Origin: Gemmatimonadetes bacterium T265
Lineage (GTDB): Bacteria > Gemmatimonadota > Gemmatimonadetes > Gemmatimonadales > Gemmatimonadaceae
DNA: 64,000 bases
Direction of reading: 5' to 3'
Assembly (NCBI GenBank): GCA_019973575.1
Contig: BPUI01000003.1
Span: 62,001 to 126,000, forward strand
The position numbers and the translations under genes were made by a program. Every line of letters starts with the position of its first letter. Position 1 is the stretch's first letter. The notes beneath the pieces were generated by a model. The model was not told the origin of the DNA. It saw nothing but the letters and a program-made list of their open reading frames with translations, and ran no database searches. This document shows, piece by piece, positions 1 to 64,000 of the stretch.

Positions 1-1
1 G

Positions 2-154
2 CTGGACGCGGTGCGCGCCTTCGCCGGCGCGCGGGCAGGCGACGCGGACCCGACCCGCGCGGTGTTCTACCCCGAGGACGACCGCTTCCTGACCGTCCGC
101 GACGACTCCGCCACGCACTACGACGTCGTGTACGCGGGCGGGGCCGGTGAGTAG
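2..154 (+). CDS. C-terminal end of a small monooxygenase-like protein (partial)
   Basis: Only the last 50 codons are inside the window, ending in TAG at 152-154. The tail (VRAFAG..., then AVFYPEDDRFL..., ending HYDVVY) resembles the C-terminus of antibiotic-biosynthesis-monooxygenase (ABM)-type ferredoxin-fold proteins, where a V-x-x-F-A-G segment precedes a final strand with a conserved H-Y. This is family-pattern recognition on a fragment, so the call is tentative. The stop overlaps the start of the next gene by 8 bp, suggesting co-transcription and translational coupling. Confidence 0.45.
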   Translation: MDAVRAFAGARAGDADPTRAVFYPEDDRFLTVRDDSATHYDVVYAGGAGE

Positions 155-1145
155 CGCCGCGCGCCCGGCCGCGCCGCTCGCGCCGGCGCTGGAACGCGCG
201 GCCGCCCCGGAACGCGAGGCCGCCCCGACGCGCGCCGGCCCGTCGCGCCTGCAGGTGATCGCGGCCTTCGCGGCGATCTACGGCTTCTGGGGCGGGACGT
301 TTCTCGCCACGCGCTACGCCGTCCACGTCGTCCCGCCGCTGCTCACGATCGCGGTCCGCTGCACCGGAGGCGCGGTCGTCCTCGGGCTGTGGCTGGCGGC
401 GCGCGGAGAACTCGTCCGCCCCACCGCCGCGCAGTGGCGCACCGCCGTCGTCGCCGGCGCGCTGCTCTTCCTCGGCTGCCACGCCGTGATGGCCTGGGCC
501 GAGCAGCGCGTCACCTCCGGCCAGGCGGCGCTCTACTCGACGGCGATCCCGCTCTGGACGGTCGCGCTCGCGGCCGCCCGCGAGCGGCGGCGGCCGTCGG
601 CGCGCGTGTTAGGCGGGCTCGCGCTCGGCGTCGCCGGCGTCGCGGTGCTCGCCGCCGCCGGCGCGGCGGGGCGCGCGGCCGGCGTCGTGCCGGGGCGCGG
701 CCTCGCGCTCGTCGCCGGCGCGTTCTGCTGGGCCGCCGGCTCGCTCGTCGCCCGCGACGGCGCGCGCGTCGACTCGGCGGTGCAGGGCACGGCGATGCAG
801 CTGGCCGGCGGCGCCGCCGTGCTGCTCCTCGCCAGCGCCGCCACCGGCGAGCTCGCGGCCTGGTCGCCGGCGTCACTCACCGCCCGCGCGGCCGCGTCCC
901 TCGGCTTCCTCGTCGTCTGCGGGACGGTGTTAGGCTTCGGCGCCTACACGTGGCTCATGCGCGTGCGCCCGCCGGCGATGGTCGGGACCTACGCGTTCGT
1001 CAACCCGGTCGTCGCGGTCGTCCTCGCGTGGCTGGCGGGCGACGAGGCCGCCTCGCCGCGCACCGCCGTCGCCCTCGCGCTCGTCTTGGGCGCCGTCGTG
1101 CTGACCTGGGAAGGCGCCCGGCCCGCGCCGGCCCGCCGGGCCTAA
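147..1145 (+). CDS. EamA/DMT-superfamily transporter
   Basis: A 332-residue inner-membrane protein of the drug/metabolite transporter superfamily. After a roughly 30-residue Ala/Pro/Arg-rich N-terminus it shows about ten hydrophobic segments arranged as two EamA repeats. The first holds FAAIYGFWGGTFLATRYAV near residues 38-56. The second ends with PPAMVGTYAFVNPVVAVVLAW near residue 280, a typical EamA ending. The GTG start overlaps the upstream stop. The substrate cannot be told from sequence; RhtA/YdcZ-like metabolite export is the usual family role. Two Leu-Gly pairs are encoded by TTA-GGC (608, 929), and the TAA stop lies in another GCCTAAC copy. Confidence 0.85.
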   Translation: MSSAARPAAPLAPALERAAAPEREAAPTRAGPSRLQVIAAFAAIYGFWGGTFLATRYAVHVVPPLLTIAVRCTGGAVVLGLWLAARGELVRPTAAQWRTAVVAGALLFLGCHAVMAWAEQRVTSGQAALYSTAIPLWTVALAAARERRRPSARVLGGLALGVAGVAVLAAAGAAGRAAGVVPGRGLALVAGAFCWAAGSLVARDGARVDSAVQGTAMQLAGGAAVLLLASAATGELAAWSPASLTARAAASLGFLVVCGTVLGFGAYTWLMRVRPPAMVGTYAFVNPVVAVVLAWLAGDEAASPRTAVALALVLGAVVLTWEGARPAPARRA

Positions 1146-1154
1146 CGTCACGCC

Positions 1155-1535
1155 TCAGGCCGCCGGCGGGTGCGCCGGCGCGAAGACGCGCAGCCGGTGC
1201 CCGTCGGGGTCGAGCGCGACGAACGTGCGGCCGAAGTCCATCGCCGTCGGCGGCTGCGCCATCGCGAGCCCGCGCGCGCGCCAGTCGTCGTACGTCGCGT
1301 CGACCGCGGTCGCGTCCGCGACGGGGAAGCCGAGCTCGCTCGCGCCGCCGAGTGCCGCGGGCGCCGGCTCGACGGTGTGGCGCGACCAGAGCCCGAGCTG
1401 CAGGCCAGACCCGAGCACAAAGAGCGCGAACGTCGGCGACGCTTCGACCGGCGCGCGGCCGAGCAGGGTCGTGTAGAACGTCGCGCTGGCGGCGGGGTCG
1501 TCGACGTAGAGCAGGACGAAGTTCGGGTCGCGCAT
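1155..1535 (-). CDS. VOC-family (glyoxalase/bleomycin-resistance fold) protein
   Basis: 126 residues with one glyoxalase-like beta-alpha-beta-beta-beta module pair. The N-terminus (MRDPNFVLLYVDDPAASATFY) and the C-terminal FVALDPDGHRLRVF motif, which supplies a metal-ligand Glu/His position in VOC enzymes, place it in the VOC superfamily, close to PhnB/glyoxalase_2 proteins. It is convergent with the EamA gene (9-bp gap). The substrate is unknown; soil bacteria carry many such paralogues and this window alone has at least six. Confidence 0.85.
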   Translation of the reverse strand: MRDPNFVLLYVDDPAASATFYTTLLGRAPVEASPTFALFVLGSGLQLGLWSRHTVEPAPAALGGASELGFPVADATAVDATYDDWRARGLAMAQPPTAMDFGRTFVALDPDGHRLRVFAPAHPPAA

Positions 1536-1609
1536 GGGTCGCTCCGGAGAGGGGATCGCGGGCGCGGCGGTCGCCGCGCCCGACGGTCGGAGCGTAGGGG
1601 ACCGTGCTG

Positions 1610-2338
1610 TCAGATTGTGTCAGTAGCGCGCGCCGGGATCTGCTCGGCCGCCCGCCACTCGCGCAGCAGGGCGTCCCGCCGGCGCGGGTACCGCGCGTCG
1701 AGCGGCGTGAGCGCCGCGATCCGGTCGGCGCGGAAGTGCCGGAACCCGCCGCGCAGCTCGCACCAGCCGACGACGACGCGCGCCCGGTCGAAGAACGTCA
1801 GCGCAAACGGCCAGATCGTCCGCACGCTCTCGCGCTCCCGCAGGTCGCGGTACGTGAGCGTCAGCTTCCGTTCGGCGCGGATGGCCCGCCGGACGACGGT
1901 CAGCTCCGCCTGCCCCACGGCGCGTTCGGCGGGGGAGCCGCCGTCGAGCGGCGCGCCCGGGCCGACGAGCAGCGTCGTGTCGTCGAGGGCCTGGCGCCGG
2001 TCGGTCGGCAGCACCGCGCGGATCTTCGCGACCGCGTGGCGCGCGGCCGCGCCGAGCGGGGCGTCGGCGCGGTCGACCACCCAGCGCGCGCCGAGGACGA
2101 GCGCGTCGACCTCGTCCTCGGTGAACGTCAGCGGCGGCAGGGTGAACCCGGGCCGGAGGACGTAGCCGAGCCCCGGCGCCCCCTCGACGCGGGCGCCCTG
2201 GGCCCGGAGCGTGGCGACGTCGCGGTAGAGCGTGCGCGGGCTGACGCCGAGCTCAGCGGCGATCGCCGCCGCGGGCACCGGATAGCGGTGGCACCGCAGC
2301 AGCTGGAGCAGGTCGAGCAGGCGTTGCGCGCGGGACAC
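1610..2338 (-). CDS. YafY-type HTH/WYL-domain transcriptional regulator
   Basis: About 242 residues. An N-terminal HTH_11 domain (RAQRLLDLLQLLR through SPRTLYRDVATLRAQG, residues about 3-50) is followed by a short linker and a WYL domain (LTLTYRDLRER..., then VVVGWCELRGGFRHFRADRI). WYL domains bind nucleic acid or nucleotide ligands and typically regulate DNA-damage or stress genes. I chose the GTG start (codon at 2336-2338) because it directly precedes the conserved HTH. The gene diverges from the heme-oxygenase operon with about 190 bp between starts, so it could regulate it, but no operator is evident. Confidence 0.85.
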   Translation of the reverse strand: MSRAQRLLDLLQLLRCHRYPVPAAAIAAELGVSPRTLYRDVATLRAQGARVEGAPGLGYVLRPGFTLPPLTFTEDEVDALVLGARWVVDRADAPLGAAARHAVAKIRAVLPTDRRQALDDTTLLVGPGAPLDGGSPAERAVGQAELTVVRRAIRAERKLTLTYRDLRERESVRTIWPFALTFFDRARVVVGWCELRGGFRHFRADRIAALTPLDARYPRRRDALLREWRAAEQIPARATDTI

Positions 2339-2528
2339 GGCGGGGTGATGGCAGGGCGGACCGCGGAGACGGCGCTCGCGACCGCGTAAGCTGCCCCAGC
2401 GCCGCCGAGTCGGCCAGCGCCGGAGCGCGCGGGCGCGTTCGTCGGCGTCCGAACGGCTACTTTCCGGACGTCTGGCGTCAGCTGTGCCGTCGACGAGCGT
2501 CGTGCGGCGAGGCCCGTTTCCTTCGCCG

Positions 2529-3182
2529 ATGTCTCCCGACCCGTCCTCCCTGCGCGCCGCCCTCCGCGACGGCACGCGCGACCTGCACGACCGTACCGAG
2601 GCGGCGTTCGTGCTCGGCGCGCCCGGGGTGACCCGGGCCGAGTACGTCGCCGTGCTCGGTCGCCTGCTGGGCCTGTACGCGTCGGCCGAAGCGGCGCTGG
2701 CGCCGTGGGCGTCCGCGCTCGCCGGCTACGGGCTGGAGCTCGCGCCCCGGCGGAAGACGCCCCTGCTCCGGCGCGACTTCCGCGCGCTCGGCGGCGCGCC
2801 CATCGGGGGCGCGCCCGTCGGCCGCGGGCCCGGGGCGGGCGGCCCCGTGGTCGGCATCCCGACCGTCGCCCACGCGTTCGGCACGCTCTACGTCCTCGAG
2901 GGCTCGACGCTCGGCGGCCAGCTCCTGCGCCGTCGGCTCGCCCCCGCGCTCGGCCTCACGCCGGAGGCCGGGCTCGCGTTCTTCTCCGTATATGGCGCCG
3001 ACGTCGGGCCGATGTGGCGCGCGTTCGGCGAGGCGCTCGACCGCTTCGACACCGCGGCCGCTCCCGCCGACCGCGCCGCGGCGCGCGGCGACGCGCTCGC
3101 GGGCGCGCGCGCGGCCTTTCTCGCGTTCGAGCGCTGGGTCGTCGCGCCGACCGCGCGCCCGGCCCTCGCCGTCCCCGCCTGA
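2529..3182 (+). CDS. bphO: Biliverdin-producing heme oxygenase
   Basis: 217 residues. The proximal heme ligand is His20 in RDLHDRTE, and a family-typical helix contains GTLYVLEGSTLGGQLLRR, matching bacterial BphO/HmuO-like enzymes that cleave heme to biliverdin IXalpha, CO and iron. It starts the light-sensing operon, with a 27-bp gap to the bacteriophytochrome gene, so its job is almost certainly to make the bilin chromophore for BphP. I took ATG 2529 because it gives the usual N-terminus; an upstream extension would be Arg-rich shadow. A Gly/Pro-rich insertion (about residues 95-110) is longer than usual. Confidence 0.9.
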   Translation: MSPDPSSLRAALRDGTRDLHDRTEAAFVLGAPGVTRAEYVAVLGRLLGLYASAEAALAPWASALAGYGLELAPRRKTPLLRRDFRALGGAPIGGAPVGRGPGAGGPVVGIPTVAHAFGTLYVLEGSTLGGQLLRRRLAPALGLTPEAGLAFFSVYGADVGPMWRAFGEALDRFDTAAAPADRAAARGDALAGARAAFLAFERWVVAPTARPALAVPA

Positions 3183-3209
3183 CCCCCCTGACCGCTGCTC
3201 GCGCCTCGT

Positions 3210-5585
3210 ATGACCGCCTCTCCCCCGCCCGCCGTCGACGGGCTCCTCCCGCCCGGCACGCCCGTCGACCTCGAGACGTGCGACCGCGAGCCGATCCACC
3301 TCATCGGCGGCGTGCAGCCGCACGGCGCGCTGCTCGCCGTCGAGGGCCCGGAGCTCCGCGTCACGCGGGCGAGCGCGAACGCCGCCGAGCGGCTCGGCGT
3401 GTCGGACGGCGTGTCGCCGGGCGGCCGGGCGCTGTTAGGCCGTCCGTTAGGCGAGGTCGTCGGCGCCGGACCGGCGGCGGCGCTCGCGGCGGCCGGGGCG
3501 GAGGCGGCCGCGGACGACGCGGCGCGCGCGTACCACCCGGTCGCGGTCGAGGTCGCGGGGCGGGCGTTCGAGGTCGTCGTGCACCGCGGCGCTGACGGCG
3601 GGCTGCTGCTCGAGTTCGAGCCCGCGCCGGGCGAGGCGCTCGGCGTCGCGGCGTTCCACGCGACGGTGCGCCGCACGATGGCCGCCGTCGCGCGCGGGAC
3701 GAGCGTGCGCGCCGCGGCCGCCGCCGTCGCCGACGAGGTGCGACGCGTGACCGGCTTCGACCGCGTCTGGGTCTACCGCTTCCACGAGGACTGGCACGGC
3801 GAGATCATCGCCGAGTCGCGCGCCGACGCGGTCGCGGAGTCGTGGCTCGACCTGCACTACCCCGCGGCCGACATCCCGGCGCAGGCGCGCGCGCTCTTTC
3901 TGCGCCACTGGCTGCGGCTCATCGTCGACGTGCACGCCGAGCCGTCGTCGGTGTTAGGCGACGGCGGCGGCCCGCTCGACCTGAGCGACTGCGTGCTGCG
4001 CGCGGTGAGCCCGGTCCACCTCGAGTACCTGCGCAACATGGGCGTGCGCGCCTCGATGAGCGTCTCGCTCGTGCGCGACGGCGCGCTCTGGGGGCTCGTG
4101 TCGTGCCACCACTACGCCGGCCCACGGCGCGTGTCGTACGACGTGCGTGCCGCGTGCGAGCTCCTCGCGCAGGCGTTCTCGACGCAGCTCGGCCTGCTCG
4201 AGGCGACCGAGGACCGGGAGTACGCGCTCCGGCTGGGAGCGGTGCGCGCGGCGCTGCTCGAACGCATGGCGGGCGCGGGCGACGTCGTCGACGGGCTGCT
4301 CGCCGCGCCGGGGCTGCTGTTGGAGCTGACGGGCGCAGAGGGCGCGGCGCTCTGCCTCGGCGACGGCGAGTGCGCGACCGTCGGGCGCACGCCCGGCGCG
4401 GCGGAGGTCCGCGCCCTCGCCGCGTGGCTCGCCGCCGGGCGCGACGCCTCCGACGCGGACACGTTCGTCAGCGACAACTTGGGCGCGGCGTTCCCGCCCG
4501 CCGCGGCCTACGCCGACGCGGCGAGCGGCGTGCTGGCCGTCGCGCTGAGCCGCGTGCGGCCGTACTACGTGCTCTGGTTCCGCCCGCAGGCCGCGCAGAC
4601 GATGCGCTGGGGCGGCGATCCCGCGGACAAGCCCGTGCGCGTGGGCGCCGACGGCGTCGCGCGCCTCACGCCGCGCGGCTCGTTCGCGGCGTGGGAGGAG
4701 GGGGTGCGCGGGCGGTCGCGCCCGTGGCGGCGCGCGGAGGTCGAGGCGGCGCGCGCGCTCCGCGGCACCGTCGTCGACGCCCTGCTCACGCGCGCCGACG
4801 AGCTGGCCGCGCTCAACCGCGCGCTCGAGCAGAGCAACCGCGAGCTCGACGACTTCGCCTACGTCGCCTCGCACGACTTGAAGGAGCCACTCCGCGGGAT
4901 CCACAACTACGCGGCGATGGTGAGCGAGGACTACGCCGGCGTGCCGCTCGACGCCGACGGCGTGGCGCGGCTCGACACGATCCGCCGCCTCACGACGCGG
5001 CTCGACGGGCTGATCGACTCGCTGCTCGATCACGCGCGCGTCAACCGGCTCGCACTCGACGTCGAGCCCGTCGACGCGGGCGAGGCGCTCGCCGACGCGC
5101 TCGACCGGCTGGCCGAATCGGTGCGGACCAGGGGCGCGACGGTGCGCGTGCCACGCCCGCTCCCCGCCGTGCGCGCCGACCGCGAGCGGCTCGTCGAGGT
5201 GTTCGCCAACCTCGTCTCGAACGCGGTCAAGTACGGCGGTCCGACGCCGGAGGTTGAGGTGGGCGCTCTCGACGCGCCCGACGCCCCGGACGCGTCGCCG
5301 ATCCTGTACGTGCGCGACCGCGGCATCGGGATCGAGCCGCGGCACCACGCGACCGTGTTCCGCCTGTTCAAGCGGCTGCACCCGCGCGACGCCTACGGCG
5401 GCGGCTCGGGGGCCGGGCTCACGATCGTGCAGAAGATCGTCGAGCGGCACGGCGGACGCGTCTGGCTGGAGAGCGCGCCGGGGCAGGGCACGACGTTCTA
5501 CTTCACGCTCGGTCCGGCCGCGCCCGCGGTAACTTCCGACGTCGCCCCGCACGCCGGACCCGAGCCCACGCCGCCCGCTCGATGA
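3210..5585 (+). CDS. bphP: Bacteriophytochrome sensor histidine kinase
   Basis: 791 residues with the canonical order PAS (about 25-135), GAF (about 150-320), PHY (about 335-510), HisKA and HATPase_c. Cys24 in LETCDREPIHLIGG is the biliverdin-attachment position of bacterial phytochromes. The GAF domain has the DLHYPAADIPAQAR signature that contacts chromophore and PHY tongue. The phospho-acceptor is His555 in SHDLKEPLRG; the N-box NLVSNAVKYG and G-boxes DRGIGI and GGGSGAGL are intact. It is expected to sense red/far-red light and phosphorylate the regulator encoded immediately downstream (ATGA overlap). It has three TTA-GGC pairs (3434, 3446, 3953). Confidence 0.95.
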   Translation: MTASPPPAVDGLLPPGTPVDLETCDREPIHLIGGVQPHGALLAVEGPELRVTRASANAAERLGVSDGVSPGGRALLGRPLGEVVGAGPAAALAAAGAEAAADDAARAYHPVAVEVAGRAFEVVVHRGADGGLLLEFEPAPGEALGVAAFHATVRRTMAAVARGTSVRAAAAAVADEVRRVTGFDRVWVYRFHEDWHGEIIAESRADAVAESWLDLHYPAADIPAQARALFLRHWLRLIVDVHAEPSSVLGDGGGPLDLSDCVLRAVSPVHLEYLRNMGVRASMSVSLVRDGALWGLVSCHHYAGPRRVSYDVRAACELLAQAFSTQLGLLEATEDREYALRLGAVRAALLERMAGAGDVVDGLLAAPGLLLELTGAEGAALCLGDGECATVGRTPGAAEVRALAAWLAAGRDASDADTFVSDNLGAAFPPAAAYADAASGVLAVALSRVRPYYVLWFRPQAAQTMRWGGDPADKPVRVGADGVARLTPRGSFAAWEEGVRGRSRPWRRAEVEAARALRGTVVDALLTRADELAALNRALEQSNRELDDFAYVASHDLKEPLRGIHNYAAMVSEDYAGVPLDADGVARLDTIRRLTTRLDGLIDSLLDHARVNRLALDVEPVDAGEALADALDRLAESVRTRGATVRVPRPLPAVRADRERLVEVFANLVSNAVKYGGPTPEVEVGALDAPDAPDASPILYVRDRGIGIEPRHHATVFRLFKRLHPRDAYGGGSGAGLTIVQKIVERHGGRVWLESAPGQGTTFYFTLGPAAPAVTSDVAPHAGPEPTPPAR

Positions 5586-6100
5586 TCGCCCAGGACGTCT
5601 CCCCCCTCCTCGTCGTCGAAGACAGCGAGGAGGACTACACCGCGCTTCGCTGGGCGCTGCGCAAGGTCGGCGTCGACCGCCCGCTACGCCGCTGTGCGAC
5701 CGGGGCCGAGCTGTTCGACTACCTGCGTCGCACCGGGCCGTACGCGGCCGCGGCGTCGGGCGGGCCCGCCGACAGCGGCCCCGGCGACGCGCCGACGCCC
5801 GCGCTCATCCTGCTCGACCTCAACCTCGGCGTCGACGACGGGCGCGACGTGCTCGCGCGGCTCAAGGCCGACGCGGCGCTGCGCCGCATCCCGGTCGTCG
5901 TCTGGACCACGTCGGCGCACCCGGACGACGTGGCGCAGTGCTACGCGCACGGCGCGAGCGGCTACGCGACGAAGCCGGTGGACGTGGACCAGCTGGTCGA
6001 GTCGCTGCGCAACGTGACGCGCTACTGGTTCGGGTGCGTGATCCTCCCCGACGCCGCGCCCGGCGCGCCCGCGCGGGCGTCGTCGGGCGCCCGTGGCTGA
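5582..6100 (+). CDS. Single-domain response regulator, Rcp1/BphR-like
   Basis: 172 residues, essentially one receiver domain. The acidic pocket is VVEDSEEDY at the N-terminus, the phospho-acceptor is Asp79 in LILLDLNLG, and the Thr and Lys switch positions lie in WTTSAHP and ATKPVDVDQL. The final VTRYWFGCVILP resembles the C-terminal strand of Rcp1-type phytochrome response regulators. There is no output domain, so it probably relays the signal by protein contact. Its ATG lies in the overlap with the phytochrome stop and its own end overlaps the next gene by 8 bp, so all three should be translationally coupled. Confidence 0.9.
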   Translation: MIAQDVSPLLVVEDSEEDYTALRWALRKVGVDRPLRRCATGAELFDYLRRTGPYAAAASGGPADSGPGDAPTPALILLDLNLGVDDGRDVLARLKADAALRRIPVVVWTTSAHPDDVAQCYAHGASGYATKPVDVDQLVESLRNVTRYWFGCVILPDAAPGAPARASSGARG

Positions 6101-7877
6101 CGTGCCCGCGCCCGGCGGCCCCGGGGAGGTGCGCACGGTGCTCGTGGTCGACGACTCGCCGGAGGACGCGGAGGTCGTGCGCCGCCACCTGCGCCGCGCG
6201 CCCGACCGCACGTACGCGGTGCGCCACGTCCAGCTCGCCGCCGACGCGCTGGCCGTCGTGCGGGACGCCGCGCGCCGGCCCGACGTCGTGCTCCTCGACC
6301 ACGGGCTCCCCGACATGAGCGGCCTCGAGCTGCTCGATGCGTTAGGCGCGGGGCCGGACGGGCTGCCGGTGCCCGTCGTCATGCTCACCGGGACGCACGC
6401 CCACGTCGACACGGCGGTCGCGGCGATGCGGCGCGGCGCGCTCGACTACCTCGCGAAGGACGCGCTGAGCGCCGACGCGCTCCGCCGCGCGATCGACGGC
6501 GCGGTCGACCGCTTCGCGAGCGCGCGCCTCGTGTCCGCGCAGCGCGACGAGCTCGAGCGCCGCAACCGCGCGCTCGACGCGGCCACCGCGCGCACCTCGC
6601 GCCTGCTCGCGATCATCACCGCGCTCGGCACCGCGCTCACCCCCGAGGACGTGGCCGAGGTGACGCTCCGCGAGGCGATGCCGGCCGTGGGGGCGAGCGT
6701 GGGGAGCCTCGTGCTGCGGCGGGGCGCCGCGGGGGCGGACGCGGCCGGGGCGGGGGAGGACGTGTTGGAGCTGGTCTGCAGCGTCGGCCTGCCGCCCGAG
6801 ACGCGGGCCGCGTGGGCGCGCGCGCCGCTGGACGCCGACGTGCCGTTAGGCGAGGCGGTGCGCACCGGCGAGCCGGTCTGGGTCACCTCGGCCGAGGCCG
6901 GCGTCGCGCGCTTCGCCGGCCTCGCCCCGGTGCGCGCGGCCGCGGCGTACGAGGCCGCCGCGACGCTGCCGCTCGTGGCTGCCGGGGAGACGGTCGGCGC
7001 GCTCGCGTTCGGGTTCCCGGACGCCCGCGAGTTCCGGCCCGACGAGCAGGCGTTTCTGCTCACGGTGGCGCGCCAGTGCGCGCAGGCGCTCGAGCGCGCG
7101 CGCCTCTACGCGGCCGAACGCGCCGCGCGCGCGGAGGCCGAGGCGGCGCGCGCGGACGCCGAGCGCGCGAACCGGGCCAAGGCGCAGTTCCTCGCGGCGA
7201 TGAGTCACGAGCTGCGCACGCCGCTCAACGCGATCGGCGGCTACGCGGAGCTGATGGAGATGGGCCGCCGGGGTCCGGTCACGCCGGAGCAGCGCGAGGA
7301 CCTGTCGCGCGTGCGCCGCGCGGGGCAGCACCTGCAGTCGCTCATCAACGACATCCTGAACCACGCGCGGCTCGAGGCCGGTCGGGTGCGCTACGACCTG
7401 CAGGACGTCCTGCTCGACGACGTGGTGGCCGACGTCGAGGCGCTCGTGTCGCCACAGCTCCGGGCGCGCGCGCTCGCCTTCTCGCACGACGGGTGCGCGC
7501 CCGACACGCCGGACCGGCCGCACGCCGTGCGCGCGGACCCGGAAAAGGTGCGTCAGATCCTCCTCAACCTGCTGACCAACGCGATCAAGTTCACCGCGCC
7601 CGGCGGCCGCGTCGCGCTCGCCTGCGAGGCGGACCGCGGCGGCGTCGTGCGGCTGCGCGTCGAGGACACCGGGCGCGGGATCGCGCCGGGCGCGCTGGCG
7701 CAGATCTTCGAACCGTTCGTGCAGGTCGACCGGCACCGCACCCCCGAGGGACAGCAGGGCGTCGGGCTCGGCCTCGCGATCAGCCGCGACCTGGCGCGCG
7801 GGATGGGGGGGGACCTCACCGCGGAGAGCACGCCCGGGGTGGGGTCGACGTTCACGCTGACGCTGCCGGCGGCCTGA
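6093..7877 (+). CDS. Receiver-GAF-histidine kinase (hybrid signalling protein)
   Basis: 594 residues. Order: receiver domain (about 15-130; Asp69 in VVLLDHGLPDMSG, Lys in LAKDALS), coiled-coil linker, GAF (about 170-330), second short coiled coil, HisKA (His372 in AMSHELRTPLNAIGG) and HATPase_c (NLLTNAIKFTAPGG; EDTGRGIAP; GLGLAISRDLA). Its position at the end of the phytochrome operon suggests a branch point receiving phosphate from BphP and signalling onward, but its own target is not in view. GTG start overlapping the upstream stop. Confidence 0.9.
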   Translation: MADVPAPGGPGEVRTVLVVDDSPEDAEVVRRHLRRAPDRTYAVRHVQLAADALAVVRDAARRPDVVLLDHGLPDMSGLELLDALGAGPDGLPVPVVMLTGTHAHVDTAVAAMRRGALDYLAKDALSADALRRAIDGAVDRFASARLVSAQRDELERRNRALDAATARTSRLLAIITALGTALTPEDVAEVTLREAMPAVGASVGSLVLRRGAAGADAAGAGEDVLELVCSVGLPPETRAAWARAPLDADVPLGEAVRTGEPVWVTSAEAGVARFAGLAPVRAAAAYEAAATLPLVAAGETVGALAFGFPDAREFRPDEQAFLLTVARQCAQALERARLYAAERAARAEAEAARADAERANRAKAQFLAAMSHELRTPLNAIGGYAELMEMGRRGPVTPEQREDLSRVRRAGQHLQSLINDILNHARLEAGRVRYDLQDVLLDDVVADVEALVSPQLRARALAFSHDGCAPDTPDRPHAVRADPEKVRQILLNLLTNAIKFTAPGGRVALACEADRGGVVRLRVEDTGRGIAPGALAQIFEPFVQVDRHRTPEGQQGVGLGLAISRDLARGMGGDLTAESTPGVGSTFTLTLPAA

Positions 7878-7949
7878 CGGCGCAGCGCACGGGCCGTTCA
7901 GCGTGCGCGGCTGCATCCCCGGGGTACGCGCACTACTTGGCGGGGTCCC

Positions 7950-8018
7950 TACTATCTAGATAGTTGACAGGCGACGGCCGGCGTGTGGCTTCCGTCGCAC
8001 TCTACTATCCGCATAGTA
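7950..8018 (+). promoter_or_regulatory. Two BlaI/MecI-type dyad operators upstream of the repressor gene
   Basis: Two copies of TACTAT-N4-ATAGT(A/T) are visible: 7950-7965 (centre CTAG, forming a perfect 14-bp palindrome ACTATCTAGATAGT) and 8003-8018 (centre CCGC). Centres are 53 bp apart, about five helical turns. A TTGACA hexamer (7964-7969) touches the first dyad. The TACA/TACT-N-TGTA/AGTA style dyad is what BlaI/MecI/CopY dimers bind, so autorepression of the gene starting at 8031 is the natural reading. The second dyad ends 12 bp before the ATG and would also cover the ribosome-binding region. Confidence 0.75.
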
Positions 8019-8030
8019 CGGAGGGCGGCA

Positions 8031-8696
8031 ATGGACGAGATTCTGCTCGGCGACCGCGAGCTGGACGTCATGGGGGTGCTCTGGGAGATCGGCTCGGGCA
8101 CGGTCGCCCAGGTGCGCGAGCGGCTCCCCGCCGACCTCGCCTACACCACGGTGCTCACCATCCTGCGCAACCTCGAGCGCAAGGGCATGGTCGCGCATGA
8201 GGTCGAGGGCCAGGCGCACCGGTACACCCCGCGCGTCGCGCGCGCGGCCGCGCGCCGGTCCGCGCTTGCCCGGCTCGTCGACAAGCTCTTTCACGGCGCG
8301 CCCGACCAGCTGCTCGCCCACATGGTCGAGGAACGCACGCTCACCGCCGCCGACCTCCGGCGGCTGCGCGCCCGCATCGCGGAGTTCGCGCGGGAGGACG
8401 CGGCCACCGCGGGCGACTCGGCCGACGTGCCCGCGTCGGATGCGCCGCGGCCGGACGAGCCGCGGCCGGGGCGAGTGAGCCAGCGCCTGCCGGCGCTGGG
8501 CGGCGGTCTGCACCCCGCCGCGAGCCGTTCGCCAGGGGCGTTTGCGCGACCGCCGGCGCGCGTCCCGAAAACGTTGTCGCGGCCTAACATGAGACGGGAC
8601 ACCTCGGCGCAACAACCTACGAGTTCCGGCGGTCCCAATTCCGGGACCGGAGCGCCGAGCCAGCCGACCCGCACGGGTATGCGGGTGTGGTGGTAG
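8031..8696 (+). CDS. BlaI/MecI/CopY-family transcriptional repressor with long C-terminal tail
   Basis: The first 120 or so residues are a standard BlaI repressor: ELDVMGVLWEIGSGTVAQVRERL, then the recognition helix LAYTTVLTILRNLERKGMV and the dimerisation region ending AHMVEERTLTAADLRRLRARI. The family is normally 120-135 residues; here the frame stays open to residue 221 through a low-complexity Pro/Ala/Arg tail of doubtful function. No BlaR1-type antirepressor protease lies next to it. A GGAGG-like Shine-Dalgarno precedes the ATG. Regulation: the two dyads just upstream. The stop falls inside the 5' arm of a large hairpin. Confidence 0.85.
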   Translation: MDEILLGDRELDVMGVLWEIGSGTVAQVRERLPADLAYTTVLTILRNLERKGMVAHEVEGQAHRYTPRVARAAARRSALARLVDKLFHGAPDQLLAHMVEERTLTAADLRRLRARIAEFAREDAATAGDSADVPASDAPRPDEPRPGRVSQRLPALGGGLHPAASRSPGAFARPPARVPKTLSRPNMRRDTSAQQPTSSGGPNSGTGAPSQPTRTGMRVWW

Positions 8697-8749
8697 GCCG
8701 GTCGGGCGTGTTAGGTTCGTCACGTAACACGCCCGACCGGCCTACCACC
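8689..8749. terminator. Perfect 25-bp hairpin between the BlaI gene and the ATPase gene
   Basis: Arms 8689-8713 and 8725-8749 are perfect reverse complements (25 of 25) with an 11-nt loop (8714-8724). There is no T-run, as is common for terminators in very G+C-rich genomes. It overlaps the BlaI stop and lies just before the next gene, so termination or insulation is plausible. A miniature palindromic element is the alternative. Confidence 0.6.
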
Positions 8750-8771
8750 GCCTCCTCGCCCGACCCGCCGC

Positions 8772-10187
8772 ATGCCCCCGCGCCGCCCGGCCCCCGCCAC
8801 CCTACCCGACGGCCCGGCGCCGATCCCGAACCGCTGGACCGCGTTCGGCCTCGAGGACGACCCGTTCTTCCAGGAGGAGCTCGGGCCTCGCGCCACCGAC
8901 GCCTACCCGGTCGAGCGCTACTTCGTGGGCCGCGCCGAGGAGGTCCGCGCGCTCGTCGCCCGCGTCGGCGGCGCGCGGAGCAGCCGCACCGTGGTCGAGG
9001 GCGACGCCGGCGTGGGCAAGACCAGCTTCGTCAACCGCGTCAAGCACGACCTGGCCGCCCACGGCGTGCGCACCCACGAGCAGCCGGTCCGGGTCACGGC
9101 CGAGACGACGCTGCAAACGTTCGTGGGCGACTTGCTGCGCGTGCTGCTCGCGATGCACGCCGCCCGACTGTTAGGCGCCGGGCAGGCGCGCGGCGCGCCG
9201 GCCGCGGCCGACGTGGTGGATGCCGGTCTCTGGGCCAAGATCACGCGCGTGGCGGAAGGCCAGTTCCTCCGCACGGGCGGCGTCGGCGCCGCCGGGTTCT
9301 CGGTGAGCGCTGGCGCGACCAACGTCGCCCCGCAGCTCGGCGGTGACCTCTACCACGACGAGATCCGCGCCGCCGTGCGCGACCTTGCCGGTGCGAACGG
9401 GCGCCTGCTCCTCCACGTGAACAATCTGGAGAACCTGCGCGACGTGGGCACGGCCCGGGCGGCCACGCTCTTCCGGAACCTGCGCGACCTGCTGCTCATC
9501 CCGGGAGCGCACTGGCTGTTCGTGGGCCGGCCCGGCACCGCGGCCGACGTGTTCCAGGTGCACGCCGAGACCGACTCGGTGATGAGCGAGCCCGTGCTCC
9601 TCGACCCATTCGCGCCCGAGGAGGTCGCGGCCCTCCTCGAGCGGCGCTACCGCGAGCTCCGGCGCGGCATGCGCTTTACGGCGCCCGTGGAGCCCGCGGC
9701 AGCCGCGGCGCTCTACCGCCGCTACCTGGGCGACCTCCGGAACTTCCTGCGGCTCCTGAGCACCGCGAGTGAGCGCGCGCTGCATCCCGACGGGGGTCGG
9801 CCGATGACGGAGGTCGAGGTCCTCGCGGCCGTGGCGCCCCGGTACCGGGCGCGGCTCGCGCGCGACCTCGGGTCGGACGACTTCGACGCGCTCCGCCGCA
9901 CCCTGGCCGCCCTGGTCGGCGAGGGCGGGCCCACACCCGCGGGACGTCCGACGCGCGCGCGGGCCGGGGCACGCCTCACGCGTGCCGTCGGGCCGGGGCT
10001 GTTGCCCGAACTGCGCGCCGCGGACGTCGCGCACGCGACGGGGCTCTCGCGCCCGGCGGCCGGCGCGCTCGTCGCGCGGCTCGTGGCGAAGCGGGTGCTG
10101 CGCCCGACGCGCGACGACCACACCGGGCGCTACCACGCCGTCGCCGGCCAGGTGACGGTGGCGCTCGAGTCCGTCCTGAACGCCTAA
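8772..10187 (+). CDS. P-loop ATPase with C-terminal winged helix (AAA/Orc-like)
   Basis: 471 residues. A Walker A motif (GDAGVGKTSF, near residue 77) sits in an AAA_16/AAA_22-type fold. The following Walker-B-like strand reads LLLHVNNLEN, with Asn in place of the usual acidic residues. An arginine-finger-like LFVGRPG and the C-terminal region VAHATGLSRPAAGALVARLVAKRVLRP (a winged helix) complete the Orc1/Cdc6-like or STAND-like layout. Only 6 bp separate it from the next gene, a giant nuclease-like protein, so the two probably work as a pair. Function is not known; a defence role is inferred from the pairing only. Confidence 0.7.
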   Translation: MPPRRPAPATLPDGPAPIPNRWTAFGLEDDPFFQEELGPRATDAYPVERYFVGRAEEVRALVARVGGARSSRTVVEGDAGVGKTSFVNRVKHDLAAHGVRTHEQPVRVTAETTLQTFVGDLLRVLLAMHAARLLGAGQARGAPAAADVVDAGLWAKITRVAEGQFLRTGGVGAAGFSVSAGATNVAPQLGGDLYHDEIRAAVRDLAGANGRLLLHVNNLENLRDVGTARAATLFRNLRDLLLIPGAHWLFVGRPGTAADVFQVHAETDSVMSEPVLLDPFAPEEVAALLERRYRELRRGMRFTAPVEPAAAAALYRRYLGDLRNFLRLLSTASERALHPDGGRPMTEVEVLAAVAPRYRARLARDLGSDDFDALRRTLAALVGEGGPTPAGRPTRARAGARLTRAVGPGLLPELRAADVAHATGLSRPAAGALVARLVAKRVLRPTRDDHTGRYHAVAGQVTVALESVLNA

Positions 10188-10193
10188 CGCGTC

Positions 10194-13100
10194 ATGCCTG
10201 CTCTCGTGCTCGCCGACGCGCAGGACCTGGTGCGGTGGGCGGCCACGCGCCGCGCCCAGGAACTCTTGCCCGCCCTCGTCCGCCGCCTCGTCCACGCCAC
10301 GACCACGACCGCGACCCACGTCGGCTTGCCCTCGGGCGAGGCCGTGCAGCTCGGCGGCTACGACGGGGTGGTGACCACCGACGAGGACCACCCCGCGGTG
10401 CCGCGGGGCATCTCGGTGTGGGAGATGGGTACCAACCAGGACGTCGCGACGAAGGCGAACGGCGACTACGCCAAGCGCACCGCCGCGCCGCCCGTGAGCG
10501 ACGTCGGGGCGATTACGCCGGCGCAGACCACCTTCGTGTTCGTCACGCCGCGGCGGTGGCCGGGGAAGGCCGCGTGGGCGGAGGCCCGCCGAGCCGAGGG
10601 CGCCTGGCGCGACGTACGCGCGCTGGACCCGGACAACTTGGAAGGCTGGCTGGAGCAGGCCCCGGCCGTCCACGTCTGGCTGTCCGAAGTGCTCGGCAAG
10701 CGGCCGAGCGGCGCCGACGACCTCGAGGCGGTGTGGCGGGACTGGGCCGAGGCGACGGCACCGCCGCTCTCCCGGGCGCTCATGTTCGCGGGCCGCGAGC
10801 CGACCCGCGACGCGTTAGCGGCGTGGCTGCGCGGGGAAGACGGGCGCCCGACGCTCGGCGTAGAAGCCGAGTCGCCCGAGGAGGCCGTCGCGCTCGCCGC
10901 GGCAGCGCTCCAAACCATCCCAGAAGCAGATCGGGCGGCACTACTGGCGCGCACGGTGCTGGTCCGCGACACCGCCGCGTTCGCGCATTTGGCCGCGACC
11001 GACGCGCTGCTCACGATCGTCACCGCGTTCCCGGCCGGCGACCTCGCGCAACGCGCGGTCCGGCAGGGACACCGCGTGCTCCTCGCGCTCGCGCCGGGGT
11101 CGGGCGTGACCGCGACGCTCACCGTCCCGCGGCTGCACCGCGACGAGGCGGCGCAGGCGCTGGAGACGATGGGGATCGCGCGCGCGCCCGCGACCTCGGC
11201 GGCCTCGCCAGGCGGAGCGTGCTCGCCCTCCGCCGCCGGCTCGCGACGAGTGCGAGCGTCAGCCGGCCCGCGTGGGCCGCCCCCGACGTGGGGCCGGGTC
11301 TCGTCCCCATGCTGCTGCTGGGCGGGTTCGACGAGACGATTGCGGGCGACCGCGAGGCGCTCGCGGCTCTCGCCGAGGAGCCAGACGACGTCGTCGTCGC
11401 CCGCCTGGTGCGGTGGGCGGCGGAGGCCGATCCGCCGGTCCGCCGAGTGGGCGGCGTGTGGTATCTGGTGTCCAAGGCCGACGCCTGGGAGGCCCTCCAC
11501 CGCTTCCTCACACGCGATGTGCTGGAGCGCTTTGCGGCCGTCGCGCTGGCGATCCTCGGCGCGCCCGACCCGGCGTTCGAGCTGCCACCCGACCAGCGGT
11601 GGGCCGCGGGGCTGTACGGGAAAAAGCGCCAGTATTCCGGGCTACTGGCGCGGAACGTCGCCGACACCCTCGCGCTGTTAGGCGCCCGCGGCGACATCGT
11701 GCGCCTGGGTGGGGGCGCGACGGCCGCGACCACCGCCGCGCGCGTCGTGCGCGATCTCTTCGAGGCCGCGGGCCGGGACTGGACGCGCTGGGCAGCATTT
11801 GCCCACGTGCTGCCGTTGCTGGCGGAGGCGGCGCCCGACGAGGTGCTCGCGGCGCTCGAGGCCGGGCTCACGGGCGACGACGCGCCGGTGATGGACCTCT
11901 TCGGCCACGACACCGGGCATTGGAGCGCGGGGCCGCTGCACACGGAGCTCCTCTGGGCGCTCGAGCGCATGGCGTGGAGCCCCGACCTGTTAGGCCGCGC
12001 CGCGCTCGTCTTGGCGGAACTCGCCCGCCGCGACCCCGGCGGGAAGTACGCGAACCGCCCGGGGGCGAGTCTGCGCACGATCTTCCTGCCGTGGCTGCCG
12101 CAGACGGCCGCGCTGCTCGACGCGCGGCTCGCGGTCCTTGACACACTCCGGCAACGCGAGCCGGCCGCCGCGTGGAGCCTAATGGTTAGGCTGCTGCCGA
12201 CCCTGCACGACCACAGCATGCCGACGACCGCACCGGACTGGCGGGACTGGGCACCCGAGGTACCGCAACGGGTGACGAACTTGATACTGGAGCGCCACGC
12301 GAACGAAATAGTGCGGCGGCTGCTTGAGGACGCGGGCACGGACGGCGCCCGCGGGGCGGCGCTCGTCGAGGCGCTCGACGACGTGCCCGGCGAGGCTCAC
12401 GATGCGATCCTCGCGGGTCTGGAGCGCCTCGCCGGCGAGCCGCTGCCCCCCGCCGGGCGGCGCCGAGTCTGGGGCGCACTCCGCACCTTCCTGAATCGCC
12501 ACCGCTCGGTGCCCGAGGCGGACTGGGCGCTCCCCGCCGAGCGCTTGGCGGCGATCGACGCGGTATTCGGGCGCTTCGAGCCGGAGGACGTCGTCGACCG
12601 TCACGCGTGGCTCTTCTCGAACCGCCCCGCACTGCCGGAGGGGCGGGAGCACGACTGGAAGGCGCAGCATCAGCTGCTCGAAACGCGGCGCGTCGAGGCG
12701 GCACGCGCCCTGTACACGACCCGTGCGCCGTCCGATCTGATCGCCCTCAGCACGACGCTGGAGCAGCCGGGGGCGCTCGGCGCCGCGCTCGCCGAGAGCG
12801 GGGCAATCGTGTCCGACGCAGACGTAGCGGCCCTGGCGGGCGAGGCGCTCGCGGACGAGCGGCCCGGAGCGCGCGCGTTCGGCCGCGGATTCTTGGGCAC
12901 CCTCGTCCACCGGCGCGGGTGCGATTCGCTCTTCGATCTCCTGAACACTTACGGAGGCGGGTAGTCCGATGTCGTCCGCGCCGAAGCGTTACTCGTGCTG
13001 CCGGCGGGACCGGCGACGTGGGCCGAGGTCGACCGGCTCCGGCCGGAAGGGCAAGCCCAGTACTGGCGGCAGATGCCGAATTATTGGGTGGGTCCCGCCG

Positions 13101-14080
13101 ACGTCGACCGAGCGATGACGGCACTCGTGCGCCATGGTCGGCCGCACGCCGCCGTCGATCTCGCCGCGATGCACGTCATGCGGGAGCGCCGCACAACGAC
13201 GGACGGGGCTGGGTCGGACGACACGGAGGCGGACGGTTCAGGGACACAGGGGTCGGAAGCCGAGCGTGCGCCGACGGTTTCGACCGATATCATTGCCGCC
13301 ACGCTGCTCGCCGCGGTCCAGGTGGCGGAGGACTCCAACGGCGCCCGAAGCTCAGGCTACGAGTTGCGTACGCTCTTCGACGCGCTCGACCGGGCGGTGG
13401 CGCGCGGCGAGCTCGACGAGACGGAGGTCGCCCGCCTGGAGTTGCTCTATTTGCCGGCGCTGTCGAATGAGCGTACCCCCACGGTCCTGCATCGGCAGCT
13501 GGCGCGCGACCCCGCCCTCTTCGTGGAGGTGGTGTGCCTCGCCTACCGCGAGGAGGGTCTGCCCGCCCGCGACCTGAGCGACGGGGAGGCGCTCAGCGCG
13601 CGCTTAGCGTACGAGCTTCTGCAGGGTTGGCGCGCGCTCCCGGGCGACCCGGCGAACGCCGACGGCGGAGACGCGCTCGGCCGGTGGGTGCGCGACGCAC
13701 GCGAGCGGCTGACGCAGTCCAACCGCCGTCCGATCGGGGATGTGCTGATCGGCCAGGTGCTCAGCGGGTCGCCCGGCGGCGCGGACGGGGCGTGGCCGCC
13801 CGAGTCGGTGAGGAACCTGATCGACGACCTTCGGAGCGAGGACCTCGAACGCGGGCTGTGGACCGGCACGTTCAACCAGCGCGGCGTCGTCACGAAGCAC
13901 CCGCTCGCGGGCGGAGCGCTGGAGCGGGAGATTGTTGCGCGGTACGAAGCCGACGCCGCGAGCATCGCGGCGCGCTGGCCGAGGACCGCCGCCATGCTCC
14001 GCGCGTTTGCGGCGAGGTATCGGGACGACGCCAGGCGCGAGGACGACGAGGCGGAGCTGCGGCATGACCTGGACGTCTGA
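10194..14080 (+). pseudogene. Giant (about 1,295-codon) nuclease-like protein, broken by one frameshift and one amber codon
   Basis: Reading starts at ATG 10194. The N-terminal 190 residues look like a PD-(D/E)XK nuclease domain (QLGGYDGVVTTDEDHP, then SVWEMGTNQDVATKANGDYAKRT and TTFVFVTPRRW), a pattern seen in Mrr-like restriction proteins. Near 11177-11190, in an alternating GC run, the frame shifts and coding continues in the second frame with a helical-repeat-like body to TAG at 12962-12964. After that amber the same frame goes on uninterrupted to 14080. Protein-like composition on both sides argues for recent breakage, sequencing error or recoding rather than three genes. It follows the ATPase by 6 bp. 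Confidence 0.6.
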
Positions 14081-14248
14081 CATCACTGGCGGGCACGACG
14101 GTCCGTTATGCGACAGACACTCGCGTGTCTCACGCATCAGGCGAAATCCGAGCCCCGACGAGTTCTGATCTGGCGGTGCGCCCCTCGCCGCTTCGCCTCG
14201 AAACTCGTCTGCGCCTGCCCGGCGTGGGACGCTGCCGCTCCGCGCCCG

Positions 14249-17014
14249 CTACCCGCCCGCGGCGAGCCGCGCGAAACGTGCGGTGCCGCGCAGCGGGGCG
14301 AACGTCGGGTCGAGGCGCAGCCACCCTGGCGAGAGATAGTACGGCAGGCGGAGGAGCGGCTCCAGCACGTCGAGCGCCTGCGCCGGCCGGCCGGTCAGGA
14401 GGTACACGCGCGCGAGCTGGTGCTGCAGGTAGGCGCCCACGACCGCGTCCTGCGCCACCGGGAGCAGCGCCGCCCCGCGTTCGGCCGCGGCCACCGCTTC
14501 CGCGGGCCGCCCGAGGGTCGCCAGCGCGAGCCCGTCGACGACCCACCGCTGCGCGTCGGTCGGCGTCGCGCGGAGCTGCGCCTGGAGGGCGCGGTGGGCC
14601 GTATCGGCGTACGCGCGGGCATGCGCGGCGTCGCCCCGGAGCGCGTAGGTCTGCGCGAGCACCCACCCCCACGTGGCGCGGTCGCCGTCGAACGCCGCCG
14701 GCCCGAGCGCGAGCAGCCGCCGTTGGTCCGCGTCGTTCAGCACCCAGACCAGGTCCCAGTAGGTGCCCACGTAGGCCACGAGCGCGTCGCGGTCGACCTC
14801 GGGCGGCACGGCCGCGAGCACCCGCCGCGCCCCGGCGAGGTCGCCCTGCGCGAGGGCGACCGCCGCGCGCACGTCGATGAGCGAAGGATTCGCCGGCGCG
14901 AGGGCCAGCGCGCGCTCGGCCGCGGCCCGCGCCTCCGGGTAGCGCCGCGTGAAGAGGAGGGCGACGCTGAGCCCGCGGGCGAGCGCCACGGCGCGCGGGT
15001 CGCGCGCGACCGCGGTCTGGAGGTCCCCGATCTGGTCGGCGACCCGCCCCAGCCGGCCCTCGACGTCCGTCAGCCTGGCCAGCACCTCGGCGTCGCCCGG
15101 GGCGAGCCGGCGCGCGGCCGTGAACGCCGCCAGCGCCCGGGCGTTGTCCTGCGCCACCCACGTGTAGTAGTCGCCCCACGCGACCTGCCCGCCCGCGCGG
15201 GCCGGCGCGAGCGCGCGGGCGCGCGCGGCGGCTACGCGCGCCTCCTCGGCGAGCGCCGGGTCGGGCACGCCGGCGCCGTAGAGTAGCGCCGCGGCCTGCC
15301 CCCGCCGGGCCCACGCGTCGGCGAACGTCGTGTCGCGCGCGGTCGCCTCGGCGTAGGCACCGAGCGCGCGCCGGAGCGCGGCCGGGTCGACGCGCGCGAG
15401 GCCGTCGGCGGCCGCCTCGCCCCGGAGGTAGGCGTCGTAGGCGGCAGGGTTCGTGGTCGGCACCTCGGCCAGGTGCGCCCGGGTGCCCGCCCCGAGCGTC
15501 ACGTCCAGCGCGCCCGCGACCCGCTCGGCGATGTCGGCCTCCATCGCGAATACGTCGGCGGCGTCGGCGTCCAGCGCCCGCTGCCATCGGCTCACGGGGG
15601 CGCCGGCCCCGCGGACCTCGACTAGCTCGGGCGTGACCCGCACGCGCGTGGGTCGGCCCGCCGCGCCCGGCTCGCTCCGCACGGTGCCGGTCAGGAGGTA
15701 GCGCACGCCGAGTTCGGACGCGACCGTCTGCGGCGGCGTGGGCGCCCGGCCGGGGGCGGGACGGTACTGGTTGGAGCTCGCGCGGGCGATGACCGTGAGC
15801 CCCGGGACCGACGCGATGCGGGCGCGGACCTCGTCGGTGAGCCCGTCGGCCACGTACGCCTGGTCGGCCGGCCCGGCGTTCTCGAACGGGAGTACCGCCA
15901 CGCGAGGCGCCCCGGCGTCGACGTCTGGTGCTCCCGCCGGGGCACCGGCGTCCCCGAACGCGCCCGCCGCGTGCCGCCACGCGACCCCGCCCGCGGTGGC
16001 CAGGACGAGCGCGGCGGCCACCGCGGCGAGCGCGCGGCCCCGGGGCGCGCGCGCGCCCACCGGGGCAGTGGTGCCGGCAGCGCGGACGCCGTCGAGCGCC
16101 GCGAGGAGCGCGCCGGCCGACGTCGGCCGCGCCGCGGGGTCCTTCGCGAGACACTGGGCCACGAGGGCCGCGAGCGTCGGCGGCACCGGTGGCGTGGGCA
16201 GCGGCGCCGGCACCTCGGCCAGGTGCGCCGTCAGGAGCTGCTGCGGCGAGGTCTTCCCAGCGAACGGGTGGCGGCCGGCCAGCAGCTCGTAGGCCACCAC
16301 GCCCCACGCGTACACGTCCGCCCGGGCGTCCACCGCCTCGCCCGCGGCCTGCTCCGGTGCCATGTAGGCCGGGGTGCCGAGGGCGGTGCCCAGCCGCGTG
16401 AGCGTCGCGGCCGGCGCGCCGGCCGGGTCGCCGGGTGCATCGGCGCGCGCCTGCGGGGCGCCCGCGTGCGGGGTTGTGGCCGTCGTTGCGGCCGCGAGCG
16501 CCTTGGCGATACCGAAGTCGGTCACCACCGCCGTGCGTCCGCTGAGGAGGATGTTCTCCGGCTTAATGTCCCGGTGGATGATGCCGCGCGCGTGCGCGTA
16601 GTCCAGGGCCGTGGCGACGTCGCGCAGGATCGACACGGCCTCGCCGAGCGGGACGGGACTGCCCTGGGCCGTCTGCGCGCGCAGGCGTGCCCGCAGGCTC
16701 TCCCCCTCCACGAACGGCATCGTGTAGTACGGGAGGCCGCCGACGGGCGGCGTCCCCGCCGTCACCCCGGCCGCGAGCACCGGGACGACGTGCGGCGCCT
16801 GCACCGCGGCCGCGAGCCGGGTCTCCCGGGCGAAGCGCTCGGCCGAGAGCCCCTCGGCCAGCTCGGGGGCGAGCACCTTGACGACCACGGCGCGGCCTAA
16901 CGCTTCCTCGCGGGCCACGAACACGCGGCTCATCCCGCCGCCGCCGAGCTCGCGGTCGAGCGTGTAGGCGGCGCCGAGCGCGGTCTGGAGCTGGGCGCGG
17001 AGGTAGTCAGGCAT
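14249..17014 (-). CDS. Membrane-anchored Ser/Thr protein kinase with TPR tail
   Basis: About 921 residues. The kinase domain (residues about 15-290) has the Gly loop ELGGGGMSRVFVARE, catalytic Lys in VVVKVLAPEL, HRDIKPENILL, VTDFGIAKAL and the APE-like GTPAYMAPEQAAGE with DVYAWGVVAYELLAGRHPF. A single transmembrane segment follows (ALAAVAAALVLATAGG), then an extracytoplasmic adenylate-cyclase-associated/TolB-N-like segment and TPR repeats to the end. This Hanks kinase plus TPR design is strongly expanded in Gemmatimonadota and Acidobacteria. I prefer the ATG (codon at 17012-17014) to a GTG nine bases upstream. A long Thr/Ala-rich insert sits in the activation loop. Confidence 0.9.
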   Translation of the reverse strand: MPDYLRAQLQTALGAAYTLDRELGGGGMSRVFVAREEALGRAVVVKVLAPELAEGLSAERFARETRLAAAVQAPHVVPVLAAGVTAGTPPVGGLPYYTMPFVEGESLRARLRAQTAQGSPVPLGEAVSILRDVATALDYAHARGIIHRDIKPENILLSGRTAVVTDFGIAKALAAATTATTPHAGAPQARADAPGDPAGAPAATLTRLGTALGTPAYMAPEQAAGEAVDARADVYAWGVVAYELLAGRHPFAGKTSPQQLLTAHLAEVPAPLPTPPVPPTLAALVAQCLAKDPAARPTSAGALLAALDGVRAAGTTAPVGARAPRGRALAAVAAALVLATAGGVAWRHAAGAFGDAGAPAGAPDVDAGAPRVAVLPFENAGPADQAYVADGLTDEVRARIASVPGLTVIARASSNQYRPAPGRAPTPPQTVASELGVRYLLTGTVRSEPGAAGRPTRVRVTPELVEVRGAGAPVSRWQRALDADAADVFAMEADIAERVAGALDVTLGAGTRAHLAEVPTTNPAAYDAYLRGEAAADGLARVDPAALRRALGAYAEATARDTTFADAWARRGQAAALLYGAGVPDPALAEEARVAAARARALAPARAGGQVAWGDYYTWVAQDNARALAAFTAARRLAPGDAEVLARLTDVEGRLGRVADQIGDLQTAVARDPRAVALARGLSVALLFTRRYPEARAAAERALALAPANPSLIDVRAAVALAQGDLAGARRVLAAVPPEVDRDALVAYVGTYWDLVWVLNDADQRRLLALGPAAFDGDRATWGWVLAQTYALRGDAAHARAYADTAHRALQAQLRATPTDAQRWVVDGLALATLGRPAEAVAAAERGAALLPVAQDAVVGAYLQHQLARVYLLTGRPAQALDVLEPLLRLPYYLSPGWLRLDPTFAPLRGTARFARLAAGG

Positions 17015-17330
17015 GGGGGCCACTCCAACCTACCGCCGTCCGAGCGCCGGCGTCCGGCCGGCGCGCCGGGCGGGACCCGCGTGGCGCACCGCCAAGCCCG
17101 CGAGCGGCCGTCGGGGGTGGTCCGGCGCGGCCGCCCGCGCGGCAGCGGGCGTCGGGGACCGTCGGGGGCCGACGGTGCGGCCGCCGACGTCGTCCCGCGT
17201 GGCCCCGTCCGCGTGGTTTCACCGCCGTCCTTTCGGGGTCGTGACCGTTGAAAAAAGCTGACTGGAGGTCGCTCCACCGGTCGTTCGGCAGCCTCCAATC
17301 GGCGACGCGGGACCGGAGCGGTCCCGAGCT

Positions 17331-18653
17331 TCACTCTTGGCTCGTGCGCTGCGCGAGCACGGCGTCGACGCCGGCGTGCCCCGACGGGAGGGTGACCGCG
17401 TCAGCCCGCGCCCCGGCAGCGAGCAGGTGCGCGACGACCCGCGGGTAGTCCACCGACGGAAGCGCGTCCGGGCGCGGGTCCTCGAGCGCCCGGCCGCCGT
17501 GCGCCGCCGCCCACGCCGTGGCGCCGAGCACCGTGCCGCCATAGCGGTTGCGCGCCTCCAGGGGCGCCCCGCGCGCGACGAGGGCGTCGATCACGTCGAG
17601 GTGCCCGCCCCACGCGGCCCAGTGGAGCGCCGTGAAGCCCTGCGCGTCCGCGCCGTCGAGCGGCACGCCGGCGTCGGCGAGGAGCTCGACCACACGCCGG
17701 TGCCCTAGCGCCGCCGCCCAGCCGAGCGCCCCGGTGCGCTCCGCAGCCCGCGCCGCGGCCGGCGCGCGCGGGAGCCGCAGCCAGCGGGGCAGCGCGCGTG
17801 CGGCGGCGCGCCGGCCGGCCCCGCCGTCGGTCCCGCCCGTGAGGAGCGACCGGACCCGTGAATCATCTCCCACGCCGGCCGCGGCCGCGAGGCTGTCGAC
17901 GCGAGCCCCGCGCCGCACGAGGGCCGCCGCCGCCGCGGCGTAGTGAAAGGCGAGCGCCGTTAGGAGCGGCGACCCGTCGTCCTCTGGCCCCTCGACGGAC
18001 GCGCCGTGGTCGACCAGCACGTCGACCAGCGCCGCTTGGAGCCCGGCCCGCGCGGGGTGCACGCTCGAGACGAGCAGCCCGAGCGGGGTCTGCGACGGGC
18101 CGCCGCCGTAGACGTCCGCCGACGCGTCCACCGCGGCGCCCGCGGCCAGCAGCGTGCGCGCGACGGCGACCGCGTTAGGCGGCGTGCGCTGGCGGTAGTC
18201 CTCGACCCCGTTCGCCGCGACGTAGTGTAGGAGCGTCGCCCGGTGGACGCGCGTCGAGCGGGCTCGGGCGAGGGCGGGGTCCTCGCCTACCAGGCGCGCG
18301 AGGGCGGGCAAGTCGCCGGCGACCACCGCGTCCGCGGCCGCCTCGAAACGCGCGATCGGGGCGTCGCGGAAGGCGAGCGCCTCGACGTGTGCGGCGAAGG
18401 CGGGCCAGCCCGCGAAGCCGTGCTCGCGCGCCACCACGTACTGCGCGTCGGCGAGCATTGGGGCCGGAGCGGGCGGCTCGGCGCTCGGATCGCCGGTCGC
18501 GCCGGCGGCGGCCCCTGCGGGGCCGAGCCGTGGGCACTGGCGGATGCGTTGTAGGGCGTCGGCGTCCCCGGCCTTTGCGGCGCGCAGGAGGTCCTTGGCC
18601 TGCTTGCGGTACTGCGCGAGGTCCGGGCGCGGCGGGAGTGCGACGGCGTCCAT
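17331..18653 (-). CDS. Ankyrin-repeat protein
   Basis: About 440 residues. The N-terminus (DLAQYRKQAKDLLRAAKAGDADALQRI) and the segment VVAREHGFAGWPAFAAHVEAL are a recognisable front end of bacterial ankyrin proteins. Ankyrin repeats follow, with motifs such as TLLHYVAANGVEDYRQ, GSPLLTALAFHYAAAAAALVRRGA, GALGWAAALGHRRVVELLADAGVPLDG and FTALHWAAWGGHLDVIDALVARGAPLEAR. The start is fixed by a very good Shine-Dalgarno, AAGGAGGAC, just upstream of the ATG (codon at 18651-18653). Probably cytosolic protein-protein interaction; the partner is unknown. It lies within the inverted-repeat-bounded unit with the transposase. Confidence 0.85.
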   Translation of the reverse strand: MDAVALPPRPDLAQYRKQAKDLLRAAKAGDADALQRIRQCPRLGPAGAAAGATGDPSAEPPAPAPMLADAQYVVAREHGFAGWPAFAAHVEALAFRDAPIARFEAAADAVVAGDLPALARLVGEDPALARARSTRVHRATLLHYVAANGVEDYRQRTPPNAVAVARTLLAAGAAVDASADVYGGGPSQTPLGLLVSSVHPARAGLQAALVDVLVDHGASVEGPEDDGSPLLTALAFHYAAAAAALVRRGARVDSLAAAAGVGDDSRVRSLLTGGTDGGAGRRAAARALPRWLRLPRAPAAARAAERTGALGWAAALGHRRVVELLADAGVPLDGADAQGFTALHWAAWGGHLDVIDALVARGAPLEARNRYGGTVLGATAWAAAHGGRALEDPRPDALPSVDYPRVVAHLLAAGARADAVTLPSGHAGVDAVLAQRTSQE

Positions 18654-18851
18654 ACAGTCCTCCTTTCGTGGCGCCTCGCGTCCGCCCACGCAGGCTGAAA
18701 GAAGGATGGCCGAGATCACTCGGCGGGTGCTTCACTCCAGGGGTGGGCACGGCCCTTTCCGCGGACTGGAGGCGCCCCTCGCGCTCGGCCACGACGTTAC
18801 GGCGCCGCCGCGGCCGGCGCAACAGTGCCGCCCCGCCGCCGCTACGTCGGC

Positions 18852-20198
18852 TCACGCCGCAGCCGGCACGTGCGCGGGATGGGAGACGCTCACCGCCGCC
18901 GCGAGCCGCTTGAGATTCTGCGCCGTGGCCGCGAGGAGGAACTGCTCCGCCGCGCGCGGCAAGCCGCGTAGCCGCAGCCGGCGCACGCGCATAAAGCGCT
19001 TGAGCTCCGCGAAGCGCGCCTCGACCTTCTTCCGCGCCCACGCCGCCCGCGTGAACTCGGGCGTGCCGGCCAGCGCCAAGGTGTCGCGGCGCACGGCGTC
19101 GTGCCCGCTCACACTGAGCTGCCGGCGCGGTGCCGTGGTGCAGCGGGCGCGGAGGGCGCACGTGGTGCACCGCGCGGGCGGCGCCCGGTACTGCTGCACC
19201 TGCGACGTGGCGATCGTTGCCACCTTCCGGAGCCGCTCGCCGCCGGGGCAGACGTACTCGTCGCGCTCGCCGTCATACGCGAAGTCGGCCTGTGTGAACT
19301 GGCCGCGCGTCTGGCCACGGCGGTCCAGGACCGGGACGTACGCCGTCACGCCCGCCGCGCGACACCACTCCAGGAACGGCCCGCTGCCGTACGCCCGGTC
19401 AGCGCCTAACGCCGTGACTGACAAGCCGAGGTCCGCGCGCGTGCGCTCGATCATCACGCGCGCCGCGAGCGCCTCGGCGCTGTACCTGGCGGCGGTGGCC
19501 TCCACGTCCACGATCACGCCACGGGCGTTGTCGACCAGGTAGTTCACGTAGTACGCGAACCGGGCGGGCCCGCCCTTGCTCGCCCACGTGGCGTCCGGAT
19601 CGGTGGGCGAGCGCACCGGCGGGTCCAGCCCTCGGGGCGTGTGGCGTGGCGGTGGCCGGCCCGCATCGGGCGCGACCGGGACCTCGCCGTCGGCCGGCCA
19701 CGCCGTGGTCAACTTGAGGCGGGTCGGCTGCGTCCAGCGCTGGCTACTCGCGTCGGCGTTGACCATGCTTCCGTCGACCGAGCACGCGCCGCCCACGACC
19801 AGCCCTGCCGCGACGCATTGCCGGACGACCGCCTCGAACACGGCGCGGAACACGCCGGCGCCGAAGCGGCCGTGCCGGTTTTTCGAGAACGTCGAGTGGT
19901 GCGGCACCCGAGCCCCGAAGGGCAGCCCGGCGAACCACCGGTACGCCACGTTCACGCGTACCTCCTCCACGAGGCGGCGCTCGCTCGTGATGCCGTACAA
20001 GTAGCCAACGAGCAGCAGCCGGAGCAGCAGCTCGGGGTCGACCGACGGCCGGCCGATGCGACTGTAGCAGCCAACGAGCTGTGCCCGCACCTGGGTTAGA
20101 TCGAGCGCGCGGTCGATGCGCCGCAGCAGGTGGTCGGCCGGCACCCACGCCTCGAGCTGCTCGCGGGCGGCCGCCGCGCCCACCCTCACACCCAGCAT
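18852..20198 (-). CDS. DDE transposase, IS1182/IS5-like
   Basis: About 448 residues. An N-terminal DUF772-type domain (QLEAWVPADHLLRRIDRALDL..., PSVDPELLLRLLLVGYLYGITSERRLVEEVRVNVAYRWF) is followed by DDE-fold motifs: GGACSVDGSMVNADAS (first Asp), ALGADRAYGSG (second Asp) and a C-terminal KVEARFAELKRFMRVRRLRLRG with the catalytic Glu. A Cys-rich segment (CPGG...CTTCALRARC) interrupts the core, as in IS1182 relatives. I chose the internal ATG (codon at 20196-20198) directly before LGVRVG; a GTG 39 bp upstream is possible. It appears complete. Confidence 0.85.
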   Translation of the reverse strand: MLGVRVGAAAAREQLEAWVPADHLLRRIDRALDLTQVRAQLVGCYSRIGRPSVDPELLLRLLLVGYLYGITSERRLVEEVRVNVAYRWFAGLPFGARVPHHSTFSKNRHGRFGAGVFRAVFEAVVRQCVAAGLVVGGACSVDGSMVNADASSQRWTQPTRLKLTTAWPADGEVPVAPDAGRPPPRHTPRGLDPPVRSPTDPDATWASKGGPARFAYYVNYLVDNARGVIVDVEATAARYSAEALAARVMIERTRADLGLSVTALGADRAYGSGPFLEWCRAAGVTAYVPVLDRRGQTRGQFTQADFAYDGERDEYVCPGGERLRKVATIATSQVQQYRAPPARCTTCALRARCTTAPRRQLSVSGHDAVRRDTLALAGTPEFTRAAWARKKVEARFAELKRFMRVRRLRLRGLPRAAEQFLLAATAQNLKRLAAAVSVSHPAHVPAAA

Positions 20199-20362
20199 CG
20201 CCGCCCTCCGCGTGAACGTGGGCGGCCAGTCCCTCACCGACCGGGCCAGCTGCCGCTCAGGATGCCGGGACGGCCTTTTTCAACGGTCACGGTCCGTTGT
20301 GAGATCCGCGGCAGCGCGTCTCAGTCGTTAGGCCGAATCCGGAGCCCGACGGGTTCTGTTGT

Positions 20363-20875
20363 GCGGGAACGCCGCTCGTCGACGGGCGCGGCAACGCATA
20401 CGTCAACGGCCCGCGGCTGCTGCTCGTCACGCCCGGCGGGACGGTGTCGTCCCAGGCGGAGAGCTTCGCTTCCCCAACGGCATGGCCGTCACCCCCGACA
20501 ACGGCACCTCATCCTCGCGGAGTCGCACGCGTGCCGACTGACCGCGTTCGACATCGACGGCCGCGGGCGCCTGTCCCGCCGCCGGGTCTGCGCCGAGTTG
20601 GCGGGGCCGCCCGACGGCATCTGCGTCGACACCGAGGAGGCCGTGTGGTACGCCGACGTGCCGAACGCCTGCTGCCGGCGGGTCGGCGAGGGCGGGGCCG
20701 TGCTGGACGAGGTGCCCGTCGACCGCGGCGCGTTCGCGTGCATGCTGGGCGGGCCGGACCGGCGCATCCTGCTGATCACCGCAGCGCAGTGGGTCGGGAC
20801 CGCTTGGGCGAGATGGGCGGGACCGGGCGCGTGCTGACCACGCCGGTGCCGGTCGCCGGCGCGGGGTGGCCGTGA
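20363..20875 (+). pseudogene. Remnant of an SMP-30/gluconolactonase (SGL)-family gene
   Basis: Pieces of a six-bladed SMP-30/gluconolactonase protein can be read in shifting frames. They include GTPLVDGRGNAYVNG, then FASPNGMAVTPDN with the calcium-ligand Asn region, LTAFDIDGRGRLSRRRVCAEL, then PPDGICVDTEEAVWYADVPNACCRRVGEGG and a terminal CMLGGPDRRILLITAA. At least one frameshift lies near 20500 and the 5' blade is missing. It abuts the right end of the ankyrin/transposase unit, so transposition may have truncated it. Calcium-dependent lactone hydrolysis is the ancestral role; this copy should be non-functional. Confidence 0.7.
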
Positions 20876-21093
20876 GGCGGTGGTGAGGTGGCGGTGAGCG
20901 GGCCCCGCCACACCGGTCCACGCGCCGTCTACTCCCGACGCGCCGGCCGGCCCACGGCTCTGTGCGGGCGCCGCGCCACGCGGGCGCGCGCCCGCTCGCC
21001 TGTCCAGCGACGCGAGGGTCGCGCGTGAGCAGCTCGTGCCGCCCCGGCGGCGCGACTCGGCAGCCGGTCGGTAATGGAACGGCGAGCGAGGTG

Positions 21094-21222
21094 CTGTCTG
21101 ACAACCTTGGGATGGACTTCCTGCGGGAGGCGCTGGCCGACGGGCGTCCCGTCCGTATCTTCCTCGTCATCGACGACGGCACGCGCGAACGCCCGGCGAT
21201 CGCTGTAGGCGCCCCGCTCTAG
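21094..21222 (+). pseudogene. IS3-family transposase OrfB fragment
   Basis: About 40 codons (SDNLGMDFLREALADG..., VRIFLVIDDGTRERPAIAV) match the segment around the first catalytic Asp of IS3-family OrfB proteins, normally W-S-M-D-F-V-x-D-x-L-x-D-G and V-V-D-D-F-T-R-E. Several consensus residues are changed and no flanking transposase sequence remains, so it is an old remnant. Confidence 0.6.
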
Positions 21223-21262
21223 CGGCGGTGCCGCCGCGCGGGGGAACGGTCACCAGGAGCTC

Positions 21263-21697
21263 ATGATGCGCCACGCCGTGCCACGCCGGACGTTGCTCGC
21301 CGCGGGTATCACCGCCCTCGGGGCGTTGCTCGTCCCGGGTCGGCGCGCGAGTGCCGCGCGGGTGCGCGCCGGGGCGCTTGGGCCCCATCCCACCCCGCGG
21401 GCCGGCATCACGGGCGCGCGCGTGCTCACCCGGGAGCAACTCGCGGGCACCCCGCAGCTCGTCGCGCTGTTCGATGCCGTGCGCGCGATCCCCGAGGTGA
21501 TCGACGGCATCCGCTGCAACTGCGGCTGTGCGCAGCTGGACGGCTTCTACTCGCTCCTGTCGTGCTACGAAGGCCAGGACGCGATGGCACGGGGATGCCC
21601 GATCTGCCAGGGGCAGGGCCGGCTCGCCGTGCGGTTGCACCAGGCCGGCAAGTCGCTCGACGCGATTCGCGCGGCGGTCGACGCGAAGTTCGGCTGA
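21263..21697 (+). CDS. Exported PCYCGC-motif protein
   Basis: 144 residues. The N-terminus has a twin-arginine-like signal (PRRTLLAAGITALGALLVPG) and an Ala-rich cleavage region. The mature part carries IRCNCGCAQLDGFYSLLSCYEG and ARGCPICQGQGRLAVRL, the Cys/His constellation of the PCYCGC family, for which metal binding is suspected but no activity is established. An upstream start two codons earlier is possible. It is followed 29 bp later by the DUF2911 gene, probably in one transcript. Confidence 0.75.
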   Translation: MMRHAVPRRTLLAAGITALGALLVPGRRASAARVRAGALGPHPTPRAGITGARVLTREQLAGTPQLVALFDAVRAIPEVIDGIRCNCGCAQLDGFYSLLSCYEGQDAMARGCPICQGQGRLAVRLHQAGKSLDAIRAAVDAKFG

Positions 21698-21726
21698 GCG
21701 GTGCGCCGACGGGGACCGGAGCGCAC

Positions 21727-22659
21727 ATGGGAGCATCCACGCGGGGGACCGTCGCGCGACGCGTGGTGGTCGTCGCGACGGGCCTGGCGGGAGCGGCGGG
21801 AGCCGCGACGCCCGCCCGTGCCCAGGTGAAGGCGAGCGAGCTCGGGACGCTGGCGCAGGTGATCGACGGCACGACGCTCACCGTGCAGTACTCGAGGCCT
21901 CGCGTGCGGGGCCGGCATCCCCTGTTCGGCAGCCCGGCGGCGACCCAAGCGGTGCACTGGGGCGAGGTGTGGACGCCGGGCGCCAACTACGCGACGACCC
22001 TGGAGGCGGACAAGGCGATCACGCTCGACGGACACGCCGTGCCCAAGGGGAAGTACTCCGTGTGGTTCGTGGTGCGGCCGTCCGGCGACTGGACCCTGGT
22101 GCTCGACCCGAAGTGGCGGCAGTTCCACAACATGCCGCCGGACTCGACGCCGGCGCAGATCCGCTTCGCGGTGCACACGCGCGACGCCCCGTTCACCGAG
22201 GTCCTGACCTGGTCGATGCCCGCCCTGCGCGTGGACGGCGGCACGCTGGCCTTCACCTGGGACCGGACGACCGTGGCGCTGGACGTCGGCGTGGCGCCCT
22301 CGTTGCGCACCACGATGCCGCTCGCGGACGCGCAGCCGTATCTCGGGCGGTACGACTTCCTGGAGGTCGATGCGGCCGGCAGGGTGACGAAGACGTCGCC
22401 GCTCGTGCTCGACTACGAGCACGGCACGCTCAAGGGCCGGGTCGACGGGCTGTGGAACGGGTACCTGGGGCACTTCGCGATGATCCGCGTGGCGCCGGAC
22501 TGGTTCGTGCCCGCCGTGTACGACACGGCGGGGGCGATCGTCGAGGTGCTCCGCCCGGACGTGACGATCGAGTTCACGCGCGACAAGGGCCGCCCGACGA
22601 CCTTCGAGTGGCGCGGCGACGACGACAAAGTGTTCGCGAAGGGCACGCGGCGGCCGTAG
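21727..22659 (+). CDS. Exported DUF2911 protein
   Basis: 310 residues with an N-terminal signal segment (RRVVVVATGLAGAAGAATPARAQ). The DUF2911 hallmarks are clear: LTVQYSRPRVRGRHPLFG, VHWGEVWTPGANYATTLE, KGKYSVWFVVRPSGDWTLVL and MPALRVDGGTLAFTWDRT. A C-terminal lipocalin-like extension includes PYLGRYDFLEVDAAGRV and FAMIRVAPDWFVPAVYDTAG. The family is widespread in Bacteroidota and Gemmatimonadota and has no known biochemical function. Confidence 0.85.
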   Translation: MGASTRGTVARRVVVVATGLAGAAGAATPARAQVKASELGTLAQVIDGTTLTVQYSRPRVRGRHPLFGSPAATQAVHWGEVWTPGANYATTLEADKAITLDGHAVPKGKYSVWFVVRPSGDWTLVLDPKWRQFHNMPPDSTPAQIRFAVHTRDAPFTEVLTWSMPALRVDGGTLAFTWDRTTVALDVGVAPSLRTTMPLADAQPYLGRYDFLEVDAAGRVTKTSPLVLDYEHGTLKGRVDGLWNGYLGHFAMIRVAPDWFVPAVYDTAGAIVEVLRPDVTIEFTRDKGRPTTFEWRGDDDKVFAKGTRRP

Positions 22660-23086
22660 GGCGGCCGCAGGCCGCGCACGCCTGGTCGGCGGCCCGCGCA
22701 TGCTGCCCCGTCCGAGATGGCACATCCGTCTCGGCACGCCGCGGGCTCGTGGCGATCGGTGACTGTGCTCGTCGAGCGAGGGCGATCGCCCTCGGCGATG
22801 CCCGACGAACGGGGATCGGTCATCGCGCCGCCGTACGAGGCGGGAGTGCCGACGGGGAGTCGTCGCGGGAGCGTATGACCGGGGGCTGCGCCGGTCGGCT
22901 CATACGCGCCGCGGTCCCTTCCGCGACGGCGGCCGGCGTGTTCCAGAACGTTAGGCCAGTTCACGGCGGGGATGAGTTGTGCGACGGCCTGTCCTCGGTC
23001 GTGTCCCGTGCCAGAACTCAGCCTTTGTGGGCAGCCCCTGGACAACCTGGCGCGCCCCGCGGTCGGCGACTCGCTGCTGCGAACCG
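22660..23086. other. 427-bp gap with a structured element and one copy of a dispersed repeat
   Basis: No convincing gene. At 22872-22918 an interrupted hairpin pairs GCGTAT and GACCGG on the left with CCGGTC and ATACGC on the right, and could terminate the upstream transcript. GTTAGGC occurs at 22950-22956, followed by repeat copy A at 22976-23020. Confidence 0.5.
22976..23020. repeat. Dispersed intergenic repeat, copy A
   Basis: The core GTTGTGCGACGGC, a 19-nt variable middle and GTGCCAGAACTCA recur near 25964 and 30131 with the same spacing (19-20 nt). The ends form an imperfect inverted repeat (GAGTT... versus ...AACTC). All three copies lie between genes. Copies A and B are preceded by GAACGTTAGGCC at the same distance. 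Confidence 0.65.
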
Positions 23087-23660
23087 TCAGCCCACGCGCA
23101 CCGCCAAGTCGATCACCCCCGCGTAGCCGGCCCCCGGCGCCGGCGCCGCGCGCAGCGTGAGCGCCCCGCGCTCGGCCGCGCCCAGCTCGTTGAAAACGCC
23201 GTCGTCCACGTTCCGTACCTCGCGCGGGCCCCGGGCGCTGTACGGGGCCGCCCCCGCGTGCACCCGGTCGGTGAGCGCGTCGTCGAAGAAGAACTGGCTC
23301 GTGAACTCGTACGTCTTCGCCGCCCCGGCGTAGAGCCGGAGCTTGAAGTGCACGTGCACCGCGCGCCCCGCGTACCAGCCCGGGTACACGGTCTGGAAGT
23401 GCGCCGCGGCCGTCGCGTCTGTGACCTGGTAGCCGCGCAGGAACTTGGGGCCGGCGCCCGGCTGGCGGGCGCGCCCGCGCGGGCCGGGCCCGCCGCCCCC
23501 CGGCGTCCCGAACCCGGCTACGTCCGAGTACGCGCCCGCCGGATCGGCGTGCCAGACGTCGAGGTACGCGCCCGCGAGCGGCGCGCACGCGGGGCCGTCC
23601 ACGCGCGCGACGTGGAAGGTGAGCGCGAGCGGCACGCCGGCCACCACGCGCCGGTGCCGT
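23087..23660 (-). pseudogene. Intradiol ring-cleavage dioxygenase, 5'-truncated
   Basis: The readable part begins [20 protein letters not shown] and contains [18 protein letters not shown] (iron-ligand Tyr), [18 protein letters not shown] (Tyr plus the two His ligands) and [21 protein letters not shown], all typical of protocatechuate 3,4-dioxygenase-like enzymes. The usual N-terminal T-E-G-P-Y-Y region is absent: upstream sequence turns into Arg-rich non-coding frame, and no good start codon with ribosome-binding site is visible. It lies head-to-head with an intact paralogue. Confidence 0.65.
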
Positions 23661-23798
23661 TCGTAACGCGGGCGTGCCGTTCGTGCCGGGCCGGTGGGGG
23701 GGCCGGCGGAGCGGGGTGTTCGAGGCAGACGGCGCGACCGCGCGGCGCTGGGCCGCCGAGTGGCGGCGCCGGCCTGACTCTCCCACCGGAGCTTCCTT

Positions 23799-24710
23799 AT
23801 GCGCTTCCTGACTATCGGCCCCGACCAGCACCACGACGAGCACGACCACGACGACCACGGCGGGCTGCACCGCGACCTGCTCGCCACCGGCGAGGTGGTC
23901 GACCGCCGACGCCTGCTGCGAATGGCCGCCAAGTTCGGCGCCGGCCTCGGCATGCTCAGCCTCGTCGGCTGCGGGTCGGACGCGGCGTCCGCGATCACGG
24001 GCACGACCAGTACCACCACGGGCTCGACGGGCAGCTCGGGCAGCACCGGCTCGGGCACGAGCAACTCGAGCGGCACGTGCCCGACGCAGATCAACGAGGA
24101 GACCGCGGGCCCCTACCCGGGCGACGGCTCCAACGGCGCCAACGTGCTCAACCTCACCGGCGTGGTGCGCAGCGACATCCGCTCGAGCTTCGCGGGCGCG
24201 ACCGGCACCGCCGCGGGCGTGCCGCTCACGATCGAGCTCACGCTCGTCTCGGCGTCGACCTGCGCCGTGCTCGCCGACCGCGCGGTGTACCTCTGGCACT
24301 GCGACCGCGGGGGCAACTACTCGCTCTACTCGGCCGGCGTGACCAACCAGAACTATCTGCGTGGGGTGCAGGCCACCGACAGCAACGGCAAGGTCTCGTT
24401 CACCTCGATCTTCCCGGCCTGCTACTCGGGCCGCTGGCCGCACATCCACTTCGAGGTCTACCCGAGCCTGAGCGCGGCGACCAGCGTCAGGAACAAGGTC
24501 GCGACCTCCCAGATCGCCTTGCCCAAGTCGGCGTGCGACCTCGTCTACGCGACGTCGGCCTACGAGGCCAGCGTGACGAACCTGAGCCGGATCTCGCTCG
24601 CGACCGACAACGTGTTCAGCGACGGCGCCGCGCTCGAGCTCGCGACGGTCACCGGCGACGTCACGAGCGGCATGAGGGCGGCGCTCACCGTCGCCGTCAG
24701 CGGCGCCTAA
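23799..24710 (+). CDS. Tat-exported intradiol dioxygenase-like lipoprotein
   Basis: 303 residues. A His/Asp-rich leader is followed by a Tat-type signal ([23 protein letters not shown]) ending in a lipobox-like LVGCGS. A Ser/Thr/Gly linker follows, then a dioxygenase domain with [37 protein letters not shown] (Tyr ligand) and [18 protein letters not shown] (Tyr, His, His). The Fe(III)-binding residues appear intact, so aromatic-diol cleavage or a related oxidation outside the cytoplasm is possible. A tatA gene lies 56 bp downstream, fitting Tat export. The TAA stop sits in a GCCTAAC copy. Confidence 0.85.
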
Positions 24711-24766
24711 CGCCGCGCTCACCACGGCGCCTCCGGGCCGCCCCGCGCCCCCCACCGACCCGCCCC

Positions 24767-24979
24767 ATGCTCAGCAACCTGCTGGCCCCCGAACACCTGC
24801 TCGTCACCCTCGCCGTCGTCGTGCTCCTGTTGGGTGGCAAGAAGATCCCCGAGCTCGCCGGCGGCCTCGGGAAGGGGCTGCACGAGTTCCGGCGCGGCGT
24901 GCACGGCGACGCCCCGGGCGACGGCGGCCCGGCCGCGCCGGCCCTCGCCGACTGGGAGCCGCGGCGCGTCGTCGGATGA
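24767..24979 (+). CDS. tatA: Twin-arginine translocase subunit TatA/TatE
   Basis: 70 residues. One N-terminal transmembrane helix ([23 protein letters not shown]) is followed by the amphipathic helix [13 protein letters not shown] and a short charged tail, the complete TatA/E design including the conserved hinge Phe position. It forms the pore component of Tat export. It lies directly after a gene with a Tat signal, and may serve as a dedicated copy for that substrate. Confidence 0.9.
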
Positions 24980-25067
24980 GCGCCGGCGCCTGCTGCGGCT
25001 GGCCGCCGCGCTCGGCGCCGGGCCGGCCGCGGAGTCGCTCGCCGCCTGCGCGCGGGCGGGCGTGTGA
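24960..25067 (+). pseudogene. Remnant of a Tat signal peptide (start of a lost exported protein)
   Basis: One frame reads [19 protein letters not shown] and then ESLAACARAGV before a stop, nearly the same Tat-lipoprotein leader as in the intradiol gene just upstream. The mature domain is missing. The following 250 bp contain only a 65-codon frame (25083-25280) that I cannot recognise. Likely a decayed second Tat substrate. Confidence 0.4.
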
Positions 25068-25366
25068 GGCGTTCGGCAGGCGATGCCCGGCAGTACGCCC
25101 CCCGCACGGGGCCCGACGCCCAGCGCCGGCGTCGTCCGCGTCCCCCCCGACCCGACGTTCCGCTGCACCGCGGAGGTCGCGGTGCCGGGCCCGCCGAGCG
25201 AGGGCGGGACTGGCGAGGCCGCGCCGATCGCGGCGGACGACCGCCTGGCCGTCCACCGCGTGACCGACACGGCCGAGTGATCGCGGCCCGGCGGGGGCCT
25301 GGGCGCCGTTCGTGCGCTCCGGCTCGCACGATAATGCTCCCCCGAACGGACGCCCCGGCCCCGCAC

Positions 25367-25876
25367 ATGCCCGACGCGACCGCCCTCCGCATCCGGCCCG
25401 CGCGGGCCGGCGATGCCGACGCGCTCTGGCGCATCCTCGCGCCGACCATCCGCGCCGGCGAGACGTACGCGCTGCCGGCCGGTATGAGCCGCGAGGCGGC
25501 CCTGGCCTACTGGACCGGGCCCGACCGCGAGACGTTCGGCGCCGAAGCCCCGCGGACGCCCGGCGAAGCGTTAGGCACCTACTACCTGCGCGCGAGCCAG
25601 CTTGGGGGCGGCGCGCACGTGGCCAACTGCGGCTACATGACGGGCGCTTGGGCCGCCGGCGGCGGCGTTGCGCGGGCGATGTGCGAGCACTCGCTGGCGC
25701 ACGTGCGGTCGCGCGGGTTCCGCGCCAGGCAGTTCAACTTCGTGGTGAGCACCAACGAGCACGCGGTGCGGCTGTGGCAGCGCCTCGGGTTCGACGTCGT
25801 GGGGCGGCTGCCGCACGCGTTCCCGCGGCCGAGGGGCGAGTACGTGGACGCGCTGGTCTTGTTCCGGGCGCTGTAG
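25367..25876 (+). CDS. GNAT-family N-acetyltransferase
   Basis: 169 residues. It opens ALRIRPARAGDADALWRIL, has the acetyl-CoA-binding region around GGGVARAMCEHSLAHVRSRG (motif A) and ends with the typical STNEHAVRLWQRLGFDVVGRLPHAF. This arrangement is that of small-molecule or aminoacyl GNATs; the substrate is unknown. I chose ATG 25367, though an in-frame ATG at 25334 would add 11 residues. A TTA-GGC Leu-Gly pair occurs at 25570. Confidence 0.85.
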   Translation: MPDATALRIRPARAGDADALWRILAPTIRAGETYALPAGMSREAALAYWTGPDRETFGAEAPRTPGEALGTYYLRASQLGGGAHVANCGYMTGAWAAGGGVARAMCEHSLAHVRSRGFRARQFNFVVSTNEHAVRLWQRLGFDVVGRLPHAFPRPRGEYVDALVLFRAL

Positions 25877-25963
25877 CGGGGGCAGCCGATCGCAGCGCCC
25901 GGTCGTTTCCGCGACTGGCGCCGACGTGTCTCGGAACGTTAGGCCCTTTCGCTGAGCGCACCA

Positions 25964-26003
25964 GTTGTGCGACGGCGGGTCGCCGATCCCGCGGGGTGCC
26001 AGA
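25964..26003. repeat. Dispersed intergenic repeat, copy B
   Basis: GTTGTGCGACGGC, 19 variable nt, then GTGCCAGA. It lies between the GNAT gene and the sigma-factor gene. As in copy A, GTTAGGCC stands 18 nt upstream (25938). Its 3' end is less conserved than in copies A and C. Confidence 0.6.
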
Positions 26004-26071
26004 CCGTCGCGGTTCCCGACGCGTTCGCCTCGGCGGTGGCGCGGATCTGCTCGGGCGGGTAGCGTGCCGCC

Positions 26072-27106
26072 ATGCCGCCTGCCGCCGCCGCCCTCGAGCA
26101 CTTCGAGCCGTACCGCCCCGCACTCACCGGCCACTGCTACCGCATGCTCGGCTCCGTGATGGACGCCGAGGACGCGGTACAGGAGGCCATGCTCCGCGCG
26201 TGGAAGGCCGCCGACCGCTTCGAGGGGCGCAGCGGCGTGCGGACGTGGCTCACCCGCATCGCCACGAACGTCTGCCTCGACGCCCTGGCCGCCGCCGGCC
26301 GGACTCCCGGCCGGCGCCGCGCGCGCCCGGTGGACGAGGGCGCGGGCCTTGGGGCCGTGGACGCCGTCGCCTTCCCGCTCCCCGAGCGCCCGAGGGAGCA
26401 CTGGGTCGAGCCCATCGCCGACGCCGCCGCGCTGCCGGCGCCCGACGCCTGCGACCCCGAGCGCCAGGCCATCCTGCGCGAGAGCATCCGGCTCGCCTTC
26501 GTGGCCGCCCTGCAGTACCTGCCGCCGCGCCAGCGCGCCGCGCTCCTGCTCACCCAAGTCCTCGGCTGGACGGCGGTCGAGGCGGGCGAGACGTTGGGCA
26601 TGACCACGGCGGCGGTGAACAGCGCTCTCCAGCGCGCCCGCGCCACGCTCGACGCCCGCAACCCGGCCGTCGCGCCGCGCGCCCTCAGCCCCGCGCAGCA
26701 GGACACGGTCGCCCGCTACGTGGCGGCGTTCGAGCGCTACGACGTGGCCGCGCTCGCCCGCCTGCTGCACGACGAGGCCACGCTCTCGATGCCGCCGTTC
26801 GCGCTCTGGCTGCGGGGGCCGCACGCCATCACGCAGTGGCTGGCGGGGCCGGGCGCGCCCTGCCGCGGCTCGCGCCTCGTCCCGGTCGAGGCCTGCGGCG
26901 GCACGCCGGCGTGGGCCCAGTACCGCGACGACGGCGCCACGCCGTGGGCGCTGCTGATGATCGAGCTGCGCGGCGATCGGGTGGCGAGCATGACGTCGTT
27001 CCTGGACGTCGAGACGCTGTTCCCGCGCTTCGGCCTGCCCATGCGGCTGACAGACGAGCGGGCGGGGTCGGCGCTCGGGAAAAAAAGCTTCGCCGGGGAC
27101 CGATGA
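26072..27106 (+). CDS. ECF sigma factor with C-terminal SnoaL-like domain
   Basis: 344 residues. Region 2 ([40 protein letters not shown], then [17 protein letters not shown]) and region 4 ([47 protein letters not shown]) are intact. They are followed by a roughly 120-residue SnoaL_2/NTF2-like domain ([30 protein letters not shown]). This is the SigJ/SigG (ECF41- or ECF56-like) plan, in which the extra domain modulates activity in place of an anti-sigma factor. The DoxX and VOC genes downstream fit such neighbourhoods. Confidence 0.9.
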
Positions 27107-27165
27107 GTTTCGGGCGGCCCGCCGTCTAACCGGGTGCAGGCTCACCCCCCACCTCGGAGCACCCG

Positions 27166-27588
27166 ATGGCCACCCTGCTCGCCCCCGCCCCGCGCGCCGC
27201 CGCCCGCCCCCGCACCCCCGCCGCCCGCTGGGCCGGGCGCGTGCTCACCGGCGTCACGTTCGCCCTGCTCGCGATGGACGCGGCGGTCAAGTTCGTCCCC
27301 CAGTCCGGCGCGGTAGCCGCGGCGACGGCGCAACTCGGCTGGGCGCCGGCCCAGGCCCCGGTGCTCGGCGCGATCGCGCTCCTCTGCCTCGTGCTCTACG
27401 CCGTGCCGCGCACCGCCGTGCTCGGCGCCGTGCTCTGGACCGGCTACCTGGGCGGCGCCGTCGCCACGCACCTACGCGTGGGCAACCCGCTGTTCACGCA
27501 CACGCTCTTCCCGGTGTACGTCGGCGCGCTCGTGTGGGGCGCCCTCTCCCTGCGCGACGCCCGCGTCCGCGCCCTGATCGCCCGTTAG
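27166..27588 (+). CDS. DoxX-like membrane protein
   Basis: 140 residues with four hydrophobic helices: WAGRVLTGVTFALLAMDAAVKF, APVLGAIALLCLVLYAVP, AVLGAVLWTGYLGGAVATHL and HTLFPVYVGALVWGALSL. The pattern and the conserved G-Y-L-G-G-A-V-A-T-H signature fit the DoxX-like family. No reaction is known. It lies 59 bp after the sigma-factor gene. The TAG stop is inside a GTTAGGC copy (27584). Confidence 0.85.
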   Translation: MATLLAPAPRAAARPRTPAARWAGRVLTGVTFALLAMDAAVKFVPQSGAVAAATAQLGWAPAQAPVLGAIALLCLVLYAVPRTAVLGAVLWTGYLGGAVATHLRVGNPLFTHTLFPVYVGALVWGALSLRDARVRALIAR

Positions 27589-27629
27589 GCCCCCGCCGTC
27601 CGTCCGACCACCGTCCAACCCCCACCCCC

Positions 27630-28103
27630 GTGTCCACCGCCCAGGCGCCCGTCCCCGTCATCACGAACGCCGGCAACACCCCGGCCACCAACCACAAGCT
27701 GTTCGTCAACGTCCCCGTGGCCGACGTGCAGCGCTCGATCCGCTTCTTCGAGGCGCTCGGCTTCCGCTTCAGCCCGCAGTTCACCACCGCCGAGGGCACC
27801 TGTATGCTCGTCGGCCGCGACGCGTACGTCATGCTGCTCACCAAGGCGCGCTTCGCCGGGTTCAGCCACATGCCCGTCCCCGACCCACGGGCCGGCGTCG
27901 GCGCGCTCTTCACCGTCAGCGTGGACAGCCGCGCGGCGGTGGACGCGATGGTGCGCGCCGCGCTGGCCGCCGGCGGCAGCGCACACGTGGCCGAGCCGGA
28001 GGACCACGGCTTCATGTACGACTGGAGCTTCCTCGACCCCGACGGGCACGGGTGGGGGGTGTTCTGGATGGACCCGTCGGCCATCCCGAGCGACGCCGCC
28101 TGA
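27630..28103 (+). CDS. VOC-family protein
   Basis: 157 residues. NHKLFVNVPVADVQRSIRFFEALGF opens a glyoxalase module; the second half ends DHGFMYDWSFLDPDGHGWGVFWMDPSA. This belongs to the lactoylglutathione-lyase-like predicted enzymes that often travel with ECF sigma and DoxX genes. GTG start inferred from the family N-terminus; no strong ribosome-binding site is visible. Confidence 0.85.
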   Translation: MSTAQAPVPVITNAGNTPATNHKLFVNVPVADVQRSIRFFEALGFRFSPQFTTAEGTCMLVGRDAYVMLLTKARFAGFSHMPVPDPRAGVGALFTVSVDSRAAVDAMVRAALAAGGSAHVAEPEDHGFMYDWSFLDPDGHGWGVFWMDPSAIPSDAA

Positions 28104-28146
28104 GGCGGCGCCTCACGCCCGCCCTCGCCGGCGTATCCCACGTCCC

Positions 28147-28615
28147 GTGTCCCACGACCGCACCGATCACCGTCGAGACCACCGTCGCCGCGCCCGTGGA
28201 CCGCGTCTGGCGCGCCTACACCCCCCCCGAGGCGATCACGCGGTGGACCGCCGCCTCCGACGACGGGCACACGACGCGCACACCATGGCCGCGGCCGTCG
28301 ACCTCCGGCCGGGCGGCGCGTGCTCGTCGCGCACGGAGGCGAAGGACGGGAGCGCGAGCTTCGCCTTCGCCGGCCGTTACACGGCCGGCGTCCCCCCCCG
28401 AGCGGCTCGCCTCCACGTTCGGCGACCGCGCCGCCGAGGTGACCTTCGACGCCGCGCCCGGGCGGACCCGGGTCCGCGTCACATTCGACGCCGAGGCCAC
28501 CCACCCGGTTGCGCAGCAGCGGGCCGGATGGCAGGCGATCCTGCCCAACTTCACGCGCGACGTCGAGGACGGCGAGACCCGCGCCGGCGGAACCGGTCCG
28601 GAACGGGTCGAGTGA
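28147..28615 (+). pseudogene. AHSA1/SRPBCC-family gene with two compensating frameshifts
   Basis: Three consecutive frame segments rebuild one AHSA1-type START-fold protein: TVETTVAAPVDRVWRAYTPPEAITRW, then VDLRPGGACSSRTEAKDGSASFAFAGRYT, then PERLASTFGDRAAEVTF through VAQQRAGWQAILPNF. The second shift lies in a run of eight C (28392-28399) where seven would restore V-P-P-E-R; the first lies near 28262-28285. Since the protein sequence is otherwise well kept, the breaks are recent or are base-calling errors in homopolymers. Confidence 0.7.
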
Positions 28616-28720
28616 CCGCCGAGCGCCGTCGTGACGCCGTCCGCGGTGAGACGCGCGGTCGAGCACCCGCGGGTCGAGCACCCGCTCGTCCCGCCCCACC
28701 CCACCGATGGAGGAGGAGCG

Positions 28721-29218
28721 ATGCCGAAGCAGCCGAAGAACACGATCTGCCTGTGGTACGACCGCGACGCGGAAGAGGCCGCGCGCTTCTACGCCCGGAC
28801 CTTTCCCGACAGCACGGTCGGCGCGGTGCACCGGGCGCCATCCGACTTCCCGGGCGGCAGGGCGGGCGACGTGCTGACGGTCGCGTTCACGGTGTGCGGC
28901 GTGCCGTGCCTCGGCCTCAACGGCGGGGACCGGTTCACGCCCAGCGAGGCGTTCTCCTTCCAGATCGCCACCGACGACCAGGCGGAGACCGACCGGTACT
29001 GGGACGCGATCGTCGGCACCGGCGGCGCGGAGAGCGCGTGCGGCTGGTGCAAGGACAAGTGGGGCCTGTCGTGGCAGATCACGCCGCGCGTGCTGACCGA
29101 GGCGATGGCCCGGGGCGGCGACGTGGCGCGGCGCGCCTTCGCGGCGATGATGCCGATGCGGAAGATCGACGTCGCCCGGATCGAGGCGGCGGTGCGCGGC
29201 GCGGCCGCGCCGGCGTGA
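28721..29218 (+). CDS. PhnB-like VOC protein (3-demethylubiquinone methyltransferase-like fold)
   Basis: 165 residues, preceded by an excellent GGAGGAGG ribosome-binding site. NTICLWYDRDAEEAARFYARTFPDSTVG, GGRAGDVLTVAFTVCGVPCLGLNGG and the metal-site region SACGWCKDKWGLSWQITPRVL, with AFAAMMPMRKIDVARIE, are diagnostic for the PhnB/YybH-like VOC group. These are annotated as demethylubiquinone methyltransferases by homology but usually lack that activity. Its stop overlaps the next VOC gene by the GTGA junction. Confidence 0.88.
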   Translation: MPKQPKNTICLWYDRDAEEAARFYARTFPDSTVGAVHRAPSDFPGGRAGDVLTVAFTVCGVPCLGLNGGDRFTPSEAFSFQIATDDQAETDRYWDAIVGTGGAESACGWCKDKWGLSWQITPRVLTEAMARGGDVARRAFAAMMPMRKIDVARIEAAVRGAAAPA

Positions 29219-29661
29219 GCCCGGACCCGCAGCGCCCCCCGCCGGCCGAAACGACGTATGCGACGGCGGACGCCCCCGACGGGAGCGCGCTCCACGTGAG
29301 CGTCCTGTCGGCCGCGCTGACGGTCGCGGACCTCGCGACGAGTCTCGCCTGGTACCGCGACGTGCTCGGCCTCACCGTGGCGCGCACCTTCGAGCGCGCG
29401 GGGACGATGTTTGCGACGTCGCTGCGGGCGGGCGCCGTCCCGCTCCTGCTCACGCAGGACGACGGCGCCAAAGGGGCGGACCGGGTGAAGGGCGTCGGCA
29501 TTTCGCTGATGCTGACGACCGGGCAGGACGTCGACGTGCTCGCCGCCACGGTCACCCGGCGCGGGGGCGTGCTCGAATCACCCCCGTTCGACGGGCCGGG
29601 CGGCCGGGCGTTCCGCCTGCGCGACCCGGACGGGTTCCGGCTGGTGATCGCGGCGGGATAG
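29215..29661 (+). CDS. VOC-family protein
   Basis: 148 residues, GTG start in a GTGA overlap with the preceding stop. SVLSAALTVADLATSLAWYRDVLGLTVAR and the C-terminal GPGGRAFRLRDPDGFRLVIA are the two halves of a glyoxalase/bleomycin-resistance module. The substrate is unknown. Tandem arrangement with two other VOC genes suggests an operon of paralogues. Confidence 0.85.
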   Translation: MSPDPQRPPPAETTYATADAPDGSALHVSVLSAALTVADLATSLAWYRDVLGLTVARTFERAGTMFATSLRAGAVPLLLTQDDGAKGADRVKGVGISLMLTTGQDVDVLAATVTRRGGVLESPPFDGPGGRAFRLRDPDGFRLVIAAG

Positions 29662-29698
29662 CCGGCGCCGGCCCCACATTTCATCAGGAGACGCGGGC

Positions 29699-30067
29699 AT
29701 GGAGCAGCGCCTCACGGCCATCCTGCCGTGCAACGACCTCGACGCCGCCGAGGCCTTCTTCGCGCGGCTCGGCTTCACGCGCGACGCCGGCAGTCCTGAC
29801 GACTACCGGATGCTGAGCGACGGCCGCGGCGGGCACGTGCACCTCACCGCGGCCGTCGCGGGCTGGCTGGTGCCGGGGCGCAACCCGTTCGGCCTGTATC
29901 TGTACCGGGAGGACGTCGACGGGCTTGCCGCGGCGTGCGCCGACGAGGTCATTGAGCCGGAGGGGCCGAGCGACAAGCCCTGGGGCATGTACGAGTTCGC
30001 GCTGAACGGCCCGGACGAGACCCTGGTCCGCGTGGGATGGCCGATCCGGCTCCGCGAGCGCCCGTGA
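29699..30067 (+). CDS. Bleomycin-resistance-like VOC protein
   Basis: 122 residues. LTAILPCNDLDAAEAFFARLGF, GGHVHLTAA, NPFGLYLYREDVDGLAAACADEV and KPWGMYEFALNGPDETLVRVGWP match small single-module VOC proteins related to bleomycin-binding proteins. An AGGAG ribosome-binding site precedes the ATG. Such proteins dimerise to sequester or modify a ligand; which one is unknown. Confidence 0.85.
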   Translation: MEQRLTAILPCNDLDAAEAFFARLGFTRDAGSPDDYRMLSDGRGGHVHLTAAVAGWLVPGRNPFGLYLYREDVDGLAAACADEVIEPEGPSDKPWGMYEFALNGPDETLVRVGWPIRLRERP

Positions 30068-30130
30068 GGGTCCATTCCGGGAACCCAGCCGACGTGTTCT
30101 ATACCGTCGGCACTACTCGGGCCGCGACGC

Positions 30131-30176
30131 GTTGTGCGACGGCGTCCTGGTCCGTTCCACTCGGTGCCAGAACTCA
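30131..30176. repeat. Dispersed intergenic repeat, copy C
   Basis: GTTGTGCGACGGC, 20 variable nt, then GTGCCAGAACTCA, matching copy A over both conserved blocks. It lies between the VOC gene and the ArsR promoter. Unlike copies A and B it is not preceded by GTTAGGCC. Confidence 0.6.
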
Positions 30177-30362
30177 CCGGCCGGTTGAGCGTTGCGGACG
30201 GGAGGACTCCGGCAGCACCACGCACCGGCGGCGGTTCGGGTTCCGTCCCGCGCGCCGCTACGGGTCCCCCACGGCGACCTGCCCGCCGCCGATCGCCGGG
30301 CCGCCAGGTCGCGTCGTCGACGCCGCCCCGTCCACCGCACCCGCGGCCGCGCGTGCGCCGTC

Positions 30363-30392
30363 TTGACAAGTATTCCCATATGGGAATATATA
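30363..30392 (+). promoter_or_regulatory. Promoter with embedded palindromic operator for the ArsR gene
   Basis: TTGACA (30363-30368) and TATATA (30387-30392) are 18 bp apart. The spacer holds a perfect 18-bp palindrome, TATTCCCATATGGGAATA (30371-30388). An operator between -35 and -10 is the standard layout for ArsR/SmtB autorepression. The start codon follows at 30399, so the transcript would have a very short leader. The AT-rich block stands out sharply from its surroundings. Confidence 0.75.
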
Positions 30393-30398
30393 GACCCC

Positions 30399-30770
30399 GT
30401 GGCGCGCCTCGCGACGACGGCCGACGTCTTCACCGCGATCGCCGAGCCCCGGCGGCGCGAGATCCTCGACCTGCTCAGCGACGGCCGGGCGCGGGCGGTC
30501 GGCGACGTCGTCGCGCGGCTGGCGCTCGCGCAGCCCGCGGTCTCCAAGCACCTCGGCGTGCTGCGCGCCGTCGGGCTCGTGTCGGTCGCGAAGGCCGGCC
30601 AACACCGACTGTACCGGCTCGACGCGGCGCCGCTCGCGTCCGTGCGCGACTGGCTGCGCACGTACGACCGCTACTGGGGGCACCAGCTCGACCGCATCAA
30701 GGCGCGGGCCGAGCGGAACGCGGGTCTACCGCCCGCGGGCCCGCCGACGCGCCCGGACCCCACACACTGA
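30399..30770 (+). CDS. ArsR/SmtB-family transcriptional regulator
   Basis: 123 residues. The winged helix reads FTAIAEPRRREILDLLSDGRARAVGDVVARLALAQPAVSKHLGVLRAVGLVSVAKAG, then the wing HRLYRLDAAPL and a C-terminal DWLRTYDRYWGHQLDRI helix. This is the metal-independent ArsR subgroup that is usually linked to SRPBCC/AHSA1 genes. No Cys metal sites are seen. The GTG start follows the palindromic promoter and the gene is followed 16 bp later by an SRPBCC gene, as typical for the subgroup. Confidence 0.9.
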   Translation: MARLATTADVFTAIAEPRRREILDLLSDGRARAVGDVVARLALAQPAVSKHLGVLRAVGLVSVAKAGQHRLYRLDAAPLASVRDWLRTYDRYWGHQLDRIKARAERNAGLPPAGPPTRPDPTH

Positions 30771-30786
30771 CCGAGGAGGGACCGGA

Positions 30787-31290
30787 GTGGCTGCAACCGT
30801 CACCGAACGGGCGGTACACGCGCTGGAGATCGTGCGCGAGGAGGTGATCGCGGCGCCGATCGCCGGCGTCTTCGACGCCGTGCTCGCGCAGCTCGGGCCG
30901 GAGAACGAGACGCCGGGCACGGGGCGCATGCCGATGGTGCTCGAGGCGTGGCCCGGCGGCCGCTGGTACCGCGACCTGGGCGACGGTGCCGGGCACTTCT
31001 GGGGCTCCGTGCAGGCGATCCGGTCGCCCGTGCTGCTCGAGATCTGTGGGCCGCTCTTCATGTCGTACCCGGCCGTCTCCAACGTCCAGTTCCGGCTCGC
31101 CGAGGACGGTGGGACCACGCGGCTACGTTTCGTGCACCGCGCCATGGGGCAGATCGCGCACGACCTGCAGCGCGTGCAGGGGTGGGACTACATCGAGGGC
31201 GGCTGGGAGAGCCTGATCGCGCGCGTGCGCGCCGCCGTCGAGCGCGTCGCGCGGCGCGACGCCGCACACGCCGGGAGCGGGCCGGCATGA
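30787..31290 (+). CDS. SRPBCC/AHSA1-domain protein
   Basis: 167 residues of START-like fold: IVREEVIAAPIAGVFDAVLAQLG, LEAWPGGRWYRDLGDGAGHFWGSVQAIRSPVLLEICGPLF, NVQFRLAEDGGTTRLRFVHRAMG and VQGWDYIEGGWESLIARVR. The fold binds a small hydrophobic ligand; the function is unknown. GTG start with GAGGAGGG upstream. It is co-transcribed with the ArsR gene and overlaps the DUF1569 gene (ATGA), so all three form one regulated unit. Confidence 0.85.
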   Translation: MAATVTERAVHALEIVREEVIAAPIAGVFDAVLAQLGPENETPGTGRMPMVLEAWPGGRWYRDLGDGAGHFWGSVQAIRSPVLLEICGPLFMSYPAVSNVQFRLAEDGGTTRLRFVHRAMGQIAHDLQRVQGWDYIEGGWESLIARVRAAVERVARRDAAHAGSGPA

Positions 31291-31748
31291 CCGGCGTGCC
31301 GCACTTGTTCGAGGCCGCGGCGTCCACCGAGGTTACCGCGCGCATCGCCCGGCTCCGGCCGGACAGCGCGCGGCTGTGGGGGCGGATGGACGTCGCGCAG
31401 ATGCTGGCCCACTGCACGGCGGGCTTCGCCATGGCGCGCGGCGAGATCACCCCGCCGCGCCTGCGCCTCGGCCGTCTGCTCGGCCCGGTGGCGAAGCGGT
31501 CGCTCCTCGTCCGCGGCGAGACGATGCGCCGCAACTCGCCCTCGACCCCGGGCATGATCGTCGACGATGCGCGCGACTTCGCCGCGGAGCGCGCGCGGCT
31601 CGTCGGGGCGGTGGGCCGCTTCGTGACCGAGGGGCCGGCCGGGTGCACGACGCACCCCCACTTGTTCTTCGGCCCGCTGACCCCCACCGAGTGGGCGACG
31701 CTGATGCACCAGCACCTCGACCACCACCTCCGACAGTTCCGGGCGTAA
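31287..31748 (+). CDS. DUF1569 (DinB-like) protein
   Basis: 153 residues. LWGRMDVAQMLAHCTAGFAMARGE, KRSLLVRGETMRRNSPSTPG and the C-terminal HPLF-type motif THPHLFFGPLTPTEWATLMHQHLDHHLRQF are DUF1569 signatures. The four-helix DinB-like bundle with spaced His residues (H..., HxxHH) suggests metal binding. The reaction is unknown. Last gene of the ArsR-led operon. Confidence 0.85.
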   Translation: MTGVPHLFEAAASTEVTARIARLRPDSARLWGRMDVAQMLAHCTAGFAMARGEITPPRLRLGRLLGPVAKRSLLVRGETMRRNSPSTPGMIVDDARDFAAERARLVGAVGRFVTEGPAGCTTHPHLFFGPLTPTEWATLMHQHLDHHLRQFRA

Positions 31749-31853
31749 GGCCCTGCACGCCAGCCGCCGTTCCGTACTGCCGGTACAGGCTGGCCGGCGC
31801 CGGCGGCCGGACGCGCCACGGGCGGCACAACCACGATTTTCCTAAGCCCCCGC

Positions 31854-32255
31854 ATGCCTGCACCGATCCGCCCCGCCCTGATGCGCCCAGCCCCGATCCG
31901 CGTCGGCCTGGTCGGCGAATGTGCGCTCGTAGAGGCGCGCGGGGCGGTGCGGTTCCGGCCGGGCCGCCGGCTCGCCCGCGCCTACGAGGCCGCGTGCGGG
32001 GCGGCGGAGGCGGTCGAGGGGTACCGCTGCCGGTACGCGCTCAACCCGGCCGTGCGCGCGGTGCTCACGGGCGGGCCGCTCCGGGTGGCGGCCGAGGACG
32101 CGGCGCGCGACGTGCGCGCAGTGGAGCTGGACGGCCACCCATTCTTCGTCGCGACGCTCTTCCAGCCCGAGCGGGCCGCCCTCCGGGGCGAGACCCCACC
32201 GATCGTCGCCGCGTTCGTCCGCGCGGCCGCCGGGGGGCGGGCGGGCGTCGCCTAA
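31854..32255 (+). pseudogene. Internally deleted CTP-synthase-like amidotransferase fragment
   Basis: 133 codons. It starts like a class I amidotransferase (APIRVGLVGE) but then jumps to the family's C-terminal end: EGYRCRYALNPAVRAVL, VRAVELDGHPFFVATLFQPERAAL. The latter is the His-x-x-(F/Y)-x-x-x-x-(F/Y)-Q-P-E segment that carries the catalytic His/Glu in CTP synthase-type glutaminases. The catalytic Cys region in between is absent. Probably a decayed paralogue; a genuine short protein cannot be ruled out. TAA stop in a GCCTAAC copy. Confidence 0.55.
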
Positions 32256-32486
32256 CGAGCGTCATGGAGGCCGGGTCCGCCCGGACGCTCGGCGCGTCCG
32301 CGGCGTGTGTCACAGACCACCGGTCGCGCGCTCGCACGCCGCCTCAGGGCTGGGGCGTTCGGCGCGGCGCCTCCGTCGCGGGCGCGCGTCTCGTTGGTCG
32401 GTCGTTTGCCGGATCGCCGATGCACGTCCGGAACACGTCGCGGGCGCCGAATGTGAGACGGAGCGGCCGATCTCGTTAACCCGTGA

Positions 32487-34300
32487 GATGCTGTTGGCGA
32501 ATTGGGTTCGTTAGGCTGCGAGCCGGGCGAAGTGCGAGGTGCGTGTCGGGGCGAGCGGCCGGCCGGCGAGCCACGCGTCGAGCCGGGCGGCGTTGAGCGC
32601 CGCCGCGGTCGCGACGCCCTGCCGGCGCGTCTTGGCGAGGCCGCGGTACGGGGCCCGGCGCAGGCCGAGGGCGCGCACCGCCTGCGAGACGGTGCCCTCG
32701 ATGCCCGAGCGCACCGCGTACGCGCGGCGCCCCGCGGGCGAGGCGTGGCGGGCGCGCGCGGCGGCGAGCGCCTCCTGCTCGGCCTGCGGGTGCAGCAGGA
32801 GCTGGCGCCCGCGCCGCCCGGGCGCGCGGACGCAGCGCTCGCGCAGGGCGCAGGGGCCGCAGACGCTCGGGGCGAAGCGCACCGTGATGTACGGGTCGCG
32901 CGCCTGGCGCGGGTCGCCGGCCGACCCGTCGTAGGCGCTCCACGTGTTACTCACCTGGCCGGCCGGGCACGTGACCCGCTGCCGGCGCCAGTCGATGCGG
33001 AAGGCGTCGGGCGTGAAGCCGCCGTCGCGGCCCTGCCAGGCGCCGCCCGGCTTCGTGGGCCCGCGGAGCGTGACGCCGTGGTCGCGCCGGCTCCGCACCA
33101 GCAGCGCGGCGCTCAGGTAGGCGCCGTCGGCGAAGTGCTCGGACGGAAGCAGCCCCTTGGCGTTCAGAGCGGCGTGGATCGCGTCGACCCGCGTGGACTC
33201 GTAGACGCCCGCCGCGGTGGTGTCCACGTGCGTCACGAGGCGAGGTAGCGCGGGCGCGCACGTCTCGCTCACGGCTCCGCCGCTCGCGTGCACCATGTAG
33301 CCGACCCACACCGCGCCGGGGCGGCTGCAGTAGCGGGCGTCGAACTCGTAGGGCGACTCCACCGCGCGGGGCGCCTGCTTCAGCTCGCCCTTGGCGCGCG
33401 GTCGCAGCGTCGCGGGCCCGTCCCCGCTCGGAGCGTCGCTGTCCGACGGCTCGCCGTCCGCGGGCTCGCGCGCGTAGTAGCGCGCCAGCACTTGGCGGAG
33501 CGCCGCGACGGGCGGCAGCGCGCGCAGCGGCGCGGGCGTGTCGGGCGCGTCGACCGCGCCGAGCAACGCGGCGCCGTCCTCGCCCAACGTGCGCAGCAGG
33601 CGTTCGCGCGCCGGGCCGGTCGCGGGCATCTTGGCCTCCTCGAACCGGCGGTCGTACCGGGCGTGCCACGCGGGCGGGGCGACGGCCCGGAGCCAGCCGG
33701 GCGCCGCGACCGCGAGTGCGTTGAGGGCGGCGCGGACCGACTCGCCCACGAGCTCGAGCCGGTTGAGCGTGCGCACGGCCGCGAGCACGTGCGTGCTGTC
33801 GGTGCGCTGCTTCATGCGGGCCTTCACCAGCCCCCGCCCGGCCGCGTGGTCGAGTAGCCGGTCGAGCAGCACCTGCTCGGCGCCGCCCGCGACCAGACGC
33901 GATCGGAACTCGCTCAGCACCGAGTAGCCGAAGCCCGGGTCGGTGAGCTCGAGCGAGAGTGCGTACTTCCAGTCGATGCGGGCCCGGACGGCGTCGGCCG
34001 CCTGCCGGTCCGTGAGCCCCTCGAGGAACTGCAGCACGGTGACGAGCGCGAGGCGCCACGGCGGCAGCGCCGGCTGGCCGCGCGCGGGGAAGAGCGCCCC
34101 GAAGTCGGCATCGTCGTACAAGGCGCCGAACTCGTCGCGGAGCCGCACGGCGAGCGGCGGCCGGCGGAACGCGCGGCGCGCGACAGCCGCGGTCTGGTCG
34201 GGGACGGGCGGGAGCGGACTCGGGTGGAGCGACACGCGGCACCTCGCGGCGGGGGGACTACCTCCCGCCGCGAACCCCGGGCCAATTCGCCAACAGCATC
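32487..34300. mobile_element. IS1182-family insertion sequence, complete
   Basis: Nineteen-bp perfect terminal inverted repeats, GATGCTGTTGGCGAATTGG at 32487-32505 and its reverse complement at 34282-34300, bound a 1,814-bp unit containing one full-length transposase. I see no convincing target duplication. It appears intact and could be active. Confidence 0.85.
32511..34235 (-). CDS. IS1182-family transposase
   Basis: 574 residues. N-terminal DUF772 region (LYDDADFGALFPARGQPALPPWRLALVTVLQFLEGLTDRQAADAVRARIDWKYALSLE), first Asp in MKQRTDSTHVLAAV, the second in EHFADGAYLS, and a Cys cluster CGPCALRERCV preceding the C-terminal VRSGIEGTVSQAVRALGLRRAPYRGLAKT with the catalytic Glu. Length and motif order match IS1182 transposases. 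Its TAA stop is in a GTTAGGC copy at 32510, close to the left inverted repeat. Confidence 0.92.
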   Translation of the reverse strand: MSLHPSPLPPVPDQTAAVARRAFRRPPLAVRLRDEFGALYDDADFGALFPARGQPALPPWRLALVTVLQFLEGLTDRQAADAVRARIDWKYALSLELTDPGFGYSVLSEFRSRLVAGGAEQVLLDRLLDHAAGRGLVKARMKQRTDSTHVLAAVRTLNRLELVGESVRAALNALAVAAPGWLRAVAPPAWHARYDRRFEEAKMPATGPARERLLRTLGEDGAALLGAVDAPDTPAPLRALPPVAALRQVLARYYAREPADGEPSDSDAPSGDGPATLRPRAKGELKQAPRAVESPYEFDARYCSRPGAVWVGYMVHASGGAVSETCAPALPRLVTHVDTTAAGVYESTRVDAIHAALNAKGLLPSEHFADGAYLSAALLVRSRRDHGVTLRGPTKPGGAWQGRDGGFTPDAFRIDWRRQRVTCPAGQVSNTWSAYDGSAGDPRQARDPYITVRFAPSVCGPCALRERCVRAPGRRGRQLLLHPQAEQEALAAARARHASPAGRRAYAVRSGIEGTVSQAVRALGLRRAPYRGLAKTRRQGVATAAALNAARLDAWLAGRPLAPTRTSHFARLAA

Positions 34301-34373
34301 CGCTCGATTTCCAGACGCTCGGAACTCGAAAAGTCGGCAGTGAGACTGCTCTCCAATCGCGGCTGGATTCCGA

Positions 34374-34408
34374 GCGGCCGTACGGGGGCCGCCCGGTCGT
34401 ACGGCCGC
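34374..34408. terminator. Rho-independent-like hairpin after the DUF4760-like gene
   Basis: GCGGCCGTACG (34374-34384) pairs perfectly with 34398-34408 around a 13-nt loop. It lies 10 bp beyond the stop of the minus-strand gene ending at 34419. No T-run follows. It may act on both strands, also shielding the neighbouring IS. Confidence 0.55.
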
Positions 34409-34418
34409 ACGCGGCGGC

Positions 34419-35009
34419 CTACCCACTGGACCGGGGAGGAAGACGGTCCGTCGGCATGCGGCGTCCTGCCGAACGTGAGGCGTTCCGCGGCGCCCGCTCG
34501 CGCGCGAGCCAGTCGCGGGCGCGGCCGTACACGAACTCCGCGTTCGCCCACACGCGCGGGTTCCGGTGCGAGGCGCGCATGATCCGGACGACGTCGCCGA
34601 GCCGCTCCCAGCTGCTGACGACGAGCTCGCCCAAGTAGTCGAACAGCGCGTCCTCGGCGACGAGGTGGTACTTCACGTACGTGCCGATCTCCTCCAGCCG
34701 GGCGAGCACGAGGAGCTCGGGGTGTCGCGCCGCGTCGACGTCCCAGCCGCGCGACGCGGCGATCTCGCGGGCGTAGGTCGGGTTGGCCAGACGCTCGGCC
34801 AACTCGTCCTCGACCACCTGCAGCGCCTGGTGGAAGTGCGGGTCGAGCGCGTGCGCGACCAGCCCGCGCGTCGCCGTGAACTGGGCCGCGCGCCGGCCGT
34901 CGCGCAGCTGGGCGAGGCCGACGCGCACGGTGACGAGGACGATCGCGGTTTGCACGACGCCGAGGCCCGCCGACACCGCCGCCCAGTCGACGGCGCCGAG
35001 CCCGGTCAT
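34419..35009 (-). CDS. DUF4760-like membrane-anchored hypothetical protein
   Basis: 196 residues. One N-terminal transmembrane segment (VSAGLGVVQTAIVLVTVRVGLAQL) is followed by a helical cytosolic domain with ATRGLVAHALDPHFHQALQVVEDELAERLANPTY, LARLEEIGTYVKYHLVAEDALFDYLGELVVSSW and NPRVWANAEFVYGRARDWLARER. This resembles DUF4760-type proteins of unknown role. Its ATG overlaps the stop of the oxidoreductase gene upstream (ATGA), so it is in the TetR-controlled operon. Confidence 0.65.
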   Translation of the reverse strand: MTGLGAVDWAAVSAGLGVVQTAIVLVTVRVGLAQLRDGRRAAQFTATRGLVAHALDPHFHQALQVVEDELAERLANPTYAREIAASRGWDVDAARHPELLVLARLEEIGTYVKYHLVAEDALFDYLGELVVSSWERLGDVVRIMRASHRNPRVWANAEFVYGRARDWLARERAPRNASRSAGRRMPTDRLPPRSSG

Positions 35010-35857
35010 TGCGAGAGCGCGGCGGCCGACTCGCGCGCGAACGCGTCGAACGTGCGCGCGGGTCGCCCCGTCACACGCTCGACGTCGGGCGACACGGCGG
35101 CCGCCTCGCCGCGGCGGTAGTGCGCGTAGTCCTCGATCAGCCCGTCGGCCTGCCACGCGGGCATCCCGAACCGGACGACCGCGTCGCGCATCGCCGCGTC
35201 GGGCACGTCGACGTAGGCTACGGGCTTGCCTAACGCCTCGCCGATCCGCGCGGCCATCTCGCCGTGCGTCAGCGCCTCGGGCCCGGTCAGGTCGTAGGTC
35301 TTTCCCTCGTGGCCGCCTTCCGTCAGCGCCCGGGCGGCGACGGCCGCGATGTCGCGCACGTCGACCACGCTCACGCGCGCGTCGCCGGCCGGCGCCGTGA
35401 ACCGCCCCTCGGCGACGATCGACGCGTGGAAGGCGAGCAGGCTCTGCATGTAGAGGTTAGGCCGCAGGTGCGTGTAGGCCATCCCGGAGTCCTCGAGCGC
35501 GCGCTCGACGACCGCGTGGTAGCGCAGGAAGCGGACGGGCGAGTCGGCCGCGGCGTGCAGCTGCGAGAGGTAGACGACGTGCCGCACGCCGGCCGCGCGC
35601 GCGGCCGCGACGAAGGCGAGCTGCTGCGCCTCGGCGCGCGCGGTCGAGTTGGTGACGAGGAACGCGCGCTCGACTCCGGCGAGCGCGGGGGCGAGCGTCT
35701 CGGGGCGGTCGAAGTCGCCCGCGACCGCCTCCACGCCGGGCGGGAGGGCGGCGGCATCTGCGGCGCGGGTCAGCGCCCGCACGGGCGCGCCGGCGGCGAG
35801 GAGGAGCGGCAGGAGCGCGCGGCCGTTGTTGCCGGTCGCGCCGGTGACGAGGATCAT
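35006..35857 (-). CDS. NmrA/YtfG-like NAD(P)H-binding oxidoreductase
   Basis: 283 residues, atypical short-chain reductase. The Rossmann motif LVTGATGNNGRALLPLLLAAGAPVRALTR at the N-terminus, GDFDRPETLAPALAGVERAFLVT, VVYLSQLHA and YTHLRPNLYMQSL fit the NAD(P)H-binding NmrA/quinone-reductase-2 group. Homologues are often induced by electrophiles or quinones through a TetR or HxlR repressor. Here a TetR gene and a matching operator (35931-35945) lie directly upstream. Confidence 0.88.
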   Translation of the reverse strand: MILVTGATGNNGRALLPLLLAAGAPVRALTRAADAAALPPGVEAVAGDFDRPETLAPALAGVERAFLVTNSTARAEAQQLAFVAAARAAGVRHVVYLSQLHAAADSPVRFLRYHAVVERALEDSGMAYTHLRPNLYMQSLLAFHASIVAEGRFTAPAGDARVSVVDVRDIAAVAARALTEGGHEGKTYDLTGPEALTHGEMAARIGEALGKPVAYVDVPDAAMRDAVVRFGMPAWQADGLIEDYAHYRRGEAAAVSPDVERVTGRPARTFDAFARESAAALSQ

Positions 35858-35930
35858 GTGGGTACCCTGGGACTGGGAAGCACGCGGTGATGGTGGACCG
35901 TCAGACGAGGACGGGGCGAGTGGGCCGTCC

Positions 35931-35945
35931 TCTATCGTTGATAGA
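35931..35945. promoter_or_regulatory. TetR operator, oxidoreductase side
   Basis: TCTATC-GTT-GATAGA, a perfect 6+6 palindrome with a 3-bp centre, between the TetR gene and the oxidoreductase gene (start codon 35857). The same half-sites recur in front of the TetR gene, which makes regulation of both by this TetR likely. Confidence 0.75.
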
Positions 35946-35969
35946 TCATGGGCGAGCCGAACGCGCCGG

Positions 35970-36659
35970 TCAGTCCGACGCCGCGCGCCAGCCGGCGAGG
36001 AGGTCGCGGACGGCGCGGTCGAGCAGGCGATCTGCGCGGGCGCCGGCGTTCAAGGCACCGCCGTTGACGGCACCACCGTCGGAGACGTCCGCGACGCCGT
36101 GAAGCCGCCCGACGAGCGCGAGGCAGGTCACGCCGTGCAGCGTGCACCAGAGCACTTCGGTCGCCGCGAGCGGGTCGGGCAGTCGCACGCCGGCCGCCGC
36201 GGCCCACTGCTGGACGGCCCCGACGGCGACCTCGCACACGACGCCCGCGCCGCGGGCCGTCTCGGCCGGGTCGAGCGCGACGCCGCCCATGCCGTGCATG
36301 AGCTGATACATGGCCGGCTCGGCGCGCGCGAACGCGGCGTACGCGTGGGCCACCGCGAGCGCGTACGCGTCGGGGTCGGCGGGGTCCGCCGCGCGCGTGG
36401 CGGCGGCGGCCAGCGCGGCGGCGAGTGTGCCGAAGCCCTCGTGCAGGATCGCGGTGAGCGCGTCGTCCTTGTCCCGGAAGTGCTCGTAGATGAGCGGCGA
36501 CGTGTAGCCGAGCGCCTCGGCGACGCGGCGGATCGTCACGGCGGCCCACCCCTCGGCGCGCGCGATGCGGCGTGCGGCGTCGAGGATCATCGGGCGCGTC
36601 GCGCGCTGCTTCCGCGCCGGGGCGGCCTGCAGGGCGCGCGCGCGTGAAATCACCGACAT
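35970..36659 (-). CDS. TetR/AcrR-family repressor
   Basis: 229 residues. HTH: RPMILDAARRIARAEGWAAVTIRRVAEALGYTSPLIYEHFRDKDDALTAIL. The C-terminal ligand domain carries the WHG-type pattern (MYQLMHGMGGVALDP and EVLWCTLHGVTCLALVGRL). I chose the ATG with codon 36657-36659; an ATG three codons upstream (36666-36668) abuts the operator directly. It likely represses itself and the oxidoreductase gene through the two CTATC-N3-GATAG palindromes. The C-terminus has an Asn/Gly-rich insert. Confidence 0.9.
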   Translation of the reverse strand: MSVISRARALQAAPARKQRATRPMILDAARRIARAEGWAAVTIRRVAEALGYTSPLIYEHFRDKDDALTAILHEGFGTLAAALAAAATRAADPADPDAYALAVAHAYAAFARAEPAMYQLMHGMGGVALDPAETARGAGVVCEVAVGAVQQWAAAAGVRLPDPLAATEVLWCTLHGVTCLALVGRLHGVADVSDGGAVNGGALNAGARADRLLDRAVRDLLAGWRAASD

Positions 36660-36668
36660 GCTCCGCAT

Positions 36669-36683
36669 TCTATCATCGATAGA
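36669..36683. promoter_or_regulatory. TetR operator, autoregulatory side
   Basis: TCTATC-ATC-GATAGA immediately upstream of the TetR start. Same half-sites and spacing as 35931-35945. A local AT-rich stretch around it (ATTATTG) may be part of the promoter. Confidence 0.75.
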
Positions 36684-37795
36684 TTATTGCGCAAAGGGCC
36701 GCCGGTGTACGAGAGCAGACCGTCGCGTGCGGACGTATCACAACGGTCCTTGTGGTCGGCCGCTTCGAGCTGACGACGCCCGGGTTCCCTGTCGTGCCGT
36801 ACTCGTACATCGGCATGCTCCGCCGCGCGCCCGGGGGAAGGCTCCGCATCCGGCTCGAAAACGAGTGGGGTGGGCTCCCGCGGGCAGCGCCGCCGGCGGG
36901 CGACTCGGCGTCTAGCCGGGCGACGGCCCCGGAGCGTCGGCCGGGCGCCGCGGCCGGGACGCCGACGGCGACGCCCCCCGCAGCGGTCGGGCGCTGGACG
37001 CTCGTTCCGGTCGTCCCGGGGCGGGAGCCGACTCAGCGCGGCGCGCTCATCGTCGTGGCGGCCGGCGACTCGCCGGTTGGCACACTCGAGGTCGACACGC
37101 CATCGGGGAAGCGTGCGATCCCGGTCGGACGGGTGCAGCTCCGGGGCGACTCGCTCGTCATGCGCGCGCCGGCGCCGCCCGGCGTGGACGCGGGCACGTG
37201 TCGGCTCGCGGCGTCAGCGGGGCGTCAGCGGACCGTGCGTACCGCGGGATGTGCGCCAGCGACGGAAACGTCCTCTTCCTCACGCTCACGCCTCCCACGC
37301 CGTAGTGCGCGGCCGCGCGCGGTGGCTCAGGCGGGGGGGCGGCCCGTGCACGCGCTGCCGGACACCATCAAGGAGCTGGGACGCAAGGGGGCGCGTGCTC
37401 TCGCGGAGCGAGCCAGCGCCGTCGCGTGGCCCGTACTCAGCAGCGTACGGCGAGCGGGTGTACCTGCCGATCCCGCTCGTTCAGCTCACGGCCTGCCCTC
37501 AGTGCGACGCGCGGGGCGGGCGCGCGGGTCACGTGTATTCGTCCAAGGGAACCCTTGCGTGCGTCGACCGGGTGCGCGACGCCCGACCGACCCGGCGCGG
37601 CCAGTGACCGTCCCGGGAGGTTCGCTGCGGCGTCGGAACGCACAGGGGATGTTGCCCCGTTGGCGCCATCATTCCCCGACACGGGCGGCCGCGGGGTGCC
37701 GGGGTCTGGGTGGACGGCGGGGATCGGGTAGGTTGCACGTCCGGGCCGTCCCCCGGTGGCCGCTCTGCGGGTCGCCCCGCCGCGCTCCCCTCCTG
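36684..37795. other. 1.1-kb region without a convincing gene; degraded coding sequence
   Basis: One plus-strand frame stays open from 36752 and gives protein-like stretches (FELTTPGFPVVPYSYIGML, RLRIRLENEWGGLPR, RGALIVVAAGDSPVGTLEV, GRVQLRGDSLVMRAPAP). I do not recognise a family; a decayed secreted or hydrolase-type protein is one possibility. After about 37300 composition turns Arg/Ser-rich. Probably an eroded gene between the TetR unit and the recombinase. Confidence 0.35.
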
Positions 37796-38753
37796 ATGCC
37801 GCCCGACCCGTCCCCGGTCGCCCCGCCCGCTCGCAGCGCGCCCGCTCGCAGCGCGCCCGCCGTCGGCGCGCTCGCGGCCGTGGCCGAGGCGCTCTACCTG
37901 CCGCCCACGGTGGCCGCGCGGCTCGCCGCGACCGCCGCGCGGGCGGCCGGGGCGCGGGCGCCCAACACGCTCCGGGCGCTCCGGGCCGACCTGGCGCGGT
38001 GGACGCGCTGGTGCCGCGCCGCCGGCCGGCTGCCGCTCCCGGCGCGCCCCGCCGACGTGGCCGCGTTCGTCGACGCGCACGCCCACCCCGGGCCCGACCT
38101 GCGGGCGCCGGCGACGCTGCGGCGCTACGTGGCCTCGGTGGCCGCGCTGCACCGCGCGGCCGGCCTGCCCGACCCGACGAAGGCCGAGGACGTCCGGCTC
38201 GCCCTCACGGCCGCGGGCCGCGCGTGGGCCGAGACCCGGGCCGCGGCGGGGCGGGGGACCCGGCCGCGGCAGGCCGCGGGGCTCACCGAGCGGGCGGTCG
38301 CCCACATCCTGGCGAGCTACGGCGCGGACGGCCCGGCGTGCCTGATTGACCGGCGCGACGTGGCGCTGCTGCTTGTCGCGCGCGACCTCTTGGCGCGCCG
38401 CAGCGAGCTCGTGGCCGTGCGGGTCGAGGACGTCGCCGCGGCGGACGACGGGGGCGCGACCGTGACCATCCGGCGGAGCAAGACGGACCAACTCGGCGCG
38501 GGCGCGACGGCGTACCTGGGCCCGGAGGCGCACGCCGCGCTCCGGGCGTGGCTGGACGCGGCGGGGCTGACCGCCGGGCCGGCGTTCCGCGCGGTGAGCG
38601 CGCACGGCCGGGTGGGCCGCACCGCGCTGCACGCGCAGAAGGTGCCGGCGGTCTTGAAGAAGCTCGCGGCCCGCGCCGCGCCGCAGCTTGGAGTTGCCCC
38701 GCTGAAACGGACGCCTCGATAAGCTCTGCTATGCTGCAGGGCGGAGGTGGACG

Positions 38754-39080
38754 ATGGCGGGAGAGCCGAAGACGCGGCGCGCGTTCAGTGCCGAATTCAA
38801 GATCGAAGCGTTGCGCCGGATGGCGGAGCGGCGCGCAGCCGGGGTGTCGCTGAAGCAGATCGGCCGCGAGCTGGATGTACGAGACGACCTGCTGCGGAAG
38901 TGGCAGCGCCAAGCCAAGGAGCGCGCCGGGGCGCCGCCCGCCGACGTGTTCCCCGGGCAGGGGCGGTTGCCGGCGGACGAGGCCGAGTTGAAGCGCCTGG
39001 AACGGGAGAACGCGCGGCTGAAGCAGGAGGTCGCGTTTCTAAAAACCGCGGCGGTGTACTTCGCGAGGGAGTCGCGGTGA
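38754..39080 (+). CDS. IS3 OrfA (HTH_Tnp_1)
   Basis: 108 residues. RRAFSAEFKIEALRRMAERRAAGVSLKQIGRELDVRDDLLRKWQRQAKE is the Tnp_1 helix-turn-helix; ELKRLERENARLKQEVAFLKTAAVYFARESR is the leucine zipper used to contact OrfB. Just before the end a run of A (C-T-A-A-A-A-A-C, 39040-39047) could support programmed frameshifting into orfB. Confidence 0.9.
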   Translation: MAGEPKTRRAFSAEFKIEALRRMAERRAAGVSLKQIGRELDVRDDLLRKWQRQAKERAGAPPADVFPGQGRLPADEAELKRLERENARLKQEVAFLKTAAVYFARESR

Positions 39081-39967
39081 GCGACAAGTACGCCGTGATC
39101 GCGGCCGAGCGCGGGACGTACCCCGTGCGATGGATGTGCGCGCTGTTGGGCGTGAGCGTGGCCGGCTTCTACGGCGCACAGCGCCGGCCGCCGGGCACGC
39201 GCGCCGCCGCGGACGAGCGGGTGCGGGTGGAGGTGCGCGCCGCACACGCGAAGAGTCACCGGCGCTACGGGGCGCCGCGAGTGCATCGCGAGCTGCGCGC
39301 GGCCGGCGTACGCGTCGCCAAGAAGCGCGTCGCGCGGCTCATGCGCGAGGACGGCCTCGTGGCGCGCCGCGCGCAGCGCCGCGTACGCACGACCGACTCG
39401 GCGCATGCGCACCCGGTCGCGCCGAACGTGGTGGCGCGCGACTTCGCGGTCGCGGACCAGCCCGGGCTCGACCGCGTTTGGGTCGCCGATTTCACGTACA
39501 TCCCCACGCGCGAGGGCTGGCTGTTCCTGGCGGTCGTGCTCGACCTGGCGAGCCGCCGCGTGGTGGGGTGGGCGGTGCGCGAGACGATGGAGACCGAGCT
39601 CGTGCTCGCGGCCCTGCATGCGGCGCTCGCCGACCGGCGCCCCGCGCCCGGGCTCGTGTGTCACTCGGATCGTGGGTCGCAATACGCGAGCGCGGCCTAC
39701 CAGGTGCTGCTCGCTGCGTCTGGCGCGGTGCCGAGCATGAGCGCAAAAGGCGATTGCTACGATAATGCTGTTGCCGAGGCCTTCTTCGCGACGCTCGAAC
39801 ACGAGCTACTGGCTGATGTCACCTTCGTGTCGCGCGCGGCGGCGCGGCCCGCGATCTTCGACTTCCTCTTCTGGTACAACGGCGAGCGGCGCCACTCGAG
39901 CCTCGACTACGTGAGTCCCGTCGCCTATGAGCAGCACCTGACCGCGCGCCCCGCGCGAGCAGCCTAA
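39077..39967 (+). CDS. IS3 OrfB (rve integrase domain)
   Basis: 296 residues from a GTG overlapping the orfA stop (GTGA). HTH_21 region SHRRYGAPRVHRELRAAGVRVAKKRVARLMRE, then the DDE core: VWVADFTYIPTREGWLFLAVVLDL, CHSDRGSQYAS, and the Glu in GDCYDNAVAEAFFATLEHE. FLFWYNGERRHSSLDYVSPVAYE closes the domain. All three catalytic acids are present, so the element may be functional. Confidence 0.92.
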   Translation: MSDKYAVIAAERGTYPVRWMCALLGVSVAGFYGAQRRPPGTRAAADERVRVEVRAAHAKSHRRYGAPRVHRELRAAGVRVAKKRVARLMREDGLVARRAQRRVRTTDSAHAHPVAPNVVARDFAVADQPGLDRVWVADFTYIPTREGWLFLAVVLDLASRRVVGWAVRETMETELVLAALHAALADRRPAPGLVCHSDRGSQYASAAYQVLLAASGAVPSMSAKGDCYDNAVAEAFFATLEHELLADVTFVSRAAARPAIFDFLFWYNGERRHSSLDYVSPVAYEQHLTARPARAA

Positions 39968-40029
39968 ACTCCGCGTCCGTTCCTCGGGGTCAGCTCCAGC
40001 TGGCGCGCCTGGGGCTCACGCCCGCGGCG

Positions 40030-41709
40030 GTGTCGGGGCACTCGGGCCGGGTCGGGATGCTGCGGCGCCTGCTCACGGTCGGCACGGCCGACGACCTCGG
40101 GGCCGTCGGACTCCCGGTCGGCGGCCTGGAGGTGGAATGGGAGTGGTCGCAGTGGGCCGAGGGGTTCCGCCCGATCGCCGGCGACCGGATCAGCGCGCTC
40201 GGCTACCACGTGATCGACTGCGGGCACGCGATCAACTCCGAAATTCACCCGCCGATCGCCGTCGCGGTCCAGCGGCCCCTGCCCGTGCTGCTGCCGCCGA
40301 CGACGGCGCTCGAACGCGGGCAGCCGCCGGTGCCGATCGGGACCAACGTCTACGTGCCGGGCGTCATCACGGACGTGTTCGTGCACCTGGACGGCGGCGA
40401 CATCCTCGCCTGCCGCGACAACTCGCTCCACCAGTCGCGCCGGATCCCACGGAACAACCCGGTCGGGATCACGACGCCGTGCGTCGCGCAGCCCGACGGG
40501 CTGGGCGTGCCGTTCACGTTCCACGTGTACCTGCCGGTCAACCCGCAGCGGATCGTCCGCGGCCTCGCCGGCGGGAGCCCGCCGGTCCCCGCGCTCTACA
40601 CGGCGGTCGTGGACGCGCCCGAGGCGCCGGCCGGCACCGGCACCAGCCTGCCCCTCCAGATCGTCGACACGACGCACCTCGACAGCGACACGCCCTACGT
40701 CACCGTGTCGGTCGACATCTCGCAGCTGCGGGCCGGCGCGCGGTACGCGAAGCGGCTGGTCGCGGCCTGGGTCTACCCCGACATCGCGGGGACGAACTAC
40801 GGGCTGCGCGCGCTCCGCGTCGGCCTCGACTCGCTCGTCGTGACCGACGACGGGGACGGCAATCTCCCGTTCAACGGGGGCGACTGGCGGTTCTGGATCG
40901 GCTACGCGAACGCGGTGCGGCCCTGGACCCGCGTCATCACCTGCGACGGGTGTGTGAACCGGCAGACCTACACGCCGTCGGCGTCCGTCTTCCGGACCGG
41001 CGTCCTCGCGCCGGACGGCGTGTTCGCCGGGGAGATCCTCCAGTTCGACCTCTTCCCGGCGTCGACCACCCGGCTGCGGATGACCGGGTACGACCAGGAC
41101 ACGTTCGGCAGCGACGACGTCGGCGAAGTCGACACGTACGTCGGGGGGACCGGCCGCGACGTCGAGTACTCGTCCTGCAACGACAATACGGCGGGCACCA
41201 CCGGGCTCAACCCGAGCAACTCCGGGTGTGCGGGCTACGTCGCGTACCTGAACGTGACGCCGGGACAGACCCCGGTCGCGTCGACCCTGAGCGCGCAGGC
41301 GCGGGCGTTCCTCACGCGACTGCTCGTCGGCGCCCCCCTGCTGCGCAACCTCCCGGTGGTCGCCAGCCCCGAGCTGTACACGCCACGCGTCGCGCGGCGG
41401 GCCGGCGGCCGCGGGCCGCGCGGGGGCACGGTGAGCGCGCGGGTGCTGCCGCTGACGAGCCACCGCGAGGTGGAAGGCGAACGCTGGCAGGACGCGTTCG
41501 CGCCGGCCCGACTCCGCGGCGCGAGCGACGCGTTCGTCGCGGGGCTGCGGACGCGCGTGCTCGCCGTGCTCGGAGCCCACCCCTCGGCCGCGACGCGGGC
41601 CAAAGTGCGCGCGGACCTGGCGCGCGTGAAGGCGTCGCTCCCGCCGGCGCTGTACCAGCACCACCTGTGCGACCTCGAGACCGGCCGGCCGTGCGCGCTC
41701 GCGCGGTGA
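40030..41709 (+). CDS. Hypothetical protein of an unrecognised family, 5' end uncertain
   Basis: The frame opens inside the recombinase remnant (first 10-20 residues read SGHSGRVGM). The genuine protein probably starts later, around EVEWEWSQWAEGFRPIAGDRISA. Notable segments: GYHVIDCGHAINSEIHPPIAVAV, VYVPGVITDVFVHLDGGDIL, TPYVTVSVDISQL, NYGLRALRVGLDSLVVTDDGDG and RVITCDGCVNRQTYTPSASVFRTG. The DCGH...SEIHPP motif occurs in uncharacterised proteins of soil bacteria and may bind metal. No signal peptide is visible, fitting loss of the original 5' end. Confidence 0.5.
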   Translation: MSGHSGRVGMLRRLLTVGTADDLGAVGLPVGGLEVEWEWSQWAEGFRPIAGDRISALGYHVIDCGHAINSEIHPPIAVAVQRPLPVLLPPTTALERGQPPVPIGTNVYVPGVITDVFVHLDGGDILACRDNSLHQSRRIPRNNPVGITTPCVAQPDGLGVPFTFHVYLPVNPQRIVRGLAGGSPPVPALYTAVVDAPEAPAGTGTSLPLQIVDTTHLDSDTPYVTVSVDISQLRAGARYAKRLVAAWVYPDIAGTNYGLRALRVGLDSLVVTDDGDGNLPFNGGDWRFWIGYANAVRPWTRVITCDGCVNRQTYTPSASVFRTGVLAPDGVFAGEILQFDLFPASTTRLRMTGYDQDTFGSDDVGEVDTYVGGTGRDVEYSSCNDNTAGTTGLNPSNSGCAGYVAYLNVTPGQTPVASTLSAQARAFLTRLLVGAPLLRNLPVVASPELYTPRVARRAGGRGPRGGTVSARVLPLTSHREVEGERWQDAFAPARLRGASDAFVAGLRTRVLAVLGAHPSAATRAKVRADLARVKASLPPALYQHHLCDLETGRPCALAR

Positions 41710-41743
41710 CGGCCGCCCCCTCCCCCCGCGCTACCGCGGGGCC

Positions 41744-41878
41744 GAAACCGTGTTCCCCACCGGCGCCTACTCGGGCCAGGGCATCAGCGCGTACCGCACC
41801 GACGTGAACCTGCCCATCCGGGTGCAGGAGCAGAACAACCCGAACTACGCCGGCGGCTGCGACAACGCCGTGCCGTGA
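41744..41878 (+). pseudogene. C-terminal fragment of an unidentified protein
   Basis: About 44 codons read AETVFPTGAYSGQGISAYRT, DVNLPIRVQEQNNPNYAGG and CDNAVP before TGA. The composition is clearly protein-like and different from the surrounding frames, but there is no start. Perhaps the original 3' end of a neighbouring exported protein. Confidence 0.4.
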
Positions 41879-42380
41879 GCGCGGCCTAACGATCGGGCCA
41901 TCTGGCGGGGGCGGGGCGGTGTCTCGGGCGGAGCGCGCCGCCCCTGACGCCTTCCGCCCGGGGCCCCACCGGCTCCCGGCGGCCGCCTACCGCGCGACGA
42001 TGCGCGAGCGCACCGCAACGGGGTGCGACGGGGCGGGCCTGCGCCCCGCCGAAACGCGAACACGCCGGCCACGATCTGCTGCACGTCGTCGGCAGCATGC
42101 TGCATGGTATCGTACGCACCATACGATAGACCGATCGCTGAGGGGGCGGCCCGTGCTGGGGCGGTACCCTTCCCGACGCGGGAAGGCTAGCAAGCGCGTC
42201 CGTCCACCGTCGAGCGGGCCACTCGGGACGGGAAGATTTTTCCACCGTCGTACGGAACAGGGCTACCTTCTGCCCTCGAGGTCAGCATCCTCGAGGCCAC
42301 CTCCACTGGGAGGAGTGACCGGAGATGACTGGCCCCGCAGCACTCCTCCCTGATCGGCGGACAGAGCTCAGGAACTACCG
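41879..42380. other. 500-bp gap holding an inverted repeat
   Basis: GTTAGGC core (as GCCTAAC) at 41884-41890. At 42108-42128 a perfect 7+7 inverted repeat, TATCGTA-N7-TACGATA, lies in an AT-richer pocket and looks like an operator. No gene is evident. The VOC gene begins at 42381. Confidence 0.5.
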
Positions 42381-42914
42381 ATGGAAGACGTGAGCCCAGA
42401 CGGGGCCCGACTCCGGCCGGCGCCCGAGCCCGCCTTCACCGACACGGTGCAGATCGGGATCGTCGTACGCGACTTGGACGCCACGCGCCGGCGCTACGCC
42501 GACGCGTACGGGATCGGCCCGTGGGAGCTCCACGCGTTCACGCCGGCGAACGCGCCGGACCTGCACGAGGACGGCCGGCCGGTCGCGCGCTCGTGGCGTC
42601 TCGCGACCGCCATGGTCGGCCGGGTGATGTGGGAGCTGATCGAGCCGCTCGACGGCGAGAGCGTCTACGCCCGCTTCCTGGCCGAGAAGGGGGAGGGCGT
42701 CCACCACATCGCGGTCGCCACGCCGCACTTCGACGCCTTGGTGGCGGCGCACGCCGGGCGGGGCGAGGTGCCCGTGCTGAGCGGCACGTTCGGCGGCGTG
42801 CAGGTCGCCTACCTCCCGACCGACCGCACGCTCGGCGTGCTCCTCGAGGTGTTCAGCGGCCCGGCCGGCGCCGAGCGGACGCCGAATGCCGACCGGATGC
42901 CCGACGCAGCCTAA
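42381..42914 (+). CDS. VOC-family protein, methylmalonyl-CoA-epimerase-like
   Basis: 177 residues. TVQIGIVVRDLDATRRRYADAYGIGPWELHAF, VMWELIEPLDGESVYARFLAEKGEGVHHIAVATPHFDALV and TLGVLLEVFSGPAG are typical of Glyoxalase_4/MMCE-like proteins, with His and Glu metal-site positions in VQIGI, GVHHIA and LLEVF. The function is unknown. The stop TAA is part of GCCTAAC (42909). Confidence 0.85.
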   Translation: MEDVSPDGARLRPAPEPAFTDTVQIGIVVRDLDATRRRYADAYGIGPWELHAFTPANAPDLHEDGRPVARSWRLATAMVGRVMWELIEPLDGESVYARFLAEKGEGVHHIAVATPHFDALVAAHAGRGEVPVLSGTFGGVQVAYLPTDRTLGVLLEVFSGPAGAERTPNADRMPDAA

Positions 42915-43100
42915 CAATGGATCTTGCGTCGCCGTCGTCGTCGCACGGTGCGTGCGCGCCGATCCGCCGCGCGCGGGGCGGGGCGTACTCGCGCGGGTGC
43001 GCGCTCTGAGCCCGCCGTTGGTCGCGGGATCCGTCGCCCCGAGCCCAGCCTGACTGCCGCCCGTGTCGCCGCGCGCCGCGACGGCCTAACGTACCGGCGC

Positions 43101-43538
43101 TCAGCGCGGAGTCCGGAGGAGGAACGGCCCGAGCGCCCAGAACACGCCCGCCCCGCCCAGCGCGGCCGTGAGTGCGGTCGCGAGCCCGAGCCGTTGCGAG
43201 CGCGCCCACCCGGCCGCCCCGAAGCTGACGAGCAGCAGCGCGACCCCGAGCAGGAACAGGCCCGAGAGCGGGCCCACGTGCGCCAGGACCGCGGGCAGCA
43301 TACCGGGGCGCGTCCGGAGCAGCGCGGGGTTGGCGAGCGCCGCCGCGGCAAACGTGTTGCCGACGGTGACGACGAGGAAGCACGCCGACGCCGCGAGCGC
43401 CAGGGCGCCCGCAGCGCCCACGACGCGGTGCGTGTGGGGCACCGCGAGCAGCGTGCCGAAGAACGCGAAGCTGAAGCCGCCGAGCAGGGAGGCGACGGCG
43501 GCGAACTGGCGGAAGTACTCGACGTCGGCCGCCGACAT
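43101..43538 (-). CDS. Four-helix membrane protein of unknown function
   Basis: 145 residues with four hydrophobic segments: FAAVASLLGGFSFAFFGTLLAV, VGAAGALALAASACFLVVTVG, VGPLSGLFLLGVALLLVSFGA and GLATALTAALGGAGVFWALGP. I do not recognise a family. The start is taken at the ATG preceding SAADVEYFRQF, with GGGAGAG-like sequence upstream. It diverges from the PAS-GGDEF gene. Confidence 0.65.
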   Translation of the reverse strand: MSAADVEYFRQFAAVASLLGGFSFAFFGTLLAVPHTHRVVGAAGALALAASACFLVVTVGNTFAAAALANPALLRTRPGMLPAVLAHVGPLSGLFLLGVALLLVSFGAAGWARSQRLGLATALTAALGGAGVFWALGPFLLRTPR

Positions 43539-43741
43539 AGGGAGAGTCTCTCGAACGTGGGGCGTGGTGTATCGGAGGTGACGCGCGGGTCCGGCACAAG
43601 CATACGTCCGCCGCCCGCGGCGGCGCCTGCGGGCAGACGCGCCGCGTCCGTCGGTCCGGGCGACGGGACGGCGGCGGGCCGTCGTCTCGCCGGCCGGACC
43701 GAGCCGGTCGTGCGGTAACCCGTTGACGCCGGGAGGGACTG

Positions 43742-46135
43742 GTGAACGCGGCGCCCGGAGCACGCCAGGGCTCCGGCCGCCCGGAACACCGGCACGGGGC
43801 GGATCCGGCGGCGTGCCTCGGCCGCCCGCCGGCGCGCGCCCGCGGCCGGCGCGTTGCGCGGCGGCCGCGGGCGCGTCTTCGGCGCATGCCCCCCGCCGCG
43901 TCCCGGCCCTGGCCGGCGCGGGTGCCGGGCGCGCACGACCGGCCGGTGCGACCCGAGGGTGTCCACGTCGGCGTGCCCGGCGGGGCCGAGGACGACGCCG
44001 ACGCGCGGGCCCTCCTCGACCACACCGACGAACTCCTCTGTCGGACCGACGCCGCCGGCCGGCTGACGTTCGTCAACGCCGCGTGGCGCCGCGCGCTCGG
44101 CTATACCGCGGCCGAAGCGGCGCGCCTGACGCCGGTGGACGTCGTCGCCCCCGAGGACCGCGCGCGCTACCTGGCGGCCGCGCGCCGGCTCGTGGCCGGC
44201 GCGCCGGTGCGCGACTTCGAAGCGCTGCTCCTCGCGAAGGACGGCCGCCGCGTGGCCTGCCGCGGGTGGGCCGTGCCCCGGATAGCGTCCGGCCCGGACG
44301 GGCGCCCGACGTGCGTCGGCACCGACGCCGGCTACCGCGACGTCACCGCCGAGCGGCGCGCCGACCGCACGCAGACGCGGCTCGCGGCCGCGCTCGACGC
44401 CGCCCCCGACTTCGTCGCGTTAGTCGCGCCGGACGGCGGGCTCGCATACGTGAACCGGGCCGGGCGTCACCTGGTCGGGCTGGCCGAGGACGCGGACCTC
44501 GCGGGGGTGCACCTGACCGACCTCCAGCCCGCGCGCGAGCAGGCACGCATGGCGACGATCGAGGCGGCCGCCCGCGCCGGCGGAACGTGGACGGGCGAGT
44601 CGGTCCTGCTCGGCGCCGCAGGCCTGGAGGTTCCAGTCTCGCTCGTGCTCGTGCCGCACCCGGCGGTCGGGGCGGACGACGTGCCGCTCGTGTCGGTCGT
44701 TGCGCGCGACTTGCGGGCGCGCGTGGCGGCCGAGGGGGCGCTGGCGGCGAGCGAGGCCCGGTTCCGCGCCCTGAGCGCGGCGAGTCCGCTCGGCGTGTTC
44801 GACGCCGCCCCCGACGGCGCGTTGGCCTACGTGAACCCGCGCATGGCCGCGCTCTGGCGCGCGATGCCGGACGCGCTCCTCCATTTCGGATGGCGCGACT
44901 GGGTCCACCCGGACGACCGCGACGCGCTCCTCGCCGGCTGGACCGCAGCCAACACCGAGGGAGCGGAGTTCGTCCACGAGTTCCGGATCCGCGTCCCGGT
45001 GGCGCCCGTCGATGCCGCGTCCGCCGCAGGCGCCGCGGCTGACGTGACGGCGAACCGTCGCGCGGCATGGCACCGGGCGGGAGACCACGAGCGGCCGGCC
45101 GAGGTGCGGTGGGTGCGCGTGCGCTCGGCCGTGCTCCCCGCCACCAGCGACGGGCCAGCGCGTGTCGTCGGTACCGTGGAGGACGTGACGGAGCGCGTCG
45201 AGCGGGTGGCGGCCAAGCGCCGGCTGACAGCCATCCTGGAGGCGAGCCCCGACGTCGTCGTCGTGGCGACGCCGGACGGGCGGCTCGACTACCTGAACGC
45301 GAGCGGGCGCCGACTGTTGGGCGTCGCGGGCGGCCCCGAGGCGGTGCGCGCGGCCGGGCTCACGGTCGCCGCCGTGCAGCCGCAGCTCGCGCCGGACGGC
45401 CCGATGGCCGGCGCGGTCGCGCACGCCGTCCGAGAGGGCGTGTGGCGGGGCGAGACGGTGCTCCGCAAGTGCGACGGCCGGGACATCCCGGTCGAGCAGG
45501 TGCTCGTCGCCCACACGGGCGCGGACGGCGCGGTCGAGTACCTCTCGGCGACGCTCCGCGACGTCACGGAGCGCAAGCAGCACGAGGCGACGCTCCGCGC
45601 GCTCGCGCTCGTCGACGCGCTCACGGGCCTCTACAACCGCCGCGGCTTCCTCGCGGTCGCGGAACGCGAGTGGGCGCGGGCGGCCGCGGCCGGACACGGC
45701 GTCGTGGTAGTGTACGCCGACCTCGACGCGTTCAAGGCCGTCAACGACACGTACGGGCACGCGGCGGGCGACCGCGCCCTGGCGGAGGTGGCCGGGGTGC
45801 TGCGGCGCACGTTCCGCGAGGCGGACGTGGTCGGGCGACTGGGCGGGGACGAGTTCGTCGCCTTCGCCCGGTGCGGGCCAGGGCAGGACGCGGCCGCCAC
45901 GGCGGCGCGCGTGCTCGCGCGCCTGGACGGCGAGCTCGCGGCCGCGAACGCGCGCGCGGCGACGGACGGCACGCGGGCCTACGCCCTCGGGCTGAGCGCG
46001 GGCGCCGCGCACACCGGAGGCCCAGAGGTCGAAGCGGCGGCTCCCACGCATGCGCTCGCCGGGTTGATGGCGGCGGCCGACGCGGCCCTCTACGACCGGA
46101 AGCTCGCGCGCCGCCAGGCGCCCGGCCGCAGGTAA
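43742..46135 (+). CDS. Multi-PAS diguanylate cyclase
   Basis: 797 residues if begun at GTG 43742 (an ATG at 43886 would trim a Pro/Arg-rich leader). Four PAS modules follow one another: LLCRTDAAGRLTFVNAAWRRALGYTAAEA, FVALVAPDGGLAYVNRAGRHLVG, GVFDAAPDGALAYVNPRMAALWR and VVVVATPDGRLDYLNASGRRLLG, each ending in the PAC-type D-V-T-E-R. The GGDEF domain has DALTGLYNRRGF, VYADLDAFKAVNDTYGH and LGGDEF near residue 700, with an upstream R-E-A-D matching the RxxD inhibitory site. It should make c-di-GMP under product inhibition; no transmembrane helix is seen. Confidence 0.9.
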   Translation: MNAAPGARQGSGRPEHRHGADPAACLGRPPARARGRRVARRPRARLRRMPPAASRPWPARVPGAHDRPVRPEGVHVGVPGGAEDDADARALLDHTDELLCRTDAAGRLTFVNAAWRRALGYTAAEAARLTPVDVVAPEDRARYLAAARRLVAGAPVRDFEALLLAKDGRRVACRGWAVPRIASGPDGRPTCVGTDAGYRDVTAERRADRTQTRLAAALDAAPDFVALVAPDGGLAYVNRAGRHLVGLAEDADLAGVHLTDLQPAREQARMATIEAAARAGGTWTGESVLLGAAGLEVPVSLVLVPHPAVGADDVPLVSVVARDLRARVAAEGALAASEARFRALSAASPLGVFDAAPDGALAYVNPRMAALWRAMPDALLHFGWRDWVHPDDRDALLAGWTAANTEGAEFVHEFRIRVPVAPVDAASAAGAAADVTANRRAAWHRAGDHERPAEVRWVRVRSAVLPATSDGPARVVGTVEDVTERVERVAAKRRLTAILEASPDVVVVATPDGRLDYLNASGRRLLGVAGGPEAVRAAGLTVAAVQPQLAPDGPMAGAVAHAVREGVWRGETVLRKCDGRDIPVEQVLVAHTGADGAVEYLSATLRDVTERKQHEATLRALALVDALTGLYNRRGFLAVAEREWARAAAAGHGVVVVYADLDAFKAVNDTYGHAAGDRALAEVAGVLRRTFREADVVGRLGGDEFVAFARCGPGQDAAATAARVLARLDGELAAANARAATDGTRAYALGLSAGAAHTGGPEVEAAAPTHALAGLMAAADAALYDRKLARRQAPGRR

Positions 46136-46745
46136 CGGAGTGGGTACCGGAACTGCCGACCCGGTCCAGCGCCCCAGGGTCTGCTCCACGCCGGACCGCG
46201 CGTCAACGGCCGGATATTGGTGGGGAATTCTGCCCAAACACGTGGCTGCGGAGGGCGTCCTCTCACGCGCACTGCGTGGGGCGTTGGTTCACCTGACAGC
46301 CGCCGAGTTTGCCACCGGTATCTGGCCGCTTGTGCGACTGCACCTGCCGCCCTGGCCCGGGCGTGTCAGCACGGAAGGCGCGGACCGACCGTCAATCGCC
46401 AGTGCGACGGCCCGCGCTTCGAGTCCGCCCGGCGTTCGGACGTAGCCGGGCTCGGCACGCGTACGACAGCACCTTGCGGAGGCCGAGATTCTTACCGCGG
46501 TCCAGCACATCCGTCCACCGCACGCGGGCGCCGAAATCCGCGCCGACGGACCAATCGATGGAGCCTCCGACGGCGCTGAATTGCGTGCGGTGCGCGTGCA
46601 CGCGACCGCAGCATCTCCAGGCGTGTAGCGTCTGAAACGTCACAGGGCGACGATCGTCTCCGGAGCGCACCCGATTGGCGCGCGACCCGCTGGCCGTGTT
46701 CGGATGTCCCCCGACCGAATCGCATCGCTGTTGCCCGGATCACGG
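46136..46745. other. 610-bp gap without a recognisable gene
   Basis: Codon bias of the frames is poor. A minus-strand stretch near 46500-46600 reads FSAVGGSIDWSVGADFGARV and may be debris of a beta-barrel protein. I see no repeat, RNA gene or strong promoter. Confidence 0.35.
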
Positions 46746-47540
46746 ATGGTCGCGTCCCCGTCCACGCAGAACACGCCCGCGGCCGTGCACCGCCGGCACC
46801 ACGTGACCACGGCCGGGCACGGGCGGCAGCCGATGCTCTTCGCCCACGGGTTCGGCTGCGACCAGCGGATGTGGCGCTACGTCGCGCCCGCGTTCGAGCC
46901 CAGCTATCACACGATCCTGTTCGACTACGTCGGGTCGGGCCGGTCGGACCGCGCGGCGTACGACCCGGCGCGCTACCGCACGCTCGACGGCTACGCCGCG
47001 GACGTGCTCGACGTCGTCCACGCGCTCGACCTGCGCGACGTCGTGTTGGTGGGCCACTCGGTGAGCGCCACGATCGGCCTGCTCGCCGCGATCCGCGCCC
47101 CCGAGCGATTCGCCCGCCTCGTGCTCGTGTCGCCGTCGCCGTGCTTCGTGAACGACCCGCCCGACTACGTGGGCGGCTTCGAGCGGGCCGACTTGGAGGC
47201 GCTGCTCGACCTCATGGACCGGAACCACCTGGGGTGGGCGGCCTATCTCGGGCCCGTGGTCGCCGGCACCGCCGGCCGGCCGGCTGTGGCGGCGGAGCTG
47301 ACCGACAGCTTCTGCGCGACCGATCCCGTGATCGCGCGGCAGTTCGCGGAGGCGACGTTCTTCACCGATGCGCGCGCCGCGCTGCCATGCGTGCCGGTCC
47401 CCGCCCTGGTGCTGCAGTGCACGGCCGACCACCTCGCCCCGGTGAGCGTCGGGGAGTACGTCGCGCGCCGGCTGCCGCACGGGACGCTGCGCGTGCTCGC
47501 GGCCACGGGCCACGCCCCGCACCTCAGCGCCCCCGAGTAG
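46746..47540 (+). CDS. RsbQ-like alpha/beta hydrolase
   Basis: 264 residues as written. RsbQ signatures are strong: MLFAHGFGCDQRMWRYVAPAF, ILFDYVGSGRSDRAAYDPARY, nucleophile Ser in LVGHSVSATIGLLAA, Asp in LQCTADHLAP and His in ATGHAPHLSAP. A TAG at 47538-47540 interrupts SAPE just before a natural-looking continuation (TIAAMRAYLADPATSR, to 47591), so about 17 residues are lost unless the amber is read through. In Bacillus RsbQ works with PAS-containing RsbP in energy-stress sensing; here the neighbour is a PAS-GGDEF-EAL protein. Confidence 0.85.
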   Translation: MVASPSTQNTPAAVHRRHHVTTAGHGRQPMLFAHGFGCDQRMWRYVAPAFEPSYHTILFDYVGSGRSDRAAYDPARYRTLDGYAADVLDVVHALDLRDVVLVGHSVSATIGLLAAIRAPERFARLVLVSPSPCFVNDPPDYVGGFERADLEALLDLMDRNHLGWAAYLGPVVAGTAGRPAVAAELTDSFCATDPVIARQFAEATFFTDARAALPCVPVPALVLQCTADHLAPVSVGEYVARRLPHGTLRVLAATGHAPHLSAPE

Positions 47541-47636
47541 ACGATCGCGGCCATGCGCGCCTACCTCGCCGACCCCGCGACGTCGCGATGACGGAGTCGC
47601 CCGCGGCACGGCGGTCGCGCGCTCGGTGAGCCTGGC

Positions 47637-50343
47637 GTGACGCCCTCCGGAGCTGGGATCGTCGTCCGCCCCGACGCCGGGCCCGAGTCCGTCGCGCCCC
47701 CTGCCGAGTCGCCGTCGATGTCGGTCGCTCTGTTAGGCCTGCCGCTCGATCCGGTGCTCGATCCGGTGCTCGACGCCGCGCCGTGCGGGTTCGTGGTGGT
47801 CGGCGACGATGGCGCGCTGCTGGCCGCCAACCGCACGCTGCATGCGATGCTGGGCTACGGCCCGGGCGCGCTCGCCGGCCACACGGTGGACGTGCTGCTC
47901 ACGCCGGCGAGCCGCGTGTTCTGGCAGACGCACGTGTTCCCGCTGCTCCGGGTGCGCGGCCGGGCGGACGAGGTGTATCTCGTTCTGCGGCCGGCGGCCG
48001 GCGGGGAATTCGGCGTCCTGGTCAACGCGGTGCGCCGGGATCGGGTCGGCGTGCCGGCCAGCGACTGCGTCGTCTTCCCGGTGCCCGAGCGCCAGCAGTT
48101 CGAGGGAGCGCTGGTGCGCGCGCGGCACGCGGCCGACGCCGCGCGCGGGGTGGTCGAGGCACGCGAGCGGGAACTCGCGGCGGCCCACGCCGAGGTCGCG
48201 CGGCAGGCCGCCGAGCTCCGGGCGCTGTTCGCCGCCATGCGCGACGTGGTGTTCGTGCTCGACGCCGAGGGCACCCACGTGCGGGTGGTGCCGACCGCGC
48301 CCGACCTGCTCGTCCGGCCCGCAGGCGAGATAGTGGGACGGCGGGTGCACGACGTGCTGCCGGCGGCGACGGCCGACCGGGTGCTCGCGGCGGTGCGGCG
48401 CGTGCTCGCCTCCGGAACGCCGACGGAGGTGGCGTACGCGGTCGACACCCCGTGCGGCACGTTCCACCTCGCGGCCACGGTCTCGCCCGTCGGCGACGGC
48501 ACTGTGCTCTGGGTGGCGCGCGACGTCACGGCCGAGCGGCGGGCCGAGGTCGCGCTGCGCGAGAGCGAGGCGTGGAGCCGCAGCCTGGTCGAGGCGAGCA
48601 CCGATTGCATCGAGACCCTCGACCTCGACGGCCGGATCCGCACCATGAACGGGTCCGCGCGGCGCGCGCTGGAGGTGCACGACGTTGCCGCGCTCGACGG
48701 CGCCGAGTGGGCGGCGCTCTGGCCGGCCGACCTGCAACCGTCCGCGACCGGTGCGGTCGCGTCGGCGCGCGTCGGCGAGCCGGCCCGGTTCCGGGGCTGC
48801 TGGCCGACGCCGGATGGCACGCCCAAGTGGTGGGACGTGGTGGTCGCGCCGATCCCGGGCCCCGACGGCCGGCCCGCGCGCCTGCTCGCCAGCCTGCGCG
48901 ACGTAACGGAGCGCGCGGCGCTCGAAGCCACCCTCGCGCACCGGGCCCACCACGACGCGCTGACCGGGCTCGCCAACCGCGTGCAGCTGCGCGCCCGCAT
49001 CGCTCGGGCGCTCGCGGCCGGCGGCGGCAGCGACGCGGCGGGCGCCGTGAGCGGCGTCGCCGTGCTGCTGCTCGACCTCGACGGGTTCAAGCGCGTGAAC
49101 GACAGCGCGGGCCACGCGGCCGGTGACGCGCTCCTCGTGCAGGTCGCCGAGCGGTTGCGGCGCGACGCGCGGGTGCGATCTCGTGGCCCGGCTCGGCGGC
49201 GACGAGTTCGCGGTCCTGCTCGACGGGGTCCGGCACGCCGCCGACGTGACCGGCGTGGCCGACCGCGTCGTGGGGGCGCTGTCGCGCCCGTTCGTCGTCC
49301 ACGGCACAGGGTGCGTGATCGGGGCCAGCGTGGGGATCGCCCACAGTGCCGACGTCCCGGGTACCGACGTTGACGCGGAAGCCCGGAGCGGGGCCCTGCT
49401 GCGCAACGCCGACCTGGCACTCTACGCGGCGAAGGCGCGCGGCAAGGGGCAGTACGCGTTCTACGCGCCCGTGATGCACGCGGCCGCGGTCGAGCGCGTC
49501 ACGCTTGAGGCGGCGCTGGGGCGGGCGCTGGAGCGGGGCGAGTTCTGCCTCGTCTTCCAGCCCATCGTCGACCTCGCGACCGGCGCGGCCGTCGGCGCCG
49601 AGGCGCTCGTGCGCTGGGACCATCCGAAGCGCGGGCGCGTGGCCCCGGCCGACTTCATCCCGCTCGCCGAAGAGACGGGGCTCATCGTGCCGCTCGGCCG
49701 CTGGGTCCTGGACACGGCCTGCCGCCAGGCGGCCGGGTGGCCCGCGGCGCCGGGGAAGCGCGGCGTCGCGGTGACCGTCAACGTCTCCGGGCGGCAGCTG
49801 GCGCGGCCGGAATTTGTCTCCGAGGTCGAGGCGGCGCTCGCCGCGAGCGGCCTCGCCCCCGCACGGCTCACCCTCGAGCTCACCGAGAGCACGGTCATCC
49901 ACGACCCCGCGCGGGCCATCACGCGGCTCACGGCGCTCAAGGCGTTGGGCGTGCGGCTCGCGGTCGACGACTTCGGGACGGGCTACTCGGCGCTCAGCTA
50001 CCTGCAGCAGTTCCCGCTCGACGTCCTGAAGATCGACAAGCGCTTCGTGGACCCGGTGGCCGCCGGGGGACAGGCGGCGGCGCTCGCGGCCGCGATCGTC
50101 GGGCTCGGCGACGCACTGTCCCTCCAGACCGTGGCGGAGGGGATCGAGTCGGCCGCGCAGGCCGCCGTGCTCCGCGCGATGCGGTGCGCGTTAGGTCAGG
50201 GCTACCATTTCGCCCGGCCACTCGCGGCCGACGTCATCGGCGGGTGGCTCGCGGCGGGGGCACCACTCAACGCGCCGACGGGCGTCGACGCGAGCGACGC
50301 GTCATGGGCCAGCGCCGACGCGCGCTGCGGCGTGAGGCGGTAG
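47637..50343 (+). pseudogene. PAS-GGDEF-EAL c-di-GMP protein with a frameshift inside GGDEF
   Basis: The first frame encodes PAS domains (DAAPCGFVVVGDDGALLAANRTLHAMLG; a second near DVVFVLDAEG; a third near DCIETLDLDGRIRTMNGSARRAL) and the first half of GGDEF (HRAHHDALTGLANRVQLRARI, VLLLDLDGFKRVNDSAGHAAGD). At about 49165-49180, within GCGCGGGTGCG, the frame slips and resumes as CDLVARLGGDEFAVLLDGV, followed by an intact EAL domain (VGAEALVRWDHPKRG, LTLELTESTVI, VDDFGTGYSALSYL, KIDKRF). Everything else looks functional, so a base-call error or very recent mutation is plausible. It is paired with the RsbQ-like gene. Confidence 0.75.
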
Positions 50344-50613
50344 GTCGCGCGCGCCGTCACCGTTGCGCTTCGTGATTGGTGACTCTGGGTGGGTGTCTGG
50401 TCTTATCGGCCGGTGCACGTCGCGGGACCGAGTTTCGGGCCGGCCGTGGCACGCCGCACGGCATCGCCGTGTCCGGGGCCAGTGCGTTGGCCTGCCAACC
50501 CGTAGGCACGCACCGTTCGGCGGCACCGCGCGGGACTTGATGCACGTCGGCCGTCCGACGCAGGATACGATCGGGCCCGGGACGAGCTCCCCGCGACGAT
50601 CTTGAGGAGTAGG

Positions 50614-50799
50614 TCAGAATGCGCTCGAGGGCAGCGCGCCCGTCTGGTCGTCCCGGAAGCGCGCGTCAAACCGGGACAGCTCGACGTCGTTCGCCGGCCG
50701 CTGCTGCGCCGCGTCCTCGAGGGTGCCGGGCAGCAGTTGCGCGGCCAAGTCGACGGGCAGAAAGCGTAGGGTCCGGTCGATATGCTTGTGGCGGGCCAT
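50614..50799 (-). pseudogene. N-terminal fragment of an IS1182-like transposase
   Basis: ARHKHIDRTLRFLPVDLAAQLLPG, then TLEDAAQQ, ELSRFDARFRDDQTGALP is the conserved beginning of a transposase family whose members continue with P-x-x-L-L-K-V-x-L-x-A-Y. Sequence stops matching after about 60 codons. An IS remnant beside the glycosidase and the attC-like hairpin. Confidence 0.65.
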
Positions 50800-50865
50800 G
50801 GGCGGGGCGCTCGGGGCGGGGCAGCGCGGCGGCAACGCCACGGTCCCAATCTCACCCGCGGACCT

Positions 50866-50912
50866 GCCTAACGCCAGCGTAGATTCTGGGCTTTCCTACG
50901 ACCGCGTTAGGC
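50866..50912. other. Compact attC-like hairpin
   Basis: Begins GCCTAACGC (R''-like) and ends GCGTTAGGC (R'-like), 47 bp in total. The arms pair over 9 bp, then a 3-nt mismatch, then CGTAG/CTACG, around a 13-nt loop. It is shorter than known attC sites (about 57 bp or more) and its loop differs from the array sites at 54.8-64 kb, so it may instead be a terminator-type hairpin. It lies about 2 kb upstream of the integron integrase. Confidence 0.45.
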
Positions 50913-51261
50913 GCCTACAACTCACCGGGGTCGGATGGAACACTACGTCGGCCCGGACACGGGTGACTGGGTGACGGCGCATGGTCGCCATGCGCGGCCC
51001 CGCCCGTACGGACGCGCGCTCGTTCCGCCCGCTGAGGTGTCGAGTGACGTCGAGTGACGTCGAGCCCATCGTCGAGAAGCGGCGCGAGCGGTGGGCGTCA
51101 TCGCGATCGCTCGGGCGCCACGGCGACTCGTGCGCGTGGGGAGAGGTCGCCCGTCCGCGTCCCACGCGCGATATTCTGCCGCAGCGCAACCGCGCCCCTG
51201 ACCGACGTCGCGCCTGATCGCGCCGATCGAACCGTTGCTCTCTGAACCATGGAGCTCACTG
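50913..51261. other. Leader region of the GH1 gene, no gene seen
   Basis: A short tandem duplication (CGAGTGACGT twice, 51043-51062) is visible. No strong promoter or hairpin. Frames here have no protein-like composition. Confidence 0.4.
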
Positions 51262-52779
51262 ATGGGTCACGACGAAAACCACGACAAGGGTCCGGACACC
51301 GGGGCAGAGATCTCGCGTCGGGCGTTTGCCAAGCTGGCTAGTGCGGCCGCGCTGCTGTCGGCCGCGCCGCTCGCGGCCGCGTCGGCCGCGGCGGCGACGG
51401 TCGAGGACACGCCGCCGCAGCCACGCGAACCGCAGCAGCGCACGTTCCCACGCGGGTTTCTGTGGGGCGCCGCCTCGGCCGCGTACCAGGTGGAAGGCGC
51501 GGTCGCCGAGGACGGCCGTGCGCCCTCCGTGTGGGATACCTTCGCGCACACGCCTGGGAAGACGGTGGCCGGCGCGACCGGCGACGTCGCCGACGACGAG
51601 TACCATCGCTACAAGCAAGACGTGCAGCTCATGAAGGCACTCGGCGTCACGGCGTACCGCTTCTCGATCGCCTGGCCGCGCGTGTTTCCACAGGGCGGCG
51701 GCGCGCCCAACCCGAAGGGCCTCGACTACTACCACCGCCTCGTCGACGAGCTGCTGGCCAACGGCATCCAGCCGTTCGCCACGCTCTACCACTGGGACCT
51801 CCCGCAGGCGCTGCAGGACACCGGCGGCGGGTGGGAGTCGCGCAACACGTCCGAAGCGTTCGGACGGTACGCAGGCTACGTCGCCCAGCATCTGTCGGAT
51901 CGCGTCACGCACTTCTTCACGATCAACGAGTTCGGGGCGTTCGTCGAGCTGGGATACCGCGTGGGCATCCACGCCCCCGGCGTCAAGCTCCCGGCCGGCC
52001 GATTCAATCAGACGCGCCATCACGCCGTGTTGGGTCACGGGCTCGCCGTTCAGGCCGTCCGCGCCAACGCGAAGGTGGGCACGCGCGTCGGACTCGCGGA
52101 GAACATGACGATCTGCGTGCCGGTCATCGAGGACGCGGCCAACGTCACCGCCGCCGAGCGCGCGACCCGGGAGCTCAACGCGCCCTACATGACCGTGATT
52201 CAGGAGGGGAAGTACACGGACGCCTATCTCGCCGCCGCCGGCGCGGACGCACCGAAGTTCTCGGCCGCGGATCTCAAGACGATCTCCTCGCCGCTCGATT
52301 TCGTGGGCCTCAACGTCTACCAGCCGACCTGGGTACGCGCGGACGGCTCGGCGCTCGGGTTCGCCGCGGTGCCCAATCCTGCCTCCTACCCGCACATGTT
52401 GTCGCCGTGGCTCAACGTCGGGCCGGAAGCGTTGTACTGGGGCCCGCATCATGTCGCGAAGCTCTGGAACGCGAAGGAGATCTACATCACCGAGAACGGC
52501 TGCTCGTCGTCGGACGTGCCGGCGGCCGACGGCGTGGTGTACGACACGGACCGTGTGATGTTTCTGCGGAACTACCTGTCGCAGTTGCAGCGCGCCACCG
52601 CCGACGGCGTGCCGGTCAAGGGGTACTTCCTCTGGAGCCTGATGGACAACTTCGAGTGGGCCGACGGATACACCAACCGCTTCGGCCTCCACTACGTGGA
52701 TTACGCGTCCCAGCGGCGGACGCCGAAGCTGAGCGCCGCCTTCTACCGCGCGGTCATCGCCCGGAACGCTGTGGCGTAG
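51262..52779 (+). CDS. Exported family 1 glycoside hydrolase (beta-glucosidase-like)
   Basis: 505 residues. A Tat signal (SRRAFAKLASAAALLSAAPLAAA) precedes the GH1 barrel: RTFPRGFLWGAASAAYQVEGA, FSIAWPRVFPQGGG, ATLYHWDLPQAL, acid/base Glu223 in FTINEFGAF, nucleophile Glu411 in IYITENGCSSSD, and the terminal KGYFLWSLMDNFEWADGYTNRFGL. NEF replaces the usual NEP after the acid/base, a tolerated variant. It should hydrolyse beta-glucosides or related disaccharides outside the cytoplasm. ATG 51262 is preferred because a GGAG precedes it. G+C appears slightly lower than in the neighbours. Confidence 0.92.
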   Translation: MGHDENHDKGPDTGAEISRRAFAKLASAAALLSAAPLAAASAAAATVEDTPPQPREPQQRTFPRGFLWGAASAAYQVEGAVAEDGRAPSVWDTFAHTPGKTVAGATGDVADDEYHRYKQDVQLMKALGVTAYRFSIAWPRVFPQGGGAPNPKGLDYYHRLVDELLANGIQPFATLYHWDLPQALQDTGGGWESRNTSEAFGRYAGYVAQHLSDRVTHFFTINEFGAFVELGYRVGIHAPGVKLPAGRFNQTRHHAVLGHGLAVQAVRANAKVGTRVGLAENMTICVPVIEDAANVTAAERATRELNAPYMTVIQEGKYTDAYLAAAGADAPKFSAADLKTISSPLDFVGLNVYQPTWVRADGSALGFAAVPNPASYPHMLSPWLNVGPEALYWGPHHVAKLWNAKEIYITENGCSSSDVPAADGVVYDTDRVMFLRNYLSQLQRATADGVPVKGYFLWSLMDNFEWADGYTNRFGLHYVDYASQRRTPKLSAAFYRAVIARNAVA

Positions 52780-52942
52780 TGGCGTGGGGCCGTGCGGCTG
52801 GTGTGATCGGTCACGGGTGAGACGGGGCGGCGCGCCACGTGTCGTGGGGGAGCCGGATGCCGCCGGCATCGCGGCCGATATTCGGGCCAGTCGGCAACGC
52901 GATGATGCACCGACCTGCGGACCGAGAGCGTAGCGTGGCACC

Positions 52943-54031
52943 GTGTCGCTGCCCGCCGTCTCTCCCGAACGCCGCGCCCCACATCGGCCGGCGCCCCGCT
53001 TACTCGCCCAGCTCCGCGCGGCGATCCGGGTCCGCCACTACAGCCGGCGTACGGAAGCCACGTACGTCGCGTGGGTTCGGCGGTTCGTGCACCACGCGGG
53101 CGACCGGCACCCGGCGACGCTCGGCGTCGGCGCGGTCGAGGCGTTCCTCTCCGACCTGGCCACGCACCGGGGCGTGAGCGCGTCGACGCAGAATCAGGCC
53201 CGGGCCGCGCTGCTCTTTCTCTACCGCGTCGTACTCGCCGATCCGCTGCCCGGCCTCGACGGCGTGACCCGGGCCAAGCGGCCGCCGCGCCTGCCGACCG
53301 TCCTCACCCGCGCCGAGGTCGACCAGGTGCTCGCGGCGCTCGGCGCCACGCGGGTGCCCTACCAGCTGGTCGGCCAGCTGCTCTATGGCGCGGGGCTCCG
53401 GTTGCTCGAAGGCCTCGAGCTGCGGGTCAAGGACCTGGACATCGCGCGCGGCGAACTCCTCGTCCGGTCGGGCAAGGGCGGGAAGGACCGCGTGACGGTG
53501 CTGCCGGCCGTCGCGGCGGACGCGCTGACCGTGCATCTCGTTCGAGTCCGCGCCCTCCACGCGCGCGACCTGGCCGACGGGGGCGGCCGGGTCGCCATGC
53601 CGGGCGCGCTCGCGCGCAAACTGCCCGGCGCGGCCGCGTCGTGGCCGTGGCAGTGGGTGTTCCCGGCGACGAGTCGGTATCGGGATCCGGCCACCGGCGC
53701 GCCCTGCCGCCACCACCTGCACGAGACCGCCGTCCAACGCGCCGTGCGCGACGCCGCGGTCCGCGCAGGGCTGACGAAGCGCGTCACCTGCCACACGTTC
53801 CGGCACTCGTTCGCCACGCACCTGCTCGAGGCCGGGTACGACATCCGGACCGTGCAAGAGCTGCTGGGGCACCGCGACGTGCGCACGACCATGATCTACA
53901 CGCACGTGCTCAACCGCGGGGGGCGGGGCGTCATCGGCCCGATCGACCTGCCGGCCCGAGGCGGCGGGCCTCCGGCCGCGCCTCCGGCGGCCCCGGCAAC
54001 TCCGGCGGCGGACCCGGACGGCCGCCGGTGA
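52943..54031 (+). CDS. intI: Integron integrase
   Basis: 362 residues, tyrosine recombinase of the IntI clade. N-terminal core-binding domain [31 protein letters not shown]; catalytic Arg153 ([13 protein letters not shown]), His284 and Arg287 ([16 protein letters not shown]), His310 (LLGHRDV) and Tyr319 ([14 protein letters not shown]). The insertion between them, [22 protein letters not shown], is the IntI-specific patch that separates integron integrases from XerC/D. It recombines attI and attC. GTG start at 52943. Unlike most integrons it points toward, not away from, the cassettes; the array begins 200 bp after its stop. Confidence 0.95.
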
Positions 54032-54136
54032 TCCGCTCGACGCGCGTCGCGCGTTGGGCGGGTCTGTCTATCGCCGACGGGCGAACGCGCGGAGTCCGCC
54101 CGTATCGCGCAGCCGGCGCGCGACTTGGGCGGTTGC

Positions 54137-54165
54137 TGGCTGGATCCGGGCGCGGGTGTTACACT
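54137..54165 (+). promoter_or_regulatory. Candidate cassette promoter (Pc)
   Basis: TGGCTG (54137-54142), a 17-bp spacer and TACACT (54160-54165) lie between intI and attI, pointing into the array. The -10-like TACACT is preceded by GTGT; a similar GTTACACT occurs before cassette 6's main gene (60915). Fit to sigma-70 consensus is moderate. Confidence 0.4.
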
Positions 54166-54214
54166 CGCGCGGGCGCACGATAGGCCGACCGGCGCGCCGC
54201 ATCGGCGCTGCTAC

Positions 54215-54250
54215 GCGGACCTGTCGAATGAGCGTTAGGCGGCTCTCACC
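54215..54250 (+). other. attI-like recombination site
   Basis: The first GTTAGGC after intI (54234-54240) starts the first cassette: its TTAGGC is complementary to the R'' of the first attC (54811). Recombination would cut between G54234 and T54235. Upstream sequence (CTGTCGAATGAGC) shows no attC-like palindrome, as expected for attI. The exact extent cannot be set. Confidence 0.7.
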
Positions 54251-54272
54251 CGATTGTCACATACCCGGATCC

Positions 54273-54788
54273 GTGGACCCCGCTGAGTTCCGCGACGCGT
54301 TCGAGCGCGAGCTGCGGCGCCTCGGCCTGGACTCGCGCGAGCTGCCCGGGCTCGCCGGGTCAGGCGACGACTGGCACGGGCCCTTGCTGGCCCACGTGCG
54401 GGCGCTCGCGCCGGGCGCGGGCTGGCGCGATGTGTTCCCCGACCTGCCGCCGGACTGGCGCGGGTGGGACGCCCCGAGGCGGTACCGCCCGCTCGGGCCG
54501 TACGACTACGCCGAGCTGCCGGCCGCACCCGCCGTGCACGTTGTCTGGCCGGACGGGGTCGGCACCGCCGAGCGCCTCGACGCGCTGGTGGCCGCGGCCC
54601 GTGCCGCCGGCCACGCTGTGCACGGGGCGGGGCCGCACCCGGCGGGGGGCCCGGAGCACGCCGTGATCGTCCTGGGCCGCGGCACGAGCGAGGATGCGCT
54701 CGGCGACTTCCTCGCCTGGGTCGACGCCCGACCCGACGTCACCCTGGCCACCGTCCCGCGCACCGGGGCGGAGGTCTACGCGCGGTGA
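54273..54788 (+). CDS. Cassette 1: hypothetical protein
   Basis: 171 residues from GTG 54273, the first start well inside the cassette; an ATG at 54228 would straddle the attI junction. Segments: DPAEFRDAFERELRRLGLDS, WRDVFPDLPPDWRGWDAPRR, AVHVVWPDGVGTAERLDALV and HAVIVLGRGTSEDALGDFLA. I do not recognise the family; it looks like a soluble alpha/beta protein. As first cassette it should be expressed from any promoter in front of attI. Confidence 0.6.
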   Translation: MDPAEFRDAFERELRRLGLDSRELPGLAGSGDDWHGPLLAHVRALAPGAGWRDVFPDLPPDWRGWDAPRRYRPLGPYDYAELPAAPAVHVVWPDGVGTAERLDALVAAARAAGHAVHGAGPHPAGGPEHAVIVLGRGTSEDALGDFLAWVDARPDVTLATVPRTGAEVYAR

Positions 54789-54810
54789 GCCCGCGTCTGC
54801 CCGCGTCGCC

Positions 54811-54930
54811 GCCTAACGTGGCGTTGCACTTGACGAGTGCGCCGGGCCGACGGCAGCGCGGACGTGCGGCTCCGGCCCACGCGTCCGTCGTCTCGCGCTC
54901 ACAGCTCGCAAGTGAACTTGGGCGTTAGGC
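54811..54930 (+). other. attC site of cassette 1 (120 bp)
   Basis: R'' GCCTAAC (54811-54817), then GTGGCGTTGCACTTGACGAG; at the other end AGCTCGCAAGTGAACTTGGG and R' GTTAGGC (54924-54930). The halves fold into the bulged imperfect palindrome typical of attC, with GTCGCC/GGCGAC extending the outer stem. Middle part is variable. Confidence 0.88.
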
Positions 54931-55027
54931 GGCGACGAGTGCGGTCGCCAGGACGGCTGTGGCGGTTCCTCGCCGGTCGCGGGCTGGCAGCGTGGCGGGA
55001 CCCGCGCGCGCGGGGTAAGTTCGTCGC

Positions 55028-55306
55028 ATGGGCCGCCACGAGAAGCTCCTCGCGCAGATCCTGGGCGGGCGCGCGGACGCGAACGTCGGCTTCGACGCGC
55101 TCCGGGCGTTGTTGCGGCACCTCGGTTTCGAGGAACGCACCCGCGGCAGCCATCACGTGTTCCGGCGCGCCGGGGTGGCAGCCCTGATCAACTTGCAGCG
55201 CGACGGCGACAAGGCGACGGTGTACCCGGTGCGGCAGGTCCGCGCGATCTTGGTCGAGCACGGCCTCACCGCCGGCGAGCCGCCCGACCCAGCGGAGGGG
55301 GAATGA
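55028..55306 (+). CDS. hicA: Cassette 2: HicA-like mRNA interferase toxin
   Basis: 92 residues. The dsRBD-like HicA fold is visible in VGFDALRALLRHLGFEERTRGSHHVFRRAGV, with the catalytic His in GSHH, and ends YPVRQVRAILVEHGL. Longer than many HicA (about 60 residues) because of an N-terminal extension, as in HicA proteins annotated as YcfA-like. It cleaves mRNA in a translation-dependent manner in the known family. The stop overlaps the antitoxin start (ATGA). Confidence 0.85.
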   Translation: MGRHEKLLAQILGGRADANVGFDALRALLRHLGFEERTRGSHHVFRRAGVAALINLQRDGDKATVYPVRQVRAILVEHGLTAGEPPDPAEGE

Positions 55307-55539
55307 GCGTGAGCGACGCGTACAAGTACGAGTTGATTGTCTACTGGAGCGCGGCAGACGGCGCCTTCGTCGTGGACGTGCCCGAGCTGCCCGAGCTGCC
55401 CGGGTGCGCCGCGCACGGCGCCACGCCGAGCGCGGCCGTAGCGAGTGCGCAGGAGGCGATCGGGCTCTGGATCGAGACGGCGCGCGAGTTCGGTGACGCG
55501 GTGCCCGAGCCGAAGGGGCGGCGGCTGCTACTCGCGTGA
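55303..55539 (+). CDS. hicB: Cassette 2: HicB-like antitoxin
   Basis: 78 residues. Partial RNase H-like fold: YELIVYWSAADGAFVVDVPELPGC-type strand, then AAHGATPSAAVASAQEAIGLWIETAREFGDAVPEPKG. This is the standard HicB core that binds HicA; no C-terminal DNA-binding domain is present. Order toxin-antitoxin is usual for hicAB. Toxin-antitoxin cassettes are known to stabilise integron arrays. Confidence 0.87.
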   Translation: MSVSDAYKYELIVYWSAADGAFVVDVPELPELPGCAAHGATPSAAVASAQEAIGLWIETAREFGDAVPEPKGRRLLLA

Positions 55540-55543
55540 CGCC

Positions 55544-55640
55544 GCCTAACGTTGCGTTGCAGCAGGCGCAGCGGGCCGACGCCCCGCGTGGCGGGACGGC
55601 TCCGGGTAGCCCGCTGCGCAGCTGAACTTGGGCGTTGGAC
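55544..55640 (+). other. attC site of cassette 2 (97 bp)
   Basis: R'' GCCTAAC (55544-55550) followed by GTTGCGTTGCAGCAGGCGCA; right end GCGCAGCTGAACTTGGGC and R' GTTGGAC (55634-55640). Inner arms (CAGCGGGC/GCCCGCTG) pair strongly. R'' matches the TTAGGC at this cassette's start (54925), and R' belongs to the next cassette, whose R'' is GTCCAAC. Confidence 0.87.
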
Positions 55641-55652
55641 GGCTACGAGCAA

Positions 55653-56246
55653 ATGACCGACGATCAGGACGAGATCGAAACCGAGATCCTCGATGCTCTC
55701 GCCAGTGCAGCGGACGCTCGTCGTCCGTACGCCGGCTTTTTCTCCTGGCCCGACCCGGACGTCGCCGAACGCGGAGTTGCCGCGGACTTCGCGGCCGCGG
55801 CGGCCGGCGTGGAGCCGGGCCTGCCCTGGGACGAGCTACGCTCTCGCGGCCGGGGCAACGATCCTCCGGATTGCGAAGCGGTGGACTCGACCGGGCGAAG
55901 GATCGCGATCGAGATCACCGAGATTGTCGATGGCCGGCCGATCGCTGCGGCGACCGCCACCCGTCGTCCGCAGGAGCGGCTATGGGCCATCTGGAAGCGC
56001 GAGCGGTTTCTACAAGAGGCTCAGCGCCGGCTCACCGAGAAGGACGGCAAGGTGCTCAAGGACGGCCCGTACGACGAGTACATCGTCATCATCCACACCG
56101 ACGAGCCCACGCTCGATGCGGAGCGCGTGGGCGAGTGGTTGACCGACCACAGGTTCGACCAACCGCGGCAGCTGAGCCGTGCGTACCTTCTCCTCTCGTA
56201 CGATCCACGTCCGGCCAGCTACCCCTACTTCAAGCTCTCGTGGTGA
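55653..56246 (+). CDS. Cassette 3: nuclease-fold-like hypothetical protein
   Basis: 197 residues from ATG 55653. The core GNDPPDCEAVDSTGRRIAIEITEIVDGRP has the D-(x)n-E-x-T layout of PD-(D/E)XK nucleases with Thr in place of Lys; the following QERLWAIWKRERFLQEAQRRLTEKDGK and YDEYIVIIHTDEPTL fit such a fold. Whether it cuts DNA is unknown. G+C is slightly lower than in the chromosome. The next gene starts 2 bp after its stop, so both belong to one two-gene cassette. Confidence 0.6.
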   Translation: MTDDQDEIETEILDALASAADARRPYAGFFSWPDPDVAERGVAADFAAAAAGVEPGLPWDELRSRGRGNDPPDCEAVDSTGRRIAIEITEIVDGRPIAAATATRRPQERLWAIWKRERFLQEAQRRLTEKDGKVLKDGPYDEYIVIIHTDEPTLDAERVGEWLTDHRFDQPRQLSRAYLLLSYDPRPASYPYFKLSW

Positions 56247-56248
56247 GC

Positions 56249-56563
56249 ATGAAGCGTTTGTTCAACAGCCGCGGTCAGCACATCGCCAACGAATCGGGAG
56301 GCCGCCTCTACGCACCCGCCGGTGGCAACGTCGGCCGTCAGATCGACGGTGCAGGCATCTTCGTCGACCTCAACGGCCGGTACTTGGGTGAGGTGGTGTA
56401 CGGCGACCGATTGCTGAGCGACCAGTCTTCGGGTTACCGAGCCACCAACTTTGGCAACGCCGGTACCACGGGAAGCATCGGCAATGCTGGTGACCCCGGG
56501 AGCCACGGGGCGATCGGTGTGCCAGGCGGGTACGAGGATATCGCGCCGGATCGCTTACGTTAG
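56249..56563 (+). CDS. Cassette 3: 4-fold beta-flower-like small protein
   Basis: 104 residues. LFNSRGQHIANESGGRLYAP, GGNVGRQIDGAGIFVDLNGRYLGEVVYGDRLL and the Gly/Asn-rich NFGNAGTTGSIGNAGDPG resemble proteins described as 4-fold beta flower, built from short Y/F-x-x-x-G-x-x-(I/L) strand repeats. Homologues occur in phage, integron and accessory regions; their function is unknown. It follows the nuclease-like gene by 2 bp and could be its partner or inhibitor (inference). Confidence 0.6.
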   Translation: MKRLFNSRGQHIANESGGRLYAPAGGNVGRQIDGAGIFVDLNGRYLGEVVYGDRLLSDQSSGYRATNFGNAGTTGSIGNAGDPGSHGAIGVPGGYEDIAPDRLR

Positions 56564-56694
56564 AGGATCACGCGCCAGCCGTCCAACGAGGCGTTGAAGC
56601 TGTCGGGTATGCACGGATGCTATGCCGCGGCCCTCGGCGCTGTCTCGCCTCGGCATCACCGCTCGCTCACAACCCGCAGACAAGCTAAGGGAGA

Positions 56695-57966
56695 TCAAGT
56701 CCCGGCCATGGCGAGTTCTGGTGCGGGTACGGTGCCGAAGCGGGCGGGGAGTTCGTAGCCTTTCGCGTGCAGGAGGACGCTGTACGTGATGTGCAGGAGT
56801 TGGTGGGCCACGTGGCTGAGCGCGACTAGGTAGGGCTTCCCGCGGGCGCGTTGGGCGTCGTAGACCGCCTGGCACTGCGGGTCGGTGCGCGCGGCCGAGC
56901 GGGCGGCGAGCATGACGGCGCGGCGCACGTACCGATTGCCGCGCTTGCTCATGCGCGCGTGCCCGGCGGAGCGGCCCGACTGCTTGACCTGGGCGTCGAG
57001 GCCGACGGCGGCGACGAGCTTGTCGGCCCCGTGCTTCGGCTTCTTGAGGGTGCGCGCCTGCTCGCGCGCCTGCGCGGCGAAGCGCGCCATCGCCGGGAGC
57101 TCGGCGAGCCACGTCCGCACGGTCTCGCGGCCGAAGCCCGGCACGGTCGCGAGCAGGGCGCGGGTCGGGGCGTCGTCGGCCTGCAGCGCGTCGAGGCGCT
57201 CGCCTAACGCGACGACGTGCGCGCGCAGCTGCTCGAGGTGGGTGACGAGGGTCTGGACCGCGACGGCGGCCGCGCCGTACGGGTCGACGACGCCGACCGA
57301 GGCGGCGGCGCAGGTGCGCAGCGCGCGCGCCGTCTCGGCCCCGAGATGGCCGCGGCTGGCCGCGTGGAGCACGCGCGTGACCTCGGACGCGCGCGCTCGG
57401 GCGAGGGCCGCGGGCGTCGCCCACCGGGCGAGGACGGCGAGCGCGCTCGGGCTCCCGAGGTCGGAGAACACGGCGGCGAACTCGGGGAAGAGCGGGTCGA
57501 GCACGGTGTGCAGCTTCGTGAGCTGGCGCGCGCGGAGCTCGACCATCTCGGTCCGGAGTCGGCTGATCTCACGCGCGGCGGCCTGGCGGTCCTCGGGCAC
57601 CGCGTGCGAGGCGAGGCGCTTCCCGCCCCAGTGCAGCAGGCGCGCGATCACGACCGCGTCGATCCGGTCGGTCTTGGCCCCGCGCAGGTTGGCGTTGCGG
57701 AAGGCCCGGGTCTGGAGTGGGTTGAGCACGCGGACGGTCGGCGCGCCCCACTGCTGGAGCCACGCGTGCAGGGTGAGCCAGTAGACCCCGGTCGCTTCGA
57801 GCCCGACCTGCACGTCGGCCGGCGGCACGTCGGCGAGGCGTGCCGCGAGTTGCGTCAACCCAGATCGCGTCGGGGCGAACCGGGCTTGCCAGACGAGCTC
57901 GCCGTCGCCGTCCAGGAGCGCGGCGTCATGCCAGCGCTTGCCGATGTCGAATCCGAGGTACATCAT
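56695..57966 (-). CDS. IS110-family transposase (DEDD) #1
   Basis: 423 residues. DEDD_Tnp_IS110 domain: YLGFDIGKRWHDAALLDGDGELVW, VGLEATGVYWLTLHAWL, LRGAKTDRIDAVVIARLL with the conserved acids. Transposase_20 domain: LLATVPGFGRETVRTWLAELPAMARF, KLVAAVGLDAQVKQSGRS and HARMSKRGNRYVRRAVMLAA. Intact. A TTA-GGC pair occurs at 57202. It is transcribed against the cassettes. Confidence 0.92.
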   Translation of the reverse strand: MMYLGFDIGKRWHDAALLDGDGELVWQARFAPTRSGLTQLAARLADVPPADVQVGLEATGVYWLTLHAWLQQWGAPTVRVLNPLQTRAFRNANLRGAKTDRIDAVVIARLLHWGGKRLASHAVPEDRQAAAREISRLRTEMVELRARQLTKLHTVLDPLFPEFAAVFSDLGSPSALAVLARWATPAALARARASEVTRVLHAASRGHLGAETARALRTCAAASVGVVDPYGAAAVAVQTLVTHLEQLRAHVVALGERLDALQADDAPTRALLATVPGFGRETVRTWLAELPAMARFAAQAREQARTLKKPKHGADKLVAAVGLDAQVKQSGRSAGHARMSKRGNRYVRRAVMLAARSAARTDPQCQAVYDAQRARGKPYLVALSHVAHQLLHITYSVLLHAKGYELPARFGTVPAPELAMAGT

Positions 57967-58192
57967 CGTCGCACCTCCGTGGGTGGTGCCTCCGTCGGGG
58001 CGGGCCGACTCCAGCGCACGCTCGTGTCGATCAGCGCAGGGGAACGCGCAGCAAGCTGAATAGCGCAGGGGAGCCGGACGCGCGGTCTGCAGGGAGAGGA
58101 GCGGGAGTGCCCTCGGCTTAACTTCAGCGCAGCCCGACGCCCGTACGCTACTCCGGCCGCTGCATGCCCGTCCAGGAGCTCACGACTATACG
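57967..58192 (-). ncRNA. Candidate bridge RNA of IS110 #1
   Basis: The 226-bp non-coding end upstream of the transposase contains, on the plus strand, GCTTAACTT (58116-58124), identical to the right half of its attC target (58194-58202), and GTCTGC (58085-58090), the reverse complement of GCAGAC in the left half (56676-56681). Read as minus-strand RNA they would face opposite target strands and are 25 nt apart, as in a target-binding loop. Predicted from published IS110 biology; secondary structure not computed. Confidence 0.5.
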
Positions 58193-58223
58193 AGCTTAAC
58201 TTGGGCGTTCGGCGTCAACCATC

Positions 58224-58616
58224 ATGGATGCAGCGACCGAGGCCGTAGACCCGCGCCCGCTCTCCGCTCCCGAGCGGGATCTCATCGGCCGGATGCTCGA
58301 CTACGCGTTCGACCCGGGGGCGTCGGCCGCCCTCCGGGAGCAGCTCGCGGCGCTGCGGGTGGTGGCCCGATGCACCTGCGGCTGCCCGAGCCTGTTCTTC
58401 GACCCGCCGCCGGACCAAGCCGGGGCTCGGCGCGAGATGGTCGCTGACCTGTACGGGGCCACCCCGGAGGGGCACGCGGTCGGACTCCTGCTGTGGGCGG
58501 TTGCCGGCGGCCTGGAGTACCTTGAGGTCTACACGCTCGGGGTGTGGCCACCGTACAGCCTGCCCGTCGCCGTCACGGTCACCCCGGAGTACCCATCCGG
58601 TCCGCATGCCGCCTAA
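58224..58616 (+). CDS. Cassette 4: hypothetical protein
   Basis: 130 residues, ATG 58224 only 11 bp after R'. Segments: LSAPERDLIGRMLDYAFDPGASAALREQL, then ARCTCGCPSLFF with three Cys-spaced positions, and VGLLLWAVAGGLEYLEVYTLG. The CTCGCPS motif recurs in uncharacterised proteins of actinobacteria and others. No function is known. The TAA stop is inside R'' of its attC. Confidence 0.65.
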   Translation: MDAATEAVDPRPLSAPERDLIGRMLDYAFDPGASAALREQLAALRVVARCTCGCPSLFFDPPPDQAGARREMVADLYGATPEGHAVGLLLWAVAGGLEYLEVYTLGVWPPYSLPVAVTVTPEYPSGPHAA

Positions 58617-58728
58617 CGTTGCGTTGCACTTGACGAGTATGCGGGGCCGGGGCAGCGCGGCCGTCAGCTCCATCTCGCCTCGGCTCCGTCGCGCGCCCGC
58701 AGCTCGCAAGTGAACTGGGGCGTTAGGG
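58611..58728 (+). other. attC site of cassette 4 (118 bp)
   Basis: R'' GCCTAAC (58611-58617), GTTGCGTTGCACTTGACGAG, and right end AGCTCGCAAGTGAACTGGGG with R' GTTAGGG (58722-58728). Left and right blocks are almost identical to attC1. R'' does not complement the TTCGGC at this cassette's own start (58208), unlike the other cassettes. Confidence 0.87.
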
Positions 58729-58746
58729 AGCCACAAACTAGGAGGT

Positions 58747-59223
58747 ATGGCGGGTATGCGCACTACACGTTGGTGGTCGCCGCTCGTGTGCACTGCCGCC
58801 CTCGCGGCGGCGTGGGCGGGCGGCCTCGCCCTGCTTGCTCACGCGGACCGCGCCGCCCCGCACGACCCGACGTGCCAGTCGTGGGTGGCCGTCTGCCCCG
58901 GGGATCTCCGGCGCGAGACGATCTGGCTGAACGTGAACCTCATCATCGTCGCGCTCGTGCTCCGGCCGTGGTCGTACCGCGCGGCGGCGTGGCGGCGCGC
59001 GCGGGCGGCGGCGATGACCGCCTCCGGCCTCGTGACGGTGGTGGACATGCTCGGCCAGCACGGCGGCCCGGTCACCACGGCCCACGTGCGCGCCCTGTTC
59101 CCGGTTGCCGCGGCGCTGGCCGTCCTGGCCTGGCTCTCCTGGCGCTCGGGCCGGCGGTCCGCGCCACCCGCGCCCGTCGTGCGGGCGGTGAGCGGGGCCG
59201 CGGCCGGCGCGCCGGCTCCCTAA
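58747..59223 (+). CDS. Cassette 5: membrane protein of unknown function
   Basis: 158 residues with AGGAGGT directly before the ATG. Four hydrophobic segments: WWSPLVCTAALAAAWAGGLALL, ETIWLNVNLIIVALVLRPW, AAAMTASGLVTVVDMLG and LFPVAAALAVLAWLSW. Unrecognised. The stop is inside R'' (CCCTAAC, 59218), which is complementary to this cassette's own TTAGGG start. Confidence 0.65.
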   Translation: MAGMRTTRWWSPLVCTAALAAAWAGGLALLAHADRAAPHDPTCQSWVAVCPGDLRRETIWLNVNLIIVALVLRPWSYRAAAWRRARAAAMTASGLVTVVDMLGQHGGPVTTAHVRALFPVAAALAVLAWLSWRSGRRSAPPAPVVRAVSGAAAGAPAP

Positions 59224-59243
59224 CGAGCGACTGTGGTCCGCTG

Positions 59244-60201
<958 letters not shown>

Positions 60202-60449
60202 TCGGGACCTCGGGCACGGGAGGGTAGGACGCGGCGGCGCTCAGCCTTGCGGATGCGGGCTCGGCGCGGCACACTAGCGACGGCCCTGGCGACTGTCCGA
60301 GCTTGGCACGCGGGGGAGCACGGCGACCTCGTTCCTCGTTAGCGGTCTCGCGGGGCGGACCGATGCGTTGACGGCCTACCGCACTCCGGGAACAGCTGCA
60401 ACCTACGGGACGCGGGGGAGCTGCACCGCACCATACCGCACCATACAAG
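60202..60449 (-). ncRNA. Candidate bridge RNA of IS110 #2
   Basis: Plus strand CTCGTTAG (60335-60342) is the reverse complement of CTAACGAG at the left target half (59220-59227), and GCGTTG (60365-60370) equals the right half (60450-60455). As minus-strand RNA the two face opposite target strands, 22 nt apart, and one includes the AG/CT core. Same arrangement as in element #1 although the two transposases differ. Structure not computed. Confidence 0.5.
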
Positions 60450-60693
60450 GCGTTGCAGCCGTCCGGGTACGCCGGGGTGCCCGTGTGCGACCGCCGGCTC
60501 TGTCGCTGGGGCGGCTCGGCGCGCTCGGAAGACTTGCAGCTTAACGTGGGAGTTAGCCAGCAACGAGCGTAGGTCTTACGCCACCTGAGCGCACTCCGCG
60601 GCGCGACGCAGGCGCGATCGCCGCCACGCTCCCACGCGCCAGCGCCCCCGGCGCCAGCGCCGCACTCCCGGTGCTCAGGGGCCTCGCACCGCT

Positions 60694-60873
60694 ATGGGTC
60701 GCCGTGGCCGGCCGGGGGTGGAGGCCGCGGGGCTGGCGTGCGCCCTCGCCATGCCAGCGCTGTGCGTGGTGGTCCGGCGCAGTGGCGCCCCGCCGCGGCC
60801 GCTCGCTGCGGTCGCCAGCGTCGTGCCGAGCGCCGCGCCCGCCCGCGTGACGTTCCTGCTCCGGACGTGGTAG
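60694..60873 (+). CDS. Cassette 6: possible 59-residue protein
   Basis: ATG at 60694, TAG at 60871-60873. The product has a basic N-terminus, a hydrophobic stretch AGLACALAMPALCVVVRR and a Pro/Ala-rich tail, like a small membrane or exported peptide. No ribosome-binding site stands out. It fills the otherwise empty first 370 bp of the cassette; reality uncertain. Confidence 0.3.
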   Translation: MGRRGRPGVEAAGLACALAMPALCVVVRRSGAPPRPLAAVASVVPSAAPARVTFLLRTW

Positions 60874-60929
60874 GACCGCGTCGGGGGCTCGACGGGCCGG
60901 TGCGGCGGCGCGCCGTTACACTACCCCGC

Positions 60930-61316
60930 ATGAGCCGCATGAGCCCGCAAGCCACCTCCCAGCTCGTCCGCGCTGCCGCGCTCGCGTGGGCCCTCTACGG
61001 GCTGGCCGTGCGCGGGTACAGGACGCACCGGGGGACCTGGGGGCGGGCGGCGTGGCGGCGCTTCGCTGCGCTGCTCGCCGCGTGGGTTGTCGTCGGTGCG
61101 GTCGGCATGTCAATGGCCACCAGCGTCGACCTGCGGATCTACGACCGATACGGGTTCAGCCCGGGCGCGAGGCGCGCGTACGCGTCCGTGCTGGTGACAC
61201 TCGCAATTCTCGGGGCGGCGGGCGTCGTCCGCACCCTGCTCTGGTTCGCCAAGAGCCGCCCCGAGGCGGAGGTGCGGTGGCCCGTGTGGGTCCGGCGGCA
61301 GCGCGGAGCTGGCTAA
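60930..61316 (+). CDS. Cassette 6: membrane protein of unknown function
   Basis: 128 residues from ATG 60930 (a second ATG three codons later). Three hydrophobic segments: LVRAAALAWALYGLAVRG, FAALLAAWVVVGAVGMSMA and AYASVLVTLAILGAAGVVRTLLW. Unrecognised. A GTTACACT motif 9-15 bp before the start resembles the -10 of the proposed Pc. The stop TAA lies in R'' GGCTAAC (61311), complementary to this cassette's start TTAGCC. Confidence 0.6.
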   Translation: MSRMSPQATSQLVRAAALAWALYGLAVRGYRTHRGTWGRAAWRRFAALLAAWVVVGAVGMSMATSVDLRIYDRYGFSPGARRAYASVLVTLAILGAAGVVRTLLWFAKSRPEAEVRWPVWVRRQRGAG

Positions 61317-61318
61317 CG

Positions 61319-62673
61319 CCATTCGAGAGTTCGGGCGCAAGAGGGGATAGCTCGCGCTGACGATGGCGGGTTACGCCATCGACCGGTGAGGGTGTGTAGT
61401 GCCGTGCGACCGACGGTGGGGAGCTGCCGTGGTTACCTCGTGCCGGTCTCGCCCGGATGCCTCCGTGGCGGCCACACACCATTGCGAGTTCACAGCCCGG
61501 AGGCTGGTCTCAGAGGTACAGCGGCGGCAGCGCCGCCTGGCGCCCAATCAAAGACGGCGGAGAGGCGCCGCTCCGGAGAGCGGGCTCCAGTTAGACGGCG
61601 GGGCTGGCCAGGCGGGGCCACTTCGGCTTCTTCGTGCGACTCAGGGGCGCGCCCTTGAATGTGCCGTTGAATGCCTCCTGCTTGGCGAGGACGTAGTAGA
61701 CGATGCGCGCGAGTTCCTTGGCGACGACCGCACGCGCGACGACCGGCGGCTTGCGGCGACACAGCCGCTGGTAGAACGCGCGGATCTCGGGGAAGTACTG
61801 GATGGCACGCACGGCGGCGTGGCTGAAGGCGAGCTTCAGGTAGCGGTTGCCGTCCTTGGTCCGCTTGTGGCGCGTCCTCCCGCCGGAGTTGCCCGCTCCC
61901 GGCACGAGCCGGCAGTAGCTGACGAAGTCGCGGGCACTCGGGAAGCGCGCGACGCCGTCGACCTCGAGCCAGATCGTGAACGCGACCACGCGGCCGATGC
62001 CAGGGATCCAGAGCAGCCGTTGTACATCGGGCGTCGGGACGAGCACCGGGTTGAGCTCCGCGGCGAGTCGCTTGGCTTGATCGCTCAAGAGCACGAACTG
62101 CTCGCCGAGCAGCCGCACTCGCAGCTGCACGAGCGGCGGCAGCGCGTCCGGGTCGGTCACGTTGTACTGCGCGAGCAGACCGGTGACCGTGTTCTTCACT
62201 CGGACCTGCTGTCGCACGAGCTGCAGGCGGGCGCGCAGCAGATCGCGCGCCTCACGCCACTCCGCACTCACCATGTGGGCCTCTGGGACCAGATCGCCGC
62301 GGAGCAGTTGGGCCAGGGTCGCCGCATCGACAGCGTCGGTCTTCACCTTGGCGTAGCTGATCGCCTTCACATGCTTAGAGTGCGCGAGCCGGAGATCAAC
62401 ACCCTGAGCCCCGAGCAGGTCGCGGAGCCAGTACCAGTTCGAGGTGGACTCGACGACCGCGCGCTGCGCGCCCGGTCCACCGGGCAGCGCGGCGAAGTAG
62501 GCCGTGATCGCGGCGCGCTTCGTCGGCAGCTGCACGTCGCGCACGGGGCGGCCCTCCGCGTCGACAGTGCTGATGGCGAGCGTCCGCTTGTGCAGGTCGA
62601 GGCCGGAGTGCAGCATGAGGTCTCCTGGAGAGGGTGCCGGATCGTAGGGCGCCGGCGACTCTCGGGAAACATC
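61319..62673. mobile_element. IS110/IS1111-family element #3 inside an attC site
   Basis: About 1,355 bp. Subterminal inverted repeats are visible: CGAGAGTTCGGGCGC near 61325 and, on the other strand, CGAGAGTCGCCGGCGC near 62665. The long non-coding end (61319-61590) is downstream of the transposase and only about 60 bp lie upstream. Subterminal repeats and a long downstream end are IS1111-group features. Confidence 0.75.
61591..62616 (-). CDS. IS110/IS1111-family transposase #3
   Basis: About 341 residues. MLHSGLDLHKRTLAISTVD, VVESTSNWYWLRDLLGAQG, KVKTDAVDAATLAQLLRGD (DEDD acids), LLWIPGIGRVVAFTIWLEVDGVARF, CRLVPGAGNSGGRTRHKRTKD and GNRYLKLAFSHAAVRAIQYF define both domains. Intact. I start at the ATG before LHSGLDLH (near 62616); the upstream frame is non-coding. 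Confidence 0.9.
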   Translation of the reverse strand: MLHSGLDLHKRTLAISTVDAEGRPVRDVQLPTKRAAITAYFAALPGGPGAQRAVVESTSNWYWLRDLLGAQGVDLRLAHSKHVKAISYAKVKTDAVDAATLAQLLRGDLVPEAHMVSAEWREARDLLRARLQLVRQQVRVKNTVTGLLAQYNVTDPDALPPLVQLRVRLLGEQFVLLSDQAKRLAAELNPVLVPTPDVQRLLWIPGIGRVVAFTIWLEVDGVARFPSARDFVSYCRLVPGAGNSGGRTRHKRTKDGNRYLKLAFSHAAVRAIQYFPEIRAFYQRLCRRKPPVVARAVVAKELARIVYYVLAKQEAFNGTFKGAPLSRTKKPKWPRLASPAV

Positions 62674-62804
62674 AAGGCGCTGAAGCTGTCGGCGTACGCC
62701 GGGACGCCCCGGCGCTCCCGCGGGCACCCCCGCCCGCAACCGACGGCACGCTTCGACAACGCCGCAGCTTAGCTTGGGCGTTGGGCGTCCAACACGGAGG
62801 CAAT

Positions 62805-63467
62805 GTGGCGACTGACCGGAGCCAGGACCCGGGCGTCGGCATGCTGGAGATCGCGTCGGCACTCCCGCCCGAGGCGGTCCTCGCGGCGCTCGGCGCCCGC
62901 GACCGCGAGTGGCGCGAGTCGCTGATGCCGCCAGCCCTACGCGCCGCCGGCTACTACGGAGTCCGAGTGCGCCGCCGGGGCGCCCGGTTCCGGGTCTGGC
63001 TCAAGTACAGCGGCCGCGCGCCGCTGCCGCTCGTGCTGGCGGGCGTGGTGCGGCCGATCGCGGGCGGGCACGGCGCGGGCTGCACGGTCACCGCCGGCCT
63101 CCGCCGCGACCGAGGCGGGTTCGCGTTCGCGGCGGCGGGAACCGCGCTCTGGACGCTCGGCCCCGCGGCGCTGGGGGGCGGCGGCCCGCCGTGCCCCGCG
63201 GTGGCCGTCCTCGTGGCCGGCCTCTGGATCGGGACGACGCTCGCGTACCTCGCGCCGCCGGGCGCGGGCCGGGCGGCGCAGGTCGCCGAGCTTTGGGCCG
63301 TCGTGCGGCGGGCCGCCGGCGTGCCGGACGGGGCGCCCGGGGCGGAGGGCAGCGCGGGGACGCCCAACGAGGCGTTGAAGCTGCCCGGGTATGCGGGGAC
63401 ACATCGCGACGCCCCTCGGCATCGTCTCGCCTCGGCTCTTGCGCACCCGCGTCACCCGTCAGCTTAA
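62805..63467 (+). CDS. Cassette 7: hypothetical membrane protein whose frame runs through its attC
   Basis: 220 residues from GTG 62805, chosen for the ACGGAGG just upstream. Segments: EIASALPPEAVLAALGARDREW, GYYGVRVRRRGARFRVWLKYSG, then membrane-like FAFAAAGTALWTLGP and CPAVAVLVAGLWIGTTLAYLA. The family is unknown. The last 35 residues (TPNEALKLPGYAG onward) are encoded by attC7 itself, so part of the recombination site is translated. Confidence 0.6.
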   Translation: MATDRSQDPGVGMLEIASALPPEAVLAALGARDREWRESLMPPALRAAGYYGVRVRRRGARFRVWLKYSGRAPLPLVLAGVVRPIAGGHGAGCTVTAGLRRDRGGFAFAAAGTALWTLGPAALGGGGPPCPAVAVLVAGLWIGTTLAYLAPPGAGRAAQVAELWAVVRRAAGVPDGAPGAEGSAGTPNEALKLPGYAGTHRDAPRHRLASALAHPRHPSA

Positions 63468-63481
63468 CTGGGGCGTTCGGT
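63362..63481 (+). other. attC site of cassette 7 (120 bp)
   Basis: R'' GCCCAAC (63362-63368), complementary to this cassette's TTGGGC start (62781), then GAGGCGTTGAAGCTGCCCGG; right end CAGCTTAACTGGGGC and R' GTTCGGT (63475-63481). Confidence 0.85.
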
Positions 63482-63499
63482 GGCGACACCTATCGTCCT

Positions 63500-63940
63500 A
63501 TGACTGAGCGCCTCCCCCCCTCGAAGCCACCGCGCGATTCCAGCCGACGTGAAGTGTGGTGGGTGTACACGGTCATTTTCTGGCCGCTGGTGGTCCTCTG
63601 GCCGCTCTCGCTCGTCGGCGGCCGCTACCAGTACGTCCGGGGTACGGAGCGGGACACATGGGTGGAGTTCTGGGCAGTTCCGCTGGCCCTCGCGCTCGGG
63701 ATGCTGATCCCCCGGGCGGCCCGCCGGTTCGTCGGCGACCGGCGCGGGCGCGCGGTCGTCGTGCACGGCGTCGCCTACTTTGCGTGCTGCTTTTTCGGCG
63801 TCCTCGGGCTCCATCCACATGCGCCGCATCGCTGGCGCGACGATCTGGTGCTGAGCGGGGTCCTCGGTCCGGCGCTCGGCGCCTTCGTGGTCCTCGCGGA
63901 TCGTCGGCAGCGGTGGCGCCACGGTAGTCCGCCGCGATAA
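63500..63940 (+). CDS. Cassette 8: membrane protein of unknown function
   Basis: 146 residues from ATG 63500. Hydrophobic segments: VWWVYTVIFWPLVVLWPLSLVG, FWAVPLALALGMLIPRA, VVVHGVAYFACCFFGVLGL and LVLSGVLGPALGAFVVLA. Loops contain RYQYVRGTERDTWVE. Unrecognised. G+C is a little lower than in the chromosomal genes. Confidence 0.62.
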   Translation: MTERLPPSKPPRDSSRREVWWVYTVIFWPLVVLWPLSLVGGRYQYVRGTERDTWVEFWAVPLALALGMLIPRAARRFVGDRRGRAVVVHGVAYFACCFFGVLGLHPHAPHRWRDDLVLSGVLGPALGAFVVLADRRQRWRHGSPPR

Positions 63941-63968
63941 GGCTCGGGCATGCTATCGTGCACCCGCC

Positions 63969-64000
63969 GCCGAACGAGGCGTTGCACTTGACGGGTATGC
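63969..64000 (+). other. attC site of cassette 8 (partial, window edge)
   Basis: R'' GCCGAAC (63969-63975) then GAGGCGTTGCACTTGACGGG, the same left block as in attC1 and attC4. Nearly complementary to this cassette's start TTCGGT. The array continues beyond the window. Confidence 0.8.

Follow-up and report, generated by a model that had tools for sequence, protein, structure and literature searches.

A broken gene for a putative Avs-like sensor-nuclease with an inactive STAND module, next to an ORC-like ATPase gene in Gemmatimonadetes bacterium T265

In a 64,000-nucleotide stretch of contig BPUI01000003.1 of Gemmatimonadetes bacterium T265, hereafter the window, the gene for an ORC-like ATPase is directly followed by a very large gene that is interrupted twice. 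A reading of the sequence alone had taken the two for a possible uncharacterised defence pair, and the locus raises the question of whether the two products act together and, if not, what the large protein is. As detailed below, the nuclease fold, the defence neighbourhood of the relatives and the double interruption speak for the defence part of that proposal, whereas the pairing with the ATPase does not stand (Table 1). The large gene belongs to an uncatalogued family in which a helix-turn-helix (HTH) domain, usually placed first, is followed by a nuclease domain, a STAND fold devoid of Walker A and an alpha-helical solenoid. The explanation we favour, with a probability of roughly 70%, is that it encodes, or once encoded, a single-protein, Avs-like sensor-nuclease sentinel with an inactive STAND module, which is decaying in this genome.

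Table 1. Coordinates, in the window, of the ATPase gene and of the parts of the interrupted large gene
Feature	Position	Strand	Basis
AAA_16/ORC-like ATPase with C-terminal winged helix	8772..10187	+	Profile matches; 471 aa
Walker A of the ATPase, GDAGVGKT, intact	9000..9023	+	Sequence; kept in aligned ATPase relatives
Large sensor-nuclease gene (putative), about 1,295 codons, with one frameshift and one in-frame stop	10194..14080	+	ORFs, homology
Large gene, piece 1	10194-11180	+	ORF
PD-(D/E)XK nuclease domain, residues 4-158	10203..10667	+	AlphaFold, structural alignment
Asp57, candidate catalytic residue	10362..10364	+	Invariant in 30/30 relatives
Glu77, candidate catalytic residue	10422..10424	+	Invariant in 30/30 relatives
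Lys87, candidate substitute for the catalytic lysine	10452..10454	+	29/30 relatives
Degenerate STAND/AAA+ NTPase domain, residues 171-329	10704..11180	+	Structural alignment; Walker A absent
Loop expected to hold Walker A: AESPEEA instead of GxxxxGK(S/T)	10866..10886	+	Alignment; GLSGVGKT/GLSGLGKS in PD-lambda-4 A relatives
Frameshift in a GC-dinucleotide run, near 11.18 kb	11175..11190	+	Homology changes frame here
Piece 2: helical/winged-helix part and start of the solenoid	11183..12961	+	Homology, predicted structure of a relative; other frame
In-frame TAG within the solenoid	12962..12964	+	Homology in one frame on both sides
Piece 3: C-terminal part of the alpha-helical solenoid	12995..14080	+	Match to L075; frame as piece 2

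The two genes lie on the same strand, and only 6 bp separate the stop codon of the ATPase gene from the ATG of the large gene at 10194, so that the arrangement originally described, an ATPase with a winged helix ahead of a gene of some 1,295 codons, is correct. The three pieces of the large gene align, one after the other, with consecutive stretches of the same intact relatives and thus represent one broken gene rather than three; in the relative L075, they correspond to residues 1-322, 326-894 and 929-1258 (E = 3e-87, 5e-154 and 5e-55, respectively). Homology spans both the frameshift and the TAG, in agreement with the earlier count of two breaks. A profile search of contigs, for which a 13-row alignment gave no conserved patch and a 7-row alignment was used instead, yielded 40 loci, 35 of which carry an open frame of more than 1,100 aa, indicating that intact copies are the commoner state; a first scan with the middle piece of the window gene as query had found nothing. 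The closest relative, from genome G177 of the same bacterial family, is 61% identical and is broken too, at another place. Programmed frameshifting at 11.18 kb was considered and rejected, given that this nearest relative has its break elsewhere. The window copy has probably lost its function.

The Mrr- or PD-(D/E)XK-like character attributed to the N-terminus was confirmed by structure prediction. AlphaFold modelled the first piece, aligned with 29 relatives, at pLDDT 92.7, and VIA re-alignment separated this piece into two domains. In the predicted model, residues 4-158 align with FokI (Z 9.3, rmsd 4.0, 140 aligned positions), N.BspD6I (Z 8.9), EcoT38I (Z within 8.0-8.9), MspJI (Z 8.1) and Can2 (Z 8.0), all of the PD-(D/E)XK fold. 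The Z-scores of 7-9 obtained for the N-terminal domains, which compare a prediction with known structures, are modest; Foldseek alone returned nothing below E = 0.001 for the N-terminal piece, and sequence searches of the PDB gave no meaningful match. Catalysis by Asp57, Glu77 and Lys87 seems plausible but not certain, because the canonical lysine of the ExK motif is missing: position E+2 is occupied by Gly, Ser or Thr across the family, and Lys87 lies ten residues beyond Glu77.

Between the nuclease and the helical tail, the large protein contains its own degenerate STAND NTPase fold, which the sequence-only reading had missed. Residues 171-329 align with ClpA, RFC and CED-4 at Z 7.2-8.0, values that, taken alone, are within the range of common arrangements. 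The Walker A motif GxxxxGK(S/T) is missing in all 35 full-length relatives, the corresponding loop being AESxEEA or similar, and in the predicted model the loop between the first strand and helix of the domain is short. The 1200-residue model of L075 (pLDDT 86.6) contains, further on, additional helices, a winged-helix-like part and the alpha-helical solenoid. In Foldseek searches, this model has Avs4 as its top match (E = 2e-7), followed by human SAMD9 (E = 7e-7), and the STAND-TPR protein 6mfv is matched as well (E = 8e-4). A 930-aa protein of Escherichia coli P2-like prophages begins at the start of the solenoid (26% identity over 902 aa) and has neither the nuclease nor the inactive STAND domain; it follows a GapS6a-labelled gene, as in strain DLI.5a (L119:8675-11793). 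In E. coli EC96 (L120:7546-11088), the solenoid module is fused to an unrelated N-terminus (30% identity over 939 aa), which, judging from its motifs (DGFDTDD ... QIKHS), looks like a Cap4-like PD-(D/E)XK domain. The occurrence of the same module with other front ends in E. coli supports the view that the C-terminal solenoid is a swappable sensor joined to different effectors.

Members of the family are found in at least eight phyla, namely, Pseudomonadota, Actinomycetota, Bacillota, Bacteroidota, Myxococcota, Acidobacteriota, Chloroflexota and Gemmatimonadota, on 22 plasmid records and, in one case, on a viral contig, where the gene adjoins a terminase-like gene. Most relatives possess the N-terminal HTH; the window protein and the G177 and Chloroflexales copies lack it and start at the nuclease domain, and the L075 copy is likewise devoid of an HTH. 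In RefSeq and plasmid records, the proteins are labelled ‘helix-turn-helix transcriptional regulator’ or ‘hypothetical protein’, and Pfam scans of family members give nothing above the cut-off except the HTH; defence-gene surveys therefore probably overlook the family.

A check of the neighbours of homologues, as suggested by the sequence-only reading, places relatives beside AbiE, Hachiman, Avs2, pAgo, Olokun and restriction-modification (R-M) systems, on plasmids and in prophages. Among 218 neighbour proteins from 25 loci, PADLOC models applied at an E-value level of 1e-15 matched AbiEi six times, AbiEii five times and HamB three times, and Avs2, pAgo, OloA/B, IetA/S, a type I methyltransferase, type IIG enzymes and others are also represented. 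The plasmid copies adjoin AbiE, restriction enzymes, SIR2 and a type I R-M system. The contrast set, which consists of neighbours of the ATPase loci only, yielded mainly one type III R-M/DrmD-like operon, present at two loci, and generic helicase and methyltransferase models match there too. The window genes were scanned with PADLOC in a pool with genes of the relatives, the matches of which are not assignable singly. In the window, the large gene is accompanied by the ATPase gene, a BlaI-like regulator and a protein kinase, and there is no obvious defence system among these neighbours.

The ATPase matches AAA_16 above the Pfam cut-off (E = 4e-12, 47.3 bits versus 32.6) and orc1/cdc6 weakly (E = 3e-6), and its residues 412-453 correspond to a MarR-type winged helix (E = 5e-5). 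In the alignment of the window ATPase with its relatives, almost every member has hhHhNNhE as its Walker B region, with Asn replacing the usual Asp. Relatives were detected in 12 further genomes among the 298 genomes of the phylum searched, and a second, stand-alone paralogue with 38% identity is encoded in the same genome (L019:9229-10551, contig C4), with no large gene adjoining. An IS3-like two-gene transposase is located at 38754-39967 of the window, and apparently the same element, both proteins of which start alike, at 14163-15376 of L019. Across the 13 loci (the 12 other genomes and the own-genome paralogue), the neighbour genes are varied and often housekeeping. Two of the relatives (L059:3373-12284 and L060:3573-12396) reside within a conserved helicase-ATPase-methyltransferase-restriction operon of the type III R-M/DrmD-like kind, and the ATPase may accordingly have defence links of its own.

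Does the ATPase partner the large protein? Using tblastn, no ATPase relative was found at any of about 50 large-gene loci; there is no ATPase match in 72,556 plasmids and no large gene at the 13 other ATPase loci. Conserved co-occurrence, expected of a two-gene defence pair, was thus found neither on plasmids nor in the genomes of the phylum nor at the large-gene loci, and the ATPase-nuclease pair proposed at the outset was rejected, as relatives of either gene never appear together. The large gene of G177 is preceded instead by a HerA-like (DUF87) ATPase gene and another gene; these HerA-like and zinc-finger-like genes, directly upstream of the closest relative (L013:6225-9680), possibly form a HerA-NurA-type pair. 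The window ATPase is probably a chance neighbour and no functional partner of the large gene: with no ATPase at the large-gene loci and no large gene at the ATPase loci, their adjacency would be a chance feature of this genome or, at most, the result of a very recent joining.

Several other explanations deserve consideration. A two-gene system in which the large protein has lost its NTPase function and is served in trans by the active ORC-like ATPase would be in line with the common strand and the 6-bp gap, with a Walker A that is intact in the ATPase and missing in the large protein, and with the two ATPase relatives in the helicase-ATPase-methyltransferase-restriction operon, which imply that this ATPase family is able to join defence operons. 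Yet no ATPase relative lies near any other copy of the large gene, not even the 61%-identical one from the same bacterial family, or on any plasmid, and the large gene is missing from the 13 other ATPase loci, so that the comparative data have largely refuted this explanation already; we consider it the least probable of all. It is also very improbable that the protein works like Avs4, as an Avs-type STAND nuclease driven by ATP, with the nucleotide bound at a non-canonical site: although Avs4 ranks first among the full-length structure matches and the middle domain has the AAA+ fold, the absence of GxxxxGK(S/T) from 35 of 35 relatives and the short loop between the first strand and helix argue against it.

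Nor does a transcription factor or housekeeping regulator with an inactive nuclease fold appear probable, despite the N-terminal HTH of most relatives, the regulator label on the plasmid records and the missing ExK lysine. Asp57, Glu77 and Lys87 are nearly invariant, the HTH is missing from the window, G177 and Chloroflexales copies, in which the nuclease domain comes first, and the patchy spread, carriage by plasmids and prophages, and defence neighbours are unlike those of a housekeeping regulator. A more serious, if still unlikely, alternative is that both breaks arose as errors of assembly and that the organism carries an intact gene, which concerns the window copy only and is compatible with an Avs-like protein. 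The frameshift falls within a GC-dinucleotide run, a typical site of indel errors, and most relatives are intact; however, the second break, an in-frame stop, is no indel and speaks against purely an artefact of sequencing, and the 61%-identical relative is broken as well, elsewhere.

We thus return to the single-protein sentinel. From the build, kinship and neighbours of the family, we infer a function in defence, and we likewise infer its trigger, its mode of activation and DNA as its target. The solenoid would bind an invader component, and the inactive STAND module would relay the resulting change through its conformation or by forming oligomers, with no hydrolysis of ATP. The nuclease would then be released and cut DNA, whereby the phage would be stopped or the infected cell killed; the N-terminal HTH of most relatives might serve in autoregulation or DNA binding. 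The prevailing view of NLR-type immune proteins is that they are switches gated by ATP. With a broad family that has kept the build and lost the nucleotide site, one may ask whether a sensor-nuclease of the Avs-like type is able to act in the absence of ATP. That this is an NLR/Avs-like immune family of at least eight phyla which has permanently lost its STAND nucleotide site and fires its nuclease without ATP, the inactive STAND serving as sensor or scaffold, is a tentative proposal to which we assign somewhat less than even odds.

Comparison with known systems bears out the initial failure to assign the locus to a named system: there is no close match, and the only recurrent PADLOC match, PD-Lambda-4_A, is remote (E = 3e-4 for the middle piece of the window gene; 9 of 29 relatives, best E = 4e-8). 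PD-lambda-4 originates from a functional selection for anti-phage activity (Vassallo et al. 2022, PMC9519451), and its naming and P-loop content have been described (PMC10952713). Comparison of the family profile with that of PD-lambda-4 A (hhalign, 96.1% over 750 columns, E = 3e-9; hmmsearch, about 1e-7) reveals remote homology over the end of the NTPase domain and the solenoid, and some PD-lambda-4 A members appear from their sequences to have an Mrr-like N-terminus. PD-lambda-4 A differs in that its own Walker A is intact, as found in six of six relatives fetched from Enterobacterales, and that component B adjoins it in L112; the window gene has neither, its neighbours being the ATPase, BlaI-like regulator and kinase genes rather than a component B gene. 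At the sequence level, the family would best be regarded as a distant relative of PD-lambda-4 A, not as a member. With Avs4 and other AVAST proteins, the window family shares an N-terminal PD-(D/E)XK-type effector, a central STAND/AAA+ fold and a long helical C-terminal sensor, but it has lost Walker A throughout, has added an HTH in most members and is matched by none of the PADLOC Avs models, either in the window genes or in the relatives. The likeness to human SAMD9 is one of structure only, in the second-best full-length Foldseek match.

GapS6a-GapS6b, according to the RefSeq label the GAPS6 defence system, resembles the family insofar as GapS6a of the E. coli P2-like prophages precedes the 930-aa protein with the solenoid module; the window large gene has no GapS6a and is preceded by the AAA_16 ATPase gene. 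Membership in GAPS6 was rejected, as the proteins that follow GapS6a in Vibrio and Pantoea are not detectably homologous.

In the part of the literature covered, we came across no account of a protein with the HTH-nuclease-inactive STAND-solenoid build. Inactive STAND (iSTAND) modules are components of MoxR-vWA ternary systems and BREX, in which they have been proposed to sense invader nucleic acids (PMC8195603, PMC12839542). In both those systems and the present family, the STAND fold is retained and the nucleotide-binding motifs are eroded. The known iSTAND modules are separate components or fused to PglZ/PglW, the BREX form being devoid of the C-terminal helical bundle, and no MoxR-vWA or BREX genes adjoin the window large gene. 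In the window family, by contrast, the module is placed between a nuclease and a long solenoid, with the helical/winged-helix part kept, and the family offers a single-protein test of the proposal that inactive STAND modules are sensors of invaders (PMC8195603, PMC12839542).
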